Below are positions 1 to 27,468 of a stretch of DNA of 27,468 nucleotides, one piece after another. A model generated the notes under the pieces. That model had not been told where the DNA came from, ran no database searches, and worked only from the letters and a program-made list of their open reading frames with translations. The stretch's first letter is position 1; each line of letters starts with the position of its first letter. The DNA is from a virus. The position numbers and the translations under genes are program-made. The stretch spans positions 1 to 27,468 of the IMG/VR virus record IMGVR_UViG_3300047564_000563; one strand, written 5' to 3'.

Positions 1-2017
1 AGAGTTTATCTCTATAATAAGCGGGTGTAGAAGATCTCGCAGTTTCAAGACCCATGATTTTAAGTTTCGGCGTTTCATAACGAACTCCTTCACTGTCCCA
101 TACATTTAGAATGTAACGCTTCTTTGCGGTCCAGATTCCACGGTCAGCAATGTTCTCCCGTTTCATCTGCATCTTCTGACTGAATGCGTTTACTTTTTCA
201 GCCAGTTCTTTGTAAGAACCTTCAATATATTTTTCAAGTTCCACCTTACAGACCTTATCAAGGAAGTTGACAACGCTCGCATCAGTTTTCTCTCGTCCCT
301 TGAATACAGTTTGAACCACAGGATCCATATGCAGATAAATGGAATCGGTATCAGAAGCGATAACATAATCTACTCCGTCTGTTTTTAAAATCTTATTTAG
401 ATATTCATTCATCTTGTTTTCAATCCAACGGATAGAAACTTGACCAGACAAAGTAATAGCTTCTGCATTTGTGATTCGGAAATACCTGAAGTATTCATTA
501 CCAATTGCACCATAAGCAGAGTTGAGAGAGATCTTTCTCGCCATCTGAATGTTATTGCAACGTGCAATCTCCTTCATTAATTCATCAGTAGGAGTTTTCT
601 CATACTCTTGTTTTGCAGCAAGCATCTTCTTCTTGAAGATTGTCCTATCGTTGTAGATCTTCTCCATAAGTTTTGGAAGAAACCCCTGAATATCCTTACG
701 ATACTGAGCACCATTTGCACAAACACAATACTTATCATCATAGATGATTGGTTGTGTCAGGATTTTATCAACATTGATACTTGGATGTTTTTCATCAACC
801 AGAGTTTCTGGACTGATGTTGTACTGCATGATCAAGTGAGGATACAGAGAGTTTAAGTCAAAACTCACAACCCAGTCATACAATCCAGGTTTTGGTTCTT
901 TCACATATGCACCTGCATATGCTGCATCTTTCTTGTTAACAATCTTTGGAGGAACTACGATGTTATCTTTCTTGAGATAGTTGAAGATAATATTGTCCCA
1001 AGTCTTCACCTGAGAATAGACATCTTCATAGTTTTGTTTTGCGTCATACGCCATAGTCAAACACAACTCAATCAGTTTCATCTTGTCATCAAGACGATCA
1101 ACAAGTTCTACGTCATGGATGTTGTATTCCACAAACTTCTGCCAGTTGTAAGTATAGAAAGCTTTGAAGTTTTCATACTCACTGTGATCAAGTTTCTTTT
1201 CACCAAGTTCAACAAATGCAATGTGATCAAGACGATAAGATTCTTGGTTGGTATAAGTAAACTTCTTGTAAAGATCAAGATAGTCAAGACAAGATACACC
1301 ACCAAGATCGTAAGCAATATTCTTACGACCCTGATTCATAAACTCACGATAGTTAATCAGATTCCATGGAGACAGAGAACGCATATGTTTCTCCGAATAT
1401 ACACGTTCCAGACGACGAGCGATGTATGGAATATCGTAAAGATATACGTTCCAACCAGTAATAACGTCTGGAGTGTTCTGAGTCCACCAAGTCAGAAACT
1501 CATGAAGAAGTCTCTTCTCATCAAAACAATCAACATAAGTTACATCATCACGTTTGTTTTCAAACTCACGGGTTCCCCAAACAATCAGTTGTTTTGTATT
1601 CAGATCCTTTACAGTGATACATAGAATCTCCTCAGATGCACTTTCCACATCAGGGAATCCATTCTCGCACTCAACCTCAATATCAAGACAAACAATGTTC
1701 ATCTTAGACATATCAAAACGAATTTCATCCTGAGGATACTTATCAGCAATATACTGATACAGGAACCTTTCGTATCCGTAAATATCAAAGTTCCCAACCT
1801 CAGAATATTTTTTGATGAAGTCTCTGGCTTCACGAACAGTCAGGAACTTGATAGGTTTTACAAACTGACCATCTAGAGTTTTGTACTTAGTTTCTTTCTT
1901 AGATGGAGCGAATAATGTAGGGGACATTTTATCACGATACATTACACGTTCACCGTTTTCATATCCACGATAAAGAATTTGATCGGAGACTAGTTGAATG
2001 TTCGTGTAAAAATTCAT
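1..2017 (-). CDS. 43: DNA polymerase gp43, 3' end cut by window edge
   Basis: Replicative family B DNA polymerase with 3'-5' proofreading. It works with clamp gp45 and loader gp44/62. The visible 672 codons start at the ATG at 2017 and run off the window with no stop, so the C-terminal thumb and clamp-binding tail are missing (T4 gp43 is 898 aa). Exonuclease motifs: CLDIEVE with D112/E114 (same numbering as T4), GWNVYLYD around D195, and YNIHDVE at 298-304. Polymerase motifs: A DLNSLYPHLI at 387-396, B KISLNSAYGA at 495-504, C ASDTDSIYLHM at 554-564. All catalytic acids are present and no intein or intron interrupts the motifs. The start codon overlaps the stop of the upstream 121-aa gene (ATGA), suggesting translational coupling. 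Confidence 0.98.
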   Translation of the reverse strand, partial: MNFYTNIQLVSDQILYRGYENGERVMYRDKMSPTLFAPSKKETKYKTLDGQFVKPIKFLTVREARDFIKKYSEVGNFDIYGYERFLYQYIADKYPQDEIRFDMSKMNIVCLDIEVECENGFPDVESASEEILCITVKDLNTKQLIVWGTREFENKRDDVTYVDCFDEKRLLHEFLTWWTQNTPDVITGWNVYLYDIPYIARRLERVYSEKHMRSLSPWNLINYREFMNQGRKNIAYDLGGVSCLDYLDLYKKFTYTNQESYRLDHIAFVELGEKKLDHSEYENFKAFYTYNWQKFVEYNIHDVELVDRLDDKMKLIELCLTMAYDAKQNYEDVYSQVKTWDNIIFNYLKKDNIVVPPKIVNKKDAAYAGAYVKEPKPGLYDWVVSFDLNSLYPHLIMQYNISPETLVDEKHPSINVDKILTQPIIYDDKYCVCANGAQYRKDIQGFLPKLMEKIYNDRTIFKKKMLAAKQEYEKTPTDELMKEIARCNNIQMARKISLNSAYGAIGNEYFRYFRITNAEAITLSGQVSIRWIENKMNEYLNKILKTDGVDYVIASDTDSIYLHMDPVVQTVFKGREKTDASVVNFLDKVCKVELEKYIEGSYKELAEKVNAFSQKMQMKRENIADRGIWTAKKRYILNVWDSEGVRYETPKLKIMGLETARSSTPAYYRDKL

Positions 2018-2379
2018 TTAGAGATAAGTTTGGTGTAAAGGTTTAAAACTTCTGGAGATGGTTCCACAACGGTGATGATTCTATCAGATCTCATCAACAC
2101 ATCATCATCGTTTGTAAAATCTGGATACTTTGTAAGTTGAGCATAATCAGTTTGAACTGAAATTATTTCTTTTTGATCTTTAATATTTCTTTCCTCAGTT
2201 GTTCTCAAGAACACTGCGTTGTCTGGAGGAAAGTGTTTGTCATCATCATTGTAATCCCAATAAGTCAACGAATCAACCTTGTAAGGATTTTTCATGTACA
2301 CAGAAGGTTCTTCGTCAAGTTCTTCCAGATCACAGATAATATAATCATTTGAAATCAATAGAAGCAGTTGAACATTCAT
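2014..2379 (-). CDS. Hypothetical protein coupled to DNA polymerase
   Basis: A 121-aa acidic protein that I do not recognise. It has a hydrophobic start (MNVQLLLLISNDYIICDL), an Asp/Glu-rich middle containing YWDYNDDDKHFPPDNA, and the C-terminal stretch RIITVVEPSPEVLNLYTKL. There is no convincing membrane segment or catalytic motif. I chose the ATG at 2379; a GTG at 2388 is in frame but lies closer to the predicted transcription start. It is the first gene after a sigma70-type promoter (2408-2436), and its TGA overlaps the gp43 ATG, so the pair is probably co-expressed. It could be a polymerase-associated or regulatory protein, but nothing in the sequence proves that. Confidence 0.8.
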   Translation of the reverse strand: MNVQLLLLISNDYIICDLEELDEEPSVYMKNPYKVDSLTYWDYNDDDKHFPPDNAVFLRTTEERNIKDQKEIISVQTDYAQLTKYPDFTNDDDVLMRSDRIITVVEPSPEVLNLYTKLISK

Positions 2380-2407
2380 AGTAATCACGCATAGGACTCA
2401 TGCTACC

Positions 2408-2436
2408 ACTATACCACAGGTAGCTAAAAAACGCAA
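2408..2436 (-). promoter_or_regulatory. Sigma70-type promoter for the gp43 unit
   Basis: Read on the minus strand: -35 TTGCGT (2431-2436), a 17-bp spacer, and -10 TATAGT (2408-2413). Start of transcription is expected near 2401, about 22 nt before the ATG of the 121-aa gene. The -35 lies in the U-tract of the terminator just upstream, so the end of the hsp20 unit and the start of the polymerase unit are fused. Confidence 0.65.
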
Positions 2437-2475
2437 GAGGAAAGGGGCTCCTGATTCTGACCAGGGCCCCTTTCC
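2425..2475 (-). terminator. Intrinsic terminator after hsp20
   Basis: A 10-bp perfect stem pairs 2439-2448 (GGAAAGGGGC) with 2466-2475. It extends by about four more pairs with one bulged base. On the minus strand it is followed by TCTTGCGTTTTTTAG, a moderate U-tract. It ends transcripts coming from hsp20; the plus-strand side lacks a U-tract. Confidence 0.75.
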
Positions 2476-2508
2476 GATGCCGACGATATTGGGGGGTAGC
2501 GATACTAT

Positions 2509-2940
2509 TTATTTAATATCATACACCTTTTTCATCTTCTCTTCTGGAATAATTTGTTTGATGTGAATTGATAGAATTCCATCTTCATATGTTACATGAT
2601 CAACAACAGAATCTCCAGAGATTTCCCAGGACTTTTTAAATGACCTTCTCGCTAAACCTCTGTATGCATACTCTCTAGTATCTTCCTCCTCTACTTTAGT
2701 TGAAGAAACTGTGAGAATATTTTTCTCAGTTGTTACTTCAAGTTCTTCTCTCTTGAATCCTGCTACTGCCATTTCAATAACAACATTGCTGTTGTCAACT
2801 TTTACTACATTATATGGTGGATAGTTTGATGGCATGGTATTTGGATAAGTTTTGATTCTTGTGAACCAATCATCTAGATTATATAGATTGTCAAGAATTG
2901 CTGGAATATCAGCGGTGGTGTATCTGGATAGAGTTGACAT
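2509..2940 (-). CDS. hsp20: Small heat-shock protein Hsp20 (alpha-crystallin family)
   Basis: A 143-aa ATP-independent holdase of the IbpA/Hsp20 family, a widely shared gene of T4-like cyanophages. It probably protects host or virion proteins during infection. The alpha-crystallin domain covers roughly residues 38-143: PPYNVVKVDNSNVVIEMAVA, then GFKREELEVTTEKNILTVS, and the characteristic GDSVVDHVTYEDGILSI near the end. A terminal I-x-I motif is not obvious (IIPEEKMKKVYDIK). The start at 2940 (MSTLSRY) is fixed by a near-perfect Shine-Dalgarno, AAAGGAGG, 6 nt upstream. An in-frame ATG at 2991 would add 17 residues but lacks a ribosome site. The gene is the first and only one in its transcript, which ends at the hairpin 2439-2475. 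Confidence 0.93.
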   Translation of the reverse strand: MSTLSRYTTADIPAILDNLYNLDDWFTRIKTYPNTMPSNYPPYNVVKVDNSNVVIEMAVAGFKREELEVTTEKNILTVSSTKVEEEDTREYAYRGLARRSFKKSWEISGDSVVDHVTYEDGILSIHIKQIIPEEKMKKVYDIK

Positions 2941-2971
2941 AGTGACCTCCTTTGAGCGTCTAATAGGTAGT

Positions 2972-2988
2972 GAACCCCGAAGGCGTTC
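2972..2988 (-). promoter_or_regulatory. UUCG-capped hairpin in hsp20 leader
   Basis: On the minus strand GAACGCCTTCGGGGTTC folds as GAAC-(G bulge)-CC-UUCG-GG-GTTC with a stable cUUCGg loop. It sits about 30 nt upstream of the hsp20 start, between the proposed promoter and the Shine-Dalgarno. It could protect the 5' end or tune translation. No U-tract follows, so it is not a terminator. Confidence 0.4.
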
Positions 2989-2994
2989 CATACT

Positions 2995-3023
2995 ATTTAA
3001 TCACAAACTCTATTTTTTGCAAA
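2995..3023 (-). promoter_or_regulatory. Possible hsp20 promoter
   Basis: On the minus strand: -35-like TTTGCA (3018-3023), 17 bp, -10-like TTAAAT (2995-3000). Each box matches the consensus at 4 of 6 positions, so this is weak but well placed. The overlapping ATTAAATAG could instead serve as a degenerate late promoter. Confidence 0.4.
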
Positions 3024-3057
3024 CCGTGACATCCGAACATATTTTTTCGGTCATCCG

Positions 3058-3067
3058 AATAAATACC
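3058..3067 (+). promoter_or_regulatory. Late-type promoter for the plus-strand microprotein cassette
   Basis: AATAAATACC matches the T4-type late promoter box (consensus TATAAATA) read by gp55. It lies 15 nt before the first cassette ATG, giving a very short leader. It sits within a set of CCGAA/TTCGG repeats shared with the divergent hsp20 control region. Confidence 0.55.
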
Positions 3068-3081
3068 TATAAAGTCTCTAG

Positions 3082-3210
3082 ATGAGAAAATTACGAATTT
3101 TACTTCTTAAACACGACGGCACTACCGAGTGGAGAGTGATACCTTGGGGGAAGAAGCATCTAGATTACCATAGACAATACGGACACATTCTAATGTCATT
3201 TGAGGAATGA
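3082..3210 (+). CDS. Hypothetical 42-aa basic protein
   Basis: Forty-two codons starting MRKLRILLLKHDG and ending HILMSFEE. It is rich in Arg/Lys/His, contains WRVIPWGKKHL, and has no membrane segment. I do not recognise it. It is the first gene of the plus-strand cassette, about 15 nt from a late-type promoter. Its TGA overlaps the next ATG (ATGA at 3207-3210), the same coupling seen elsewhere in this genome, which supports it being translated. It is too short for homology judgement by eye. Confidence 0.55.
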   Translation: MRKLRILLLKHDGTTEWRVIPWGKKHLDYHRQYGHILMSFEE

Positions 3211-3317
3211 TTATTACAGAAGAAGATATTAAAGAATTACAAGATCTTGTAATGCAACAAAAGATGATGGAATTATTTGAAGAACCATGTACATACGAGG
3301 ATGAAAACGATGAGTGA
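3207..3317 (+). CDS. Hypothetical 36-aa acidic protein
   Basis: Begins MIITEEDIKELQDLVMQQKM and ends YEDENDE. It is strongly acidic with a predicted amphipathic helix in residues 5-25 and a short acidic tail. Start and stop both overlap neighbours (4 nt upstream; 8 nt, ATGAGTGA, downstream), so it sits in a translationally coupled chain. The function is unknown. A small protein binding a basic partner is possible but unproven. Confidence 0.55.
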   Translation: MIITEEDIKELQDLVMQQKMMELFEEPCTYEDENDE

Positions 3318-3438
3318 ATTACCATGGGGAGTTTTTACAATTCTCGGTGTTGGTCTTGCCGGCACCGCATATGTAATTTATTACATTCTAAGACTAGCAT
3401 ACTTGGAAACAAAAGATGATAAAACTAATACTCACTAG
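3310..3438 (+). CDS. Small single-span membrane protein (42 aa)
   Basis: Starts MSELPWGVFTILGVGL. One hydrophobic helix covers about residues 6-30 (rich in Gly, Val, Ile and Tyr) and is followed by the charged tail LETKDDKTNTH. This topology suggests an inner- or thylakoid-membrane microprotein. Its start overlaps the previous stop by 8 nt, and its last 23 nt overlap the next start. No family assigned. Confidence 0.5.
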   Translation: MSELPWGVFTILGVGLAGTAYVIYYILRLAYLETKDDKTNTH

Positions 3439-3505
3439 TATCTGCTTATTTGGTTCAATTGGATTATTTGTTTTTTGGGGACTTACACACGCATATCCAT
3501 CATGA
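3416..3505 (+). CDS. 29-aa single-span membrane microprotein A
   Basis: MIKLILTSICLFGSIGLFVF followed by WGLTHAYPS. It is essentially one transmembrane helix with a short polar end. It lies in a different frame from its predecessor with a 23-nt overlap, and its TGA overlaps the next ATG (ATGA at 3502). It shares the MIKxIL start and an FGSI segment with the next gene, hinting at local duplication. Function unknown. Confidence 0.45.
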   Translation: MIKLILTSICLFGSIGLFVFWGLTHAYPS

Positions 3506-3591
3506 TTAAGACTATTCTTATTTTTGGTTCAATCTACTACACAATAATGTTTACCTGGATTTTTGTATCAAATGTTACAACGGTAGGTTGA
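3502..3591 (+). CDS. 29-aa single-span membrane microprotein B
   Basis: MIKTILIFGSIYYTIMFTWI followed by FVSNVTTVG, one hydrophobic helix. It is coupled to the preceding gene by an ATGA overlap. Its stop overlaps a late-type promoter box (GATAAATA at 3590-3597), so the first half of the cassette ends where the second promoter begins. It resembles microprotein A in length and start. Function unknown. Confidence 0.45.
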   Translation: MIKTILIFGSIYYTIMFTWIFVSNVTTVG

Positions 3592-3598
3592 TAAATAT
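3590..3598 (+). promoter_or_regulatory. Late-type promoter before the riboswitch leader
   Basis: GATAAATAT closely matches the late box TATAAATA and overlaps the TGA of the upstream microprotein. It would start an RNA at about 3604, exactly at the 5' edge of the conserved CGTTCATCC element of the leader. Confidence 0.55.
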
Positions 3599-3603
3599 CT
3601 GCA

Positions 3604-3703
3604 CGTTCATCCACTTTTGTGGACGGAAGTAAGCCGACGCGGAACGGATCGTTCATTCGCTATTTGCAAATAGCGAACGCAAACGCCGACTGAAGGAACG
3701 CTC
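3604..3703 (+). promoter_or_regulatory. Glutamine-riboswitch-like leader (glnA / Downstream-peptide class)
   Basis: The leader carries the conserved pieces of the glnA/Downstream-peptide RNA family known from cyanobacteria and cyanophages. These are CGTTCATCC (3604-3612), a short hairpin TCCAC/GTGGA (3610-3614 with 3619-3623), the core GGACGGAAGTAAG (3621-3633), and the 3' element GAAGGAACGC (3692-3701), whose GAACG pairs with the first CGTTC. The middle holds an insert: a GAACG/CGTTC hairpin (3642-3654) and a perfect 22-nt palindrome (3656-3677). Family members sense L-glutamine. Here it precedes a microprotein with a good Shine-Dalgarno. No U-tract terminator follows, so control of translation initiation is the simpler model. 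The family call rests on recalled consensus, not on a covariance search. Confidence 0.7.
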
Positions 3704-3731
3704 TTTAGCCTAAAAATTAAGGAGAACCCTA

Positions 3732-3890
3732 ATGTCACAAGCAACCTACAGAGGTTGTCAGTATAATACTGATACCCCTAAAGAAGAATATCGTAAGTGG
3801 TATTCGCAGACACATGCACCAGCACATCCACAGAATACTTATCGTGGTGTTGCATACCGTCCCTGCAAGAATCAGGAGGTAGCACAATGA
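3732..3890 (+). CDS. DUF4278-like YRGxxY microprotein under riboswitch control
   Basis: A 52-aa protein with two copies of a Thr-Tyr-Arg-Gly motif: TYRGCQY near the N-terminus and TYRGVAYRPC near the C-terminus, separated by a polar His/Pro/Gln-rich linker. The TYRGxxY pattern is typical of the small cyanobacterial and cyanophage DUF4278 family. AAGGAG (3719-3724) lies 7 nt before the ATG. The gene directly follows the glutamine-riboswitch-like leader, matching the arrangement for which the Downstream-peptide RNA class was named. It may be a small regulator of host nitrogen metabolism, by analogy with host glutamine-synthetase inactivating factors; that role is inference. Two cysteines (CQY, PCK) are notable. 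Confidence 0.8.
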   Translation: MSQATYRGCQYNTDTPKEEYRKWYSQTHAPAHPQNTYRGVAYRPCKNQEVAQ

Positions 3891-3973
3891 ACTGGTTAGA
3901 TGTAATTCGTAAACAAATTAAAAAGCAAAAGAGACTCCAAGAAGCACAATACTACATTGCAACTCTAGGATGA
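3887..3973 (+). CDS. 28-aa basic helical microprotein
   Basis: MNWLDVIRKQIKKQKRLQEA then QYYIATLG. This is a strongly basic amphipathic helix. It overlaps the DUF4278-like gene by ATGA (3887-3890), with AGGAGGT 10 nt upstream inside that gene, so it has its own ribosome site. It is probably co-regulated by the riboswitch-like leader. Function unknown. Confidence 0.5.
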   Translation: MNWLDVIRKQIKKQKRLQEAQYYIATLG

Positions 3974-4122
3974 AATTATTGGTTCAGATTCTTGTTCTTG
4001 CTAGGATCATTACAAATGATGGTCTATTTACAGAGCAAAGAAGATTTCCTATAAAAAAACAACCCCCCGAAATTCGGAGGGTTGAACGAAGAAAAGGAAA
4101 GAAACATTTCAAGGAGGGGTAA
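3970..4122 (+). CDS. Possible 50-aa basic protein reading into the terminator
   Basis: Starts MKLLVQILVLARIITNDGLF and becomes highly basic (RRVERRKGKKHF). It overlaps the previous stop by ATGA. The 3' half runs through the minus-strand terminator hairpin, and the TAA stop at 4120-4122 sits in the GUAA loop of the plus-strand terminator. Real coding or a chance extension cannot be decided here. Confidence 0.35.
   Translation: MKLLVQILVLARIITNDGLFTEQRRFPIKKQPPEIRRVERRKGKKHFKEG
4051..4084 (-). terminator. Intrinsic terminator of the replisome operon (minus strand)
   Basis: The stem pairs 4060-4071 with 4073-4084 and is followed on the minus strand by seven U (4053-4059). One position is G·U in minus-strand RNA but A·C in plus-strand RNA, so the structure is better on the minus strand. 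It ends transcripts from regA. Confidence 0.8.
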
Positions 4123-4134
4123 CCCTCCTTTTTT
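4111..4134 (+). terminator. Intrinsic terminator of the microprotein cassette (plus strand)
   Basis: The perfect 8-bp stem AAGGAGGG/CCCTCCTT (4111-4118 with 4123-4130) is closed by a GUAA tetraloop and followed by four more T (4131-4134). It ends the plus-strand unit 27 bp beyond the minus-strand terminator, and the two units converge here. Confidence 0.85.
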
Positions 4135-4555
4135 ATGCTTCAACTTTTTTCTTGCCAATATTATACTTACTTTCCAGAGTCCATTCTCCCTTATCTTTAT
4201 AAGCAAGAACTTTAATTTGACTGAGTGGTGCTGCATCTTCAACTCTGGATGCATCAACAATTGTGATCAGTCCCCAGTCGGAGAGAAGTTGTGCAATACG
4301 GTTGCGACGTTGCACGTCGTTTACAAACAGGTTTGCTTTCTTACCATCAAGTGCAAACAGTTCTTTAAAGTGTACAATATAGTACTTGCCCTGTTTATGC
4401 AAAATGTGGCAAGACTGATAGATCTTTTTCTCTTTGCGAGATGCTACACCAATTCTAGTGAGAGTTTCTCGTACTTTCAAAAAATCATCAGGTTCTTTCA
4501 GGACTACTTCAACCATTTGATCCTGAGACCAGTTATACTCTAGTTGGTCACTCAT
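4133..4555 (-). CDS. regA: RegA translational repressor
   Basis: A 140-aa RNA-binding repressor. In T4, RegA binds around the start codons of early mRNAs, including the clamp-loader genes. Match to T4 RegA is clear: EPDDFLKVRETLTRIGVAS, then YQSCHILHKQGKYYIVHFKE, RRNRIAQLLSDWGLITIV, and GEWTLESKYNIG near the C-terminus. It is last in the replisome operon, its ATG overlapping the gp62 TGA (ATGA). Its TAA lies in the T-tract of the opposing terminator. It carries a short extra Lys-rich tail (KKKVEA) and about 10 extra N-terminal residues relative to T4. Confidence 0.96.
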   Translation of the reverse strand: MSDQLEYNWSQDQMVEVVLKEPDDFLKVRETLTRIGVASRKEKKIYQSCHILHKQGKYYIVHFKELFALDGKKANLFVNDVQRRNRIAQLLSDWGLITIVDASRVEDAAPLSQIKVLAYKDKGEWTLESKYNIGKKKVEA

Positions 4556-4932
4556 TGTTTTCCTCCACGGTTCATCTTTTGTTTAATAAAGTCAATTTGA
4601 TCTTGTGTCAAAATTTTGAGAGCACTTTTAGCTTTCTCTTCACTATAACCATAATATTGTTTTACAACCTGCAAAGATTCAATCTTCTCCTTCTTTAACC
4701 AAGGGGAAAACCTCTTTCTAGGCCTCACAATATTTATAAAAAAGTCATATTGCATCTTCTTGTCTAACTGACTATTGATGTTCATTTCGTTAGCAAGAAG
4801 AACCGTGTCTAAGTGACCAGACATACACTTATTGATGATGTATGGTGCATACTCTTTCACAGAGTCTGGATCCTCATCAATCAGATTCTTTTTATTTGTG
4901 TTAATAGAGTTCAACCAGTCTTTCAGTTCCAT
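4552..4932 (-). CDS. 62: Clamp-loader small subunit gp62
   Basis: A 126-aa protein, shorter than T4 gp62 (187 aa), as is usual in cyanophages. It forms the loader with gp44 and opens the gp45 clamp at primer-template junctions. Recognisable parts are the helical N-terminus MELKDWLNSINTNKKNLI and the central FFINIVRPRKRFSPWLKK (compare PRGKRYGKWAK in T4), then KQYYGYSEEKAKSALKIL. The identification leans on this motif and on its place immediately before regA. The start overlaps the stop of the 47-aa gene (TAATG). It is separated from gp44 by five other genes. Confidence 0.88.
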   Translation of the reverse strand: MELKDWLNSINTNKKNLIDEDPDSVKEYAPYIINKCMSGHLDTVLLANEMNINSQLDKKMQYDFFINIVRPRKRFSPWLKKEKIESLQVVKQYYGYSEEKAKSALKILTQDQIDFIKQKMNRGGKQ

Positions 4933-5075
4933 TATTTAAATACCGCAGTAACACCAACAACTTTAGCACCAGGATTTCTTGCAATTGCAACTTCCTTTGC
5001 ATTTTTATAGTCTGTTGCAATCACTTCTTCCTTAAAAACCGTTCCGGCTTTGTATAAAGTCACTTCACATTTCAT
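4932..5075 (-). CDS. Conserved-looking 47-aa protein in replisome operon
   Basis: MKCEVTLYKAGTVFKEEVIA then a segment containing DYKNAKEVAIARNPGAKVVG. It looks like a compact beta-beta-alpha-beta unit with a 'pattern-of-change' DYxxAKEVAxARNP motif that I associate with small cyanophage hypotheticals. Both ends overlap neighbours (ATGA with the glycosyltransferase gene, TAATG with gp62), which supports translation. No function can be assigned. Confidence 0.75.
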   Translation of the reverse strand: MKCEVTLYKAGTVFKEEVIATDYKNAKEVAIARNPGAKVVGVTAVFK

Positions 5076-6415
5076 TTTTCAATCCAGCAATAAGTAGGTG
5101 ATTCATCCATTGTATCATAGATGTTGGGGTGTTTAATTAATGCACGACGATAAGGACCAAATTTCATACCACGGCCCCAACCAAGAGTATCTCTGAACAA
5201 CTCACGTTTGGTGATCTGTCCTTTCTCTTTGATTGTTGCGATAAGTTTATCTGTAACTGGAGTATTGGTAGTCTTCAGTTTACTGATCAAATAATCAATG
5301 TAGTTACTCATGTTGATAATCTCATCTGCATAAATGAGATTGGTTCTCATGTGAGTTTGTGATTGTTTGACCTTTTCATTCCTGTAAACTTCATCATCAA
5401 GATACTTGTTTAGAAGTTCAATGGCTTGTGGATAATCCGAAAAGAAATCTGCAACAGGATTTAGTTCGTGGTAATAAGGAGCATCATACATGATGAATGG
5501 ACAACCATTCATAATACCATCAGTTGTAGATACACTCCACCCACCATAAACTTGTCTTGGAGAAAATCCAACTCTGCAGGTTTGAAGTTTCCTGTAGTAC
5601 CGTTCTTTATTATACTTAGAGATATCAATCCAGGAGTGTGGAGATGTATCAAGCAAAGGAATCCATACATCAAAATCCTGACGTTCTTCTCTCAGTTTCT
5701 CAATAACCTTCATGAAATTACTGAAGTCTTTATATGCATCTGGACGATGATTAAAGACGATAGTTTTATTCGTTGACTTCAGAGGTGGAACAATATCATA
5801 TTCCTGAACTCCGAGATGTTGAACTTCAAGTACAGCGTTCAGTTTAAATACTTTATCAACACTGAAAGTTTTAAGAGCTTGATCAATCACCAGATCCTTT
5901 TGATGTTGAGTATTCAGATAACACTTCTCCATCTCTAGAACACCCAGAATGTTTTGATCAAAACTTGGAACAGACCAAGACACTACATTGTCCAGATCAA
6001 ACCAATGGCAATACCCAAAGTACAAAGGAGTGTGGTGAGTAATATTACCGATGACATTTTTGACTGCATGAGTATGTTCTGGTAGATGGCTGAAAACTAG
6101 ATCAATATCAATGTCATGTCCTACAATCTCCTGAAACCTCTTCACATCAAAGTGAGATCTCATCGTTGGAGGATAAGTAGGATACTCCATGAGGTACTGA
6201 TGAGTATTTGGAAAGTCAAGCATCTCCAAAAACTCTGGGAGAATCAGATAGAAATACAAATCAGTTCTAATTTTATTCAACTCCGTGATCATGTTAGTGA
6301 TCACCTGGATATAACTATCCTTAGTAAGATCCTTGGAATATGTAATGTTCGGATAGACTAGAATCCTGATAGTTTTCTCGTATTGAGTATCGCGTAGAAA
6401 TTTTGTAAGAGTCAT
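5072..6415 (-). CDS. GT-B-like glycosyltransferase with C-terminal winged-helix domain
   Basis: 447 aa. Residues 15-200 look like an N-terminal Rossmann half (RILVYPNITYSKD, DLYFYLILPEFLEML, DLVFSHLPEH). Residues 215-370 look like the sugar-nucleotide-binding half (TIVFNHRPDAYKDF, DVWIPLLD, YYRKLQTCRVGFSPRQVYGG, WSVSTTDGIMNGCPFIMYD), as in family-1-type GT-B enzymes. Residues 385-447 (ATIKEKGQITKRELFRDTLG, then RALIKHPNIYDT) resemble a winged helix, suggesting DNA binding. A DNA-modifying glucosyltransferase role is therefore attractive; transfer to protein or lipid is the alternative. It is linked by ATGA to the DruA-like gene upstream and to the 47-aa gene downstream, inside the replisome operon. 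It does not visibly align with T4 alpha- or beta-glucosyltransferase. Confidence 0.7.
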   Translation of the reverse strand: MTLTKFLRDTQYEKTIRILVYPNITYSKDLTKDSYIQVITNMITELNKIRTDLYFYLILPEFLEMLDFPNTHQYLMEYPTYPPTMRSHFDVKRFQEIVGHDIDIDLVFSHLPEHTHAVKNVIGNITHHTPLYFGYCHWFDLDNVVSWSVPSFDQNILGVLEMEKCYLNTQHQKDLVIDQALKTFSVDKVFKLNAVLEVQHLGVQEYDIVPPLKSTNKTIVFNHRPDAYKDFSNFMKVIEKLREERQDFDVWIPLLDTSPHSWIDISKYNKERYYRKLQTCRVGFSPRQVYGGWSVSTTDGIMNGCPFIMYDAPYYHELNPVADFFSDYPQAIELLNKYLDDEVYRNEKVKQSQTHMRTNLIYADEIINMSNYIDYLISKLKTTNTPVTDKLIATIKEKGQITKRELFRDTLGWGRGMKFGPYRRALIKHPNIYDTMDESPTYCWIEK

Positions 6416-7527
6416 CGGATAATATCAATTGTGTTCATAGTATTAGCGTTCCAAACTTCAAGATTAGTTCGGACAGACTTCTCTTCCTTCAGTCTCTCAT
6501 AACGATTAGAGGCTTTCTTCTTCCACCACTTCACCATGTTCTCAAAATAGAACTTGTCAAAGTTTTCTTTGTTTGGAATCAGGGTTTCTGTGTTTCCGAG
6601 AAGAACATCTTTGACATTCTCATATCCATAGTCGGACATATAGAAACGTTTCTTAGTTGTGATATCTTCCCGTGACTTGATAAAGTTAACAAACTCCTTG
6701 TGCATCTCTGGATGATTTTCTTTCAGAGAGTTCTTGATGATGGAAATCATCTTTGTTTGAATCTTGAGTTTGCGACTAGAAGCACCTTTGTGTACTAGTT
6801 GTTCACCATCGTTCTTCTGAATGAACCACTTGTGAAGATCATGATAGATGAAATCTGGAAGGGTCAAAAGAAACTTAGATTCAGTATCTCCACGATAACG
6901 TAGAAATGGTTTCATACCATCATACTGACTGGTTCCTTTGATGTTTCCATACAGAGAAGTAGTTTCAAACAAACACATTTCTGTGTCATACTTCTTATTT
7001 AGCATCTCACGAACTTCATGAGAACAACAAACCAACGACAGAAGTTTACCACCGAGATAGTTAAAACCAAACGGTTGCACGGGGACAATAATAAACCCCA
7101 TGATGGCCCTACGATTGAAGATGGTGAGGTCAGGCGTCCCTCCAAGCCAGTCGTTGCGGGGTTTGGAGTTGATGGTGGGAGAACCCAGCTTAATGAACCC
7201 CACAGCGGTCCCTGTGGTGGTCTCCTGGAGGATTAGCTTCTGTTCCTTCCCAGGCGCCTCCTCATAGGTAAATGATGCAGTCATTTCCAGAAGAGTATTG
7301 AAGGTAGTATGATCTGGAGTGACGATACGAAAATTCATATCTTCGGGATGCATATCATACTTCTGGAACATATCATCTTCCATGGAAAGACCAAACAACG
7401 GAGTTGGAATTTCTTTGATACGTTCAATCTTTTTCATCCGAAAATAATCATCAATACGGTTGATAGAACCGTAAGCCTCCTTGATCTTTTCGTATGCATA
7501 CAGAGTGTCTTCTGGAGATAAGATCAT
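6412..7527 (-). CDS. DruA/DUF4338-like protein with GNAT-type core
   Basis: 371 aa. The middle resembles the DUF4338 family (Druantia DruA) and Mom-like GNAT folds: TAVGFIKLGSP at about 107-117, PRNDWLGG 123-130, RRAIMGFIIVPVQPFGFNYL 139-158, GGKLLSLVCCSHEVREML 159-176, and MCLFETTSLYG 184-194 followed by GTSQYDGMKPFLRYRG. In that reading PFGFNYLGGKLL is the acyl-CoA-loop region. The C-terminal third (220-371) is basic and helical and unassigned. It is coupled by ATGA to genes on both sides. A DNA- or nucleotide-modifying activity is plausible but not shown. A patch of unusually high GC and GC-ending codons (about 7078-7260) covers the core. The family call is from memory of motifs and only moderately sure. 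Confidence 0.55.
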   Translation of the reverse strand: MILSPEDTLYAYEKIKEAYGSINRIDDYFRMKKIERIKEIPTPLFGLSMEDDMFQKYDMHPEDMNFRIVTPDHTTFNTLLEMTASFTYEEAPGKEQKLILQETTTGTAVGFIKLGSPTINSKPRNDWLGGTPDLTIFNRRAIMGFIIVPVQPFGFNYLGGKLLSLVCCSHEVREMLNKKYDTEMCLFETTSLYGNIKGTSQYDGMKPFLRYRGDTESKFLLTLPDFIYHDLHKWFIQKNDGEQLVHKGASSRKLKIQTKMISIIKNSLKENHPEMHKEFVNFIKSREDITTKKRFYMSDYGYENVKDVLLGNTETLIPNKENFDKFYFENMVKWWKKKASNRYERLKEEKSVRTNLEVWNANTMNTIDIIR

Positions 7528-8051
7528 TTCAATTCACAATAATAATGTTTTTTAAACAGGGACTTTTCACGTTCTGTAAGATTTGAACCATACAGTCTTG
7601 CACCATCAAAATGTATTTTTTTGATGCGATCTACCTTTCCCTTAGTGTGTCTATCAACAGTAGGATACTGTAAGATTGTTTGTTTGTCAACGACAATAAC
7701 TTTAGTCAAATCAAAGTTAAAATACGCCATGAGAAACCCAACACCTTTTTTGAGGAATTTCTCTTTACGTCCCAAGAAACTTACATGTCTATAGAATTCG
7801 GGCCAGTCATCAGTCCAGGCACTCCATCGTTCTACATCTACAGTTGTAGCTAATTTACTTCCCCAATATACACCCAAGTCAACACCATAATCACCATCTG
7901 GTTTTGGTTTATATGTTATGGATGGATCATTCTCATATACACCTTGTAAAAAATTGATCATGACATCAATTTCTTTGTCATCATCAAAGTTATTTTTTCG
8001 GTCTGAGTATGATCCAAACTGGTTGATGTCAGACTTGGTAATGTAGTTCAT
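7524..8051 (-). CDS. Hypothetical protein, possible PD-(D/E)XK nuclease fold
   Basis: 175 aa. DYGVDLGVYWG (54-64) followed by TTVDVERW (70-77) and SFLGRKEKFLKKGVGFLMAYF (from residue 91) gives the D...(D/E)xE...K order and strand-helix pattern seen in PD-(D/E)XK enzymes such as Vsr- or VRR-type nucleases. The assignment is tentative. The C-terminus is Lys/Arg/His-rich (GKVDRIKKIHFDGARLYG). The start overlaps the Sm-like stop (TGATG) and the stop overlaps the DruA-like start (ATGA). With its two neighbours it forms a three-gene insert between gp44 and gp62. It could instead be a non-catalytic DNA-binding protein. Confidence 0.5.
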   Translation of the reverse strand: MNYITKSDINQFGSYSDRKNNFDDDKEIDVMINFLQGVYENDPSITYKPKPDGDYGVDLGVYWGSKLATTVDVERWSAWTDDWPEFYRHVSFLGRKEKFLKKGVGFLMAYFNFDLTKVIVVDKQTILQYPTVDRHTKGKVDRIKKIHFDGARLYGSNLTEREKSLFKKHYYCELK

Positions 8052-8338
8052 CAGACAATGATCTTCTTATCAGGAGTTACAATTGTACTAAACATTTGTC
8101 GGTATTGATCAACAATATCAGAATTAACTTCTGCAATATAGACCACAAAATTTTTATTTACGGGGATTTCTTTTTCTTCTTTGCTGAGAATAGGAGACCA
8201 AGGAGCAAATCCCATCTGTCCCTGTCCAGTAGGAATTGCAACAATCGCATCCTGAACGGTGAGAATTCCATCTGCATCATTCACAACAGTAGCAACAACG
8301 TCTTCACCAGAAGACATACGAATCAGTTTTACGTTCAT
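8051..8338 (-). CDS. Sm-like (LSm) fold protein 1
   Basis: 95 aa. Starts MNVKLIRMSSGEDVVATVV, the Sm-like signature of a strand followed by SGEDVVA, then a beta-rich body ending FVVYIAEVNSDIVDQYRQMF. Small Sm-like proteins of this type are known from cyanophages; a structure of one of putative cyanophage origin has been described, as I recall. They probably form rings that bind RNA, though viral roles are unproven. It is linked by ATGA to gp44. A second member is at 17352-17744 in the recombination region. Confidence 0.7.
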   Translation of the reverse strand: MNVKLIRMSSGEDVVATVVNDADGILTVQDAIVAIPTGQGQMGFAPWSPILSKEEKEIPVNKNFVVYIAEVNSDIVDQYRQMFSTIVTPDKKIIV

Positions 8339-9276
8339 TTGAATTTACAATCACACATTAGTTCGGTAAAGCAAGCAAGAACATTGATCTCTTGATCAAC
8401 TGCAAATGCGGCTTGATATTGGTATTTAGCAAAGATGAGAACAGCCTGTGGAATAGATGCAGGTTCCAGAACAGAATACATCGTCTCATAGACTTTACGA
8501 AAGATGGATGCAGTATCATTATCAAGGTTTTCTACAACCCATTTACGAACACCAGAAAAATCTTTCTCTTTCATGTTTGCAGCGAGATCTTTGATATTGA
8601 CATCTGCAATAGTTGCAAGGATACCAGTATCAATTTTCCCACTTGCAGAATACCTCTGCAGTTCGTTTAGAACTCGTCTCCAGTCAGGAAAGTATTTACT
8701 GATTACTTCAGCGACAACTTTCTCATCATATTCAACACCCTCTGTCTCAAGAATAGTCCTGATACGGTTGAAGAATTTTGATGCGACAACTGGTTTTTGT
8801 TTTCCTGGAATTGAGAAATCAAAGACTGCACATCTAGAGTGGAGCGGTTCAATGATTTTGTTTTTGTAGTTGCAGGTGAAGATGAATCTGCAAGTTTTAC
8901 TAAATTCCTCAATAGACGCCCGTAGGAGGAGTTGAACGTCGTTGGTTGTGTTATCTGCCTCATCAATGATGATGACTTTGTGTTTAGCAGTTGCCGTAAG
9001 CGATACGGTCGCAGCGAAGTTTTTCGCATGGTTTCTAACAGTATCAAGGAATCTACCTTCGTCGGATCCGTTAATGACATATGAATCTACACCAAGTTCG
9101 TTACATAAAGCTTTTGCTACGGTTGTTTTACCAATACCTGGAGGACCAGAAAGGAGAAGATTAGGAATCTCTCCTTTATTAACAAAGTCCTTCAGAGTAG
9201 TTTTGATATGGTCAGGAAGAATACAATCATCAATAACTTTTGGCCTGTACTGTTCAACCCAAAGAAAATCACTCAT
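8335..9276 (-). CDS. 44: Clamp-loader ATPase gp44
   Basis: 313-aa AAA+ ATPase of the RFC/gamma family that loads the gp45 clamp together with gp62. Walker A is GPPGIGKTT at 44-52, Walker B IIIDEAD at 102-108, sensor-1 region FIFTCNYKNKII at 131-142, and the arginine-finger SRC motif at 147-149 (HSRCAVFDF). N-terminal LWVEQYRPKVIDDCILP is typical of the family. Length matches T4 gp44 (319 aa). The ATG at 9276 has GAGGAAG 5 nt upstream. It is the second replisome gene after gp45, and its mRNA start region is a likely RegA target by analogy with T4. Confidence 0.97.
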   Translation of the reverse strand: MSDFLWVEQYRPKVIDDCILPDHIKTTLKDFVNKGEIPNLLLSGPPGIGKTTVAKALCNELGVDSYVINGSDEGRFLDTVRNHAKNFAATVSLTATAKHKVIIIDEADNTTNDVQLLLRASIEEFSKTCRFIFTCNYKNKIIEPLHSRCAVFDFSIPGKQKPVVASKFFNRIRTILETEGVEYDEKVVAEVISKYFPDWRRVLNELQRYSASGKIDTGILATIADVNIKDLAANMKEKDFSGVRKWVVENLDNDTASIFRKVYETMYSVLEPASIPQAVLIFAKYQYQAAFAVDQEINVLACFTELMCDCKFK

Positions 9277-9297
9277 TTAGTCTTCCTCAAAAAATAA

Positions 9298-9963
9298 TCA
9301 ATTAAAAGTGGAATCAGGTTCCAAAGCAATCAGATAAGAAAGATTCCATTTCTCACTGGTGAACATAGAGATGTTGGCTTTGGAGATTTGTACAGTATAC
9401 ACTCCCGAGAGCATCTTGAGGTTCTCAACTTTAAAGTTGAACACAAACTCATTATCTGTAGTACCAACGTTCACAGAGTAGTTGTTAGAAGTGTCATTGT
9501 TCTTTGTACGAACAACCAACGACATCTCACCATCCTTTCCAATCAGAGAAAGATCGGGAAGTTGATACACACTAGATGCACGAAGAAGAGAAGTCAGATC
9601 AGAATCTGAAAGTGTAAACTCAACATCAACAGAAGGAAGATCAATATCTTTTTCTGGAGGAGCAGTAATCACACTCGGATCGGAGAAGAAATACTTCACC
9701 TTAGAACGACCACTCTTGATTGTCACATACTGTTCATCACCAAAGTCAAACTCTGGATCTTTGAACAAAGACAGACCACCAAGAAACTCATTCAGATCAT
9801 AGAGTGCAAAGTCCTTATCAAAGGTCTCTGTACACTGATATTTAGCGAGGATATTCTTTGCAGGAGAAATAGTCCGAAGAACGTTTCCTTTCTTCACAAC
9901 CAACGAAGAGTTGATGGAAGAGAAGTTCTTCAGGATATTCAGAGTTTCAGGAGAAATGTTCAT
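9298..9963 (-). CDS. 45: Sliding clamp gp45
   Basis: 221 aa (T4 gp45: 228). It is the trimeric processivity clamp that also acts as the mobile activator of late transcription with gp55. Recognisable features: start MNISPETLNILKNFSSINSS, LYDLNEFLGGLSLF around 77-90, and the C-terminal VENLKMLSGVYTVQIS and WNLSYLIALEPDSTF. I chose the ATG at 9963; an in-frame TTG two codons upstream is less likely. The upstream gene's TGA overlaps this region by a few bases. No strong Shine-Dalgarno is present. Confidence 0.95.
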   Translation of the reverse strand: MNISPETLNILKNFSSINSSLVVKKGNVLRTISPAKNILAKYQCTETFDKDFALYDLNEFLGGLSLFKDPEFDFGDEQYVTIKSGRSKVKYFFSDPSVITAPPEKDIDLPSVDVEFTLSDSDLTSLLRASSVYQLPDLSLIGKDGEMSLVVRTKNNDTSNNYSVNVGTTDNEFVFNFKVENLKMLSGVYTVQISKANISMFTSEKWNLSYLIALEPDSTFN

Positions 9964-9965
9964 AA

Positions 9966-10277
9966 TCAATTTTTAAATTCTTGGAGACCGTTTTGTGTAC
10001 GAGTATAGTGACCATCAAAATGCATCAGAAGCATTGCATAATGAATCACCTTCAGAAGATCACGTTTATTGCGACCATCTTTATCACCATACCGACTTCC
10101 ATATTTCAGGATATTAGCCTGACAGAAACCTGCAGCAAGTTTCTTTGCAGCCATCAAATCAATGGTTTGAATATCATCATACCCTTCTTCATCGCCACAA
10201 TAGTGACCATGATAGGTACTGACAACATAATCTTCAATATCTTTGAGGATTTTGTCCTCTGTATACTTCCATTGCAT
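9966..10277 (-). CDS. DUF3310-like protein upstream of the clamp
   Basis: 103 aa. The segment QANILKYGSRYGDKDG followed by NKRDLLKVIHYAMLLM (residues 53-85) matches the DUF3310 (SaV-like) pattern seen in many phages, often predicted as nucleotide-related, though no activity is established. The start at 10277 (MQWKYTED) has GGAG 10 nt upstream. A longer in-frame version starting at 10349 would have to cross a GGGGGG/CCCCCC hairpin and the promoter, so it is rejected. It is the first gene of the replisome operon behind a near-consensus promoter. Confidence 0.78.
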   Translation of the reverse strand: MQWKYTEDKILKDIEDYVVSTYHGHYCGDEEGYDDIQTIDLMAAKKLAAGFCQANILKYGSRYGDKDGRNKRDLLKVIHYAMLLMHFDGHYTRTQNGLQEFKN

Positions 10278-10295
10278 AAAATCAAAACTCCATAG

Positions 10296-10316
10296 AAAAG
10301 GGGGGATGACCCCCCA
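10296..10316 (-). terminator. Terminator after cobS, overlapping the replisome promoter
   Basis: Six G:C pairs (10300-10305 with 10310-10315) around a 4-nt loop, followed on the minus strand by TTTTCT (10294-10299). It ends transcripts from the CobS-like gene. It lies only 5 nt downstream of the -10 box at 10321-10326, so RNA made from that promoter starts at or within the stem and cannot form the full hairpin. Confidence 0.75.
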
Positions 10317-10320
10317 AAGA

Positions 10321-10349
10321 ATTATATCAGAAAGGATCCGACTCGTCAA
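10321..10349 (-). promoter_or_regulatory. Near-consensus sigma70 promoter of the replisome operon
   Basis: On the minus strand: -35 TTGACG (10344-10349), 17-bp spacer, -10 TATAAT (10321-10326). Eleven of twelve positions match consensus. It lies at the 3' end of the cobS-like gene, and transcription should start near 10314. Confidence 0.8.
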
Positions 10350-11424
10350 GCGTTTCTTGAGTTTCGGTTTCCTCTACAGGTTTCATGATCTTTTCATACA
10401 GATCAAGGAAAGATTGTTTGGTATCATCATCAAAACGATTCAGACAGACAGAGATAGACTTCTCCACGTTCTGGAAGATAGCGTATGCACGAATGATGTG
10501 AATCAAACGACGAGTAGAAATTACTTCATCAACACCACCTTCATTGAAGGTCTTACGAATAATTTCGGACCACGTAGCAAGATTCTTGATCATCTCTTCG
10601 GTATTCTCAAGACCAAGATCATTGGCAAGTTTGGTCATGATCTGACCTTCAATGCGAGCAGTCGGATAATCCTGTTCAAACGTCAGTGCAAATCGTTCAA
10701 GGAATGCTTCATTGAGAACATTCGTACCGATGAAACGACCGTCATCAGAACCTTTACCTTTGGTGTTTGCAGTTGCAATCACATTGAAACCAGGAGCAGG
10801 TTTGATATACTGACCAGTCTTTTTCAGGAATACACCCTTACCTTCAAGGATAGATTGCAGACACATGATCTTGTTAGATGCAAGGTCAATCTCATCCAGA
10901 AGCAGAACAGCACCACGTTGCAGTGCTTCAATCACTGGACCATTGTGCCATGCGGTGCAACCATCAACCAAACGGAAACCACCGATCAGATCGTCTTCAT
11001 CAGTTTCAATCGTGATGTTAACACGAATCAATTCACGTTTCAGTTGAGCACAAGCCTGTTCAACACCGAAAGTTTTACCGTTACCAGAGAGACCAGTGAT
11101 AAAGACAGGATAGAAAATACCAGACTTGATAATTTTTTTAACATCCGAAAAGTTACCAAAGCTGACGAAGTTATCATCTTTTGCAGGAATAAGGTTTTGT
11201 TGCACTACAGGTTCTACAGAAGGTTTAGCATAAGTTTGTTCCAGTTTCTCTTGTACAGTCAGGTTCCAAACACCACGACCAGTCTTATAAGGTTCCAAAC
11301 GCTTACAAATAGTTGCAAGAGAAACTTCTGCAGTTTCAGAATATGCAACCAGTTGTTTGCGAGTGACAGTCTGACCGAACTGTTCGGTCAGATTAGTGAT
11401 CATGGTTTCAACTTTGGTGTTCAT
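10327..11424 (-). CDS. cobS: CobS-like AAA+ ATPase (MoxR/CobS family)
   Basis: 365 aa. A gene common to T4-like cyanophages and annotated cobS after the cobaltochelatase AAA+ subunit. Residues 1-95 are an accessory helical domain. Walker A GLSGNGKTF follows YPVFIT at about 112-120; Walker B is VLLLDEIDLA; the sensor-1 region is VIATANTKGKG, followed by RFIGTNVLNEAFLERFALTF with the arginine finger; the C-terminal lid has STRRLIHIIRAYAIF. MoxR/CobS ATPases act with VWA-domain partners, and one is encoded immediately upstream (11488-13677). The pair may act as a metal-chelatase or remodelling machine; whether the phage makes a cobalamin-type cofactor cannot be judged here. It has its own consensus promoter (11463-11491). 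Confidence 0.9.
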   Translation of the reverse strand: MNTKVETMITNLTEQFGQTVTRKQLVAYSETAEVSLATICKRLEPYKTGRGVWNLTVQEKLEQTYAKPSVEPVVQQNLIPAKDDNFVSFGNFSDVKKIIKSGIFYPVFITGLSGNGKTFGVEQACAQLKRELIRVNITIETDEDDLIGGFRLVDGCTAWHNGPVIEALQRGAVLLLDEIDLASNKIMCLQSILEGKGVFLKKTGQYIKPAPGFNVIATANTKGKGSDDGRFIGTNVLNEAFLERFALTFEQDYPTARIEGQIMTKLANDLGLENTEEMIKNLATWSEIIRKTFNEGGVDEVISTRRLIHIIRAYAIFQNVEKSISVCLNRFDDDTKQSFLDLYEKIMKPVEETETQETLDESDPF

Positions 11425-11456
11425 AGTAAAGATGGTTGGGTGGTCAGGTCCGTTAC

Positions 11457-11491
11457 TTGGCTATAATACGCCAAACGCCAGGGGTTGTCAA
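11457..11491 (-). promoter_or_regulatory. Consensus sigma70 promoter of cobS with inverted repeat over -10
   Basis: On the minus strand: -35 TTGACA (11486-11491), 17 bp, -10 TATTAT (11463-11468). The -35 overlaps the stop codon of the zincin-VWA gene. TTGGC/GCCAA (11457-11461 and 11470-11474) flank the -10 box symmetrically and could be an operator. The leader to the ATG at 11424 is about 32 nt. Confidence 0.8.
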
Positions 11492-13677
11492 GCGATCTGG
11501 TCCACGAACTTAGATAAGATGATCTTATTGAACATCTTGGACTTAACATGTTTCCTAAACTCATTCCTGAGTTTGTTAGCGGTAGAAGTGTGATCTGCTT
11601 TGATCTCAGATACTTTACCCATGTAATCATCATTCAGTTGAATTACATAAAGTTCATCATAACCAAGATTAGTGGAGACAAAGAACTTTTCATTCTTCCA
11701 AGATTTGTTGATGGATGCACTATCCTCCTCAGACTTTTTAGTAGCGGACATAATAGCACCTGCTTGTCCTGGTTTAGACAAACGGAATCCAACAACAGTA
11801 GAGTTAGTCATCCACTTGTAGTATTCCAGAAGACGAGAAGTTACCTTAAATGCATTCTCTTGCCAGGTAGAAGAACTGTTAATATCATGATCCATATATC
11901 CAGTCTTAGGATCTTTCAGACAGATGATTGCATCATAATAGTACTGAATAGATTTGCGACGATAATGAACTTCATGATTCTTACGGTTCTCAACTTTTTC
12001 TGTGATAGTGAGAGCGTTTGATTCTCCATCAGTCAGAAACACAGTGTTGATTTTATCAACATTAAAACGTTTCTTGAACTTGTTGAAGAGATGAATTGCT
12101 GCGAAGATAGTATCATTTAGAGGAGTACTACCAAGATCATACTTACGATGTTCGTGGAGATCATAACGATACTGAATGCACTTCATCAGATTCCAAACAC
12201 GATGAATCTGAGCATCCAGTTCCCTAGTGTTCAAAGAACTGTTGAAGAATTCAACAAGTTTGAACCTACCAAGAATAGCAACCTCACGATGAGTTTCACA
12301 CTTATCAAATGCTTCATAGATATCATTTGAATTGTCTACGAATGCAAAAACTTGATAAGGAATCTGAACTTTCTTGCAGAAGACTACAAGATTGATAAGT
12401 TGTTTGATGGTTCCTTCCAAATTATCATCCATAGAACCAGACCAATCAATATACATGATCAGACCATGATTCTTACCAGTAGGAACAACAGAAGTCTTCT
12501 TGAAGAGATCATCCGACCACTTATAAGAAGTCAGTTTGTTGGTGTCAAGAACTCCAGTTTTGGCAAATGAAGAACGATTGTACTCATTTGCTTTCTTTTT
12601 CATCTCAAACTCTTTGATCAGAAAAGAAACTGCTTTGTTACTTTCTTTCTTGAATTCATTGTAGGATTGTTTCCAAGATTCAATCCACTCTTTACCGATG
12701 TACTTCAGTTCATCATTCCAACTGATAGCAGTTTTCTCAGAGATTTCGGACATACAACGATCCATATCAGAAGAAAACTCTTCAATGGAAACGATATGTT
12801 TGTCCCAGTCAACATTGGGAGGAGTCACATAAACATAGTTCTTGCGACTGTTCGTAACAAACTTACGTTGATTCTTTTCCCAAGCCTGATCGGTAGAAGA
12901 CTCTTCAATATCATCTTCAAAGTCATCATCTAGTTTATCTCCACCAGACGACTGAGTTTTGTTCTCAGATTCACCATCAGTTTCCTTTTCACGTTTTTCA
13001 TCAGATTCACCATCTTCCTCCTGTTCGGAATTACCTTGAGTAGGAATAGTATCAGCAGACAGAGAACCAGAATTATTGTTTTCAGTAGTAGGAGCAGGAG
13101 CATCAATTTCATCTTCTTTCTTCTTGTTCTTCTTCACATACTCCAGAATCTGACGACAAACATCAATAACGTCAGGGAAAGATTCTGTGTTGCGAACCAA
13201 CTCAACAAAAGAAGATTCTTCTTCTGAGAAAGGAATCAAAGTTGCAACGTCATGAATACCGATCTTGAAGTACAGATTGATACGGTCAATCAAAGTAAGT
13301 TCATTCAGATTACTATCTTTGATCTCAAAGAAGTCTTCTTTATTCAGTTCAGAATAACCACGATAGAAAGACTTGGTGAGACCAGGATATTTTACTTTCA
13401 TCAGACGTTCAATACGAGCGTCTTCAACAACGTTCAGATAAGACTGAGGGATACCATAGGTATCTCCCCACTCATTTGGAGTGTAGATTGCATGACCCAC
13501 TTCATGACCTACAAGAAGGTCATACACATCGTCACCCATATTTTCCCAGATAGGAAGACTCAGAACACGATTCTCCACATCAAAAGATGCAGTCGGAACA
13601 TTATCGTGTTCCACAGTCAGATTCTCGGTCGCAAGAAGTTTAGCGAGATTACTCTTAACTTGACGATTGATAGTCAT
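11488..13677 (-). CDS. Zincin–VWA protein (CobT-like partner of CobS)
   Basis: 729 aa. The N-terminus carries a metalloprotease-type HEVGH (H58, E59, H62, in LLVGHEVGHAIYTPNEWG) followed by NVVEDARIERL about 23 residues on, the usual place for a third metal ligand in HExxH…ED proteins. Residues about 180-270 are a low-complexity acidic linker (Glu, Asp, Ser, Lys). The C-terminal half is a von Willebrand A domain with MIDAS DWSGSMDDN, then LGSTPLNDTIFAAI and FLTDGES. CobT-type proteins share the acidic linker plus VWA layout and pair with CobS-type ATPases, here the next gene. The start at 13677 has AGGAACCCC upstream; an in-frame ATG 12 codons earlier falls in the promoter. Whether the HExxH is catalytic is unknown. 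Confidence 0.88.
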   Translation of the reverse strand: MTINRQVKSNLAKLLATENLTVEHDNVPTASFDVENRVLSLPIWENMGDDVYDLLVGHEVGHAIYTPNEWGDTYGIPQSYLNVVEDARIERLMKVKYPGLTKSFYRGYSELNKEDFFEIKDSNLNELTLIDRINLYFKIGIHDVATLIPFSEEESSFVELVRNTESFPDVIDVCRQILEYVKKNKKKEDEIDAPAPTTENNNSGSLSADTIPTQGNSEQEEDGESDEKREKETDGESENKTQSSGGDKLDDDFEDDIEESSTDQAWEKNQRKFVTNSRKNYVYVTPPNVDWDKHIVSIEEFSSDMDRCMSEISEKTAISWNDELKYIGKEWIESWKQSYNEFKKESNKAVSFLIKEFEMKKKANEYNRSSFAKTGVLDTNKLTSYKWSDDLFKKTSVVPTGKNHGLIMYIDWSGSMDDNLEGTIKQLINLVVFCKKVQIPYQVFAFVDNSNDIYEAFDKCETHREVAILGRFKLVEFFNSSLNTRELDAQIHRVWNLMKCIQYRYDLHEHRKYDLGSTPLNDTIFAAIHLFNKFKKRFNVDKINTVFLTDGESNALTITEKVENRKNHEVHYRRKSIQYYYDAIICLKDPKTGYMDHDINSSSTWQENAFKVTSRLLEYYKWMTNSTVVGFRLSKPGQAGAIMSATKKSEEDSASINKSWKNEKFFVSTNLGYDELYVIQLNDDYMGKVSEIKADHTSTANKLRNEFRKHVKSKMFNKIILSKFVDQIA

Positions 13678-13701
13678 ACTGGGGTTCCTGTGTATGAAGC
13701 T

Positions 13702-13739
13702 ATAATACGACAAAAAGAGGCCCCCGTCAAGGAGGCCTC
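13702..13739 (-). promoter_or_regulatory. Sigma70 promoter whose -35 lies inside a terminator loop
   Basis: On the minus strand: -35 TTGACG (13725-13730), 17-bp spacer, -10 TATTAT (13702-13707). The -35 is in the loop of the hairpin GAGGCC/GGCCTC that ends the gp46 unit. It drives the zincin-VWA gene, with a start near 13695. Confidence 0.8.
13712..13739 (-). terminator. Intrinsic terminator after gp46
   Basis: Stem GAGGCC (13734-13739) with GGCCTC (13717-13722), loop of 11 nt, then five U (13712-13716) on the minus strand. It lies 14 nt beyond the gp46 stop and physically overlaps the next promoter. Confidence 0.8.
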
Positions 13740-13752
13740 CGATAAGGATTAC

Positions 13753-15471
13753 TTATGAGATGGAAACTTTACTAAAGTTTTTAACCTTTTCAAACTTCAT
13801 CACACGATCAAACTTATCATGCAATAGTTCACCTTTATGAGAAATGATAAAGATGTTTGAACCATCAGTAACTCCACGAAGAATTCTCAGGAAGTCTTCT
13901 GTACCTGCAACATCAAGAGAAGAATCAAATACTTCATCCAAAATCAAAAGGTTTGTATTTGCAGAGTTCTTAAGTTTAGCAACCGATCTCCAAGTGAACA
14001 TCAGAGCCAAATCAATTCTCATCTTCTCACCCTCGGAGAATGAAGAATAAGTAAAGTCATCTCTAAATCTAGATTTGATACTTTCATTGAACTCTTCATC
14101 AAGAGTAAAGTTAACGTAGAAGTCTAACATCTGCAAATACTGATTGATGAGTTTATTCATCACCGGCAGATACTTCTTAATGATCATAGACTTGATACCA
14201 GTATCCTTTAATAGACTGGAGATCAGATCATAATTTCTACGATCATCTTTGAGACGAGAAATGTTCTTCTGGACTGCAAGGCCTTCACCCGCAATCTCAG
14301 CTAACTTCCTCTTCTCAACCTCAGCGTTACCTCGGTTAGTTTTTAGATCATTAATCTCATCTTCAATATCACGAATAAATTTATTATTTGAAGTTATGTT
14401 GTTTATGTACTTACGAATCTCGTATGTGTAGTCGGAAATTGTATTAACAATATTATTTTTCTCTTCAATCTTTGTATTGATATCAGATATTTCTTTCTCT
14501 ACTTTTTGAAGTGCTTTCTCACACTTACGAATCTCTTTATCTCCCTCAGTTATTGCTGCAGACTTTAAATCATCACTGAGTCCCTGATTACATGTGGGAC
14601 AAGTATCATTTTCTGCATAGAACTTTTTACTCTTTTCAAAGTCTTTAATTCTTGCAGAGAATCCGTGTGAATGTTTCTCTAGAGTCTTCAGTTCTTTTTC
14701 AATTGTTTTATAACCTTCAAGTTCTTTTTCTTTCTGTTTAATTTGATCCTCCATCTCAGAGATTTTGGTTTCACAATTAGAGATATCATGGTTTAAAGTC
14801 TCAATCTTTTCTCTTTTTTGATCAATAGTCTTTTTGTTCTGTGACTCAATTGTGCGAATAAAATCTTTCTGTAGTTCTGCCTTCTCCTTGAGGAATTGGA
14901 TCTGACTTTCGGTTTCTTTTAGTTCTTCTCCCGTTGTTTTAATTCTATCTTTTAGAATCACATTCATGGTAGAGAAGATCTTAATATCCAATAGATCTTC
15001 AATAACTTCTCTGCGGCTTGCTGCAGGAAGTTGCATAAAAGGAACAAAAGTTGACGAACCAAGAACTACGATCTGAGTAAATGACTTATAGTTCAACTTA
15101 AGGATGGTCTGTTCAAACCACTTCTGTTGATCCACAGCAGAAGAAGCTTGATCTAGAATATTTCCATTCCTATAGATCTCAAATATGGCTGGTTTAATTC
15201 CCCTACGAACTTTCCAATCAACGCTACCAATGGAGAAGTCAACTTCTACTACACAATCTTTTTCATTGATTGAGTTAATGAGTTGATTCTTATTGACCTT
15301 TCGGAAAGACTTATTGAATAGTGCAAATACCAGTGCTTCAATGATGGTACTTTTACCTGCACCATTTTGACCCACAATCAGAGTGGTTCCATGACTATTC
15401 AGATCAATCTTAATCGGGTTGTTTCCAGCAGCAAGAAAGTTTTTATAGGAAACACTTTTAAATAAAATCAT
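13753..15471 (-). CDS. 46: Recombination nuclease ATPase subunit gp46 (Rad50/SbcC family)
   Basis: 572 aa (T4 gp46: 560). With gp47 it resects DNA ends for recombination-dependent replication and host DNA breakdown. Walker A is GQNGAGKST at 34-42. Long coiled coils run about 175-285 and 305-380 on either side of a zinc hook CPTC at 291-294. The ABC signature is SFSEGEK at 477-483, Walker B LLILDEVFD at 508-516, and the H-loop SHK at 544-546. The start at 15471 overlaps the end of the DUF3110 gene by 14 nt in another frame. It is the last gene of the gp55-gp47-DUF3110-gp46 unit and ends at a terminator. Confidence 0.97.
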   Translation of the reverse strand: MILFKSVSYKNFLAAGNNPIKIDLNSHGTTLIVGQNGAGKSTIIEALVFALFNKSFRKVNKNQLINSINEKDCVVEVDFSIGSVDWKVRRGIKPAIFEIYRNGNILDQASSAVDQQKWFEQTILKLNYKSFTQIVVLGSSTFVPFMQLPAASRREVIEDLLDIKIFSTMNVILKDRIKTTGEELKETESQIQFLKEKAELQKDFIRTIESQNKKTIDQKREKIETLNHDISNCETKISEMEDQIKQKEKELEGYKTIEKELKTLEKHSHGFSARIKDFEKSKKFYAENDTCPTCNQGLSDDLKSAAITEGDKEIRKCEKALQKVEKEISDINTKIEEKNNIVNTISDYTYEIRKYINNITSNNKFIRDIEDEINDLKTNRGNAEVEKRKLAEIAGEGLAVQKNISRLKDDRRNYDLISSLLKDTGIKSMIIKKYLPVMNKLINQYLQMLDFYVNFTLDEEFNESIKSRFRDDFTYSSFSEGEKMRIDLALMFTWRSVAKLKNSANTNLLILDEVFDSSLDVAGTEDFLRILRGVTDGSNIFIISHKGELLHDKFDRVMKFEKVKNFSKVSIS

Positions 15472-15733
15472 AAGAAGGTTGAACTGGAGGGATTACAAAG
15501 TCATCTGGAGTGATAATGGTGTAATTATACCCGAATCTCTCGCAAGCCGCAATGGCCTGCTCGGGTTCTATTTCCATCGCTTCCATCTCTGGAAAATTGT
15601 CTGCCTCTAAAAGAACAATATAGCGTTGTGCATCATCATACTCTTCAAAGAGTTGAAGAACTTTTTCGCCACTTTTAGTTTCTACGGCGAAAGCACCTTC
15701 ACCTTGATTTTCTTTTAGAGTTAAGATGTACAT
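15458..15733 (-). CDS. DUF3110-like protein between gp46 and gp47
   Basis: 91 aa, MYILTLKENQGEGAFAVETK start, then LFEEYDDAQRYIVLLEADNFPEME…, YNYTIITPDDFVIPP near the C-terminus. The order 'short beta start, F-(D/E)-DA-x-RY-x-LLEA, late PP' is the DUF3110 pattern of cyanobacteria and their phages. Function is unknown; its fixed place between the two nuclease subunits suggests a role with them or in host metabolism. The start overlaps the gp47 stop (TAATG) and the end overlaps gp46. Confidence 0.8.
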   Translation of the reverse strand: MYILTLKENQGEGAFAVETKSGEKVLQLFEEYDDAQRYIVLLEADNFPEMEAMEIEPEQAIAACERFGYNYTIITPDDFVIPPVQPSYDFI

Positions 15734-16779
15734 TACTGCAACTCACAAGCTTCTACGTAAATAGACTTAATGATAGATTTCAGTTCTGTTTTATTTACAG
15801 TTGATTCTATCTCTTCTATGTATCTATTTAAAGTAGTGAGGGTATCTTCACACTCCAGACCAACGGAGTCATCTTCAAAATTAAAGTTTTCGTCTTCAAT
15901 AATTTTAAGATCGTGAATACCAATATCATAGAGTCTTTCAACTAGCTGTTCAAACATACGGTTGTTTGAACGTTCCTCTACAATAATTTTAATATAACTG
16001 TTTTTGTATTCAGATACATTAAAAACTTTGTAGTCATTTTTTGCATCATTATAAAATATCTTTCGGAACATCTTATAAGGATTTTGAACAAACTCAGTTT
16101 CAAGAGTTTTTGGATTCAACAAACTAAATCCACGTTTCTCACCATAGTCATTCCAATAAAGTTCATAGGGATTTCCAATGTACTTGATGTTTCCTTTCTC
16201 TGATCGGTGATGGAAATGACCAGAGAATACTTTATCAAACTTATGGAAGAAAGATGCATCAGTTCCACCCGTAAATACATGTCCTGGGTGTGCCATGAAT
16301 CCATTAATTTCAAGGTGTCCCATTACAACTCGGGAATCTGTATTGGATAGATGTTCCCTGACCTTCTCTCTATTCTCAGAATTGACCCACGGTAACATAG
16401 TGATCTTCAATCCCTCAACTTCAATATCAGTGACTTCACTGTAGATGTTGATATTTTTATAAGACTCCAAAAGAAGTTCTGGTGTATTGATCTTATTGGT
16501 ATTCTTATAGTATGCAGTATGATTACCTACAATCATATGCACAGTAATACCCATCTTCTCTAGAGTATCGTAATACTCAGTCTTGATACGATGCCATGCA
16601 GCTAAATCAATACCTTTCCTATTATCAAATGTATCACCCATATCAATAAGATTCTTGATCTTATTTTTCTGTAGGTATGGGAAAAATACTTCCTGATAGA
16701 ACTTCATGAAGTATTCCCAGAAGATCTGGGATGACTTTCTTCCATCAAGATGTTGATCTGTAATAAGAGCAATAGTCAT
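15733..16779 (-). CDS. 47: Recombination nuclease subunit gp47 (Mre11/SbcD family)
   Basis: 348 aa (T4 gp47: 339), a calcineurin-like metallophosphoesterase. Metal-binding motifs in order: TDQHLDG (D8, H10), DMGDTFDNR (D49), IVGNHTAYY (N86, H87), MGHLEING (H155) and FSGHFHHRS (H188, H190). All ligands expected of the family are present. The start overlaps the gp55 stop (ATGA), tying end-resection to late-sigma expression. Confidence 0.97.
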   Translation of the reverse strand: MTIALITDQHLDGRKSSQIFWEYFMKFYQEVFFPYLQKNKIKNLIDMGDTFDNRKGIDLAAWHRIKTEYYDTLEKMGITVHMIVGNHTAYYKNTNKINTPELLLESYKNINIYSEVTDIEVEGLKITMLPWVNSENREKVREHLSNTDSRVVMGHLEINGFMAHPGHVFTGGTDASFFHKFDKVFSGHFHHRSEKGNIKYIGNPYELYWNDYGEKRGFSLLNPKTLETEFVQNPYKMFRKIFYNDAKNDYKVFNVSEYKNSYIKIIVEERSNNRMFEQLVERLYDIGIHDLKIIEDENFNFEDDSVGLECEDTLTTLNRYIEEIESTVNKTELKSIIKSIYVEACELQ

Positions 16780-17243
16780 CGGTTCACCTTAATTTCAAGA
16801 GACTCTTTAATACTATTCATATCAGACATACTAAATCCAGATCCCTCATCAACAGAGAACACTTCATCAAAACCAGACTTCTCTAGAATACGAGCTTTGA
16901 TATCAAGTTGTTTCTTCTCTCGCTGAATACGACGAAGGAATGCGAAGTAAATAATCTGAGTAAAATATGCAAAGGGATTTGTTGACTTTGCAGGATCAAA
17001 GTTGTCAATGTATTGAAGACAGTTTTCAATGCCATCACAGATCATATCGTCTTTGAACATATAGTTCACAAAGTTTGGACGATACGAAAGGTGAGTTGCA
17101 ATCTTCAGAAAACACTCTCCAACATATTCGGGAACCTTTGGTTTGGGATTACCGAGATCTTTAGCTTCTTGAACCTGTTTTCTATATTGGACTAACGCAT
17201 CAAGGAAGTCCTTATTATTTACATAGTGTTCTTTCTTTTTCAT
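16776..17243 (-). CDS. 55: Late-transcription sigma factor gp55
   Basis: 155 aa (T4 gp55: 185). A divergent sigma70-family factor that directs RNA polymerase to late promoters of TATAAATA type with clamp gp45 as activator. Signature regions: FLDALVQYRKQ, CFLKIATHLSYRPNFVNY, MICDGIENCLQYIDNFDP, then NPFAYFTQIIYFAFLRRIQ (sigma region 2-like), and RREKKQ-type basic patch. The C-terminal tail SDMNSIKESLEI probably contacts the core. I chose the start at 17243 (MKKKEHY); upstream in-frame codons cover the promoter. No strong Shine-Dalgarno is visible. Several late boxes in this window fit its expected target. Confidence 0.93.
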   Translation of the reverse strand: MKKKEHYVNNKDFLDALVQYRKQVQEAKDLGNPKPKVPEYVGECFLKIATHLSYRPNFVNYMFKDDMICDGIENCLQYIDNFDPAKSTNPFAYFTQIIYFAFLRRIQREKKQLDIKARILEKSGFDEVFSVDEGSGFSMSDMNSIKESLEIKVNR

Positions 17244-17273
17244 GAAGCATGGTACGGTTCGTAACGTGTATAC

Positions 17274-17303
17274 AGTATAACATGGAAATGGGGCCCTTGA
17301 CAA
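17274..17303 (-). promoter_or_regulatory. Sigma70-type promoter for gp55
   Basis: On the minus strand: -35 TTGTCA (17298-17303), then either TTATAC (17275-17280) after 17 bp or TATACT (17274-17279) after 18 bp, the latter with a TGT extended -10. The -35 lies in the loop of hairpin 17290-17309. Transcription should start near 17267. Confidence 0.6.
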
Positions 17304-17309
17304 GGCCCC
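17290..17309. terminator. GC hairpin between two opposing promoters
   Basis: GGGGCC (17290-17295) pairs with GGCCCC (17304-17309) around an 8-nt loop that contains the -35 box of both the minus-strand gp55 promoter and the plus-strand promoter. Only ATTT follows on the minus strand, so termination of the Sm-like/uvsW transcript may be partial. Confidence 0.5.
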
Positions 17310-17325
17310 AGAAAGTCTCTATAAT
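17297..17325 (+). promoter_or_regulatory. Perfect-consensus sigma70 promoter pointing antisense
   Basis: On the plus strand: TTGACA (17297-17302), exactly 17 bp, TATAAT (17320-17325). All twelve positions match. No plus-strand gene of any credibility lies downstream; the RNA would start near 17332 and run antisense to the Sm-like, uvsW and uvsY genes. Confidence 0.75.
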
Positions 17326-17351
17326 AACTCTGTCAGGGTTCAGAGAAACAT

Positions 17352-17744
17352 CTAGCTTAACTTATAGATATTTTCTAAGAGCTTCCTTGCATCATCTACT
17401 TTAGACTTAAATCCCATCTCTTCGTCTAGTTTAACTTTAGATGTATCTCCAAGGTTAAAATATTTTTTAACTGTACGATTGTAGATTGAAACGATACGTT
17501 GATCTGCCTCGTATACAGTGATGGTTTTCTCTTTCTCAACAAACACAATATCTTCCTGAGAGAACTTGATCCAAGGTCTGAGATCTACTTTGAGCATTTC
17601 TCCCTTTGGAGTTTCAATAATTTCTTCATCAACAACAAAAGGATTCTCAATTACAAATCCATTCTCTTGTTCACAAACAATAATATTACCAATAATCTCC
17701 TCTCCAGATATCAATTTGATGAGACCAAGAAATTCTGAATTCAT
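17352..17744 (-). CDS. Sm-like (LSm) fold protein 2
   Basis: 130 aa. LGLIKLISGEEIIGNIIVCE at residues 5-24 is the same strand-SGEE/D-turn-strand seen at the start of the Sm-like protein at 8051-8338. It is followed by a beta-rich middle (FVIENPFVVDEEII, LRPWIKFSQEDIVFVEKEK) and an extra helical tail (about 85-130, YNRTVKKYFNLG…DDARKLLENIYKL). It is probably RNA-binding; role unknown. Its ATG overlaps the uvsW TGA (ATGA). It is the last gene of its unit and is overlapped by any RNA from the plus-strand promoter at 17297. Confidence 0.65.
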   Translation of the reverse strand: MNSEFLGLIKLISGEEIIGNIIVCEQENGFVIENPFVVDEEIIETPKGEMLKVDLRPWIKFSQEDIVFVEKEKTITVYEADQRIVSIYNRTVKKYFNLGDTSKVKLDEEMGFKSKVDDARKLLENIYKLS

Positions 17745-19216
17745 TCGTTCTTTCTCCTAAAGTTAATTGGGATAATTTCATAATTAAAGTTTTCTTGAGA
17801 ATAAGTTTTTACTCTCTCTACCATGTGATTTAAAGTATAGTTTCTTCTTTCCCCTTTAGTAAAGTCGTCTGCAATATCATATAGAGTTGCTGAATCTTTT
17901 GACTCACTCTTTCTTAAAGCTCTACCTATTGATTGTAAATTTCTAACTCTTGATTTAGATGGAGAAGCAAATATAATATTGTGTAGATTACGAATATTAA
18001 TACCAGTTGAGAATGTACCATAGGATGCAATAATAATAGCATCAGATTCTTCTTCAGTAATTCTCCTTACTTCTTCTCTGTCTTCTGTCTCCACACCACC
18101 ATGTACGAAGAAGACTTTTCTACCATCAGATACTTTACTATTTATCATATCGTAGAGTACCTGGCCGTGTTTCTCTACATATGCAAATAGAATCAATGAG
18201 TTTCCTTTTTGGTTGATAGCAAGATTCTGAATGAATTTGTTTCGTCGTTCATGACGACAAATGTAGTCCATTTCCTCTTGATACGACTCAAATGACGACT
18301 CTTCATGTTGTAGTAGAAGAATATTAATTTTCAGATTAGAAAGATATCCTTTGTCAATTAATTGTTTGGTCTTGACCACTTTATTAACTGGTCCAAACAG
18401 ACCTTCTAACACTAACTGATTCGTATTTGATCCATCCAGAGTTCCTGTGAATCCAATACGATGTTTGCAGTTATGTAACTTTGTCATGATACCAATCAAA
18501 GATTTTGCTTTGAACTGGTGTGCCTCGTCTCCAATGACAGCATCAAATTGTTCAAACCAGTTTGTTGGCATCTTATAGATGGATTGCCATGTAGTTACAA
18601 TAACTGGTTTGTTAGTTTGTTTGTCCTTACCAGCATAGATCTTATGACAGTAATCATCGGAACTCCATCCGTAACTATCAAAGTCACCAACTAACTGTTC
18701 AACTAGGGATGTAGTTGGAACTACAATTAAAACTGATCTATCACTGTCTGCAAAATATCTAGTGATAGCATAGATCATCAGAGACTTTCCAGATGCAGTT
18801 GGTGATAGTAATAGTCTACGATTGTACTTTAATGCCTGATAGATTGCAGTGTACTGATAGTCTCTGACCTTAAATGGAATATTCAAAGACTTAACATAAT
18901 CTACAATTCCAGGTGCAGAAATTAATTCATTTGATTCTTTTGGGAGACCATAGAATTTGTTTTCTTTATCCTCGTATGTATATTCTCTAGTGTCCAGCCA
19001 TTCAACAAGATAGTCGTAGAGTCCAACATATATCTCACCATTAGCTGGACTGAATAATTTTATTGTACCGTCCCACAGTCTCCTTTTGTACTGTGGCATG
19101 AATTTTGCGTTTGGAACCTCAAAGGTAAAGTATTCGGATAATTCATACTTGATATGAGGTTCGCAATCAACTGAAAGATAAACTTCGTTCTTCTTCTGAA
19201 TAATTACATCTGTCAT
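17741..19216 (-). CDS. uvsW: UvsW recombination helicase
   Basis: 491-aa superfamily 2 helicase (T4 UvsW: 502 aa) that unwinds R-loops and branched DNA and helps switch replication from origin- to recombination-dependent mode. N-terminal 110 residues form the small DNA-binding domain (EYFTFEVPNAKFMPQYK, RRLWDGTIKLFSP). Motif I SPTASGKS at 138-145, motif II DEAH at 230-233, motif III FTGT at 256-259, motif V SYGTFSTGINI, and motif VI QSIGRALRKS at 428-437. Start at 19216: its ATG shares one base with the uvsY stop (TGATG). Confidence 0.97.
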   Translation of the reverse strand: MTDVIIQKKNEVYLSVDCEPHIKYELSEYFTFEVPNAKFMPQYKRRLWDGTIKLFSPANGEIYVGLYDYLVEWLDTREYTYEDKENKFYGLPKESNELISAPGIVDYVKSLNIPFKVRDYQYTAIYQALKYNRRLLLSPTASGKSLMIYAITRYFADSDRSVLIVVPTTSLVEQLVGDFDSYGWSSDDYCHKIYAGKDKQTNKPVIVTTWQSIYKMPTNWFEQFDAVIGDEAHQFKAKSLIGIMTKLHNCKHRIGFTGTLDGSNTNQLVLEGLFGPVNKVVKTKQLIDKGYLSNLKINILLLQHEESSFESYQEEMDYICRHERRNKFIQNLAINQKGNSLILFAYVEKHGQVLYDMINSKVSDGRKVFFVHGGVETEDREEVRRITEEESDAIIIASYGTFSTGINIRNLHNIIFASPSKSRVRNLQSIGRALRKSESKDSATLYDIADDFTKGERRNYTLNHMVERVKTYSQENFNYEIIPINFRRKNE

Positions 19217-19647
19217 CAAACACTACCTTGCATAAATCGTTGCCAATCAATGCTGTTCTTAATTTGGAAACCGCGATTGTTGATACAACTTAAAACTTTT
19301 TCAAGGAAATAAATTATTTCCTCATAGTAATTTATACGAGTTTGTAACAGTTGAATTTCAGGATCACTATCCATATACAATGCAAGATCCTGTTTAAGTA
19401 TTTTGAGATCAAAGGGTTTATCTTGATATACTTCTGGTTCTGCTTTACCAGTATAGTACTCAAATTTTTCTCTAATCAGAGTTTTGTATTCCTGATCCTT
19501 TTTAATCTTTAAGAGTTTTACATCAGACAAGTAGTTGAGATACTTGCTGTGGAGTTGTGGAATTTTTAGAGATTCTTCATCTAGAATGTCACCATCAATT
19601 TTAGAGTCTTCAGCCCATTGGGATTTAATATCTTCAAGTGTAATCAT
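19216..19647 (-). CDS. uvsY: UvsY recombination mediator
   Basis: 143 aa (T4 UvsY: 137). It loads the UvsX recombinase on single-stranded DNA coated with gp32. Matches T4 in layout: MITLEDIKSQWAEDSKID, LHSKYLNYLSDVKLLKIKK, EKFEYYTGKAEPEV, then a C-terminal helix with NYYEEIIYFLEKVLSCINNR and GFQIKNSIDWQRF (T4 has RGFAIKHIQDMRAF). Its start overlaps the stop of the tail-tube-fold gene (ATGA), an odd coupling of a structural and a recombination gene. Confidence 0.92.
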   Translation of the reverse strand: MITLEDIKSQWAEDSKIDGDILDEESLKIPQLHSKYLNYLSDVKLLKIKKDQEYKTLIREKFEYYTGKAEPEVYQDKPFDLKILKQDLALYMDSDPEIQLLQTRINYYEEIIYFLEKVLSCINNRGFQIKNSIDWQRFMQGSV

Positions 19648-20180
19648 AAACCTTTATCATTGATGTCAGTAATATTATATATGGTGTATTTAAAGGTTGC
19701 GTCTACAGCAAAATATTCCGTGTCTCCATAAGTAGAATCAAAATTTAATCCACCTAGGCTAACTGGGAATAAATCTTGGAAAACAATTTTAAATTTTTTG
19801 TTGAAGTTGGAATCCAGAATAAAAAGAACTCCATCACTGTATGTCTTTTCTTCATAGGTATCCCCAACAGTCATACCAAAGTCATTTGTTGATTCTGGGT
19901 GACCCAAAAATCTAATCCATTTGTGTAGTGAGATATAATTTTTTAACTCTTCGTCCACCAAAAATCTGATGGATAAATCATCATAATTGACTTCATCTCC
20001 TGGATGAGTAATGGTATTCCATCTAGTTGCCTGTGTAGCAGTGGCAAGACTTATTGATGGAACGTTTGCAGACTGACAATAAAAAGATACACCAGGCAAA
20101 TCTTTAATGTCAAACTGAAACCCAACACCAGAAAGAAAATTCTGTGGACAATTATCGTTGTTTACAAAATTTGCAGCCAT
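19644..20180 (-). CDS. Tail-tube-fold structural protein (gp3-like position)
   Basis: 178 aa. The pattern GFQFDIKDLPGVSFYCQSAN, VPSISLATATQATRWNTITH, PGDEVNYDDLSIRFLVDEE and a conserved W is that of the T4 gp19 tail-tube superfamily, also seen in this window's gp19. Length and place right after gp23 recall gp3 (tail completion, 176 aa in T4), which cyanophages carry here as I remember, but I cannot align the two by eye. It could also be a gp48/gp54-like tube cap. It starts a unit with uvsY and uvsW just after the gp23 terminator. Confidence 0.75.
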   Translation of the reverse strand: MAANFVNNDNCPQNFLSGVGFQFDIKDLPGVSFYCQSANVPSISLATATQATRWNTITHPGDEVNYDDLSIRFLVDEELKNYISLHKWIRFLGHPESTNDFGMTVGDTYEEKTYSDGVLFILDSNFNKKFKIVFQDLFPVSLGGLNFDSTYGDTEYFAVDATFKYTIYNITDINDKGL

Positions 20181-20199
20181 TTTTATTTTTATTTAGGAC

Positions 20200-20226
20200 A
20201 AAAAAAGAGGGTCCGAAGACCCTCTT
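20200..20226 (-). terminator. Intrinsic terminator after gp23
   Basis: Perfect 9-bp stem (20205-20213 with 20218-20226) closed by cUUCGg on the minus strand and followed by at least seven U (20200-20206). It caps the very abundant capsid transcript. It lies 19 nt beyond the gp23 stop. Confidence 0.93.
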
Positions 20227-20245
20227 GAGATATGTGAAAAATGGA

Positions 20246-21619
20246 TCACATTAGATTGATTACACGAGTTCTTCTGTAGTAAACGTTGCTGTTTGCAACA
20301 AGTGCAGAAGAAGACTGAGTGGTGCCACGTGAGAATGGGTTTGCGATCATTCCGTAACGTGTCTTGAAGCCAATCTTTGGCTGGAAGGTGTCCTGACCGA
20401 TAGAACGAACCATCTGGAGAGGAACGTAAGGGCAGTAGAATAGACCTGCATCATAAGCAGACGAACCCTTATAACCCATTACATAGAAGTGCTCATCAGA
20501 GATGTTTGCGGAATATGGATCAACATAAACCTTGATTCTACCGTTGAGTGTGCCAACTAGGGTTGACTCGGTATCATCAACACCTGCAAGAGCGTTGTTA
20601 CCGTTGAGTGCTGGGGTGTAGTCCATTACACCTGCCATTGCGAGAGCACTTGCAACGTCTGCAGAACAGACGAGGAAGTTACCCTTCCCTCTACGAGTCT
20701 CATGACCGATTGCGTTAGCGTCTCTTTCAATTTGATAAATGAGACCCTTGAACTTCTCTGCCATCCAACGACCGTTTGAATCAACGTCTAGGTCAAAAGT
20801 ACCTGCGTTAGCAACGTTGTTCTGAGCACCAGGCTTTGCAGTTACGTAGATGGTACGAACTACTTCACGGTTGATCTCAGCAAGAACTTCTGCCGAAAGG
20901 ATGTTAGCGAGTTCGGTCTCAGCGTCTAGACCATGAACTGCCTTGAGATCCTGAGCGAGTTCTAGTGAGTACTCAGCCTTGAGGGCACGACCCTTTGCTT
21001 CAACTGCAACCTTTTCAATGCTGAATGACATCTCGCGGAATGCAGCAGATGCATCAGAACCGAGTTGCTCAAGTGAAGTGGTGTTCATACCACCGACGTA
21101 TGCATAATCGCCAGAAGCGTTAAGTACGCCAGGGTTGGTTGCACCTTCACCAGTTGCTGCAGAGTAAGTACCACCAGCAGCAGAGTAACCAGAAGGAACT
21201 TCGTTGTAGAAGGTCTCGTTGGTGAATACGTTTGGATTCGCGCCGTTACCATCACGGTCAGTACCACGATGCGAACGCATTGCGAAGATTAGACCAGTTG
21301 GAGCACTCATTGGCTGAACACCGCAGAGATCATATGCCATTAGTTTTGGCATTGAACGTCTGATGAGTGAGATTAGAACTGGGTCAAAACCTGCAACAGG
21401 TGGGTTAGCACCCGAACCAGTGAAACCACCAGTACCAGCCGAGTTGGTTGGTGACGAAGCGACCTCATTAAGCATTCCACGCTCTTCACGTAGGAAACGC
21501 TCTTGGTTCTCTAGAAGGATAGCTGTAACAGCTTTACGGTGTGGATCTTTGATTGAGTCAAGACCTGTGTGCTCCAGAACGGGAGCCCACTTCTCTTGAA
21601 GTTGTTCTGCGTTATACAT
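20246..21619 (-). CDS. 23: Major capsid protein gp23
   Basis: 457 aa, HK97-fold capsid of the T4 family. Recognisable stretches: FDPVLISLIRRSMPKLMAYD, LCGVQPMSAPTGLIFAMRSH, EYSLELAQDLKAVHGLDAE, and NPFSRGT near the C-terminus. An L-x-E site for the gp21 protease lies in GMLNEVASSPTN (cleavage expected after residue 52, giving a mature chain starting VASSP). It has a strong Shine-Dalgarno AGGAG and a TATAAATA late promoter upstream, and uses GC-ending codons more than its neighbours, as expected of the most highly expressed gene. The head protease and scaffold genes are adjacent. Confidence 0.97.
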   Translation of the reverse strand: MYNAEQLQEKWAPVLEHTGLDSIKDPHRKAVTAILLENQERFLREERGMLNEVASSPTNSAGTGGFTGSGANPPVAGFDPVLISLIRRSMPKLMAYDLCGVQPMSAPTGLIFAMRSHRGTDRDGNGANPNVFTNETFYNEVPSGYSAAGGTYSAATGEGATNPGVLNASGDYAYVGGMNTTSLEQLGSDASAAFREMSFSIEKVAVEAKGRALKAEYSLELAQDLKAVHGLDAETELANILSAEVLAEINREVVRTIYVTAKPGAQNNVANAGTFDLDVDSNGRWMAEKFKGLIYQIERDANAIGHETRRGKGNFLVCSADVASALAMAGVMDYTPALNGNNALAGVDDTESTLVGTLNGRIKVYVDPYSANISDEHFYVMGYKGSSAYDAGLFYCPYVPLQMVRSIGQDTFQPKIGFKTRYGMIANPFSRGTTQSSSALVANSNVYYRRTRVINLM

Positions 21620-21667
21620 TGGTTTTTAACTCCTATTGGTGTTAGTTAATTGTTAGGAATCTATTAA

Positions 21668-21676
21668 TATTTATAG
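21668..21676 (-). promoter_or_regulatory. Late promoter for gp23
   Basis: CTATAAATA on the minus strand, a perfect T4 late box, 48 nt upstream of the gp23 ATG and just past the gp22 stop. Start of transcription is expected near 21660. Confidence 0.8.
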
Positions 21677-21682
21677 AATTTA

Positions 21683-22810
21683 TCACTTAGACCACTTAGA
21701 AAGGGCTGCTGCATAAGCTGCCATTGGTCCTTCAACATTAATAGTTTGGGTTTGTTCAACAAGATCTTCTGCATAAGAAGATGGTGATTTATGGAAATAA
21801 CTTTCCTTAATCATCTCAATTTTTTCACGATAAGATTCTTCACTAATGAACTCAACACCTTCTGCTAGAGAAGCGAGTTTTTCTTTTTGTGTTTGAGCGA
21901 GACCTTCGGATACTTCTGCAATGATTCCATCTTTGATAAATTCTCCGATTGCCGAATTTAGCTCAACATTAACTTCAATCTGCTCGTTGAGTTTCTCTTC
22001 CATTTGATCTAGTCTCTCAGCCATTTCGCCGAGAATATCATACTTATCTTCAGGGATATCTACATAACAAGATTCAAATACATTCTTGATGCCAAGAATG
22101 AATTCTTCTGCCAACTCACTGCGTAGTCCGTTATCAACAGCGAGTTGGTTCTCAACTAGCCATTGCTCGGATACGTAATCAAGATGTGCTTCAACGCGGG
22201 TTTCTAGAGACTCTTTGATCTCTTCAACTTCCTCTTGAAGTCTCATCTCATAAATCTGTTCAAACTTTTCAAGTTCTTCAACAACTTTTGCCTTTACAGC
22301 AGCTTCAAAAATAGTTGCTGCCTTGAACTTGAAGTCTTCGGTAAGATCTTCACCGTTGAGTAGAGCGGCAACATCCTCTCTAACATCAACTTCTAGATCT
22401 TCCTTCATCTTTTTAGAAGCCTTCTTTGACTCCTTCTCTTCTTTCTCATCTTCATCCTCATCCTCTTCTTCCTTTTCGTAGGATTTTTCAGCGAGGATTT
22501 GATCTTCGTCCATCTCTTCTTCTTCCTTCATGCCCTTTTGACCAGGCGCGGAACCTTGAAGATGTGGCATTGCATCTGCAGCACCTGCACCCTGAGTAAT
22601 TCTGTTGGAAAGCTTTTTAGCTTTCGCAGAAGCAGCCTTACCTGGGGTTGGTTCGGTGTTTGGAGATGGTTTGATTAGTGGTCCACCAAGATCTTCAGCA
22701 GAACCTGACTGACCTGGATTGGTGTTAACAATACGAGGCATTTTCTCTGCAGGCTTTGCGTGTGCAGTTACTGGCTCCTCGCTTAAGATTTCAAATGTAT
22801 TATCGGACAT
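21683..22810 (-). CDS. 22: Prohead scaffold protein gp22
   Basis: 375 aa (T4 gp22: 269). The core scaffold of the prohead, degraded by gp21 during maturation. N-terminal 90 residues are Pro/Ala/Gly/Lys-rich; residues about 95-140 are a run of Glu, Asp, Lys (low complexity); the rest is strongly helical, with probable coiled coil at 165-215 and 260-345. The C-terminus MAAYAAALSKWSK resembles the Ala-rich helical end of T4-type scaffolds. It lies between gp21 and gp23 as in T4. Shine-Dalgarno GAGGG lies before the ATG. The large low-complexity N-terminal part seems typical of cyanophage versions. Confidence 0.9.
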   Translation of the reverse strand: MSDNTFEILSEEPVTAHAKPAEKMPRIVNTNPGQSGSAEDLGGPLIKPSPNTEPTPGKAASAKAKKLSNRITQGAGAADAMPHLQGSAPGQKGMKEEEEMDEDQILAEKSYEKEEEDEDEDEKEEKESKKASKKMKEDLEVDVREDVAALLNGEDLTEDFKFKAATIFEAAVKAKVVEELEKFEQIYEMRLQEEVEEIKESLETRVEAHLDYVSEQWLVENQLAVDNGLRSELAEEFILGIKNVFESCYVDIPEDKYDILGEMAERLDQMEEKLNEQIEVNVELNSAIGEFIKDGIIAEVSEGLAQTQKEKLASLAEGVEFISEESYREKIEMIKESYFHKSPSSYAEDLVEQTQTINVEGPMAAYAAALSKWSK

Positions 22811-22845
22811 GGGTTTCCCTCTAAAGAAAATGGTATTTTCTACTA

Positions 22846-22854
22846 GTATTTATG
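22846..22854 (-). promoter_or_regulatory. Late promoter for gp22, overlapping the gp21 stop
   Basis: CATAAATAC on the minus strand matches the late box at 7 of 8 core positions. It includes the TAA stop of gp21 (22850-22852). The leader to the gp22 ATG is about 30 nt. Confidence 0.6.
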
Positions 22855-23503
22855 AAATTTTTATGTTACGTAAGAACGCTTCAAAAACTTGAAGTTTTCT
22901 ATCTAGTAGTTCTGTAGATGATGACTCATCCAGATATCTTTTTGCTCTTTCTAGAGAAGATTCTTTCCAACAACCATTGGTCCAAATCCACTCTTTACCT
23001 TCCATAATTCCTTCAACAAAAGCGTCAGGAGCAGATGGATCTGCAACGATGTCTGCTGCAGTAGAAAGCATAAAGTCGTCTTTAACGACATTAGTATCAC
23101 CTCTTCTCTCAATGGATCCGAGGCCTCTTGAAGAAACTCCGAGTTTAACTCCTTCATCAAGTAAGTTCTTTGCGATCTTACCCATAGGAGTCTCTAGGAT
23201 CTTTGCTTTACCGATGAAGTTTTTACCTTCAGATTGTAAAGAAACGATCTTGTGAGAAACGCGGTCTAGGTTAATTGTTGGTCCATCAGGATGACCCAAC
23301 TCACCAAGAGCTCTTCCCTTTTGAATATAATTTTCATTATATTTTGATACTTCCCTATTTAGAGTATCAAAAGGATACATCCTTCCGTTGCGATTTCTAA
23401 TATCGGATTGAAGGAAAACACCTTCAATAAAATATGATTTACTGCCGTTCTTTTCTTCGGCAATAAATTGAATATCTACGATTTCTTCTGATATTAGTTT
23501 CAT
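22850..23503 (-). CDS. 21: Prohead maturation protease gp21
   Basis: 217 aa (T4 gp21: 212), a serine protease of the herpesvirus-assemblin-like family that cleaves gp23, gp22 and other prohead proteins at L/I-x-E sites. YFIEGVFLQSDIRNRNGRMY at the N-terminus; catalytic His in GRALGELGHPDGP (H71); nucleophile Ser in KLGVSSRGLGS (S124 or S125); DIVADPSAPDAF completes the core. The order of neighbours (core protein, 21, 22, 23) is that of T4. Confidence 0.95.
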   Translation of the reverse strand: MKLISEEIVDIQFIAEEKNGSKSYFIEGVFLQSDIRNRNGRMYPFDTLNREVSKYNENYIQKGRALGELGHPDGPTINLDRVSHKIVSLQSEGKNFIGKAKILETPMGKIAKNLLDEGVKLGVSSRGLGSIERRGDTNVVKDDFMLSTAADIVADPSAPDAFVEGIMEGKEWIWTNGCWKESSLERAKRYLDESSSTELLDRKLQVFEAFLRNIKIS

Positions 23504-23508
23504 TGGAA

Positions 23509-23724
23509 TTACTCTTGGGTTTCTTCGGTGTCTTCAATTTCTACATTATTATCAGGTTGGTTTCCGTCAAATTCAGGATTAAAGAAATGTTGTGCAATTA
23601 CAGCCTTTCTCGCAATGAGTTCTTCAGAACTCTTACCATAGAGCGCATCATAAATTTTTTCATTTGCATTTACATTATCTTTATCAAGAATTGCGTCAAC
23701 AATTTCTCGTGCAATAGATGGCAT
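23509..23724 (-). CDS. Small prohead-core protein (gp67/gp68 position)
   Basis: 71 aa, MPSIAREIVDAILDKDNVNA start, acidic tail NVEIEDTEETQE. It is helical with no membrane segment. It lies between portal gp20 and protease gp21, where T4 has the prohead core genes 67 and 68; assignment rests mainly on place, size and acidic tail. The start at 23724 is set by GGAG 7 nt upstream. A TATAAATG late box precedes it. Confidence 0.75.
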   Translation of the reverse strand: MPSIAREIVDAILDKDNVNANEKIYDALYGKSSEELIARKAVIAQHFFNPEFDGNQPDNNVEIEDTEETQE

Positions 23725-23733
23725 AATATACTC

Positions 23734-23741
23734 CATTTATA
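23734..23741 (-). promoter_or_regulatory. Late promoter for the prohead-core gene
   Basis: TATAAATG on the minus strand, 7 of 8 to the late consensus. It is only 9 nt before the ATG, so the leader would be very short or the box serves gp21 further downstream. Confidence 0.55.
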
Positions 23742-23754
23742 CAATAATTATTTA

Positions 23755-25389
23755 TTAAATATTTCCTTTCTCGTAATCAGATGAGGAAATTGCGGATGCG
23801 AATGCGGTATCTAAATCACCTCCGCCTCCACCTTGATCCGCAGGAGCTCCGCCACCATCAGCTGGCATACCTCCCATTGATGGATCCATCATTGCATTTG
23901 GATCTGCAATAATACCGAGTTCAATCTCTTTCTGAATCTGGAGATCAATCTCTTCACACTCTTCATCAGTGAACTGCAGAATCTGTTTTCTTACATAGTC
24001 GGCAGAGAAGTACTTACCAACATATGGTTCTACTAGGTTGACCGAATTTAGTCTGTCTGTGAGTAGTTCGTTGTTCTTGAGTTCTGTGAAATGATTATCA
24101 AAGATATAGTCAAACTGAATATTCTCTTTCATGTTATCCCAGTCGTCTGGAGTGAGAATACCCTTTAGGATCAGCTGAGTTCTGAGAATATCAAGGAAAA
24201 GATCACTGAACTTCTTACGTAGGCGCCCAACAAATTTTGCAAACTTGAGTTCATCTCTGGTGATCTCGTTAGATCTACCGATTGTGAATGAAGACTCCTG
24301 TTCTAATCTTGAGAGAGGAATGTTAAGAGACTTATAAAGTTTCTTCTGGAAGTACTTAACGTCTTCCAGTTCTCCTAGGTTTTGTCCACCAGGAAGTGTA
24401 GTGATTTCTGTACCACGTCCACCTTCACGGCGAGGAAGCCAGAAGTCCTCAAGCATACTCATGTGCTTGCGGTCATCACGAATCTCACCAGTTGCAGAGT
24501 CATAAACCAGTTTATTTCTGTAGCGAGACATAACCTCTCTCAGGTATTGTTCCGCTTTCATCTTTGGTAGATTACCAACGTCAATATAGAAAATACGACG
24601 TTCTGGTGCTCTTGATAGTCTGTAGATAACCAACGAATCTTCAATCATTCGTAGTTGGTTAACAGACTTAATTGCTTTGTGTAGATGACTAATCACCATA
24701 TTGTGATTGTGATCCATCAAACCAGACGATACAAATGTGATTGCATCATTGGTGATTCTGATTCCTTTGTTTTGATCCGCCTTATATCCCGATGGGAAAT
24801 ACAAATAGTACTCTATAGTTTCACCGTAGTCATACCTTGCAGTTGGGTCAACAGAGAATTGATTTTCTCTCTTCTTTACAACTTCTCTGACCTTGCGGAT
24901 TTTAAGAGCATCAATATATCTAAGTTCTTTAATTCCTTCAGATGGATTATCAAAGTCAATTAGTTTATGATAATGAAGTCTTCCATCGGTATACCAACGT
25001 CTAAAAATTTCATGAGACCTTCTATCAAAATCCAATAGACGTAAAATATAATTAAATTCTTCTCTAATATTTTTCTTAATCTTATCACTAGTTTCTAAAT
25101 TAGATAGTTCAATCTTGACTGGAGCAAAATCCAAGTCACTACTAATAGATTCATTGATAATGTCATCAATTGCGTTGTCACACTCTGGATGAAGTGCAAC
25201 TTCCCTATACTTACGAATTAATTCAAATTCGTTATTATTTTTTGGTACTCCATCAATATCTACATACTGACCAAAATAGGCACCTGCCGCTACTACGGAG
25301 GTGCCGTCATCGTTATTAGGAGGAGCGGGAGAAATCAGTTTTTCCTTTTTCTTACGCTCCTCAATAGAGAATCCAAATAGTTGAGACAT
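23755..25389 (-). CDS. 20: Portal vertex protein gp20
   Basis: 544 aa (T4 gp20: 524), the dodecameric portal that nucleates the prohead and through which DNA is packed. Typical segments: GAYFGQYVDIDGV near the N-terminus, CDNAIDDIINESIS, RWYTDGRLHYHKLIDF, RLSRAPERRIFYIDVGNLPK, YLREVMSRYRNKLVYD, MLEDFWLPRREGGRGTEITT and LSRLEQESSFTIGRSNEITR. The C-terminal 35 residues are Gly/Ala/Asp-rich low complexity, probably disordered. The start ATG at 25389 has no strong Shine-Dalgarno. Confidence 0.97.
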   Translation of the reverse strand: MSQLFGFSIEERKKKEKLISPAPPNNDDGTSVVAAGAYFGQYVDIDGVPKNNNEFELIRKYREVALHPECDNAIDDIINESISSDLDFAPVKIELSNLETSDKIKKNIREEFNYILRLLDFDRRSHEIFRRWYTDGRLHYHKLIDFDNPSEGIKELRYIDALKIRKVREVVKKRENQFSVDPTARYDYGETIEYYLYFPSGYKADQNKGIRITNDAITFVSSGLMDHNHNMVISHLHKAIKSVNQLRMIEDSLVIYRLSRAPERRIFYIDVGNLPKMKAEQYLREVMSRYRNKLVYDSATGEIRDDRKHMSMLEDFWLPRREGGRGTEITTLPGGQNLGELEDVKYFQKKLYKSLNIPLSRLEQESSFTIGRSNEITRDELKFAKFVGRLRKKFSDLFLDILRTQLILKGILTPDDWDNMKENIQFDYIFDNHFTELKNNELLTDRLNSVNLVEPYVGKYFSADYVRKQILQFTDEECEEIDLQIQKEIELGIIADPNAMMDPSMGGMPADGGGAPADQGGGGGDLDTAFASAISSSDYEKGNI

Positions 25390-25414
25390 AGTATAATAGT
25401 CTTTATATCAACTC

Positions 25415-25422
25415 TATTTATT
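25415..25422 (-). promoter_or_regulatory. Late promoter for gp20, overlapping the gp19 stop
   Basis: AATAAATA on the minus strand, overlapping the TAA of gp19 (25421-25423), 25 nt before the gp20 ATG. The plus-strand cassette uses the same AATAAATA variant. Confidence 0.55.
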
Positions 25423-26071
25423 ACGAACCAACTGCTGTATCTAGAGATGGAGTAGTTACTTCGTAGTAGTTATACTGGAACTCAACTGTGAACTCTTCAA
25501 CCTGATCATTTGACTCGTATGAGAGATCAATTGCAGATAGTGAAGAAGGCCATGCATCATAGAACTTATATGCACGGATTACTTCCATACCATCTTCACC
25601 GAGAGCGGTCATGTTGGTTGGAGTCTTGCTTGGTGTCTGGTTATCTCTGCTGAGTTGGAACACGGTCATGTCAACACAGTATGAGATAGGATCTCCAGAA
25701 CCGTAACCGAGTTGTGAAACGTTCTCGGTGAGAGCGTTAACACCTCTTGACCATGTTTCAAACGCCTTACGGAGTCTGAATGCACCGTCATTGATAACGG
25801 TAACTGACCATGGTTCAAAAGTTCTGTCACCAGCAACTTTGAGCATTCTTCCTCTAAAAGGAACGTCAATTACACCAATCGTGGAAGCAGGAAGTTGAGC
25901 AGTCTTGACAAGGAATTCTGCCTGACCAGTTAGGTCAGTTGCAGAATCAATGTTGTCAATGTCAACGATGTTTGAAAGTGTGGTTGGGAAATTTAGTCTC
26001 ACCAAGAATAGGTTGGGTCTTGCACCACCTTTAGCAAGACGAGACTTAAATTCGGAAATACCTCTAGCCAT
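25421..26071 (-). CDS. 19: Tail tube protein gp19
   Basis: 216 aa (T4 gp19: 163). It forms the inner tube through which DNA passes. Shared with T4: ARPNLFLVRLNFP (T4 RPNLFQVEISY), CxxxALPA-type segment VKTAQLPASTIGVIDVPFRG, and LKVAGDRTFEPWSVTVINDG (T4 INVAGDRTFDDWTVTVMNDE), plus the C-terminal EFTVEFQYNYYEV. The extra length lies in loops (about 30-50 and 115-165), as in other cyanophages. Shine-Dalgarno AGGAG 8-9 nt upstream of the ATG at 26071. It is read with gp18; no promoter was seen between them. Confidence 0.96.
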   Translation of the reverse strand: MARGISEFKSRLAKGGARPNLFLVRLNFPTTLSNIVDIDNIDSATDLTGQAEFLVKTAQLPASTIGVIDVPFRGRMLKVAGDRTFEPWSVTVINDGAFRLRKAFETWSRGVNALTENVSQLGYGSGDPISYCVDMTVFQLSRDNQTPSKTPTNMTALGEDGMEVIRAYKFYDAWPSSLSAIDLSYESNDQVEEFTVEFQYNYYEVTTPSLDTAVGS

Positions 26072-26110
26072 TTTAGTTTTCTCCTAGAATTTGTTAACGA
26101 AAATAATGAA

Positions 26111-27468
26111 TTAGTTGATTAGTTCATTGAACGAAACACCAGTTCTCGTTGCAATAAAGGTGATTGTGATGAAGTTGATGCTTCTTGCTGGTTTGATGTA
26201 AATTTCAGCATTGAACTCATTACGATCAATTACATCAGGTGTGTTGTTTGAAGAGTCACAAACAACGAGGAAGTCGTAGATACCTCTTCTACCTTGAACA
26301 CCTCTGAGGTATGGTTCAACCGCTGACTTGAAACCACTTCTGGTGATCTCGTCATTGAGTTCAAATAGTTGGAACTTGGAGAACGCAGCAATGTTTTTCT
26401 CTAGTTCAATGAATAGGCGACGAACGTTAATTCTGTCAAATGCACTAGGAGAAGCAAGAGCGGTCTTGTCACCAAAGAGAACGATACCTTGACCTGGGAA
26501 AGAAACAACTGGGTTGATTCTATTTACATAGAGACGATCTCTTTCTGCCTGTTTTGGCGAGTATGCAAGTTTCTGTGCATTACGTAGATTTCCTCTGTTG
26601 TAACCTGCAGGTGAGAACCAAGTCTCTGAGTTGATTGTCGTTGAGATGCAAAGACCAGCAACGTCTGCAGCACAAGGAACGTAACGATACTTATCGTTAT
26701 ACTTATCATAGATGTACTTGTAACCAGAATCAAAGATTGCAAATGATGTGCTTGGTAGAGTCTTGAAGAATCCAATGATTGAATCCGTCTTGATTGTTGT
26801 AGACTCAGAATTAATAACGTCAGTTCTTCTAGGAGAAATGGTTGCGATACAATCTCTTCTTGATTCTGCAATGTCAATTAGTTTGACAGCAACAGTCTCA
26901 GTAATCTTACCTGGAACTAGGAAGTCAATGTCACCAAATGTCTCTGGATCTCTTACAAACTCATATGCAGTTGCAAGTTGGTTTGTGATTGTATTCTGTT
27001 TTGTTGGGGTTGAGTAGTCGTAGTTGGTTCCACCATTTAAGATGTAACCTAACTGTGGAAGACCAGATGCATTCTTGAAGAGTCTGAATACTTGATTCTG
27101 ACTTGGTTCTCCAAGGTCTCCATCTCCAACCTGTACATTTCCGTCAACGTCAATATACTCTAGAGCAAGAGTTTCGGTTAACTTAGTTACTAGATCGTCA
27201 TCTCCAGCAAAAACATACTTGGAGTTGTCTTCAATTGCCTTCTTCCAGAATGTTGAGTTACCGTCTGAGTTTCTTCCATCCGATGCCTTTGAAACATATG
27301 TGAGAGTTTCAAGTACGGTATATGGAGTGCCGGAAACTAGGCCACCTTCGTCAATAACTGCGATGTGGAATTCATCAAATCTTCCACCTCTAGAACCAGT
27401 CGCAACTGAAGTTCCTGGTTGTGGAGCAAGAGATACCCATCTTCTGTTTGGAGCGTACTCTAGAGTTG
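26111..27468 (-). CDS. 18: Tail sheath protein gp18, 5' end outside the window
   Basis: The last 452 codons of the contractile sheath; the start lies beyond 27468. Visible blocks include APNRRWVSLAPQPG, GGRFDEFHIAVIDEGG, TFWKKAIEDNSKYVF, RRDCIATISPRR, SPAGYNRGNLRNAQKLAYSP and the conserved sheath C-terminal domain GQGIVLFGDKTALASPSAFD…INVRRLFIELEKNI, KFQLFELNDEITR, YLRGVQGRRGIYDF. It ends FNELIN. The sheath C-terminal domain is complete. It is followed after 39 nt by gp19. Confidence 0.96.
   Translation of the reverse strand, partial: TLEYAPNRRWVSLAPQPGTSVATGSRGGRFDEFHIAVIDEGGLVSGTPYTVLETLTYVSKASDGRNSDGNSTFWKKAIEDNSKYVFAGDDDLVTKLTETLALEYIDVDGNVQVGDGDLGEPSQNQVFRLFKNASGLPQLGYILNGGTNYDYSTPTKQNTITNQLATAYEFVRDPETFGDIDFLVPGKITETVAVKLIDIAESRRDCIATISPRRTDVINSESTTIKTDSIIGFFKTLPSTSFAIFDSGYKYIYDKYNDKYRYVPCAADVAGLCISTTINSETWFSPAGYNRGNLRNAQKLAYSPKQAERDRLYVNRINPVVSFPGQGIVLFGDKTALASPSAFDRINVRRLFIELEKNIAAFSKFQLFELNDEITRSGFKSAVEPYLRGVQGRRGIYDFLVVCDSSNNTPDVIDRNEFNAEIYIKPARSINFITITFIATRTGVSFNELIN

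Follow-up and report, generated by a model that had tools for sequence, protein, structure and literature searches.

The window, by which we mean the whole stretch of DNA analysed, is a virus record of 27,468 bases with T4-like genes for the major capsid protein Gp23, the portal protein Gp20, the RegA translational repressor and a clamp-loader subunit. Its closest annotated relatives at the leader locus are the Kyanoviridae cyanophages DSL-LC03, S-CREM1 and S-PM2. The leader precedes a 52-amino-acid ORF that matches Pfam DUF4278 (E=1.8e-4; 22.2 bits, slightly under the curated 25.3) and PHROG 5049 (phrog_5049, E=3e-10), and which has a pN/pS of 0.19 among relatives. By these two matches the leader has downstream of it the kind of gene expected for a glutamine-I riboswitch, one related to nitrogen or of the DUF4278 type.

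Directly after this gene lies a 28-amino-acid ORF with a match to phrog_545 (3890-3976, plus strand), followed downstream by a terminator-like hairpin at about 4058-4090. We rejected a match to BTnc005 on the minus strand (4058-4170), which is sub-threshold (23.2 vs 174.8 bits) and overlies this hairpin. Near the clamp-loader gene, a protein at 6412-7527 on the minus strand matches DruA of the Druantia defence system (Pfam, E=2e-9; phrog_19197). It adjoins a 447-amino-acid protein at 5072-6415, on the same strand, that has no family match.

Sequence motifs of the leader

The original prediction described a doubled leader of the glnA/Downstream-peptide class, and the letters are as it gave them. 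The series CGTTCAT..GCCGAC..GGAACG occurs at 3604-3646 (unit 1) and again at 3650-3700 (unit 2). The two copies of CGTTC begin at 3604 and 3650, the three of GAACG at 3642, 3675 and 3696. CGGAAGTAAG is found in unit 1 and GAAGGAACGC in unit 2. The perfect 22-nt palindrome at 3656-3677, TTCGCTATTTGCAAATAGCGAA, forms the P2 hairpin of the inner aptamer described below (P2b).

As to the class, the glnA part is supported. The Rfam glnA model (RF01739) matches both units and the label is far beyond chance: a cmscan of the whole window gives one match per unit (33.8 bits, E=7e-4 and 28.0 bits, E=0.03), both under the cut-off of 35 bits, and another search of this record puts unit 1, at 3602-3650, above it with 36.1 bits (E=4e-8). 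The Downstream-peptide part is unsupported by score, the glutamine-II model (RF01704) reaching 20.7 bits (E=0.41) against a cut-off of 33. Kindred elements are found in more than 120 viral contigs, and the window element is identical to that of locus L172. The parts of the element are listed in Table 1.

Table 1. Parts of the leader element and the downstream gene, with the basis for each assignment.
Feature	Position	Strand	Basis
Outer P1, 5′ strand CGUUC	3604-3608	+	pairs with 3696-3700; nested linchpin covariation, pair-5 double changes
P2a hairpin of outer aptamer, UCCAC UUUU GUGGA	3610-3623	+	stem covaries among relatives
Outer junction CGG and loop-E strand AAGUA; G3626 is linchpin nt23	3624-3631	+	RF01739 consensus; linchpin
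P3, 5′ strand AGCCGACG	3632-3639	+	pairs with 3684-3691, two C.A oppositions; P3 covariation
Inner P1′ hairpin: GAACG 3642-3646, loop GAU (G3647 is nt60′), CGUUC 3650-3654	3642-3654	+	spacing, inner linchpin
P2b hairpin of inner circularly permuted aptamer	3656-3677	+	P2b covariation; palindrome
Inner junction CGCAAA; C3680 is linchpin nt23′	3678-3683	+	inner linchpin covariation
P3, 3′ strand CGCCGACU	3684-3691	+	P3 covariation, replaced versions in relatives
Loop-E 3′ strand GAA and the G before outer P1	3692-3695	+	RF01739 consensus; from unit 2 only
Outer P1, 3′ strand GAACG and C3701 (linchpin nt60; first anti-Shine-Dalgarno base)	3696-3701	+	linchpin covariation, Shine-Dalgarno survey
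Anti-Shine-Dalgarno strand CUCUUUAG	3701-3708	+	pairs with 3717-3724, probability ~0.95 for most pairs
Shine-Dalgarno strand UUAAGGAG	3717-3724	+	sequence, folding, survey of relatives
Regulated gene, 52-aa DUF4278-like protein (MSQATYRGCQYNTDTP...)	3732-3890	+	Pfam and PHROG matches, pN/pS

Covariation between the two units

In the glutamine-I aptamer, a long-range pair between nt23 and nt60 closes the site (PMC6698751). The residues at these positions in the window are G and G in unit 1 and C and C in unit 2, so that neither unit can form the pair alone; pairing across the units makes both an outer (G3626-C3701) and an inner (C3680-G3647) linchpin. We take the numbering 23/60 of this linchpin pair to be that of the 5DDP structure.

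Our main comparison set consists of 201 distinct relatives. Search patterns fixed both P1 and P1′ as CGUUC/GAACG in all of them, and these stems are therefore beyond the covariation test in this set. The outer linchpin, nt23 of unit 1 with nt60 of unit 2, is paired in 201 of 201 relatives (105 G-C and 96 C-G), against a mean of 100.7 and a maximum of 127 in the shuffle control; the linchpin class has changed only about eight times on a weakly resolved tree, for which a gene of 150 nt was used, and the contrasts that fall on branches with good support number three. The partners of a tandem arrangement are each paired in 98 relatives and fail in 103.

The end pair of P3 (X-Y) is U-A in 155 of these relatives, A-U in 24, G-C in 20 and U.G in 2 (shuffle maximum 143). 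It has undergone at least 34 changes by parsimony on the tree of the downstream gene, and 12-13 of 13 independent contrasts are concordant (p ~5e-4). This pair covaries between the units and not within a unit. In some relatives the whole of P3 is swapped, for AGUCG/CGACU (a perfect 5-bp stem), AGUCA/UGACU, AGUCU/AGACU or GGACGG/CCGCCY, and 202 of the 219 pairs in the replaced versions are standard; P3 pair 1 is C-G in S-SRM01 and G-C in S-B68. Most relatives have C.A at two of the eight P3 oppositions.

Since P1 and P1′ have the same sequence, the topology of P1 rests on the linchpins, two P1 variants and spacing. The variants come from a protein-anchored set (80 loci found via the protein alone, independently of the RNA patterns) and a targeted scan: in two contigs (L236/L418 and L415), pair 5 of outer P1 has changed from C-G to U-A on both strands (CGUUU/AAACG), yet the inner stem stays CGUUC/GAACG. 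A scan of IMG/VR contigs for variants of inner P1′ gave none, while the parallel scan for outer variants gave these two real cases. The segment between GAACG and CGUUC measures 3-6 nt in all relatives but one. Counted by eye, about 53 of the 80 protein-anchored loci are nested, 26 have a canonical single aptamer and one is truncated. In the single aptamers, which lie ahead of the same gene, P3 is a hairpin, for instance GGGAAACC.

When 35 compact elements are aligned and read as nested, 78 cells have changed on both sides, compared to at most five in controls with slid partners. The linchpin columns of this alignment are paired in 35 of 35 elements when nested versus 19 of 35 in tandem, and P2b shows changes on both sides in four of five pairs tested. 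For 3602-3702, the minimum free energy fold has the nested pairing in P1, P1′ and P2b. The nested structure scores -23.8 kcal/mol and the tandem one -19.4, with no preference for P3 from thermodynamics alone.

Finally, the loop-E strands are divided between the units: unit 1 has AGUA without GAA and unit 2 has GAA without AGUA. Two independent tandem glnA aptamers, each with its own P1 (3604/3642 and 3650/3696) and together giving a steeper, pseudo-cooperative response, would fit the two separate RF01739 matches and sequences that are compatible with both P1 stems, and 157 doublet glutamine riboswitches are counted as tandem in the literature (PMC9481103). Each unit would then be complete, with its own loop E and its own nt23-nt60 pair, but each loop E in the window is incomplete and the linchpins would be G.G and C.C, and tandem linchpins fail in more than half of the relatives. 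Moreover, X-Y covaries across units only, and nested pairing alone accounts for the compensatory changes in outer P1 of L236 and L415. We consider this arrangement very unlikely, and on the linchpin, the loop-E split and the P3 covariation we rejected both independent and decayed tandems. A decayed tandem aptamer, one of two origins offered in the original prediction, is contradicted because both units are strongly conserved and hold complementary halves of loop E, each having what the other lacks.

If each unit closed its own P1 and the two kissed via P3, the resulting inter-unit pseudoknot would account for the P3 covariation without nesting. It would, however, leave the linchpin covariation and the two outer-P1 double changes unexplained, and the 3-6 nt between GAACG and CGUUC suit a hairpin loop. 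We regard this pseudoknot as very unlikely.

Covariation shows that the two units are nested, and the three-dimensional fold is predicted from it. Read in this way, the outer aptamer has all parts of glutamine-I (P1 CGUUC/GAACG, a P2 hairpin, loop E AGUA/GAA and P3) as well as the long-range Watson-Crick pair. The outer site would be a standard glnA three-way junction, whose P3 arm would be capped not by a tetraloop but by a second three-way junction of like parts (P1′, P2b, CGCAAA and the inner linchpin). This inner site would be a circular permutation of the aptamer, with P1 closed by a short loop and P3 as the open end. The second suggestion of the original prediction, one aptamer with a duplicated insert, comes near to this result, the insert being a second, circularly permuted aptamer that sits in P3 of the first. 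In the simplest reading, the double form arose from a single aptamer by exchange of the P3 tetraloop for that second aptamer. We conclude that 3604-3701 is very probably one interlocked, two-headed glutamine-I aptamer, which would work by the glutamine ON switch proposed below.

Both heads need not bind glutamine. The inner aptamer could be a structural plug or 'ghost' that leaves binding to the outer one and, in relatives, offers a docking place for loop genes. We find this variant of the nested form rather unlikely: conservation is high in the core of the inner site, 0 IMG/VR contigs have another first base in the inner GAACG in this context against more than 120 with the parent pattern, and the inner linchpin is compensated from C-G to G-C in two relatives. 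In its favour, the inner site is without loop E, the linchpin is unpaired in 7 of 201 relatives at the inner site versus 0 of 201 at the outer, and the same gene is also found under canonical single aptamers. As a putative glutamine site, the inner head would have an uncertain affinity, given the absent loop E.

Genes in the P2 loops and distribution of the nested form

The window element has P2 loops without ORFs and represents the gene-less version. The P2b loop exceeds 100 nt in 128 of 203 distinct elements, and 127 of these 128 long loops hold an ORF running from an AUG in the P2b stem to a stop in P3, counts that are inflated because one search used that ORF. Of the nested elements in the set found via the DUF4278 protein, about half carry this ORF. 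Because the stop lies in P3, aptamer nucleotides encode the last residues of the P2b ORF (DAKAD-stop in most). For example, such ORFs are found at L002:3037-3192, L333:864-1031, L335:859-1047 and L336:840-1004, and at about 120 other loci; they match PHROG 504.

A different ORF occupies the P2a loop in 53 elements (L030, L038, L157, L165, L330 and about 48 more). It starts in the P2a stem and ends in the loop-E strand in 19 of the 53. Its sequences read MTKALLLLAWVPLLS.. or MIELxLLASLL..EHNASHWEMSC.., and some finish with ..IGRK-stop in the loop-E strand.

Purifying selection acts on the loop ORFs (pN/pS 0.21 and 0.30), and several of them are annotated as genes in isolates including S-SSM7, S-SM2, P-RSM6, DSL-LC02 and S-SRM01. 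The P2 stems that flank them still covary, and their presence has changed 48 and 30 times on the tree. The P2 loops behave as if they were exchangeable slots.

Several elements depart from this pattern. In S-SRM01 (L337, 616-838), where P3 pair 1 is C-G and not A-U, the loop ORF thereby loses its TGA stop and its frame runs on into the anti-Shine-Dalgarno region. At L061, 584 nt separate the units and contain a long ORF with some likeness to GIY-YIG homing endonucleases. Seemingly similar ORFs end just upstream of P2b at L299 and L303. We also observed one hairpin, TTCGCTATTYGCRAATAGCGAA, nearly unchanged at 3656-3677 of the window, as P2a of L002 and L045 and in the single aptamers L183-L198. 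Different phages thus employ it as the P2 of different aptamers, with a sequence conservation beyond the needs of the stem.

Full-length nested matches to our model R1 come from phage records and from one contig of a host assembly. Among host genomes, one of 300 at the family level and one of 291 at the class level gave such a match, the same genome twice, and this contig (G001 contig 3 = L332) appears to be a co-sequenced phage, since at 189,106 bp it is exactly as long as a viral contig in IMG/VR (L100). The model R1 search otherwise found the nested form absent from the ~590 cyanobacterial genomes sampled; the larger set was searched with Infernal's stricter filters, so weak nested matches could be missed. 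The other host matches to model R1 span ~50-70 nt, and those inspected are single aptamers, as are the host RF01739 matches inspected. We therefore rejected the idea that the nested form came from hosts, since its sole full-length match in a host genome is taken as phage and the other inspected matches are single. A further cyanophage nested riboswitch (L331) lies on a contig filed under a Dehalococcoidia MAG, probably a mis-binned phage.

A proposed glutamine switch and its relation to known riboswitches

In the ligand-free fold predicted for 3604-3740, the Shine-Dalgarno sequence is in a hairpin with 3701-3708 (probability ~0.95), P1′ and P2b are formed and outer P1 is open. The original prediction looked for a switch in mutually exclusive CGUUC/GAACG pairings. 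As stated this is unsupported, nested pairing being preferred throughout. The exclusive choice that is visible concerns C3701, which is both the linchpin partner of G3626 in the aptamer and the closing base of the Shine-Dalgarno hairpin, paired with G3724. All 104 relatives examined in the G23/C60 class, to which the window belongs, are predicted to have their Shine-Dalgarno sequence paired; the hairpin is less clear in the C23/G60 class. ViennaRNA allows the nested fold and the hairpin to coexist, C3701 excepted, and hence the switch would amount to a competition for one pair plus tertiary energy that is outside the model.

These predictions suggest a translational ON switch through the choice of C3701. 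Without glutamine, the Shine-Dalgarno sequence would be sequestered by the hairpin. Glutamine would steady both junctions via their common P3, and the outer linchpin would pull C3701 off G3724, weakening the hairpin and allowing the DUF4278-like protein to be translated. The two sites would probably be cooperative. The product may act like the N-terminal domain of IF17 or like small regulators of the PirA type, in which case high glutamine would lead the phage to produce a nitrogen regulator of the IF17/PirA type. An ON switch agrees with the ON behaviour reported for glutamine-I/-II riboswitches on cyanobacterial DUF4278 genes (PMC6316151).

Many relatives (e.g. L003, L014, L017, L045) have a -10-like box that ends 7-10 nt ahead of P1, so that the transcript may start at P1. 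Around this box lies an inverted repeat with arms that vary by phage and keep their complementarity (TGTGTTAGTATTAACACA, AGGTCTATAATGACCT, GGTATGCTAACATACC, GGAGTATAATACTCC).

For relatives with loop genes, we tentatively put forward the possibility of a nested, permuted double riboswitch that uses its P2 loops as gene slots in many cyanophages. Folding on glutamine would mask the starts of the loop genes and expose the downstream ribosome site. One ligand event would thereby act on three genes, turning the loop genes one way and the downstream gene the other, and the sensor would be unfolded by ribosomes that translate the loop genes. Such reciprocal regulation of the loop genes and the DUF4278 gene is only a hypothesis.

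We file the leader as a variant of the glutamine-I riboswitch (glnA, RF01739) with a nested, permuted second aptamer. It shares with this class the outer junction with CGUUC/GAACG P1, P2, CGGAAGUA/GAA loop E, P3 and the nt23-nt60 pair, the position upstream of a DUF4278-like gene and the Shine-Dalgarno hairpin downstream. It differs in that P3 consists of two distant strands and a second, permuted aptamer-like junction replaces the tetraloop. In the inner site one finds CGUUCA..CGCA..GGAACGG, a set that is typical of glutamine-II (RF01704), which also controls small DUF4278 proteins. Unlike glutamine-II, the element has no pseudoknot P2, has a permuted strand order and remains below the cut-off of the RF01704 model (20.7 vs 33 bits).

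Doublet glutamine riboswitches are common and have been described as independent tandems (Weinberg 2010, PMC2864571; PMC9481103). They too have two recognisable glnA motifs in one leader, whereas the motifs of the window form one nested structure with a common P3. By analogy, the tandem glycine riboswitch also has two homologous aptamers on one expression platform, for which cooperativity would be expected; its aptamers lie side by side, while here a permuted one is inserted in the arm of the other. The metE B12 riboswitch of M. tuberculosis has a translated short uORF inside its aptamer (PMC11260477), a precedent for the relatives of the window only, which differ in having two unrelated conserved genes of 50-70 amino acids, one per P2 loop, that start in the P2 stems. 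The element of S-CREM1 (L001) is of the same kind as that of the window. It was annotated as a single 99-nt glnA RNA with 44.0 bits (PMC9964418), and the available text of that paper describes no nested structure, permutation or regulated gene. In the literature searched we found no naturally nested or circularly permuted aptamers.

At least the doublets that resemble this phage group would need to be read again as one cooperative device with a shared helix. The coupling of two ligand sites through a common arm becomes open to a direct test by compensatory mutation, and in relatives nucleotides of the aptamer double as codons. Our results also suggest that cyanophages use glutamine to time a host nitrogen regulator in the course of infection.
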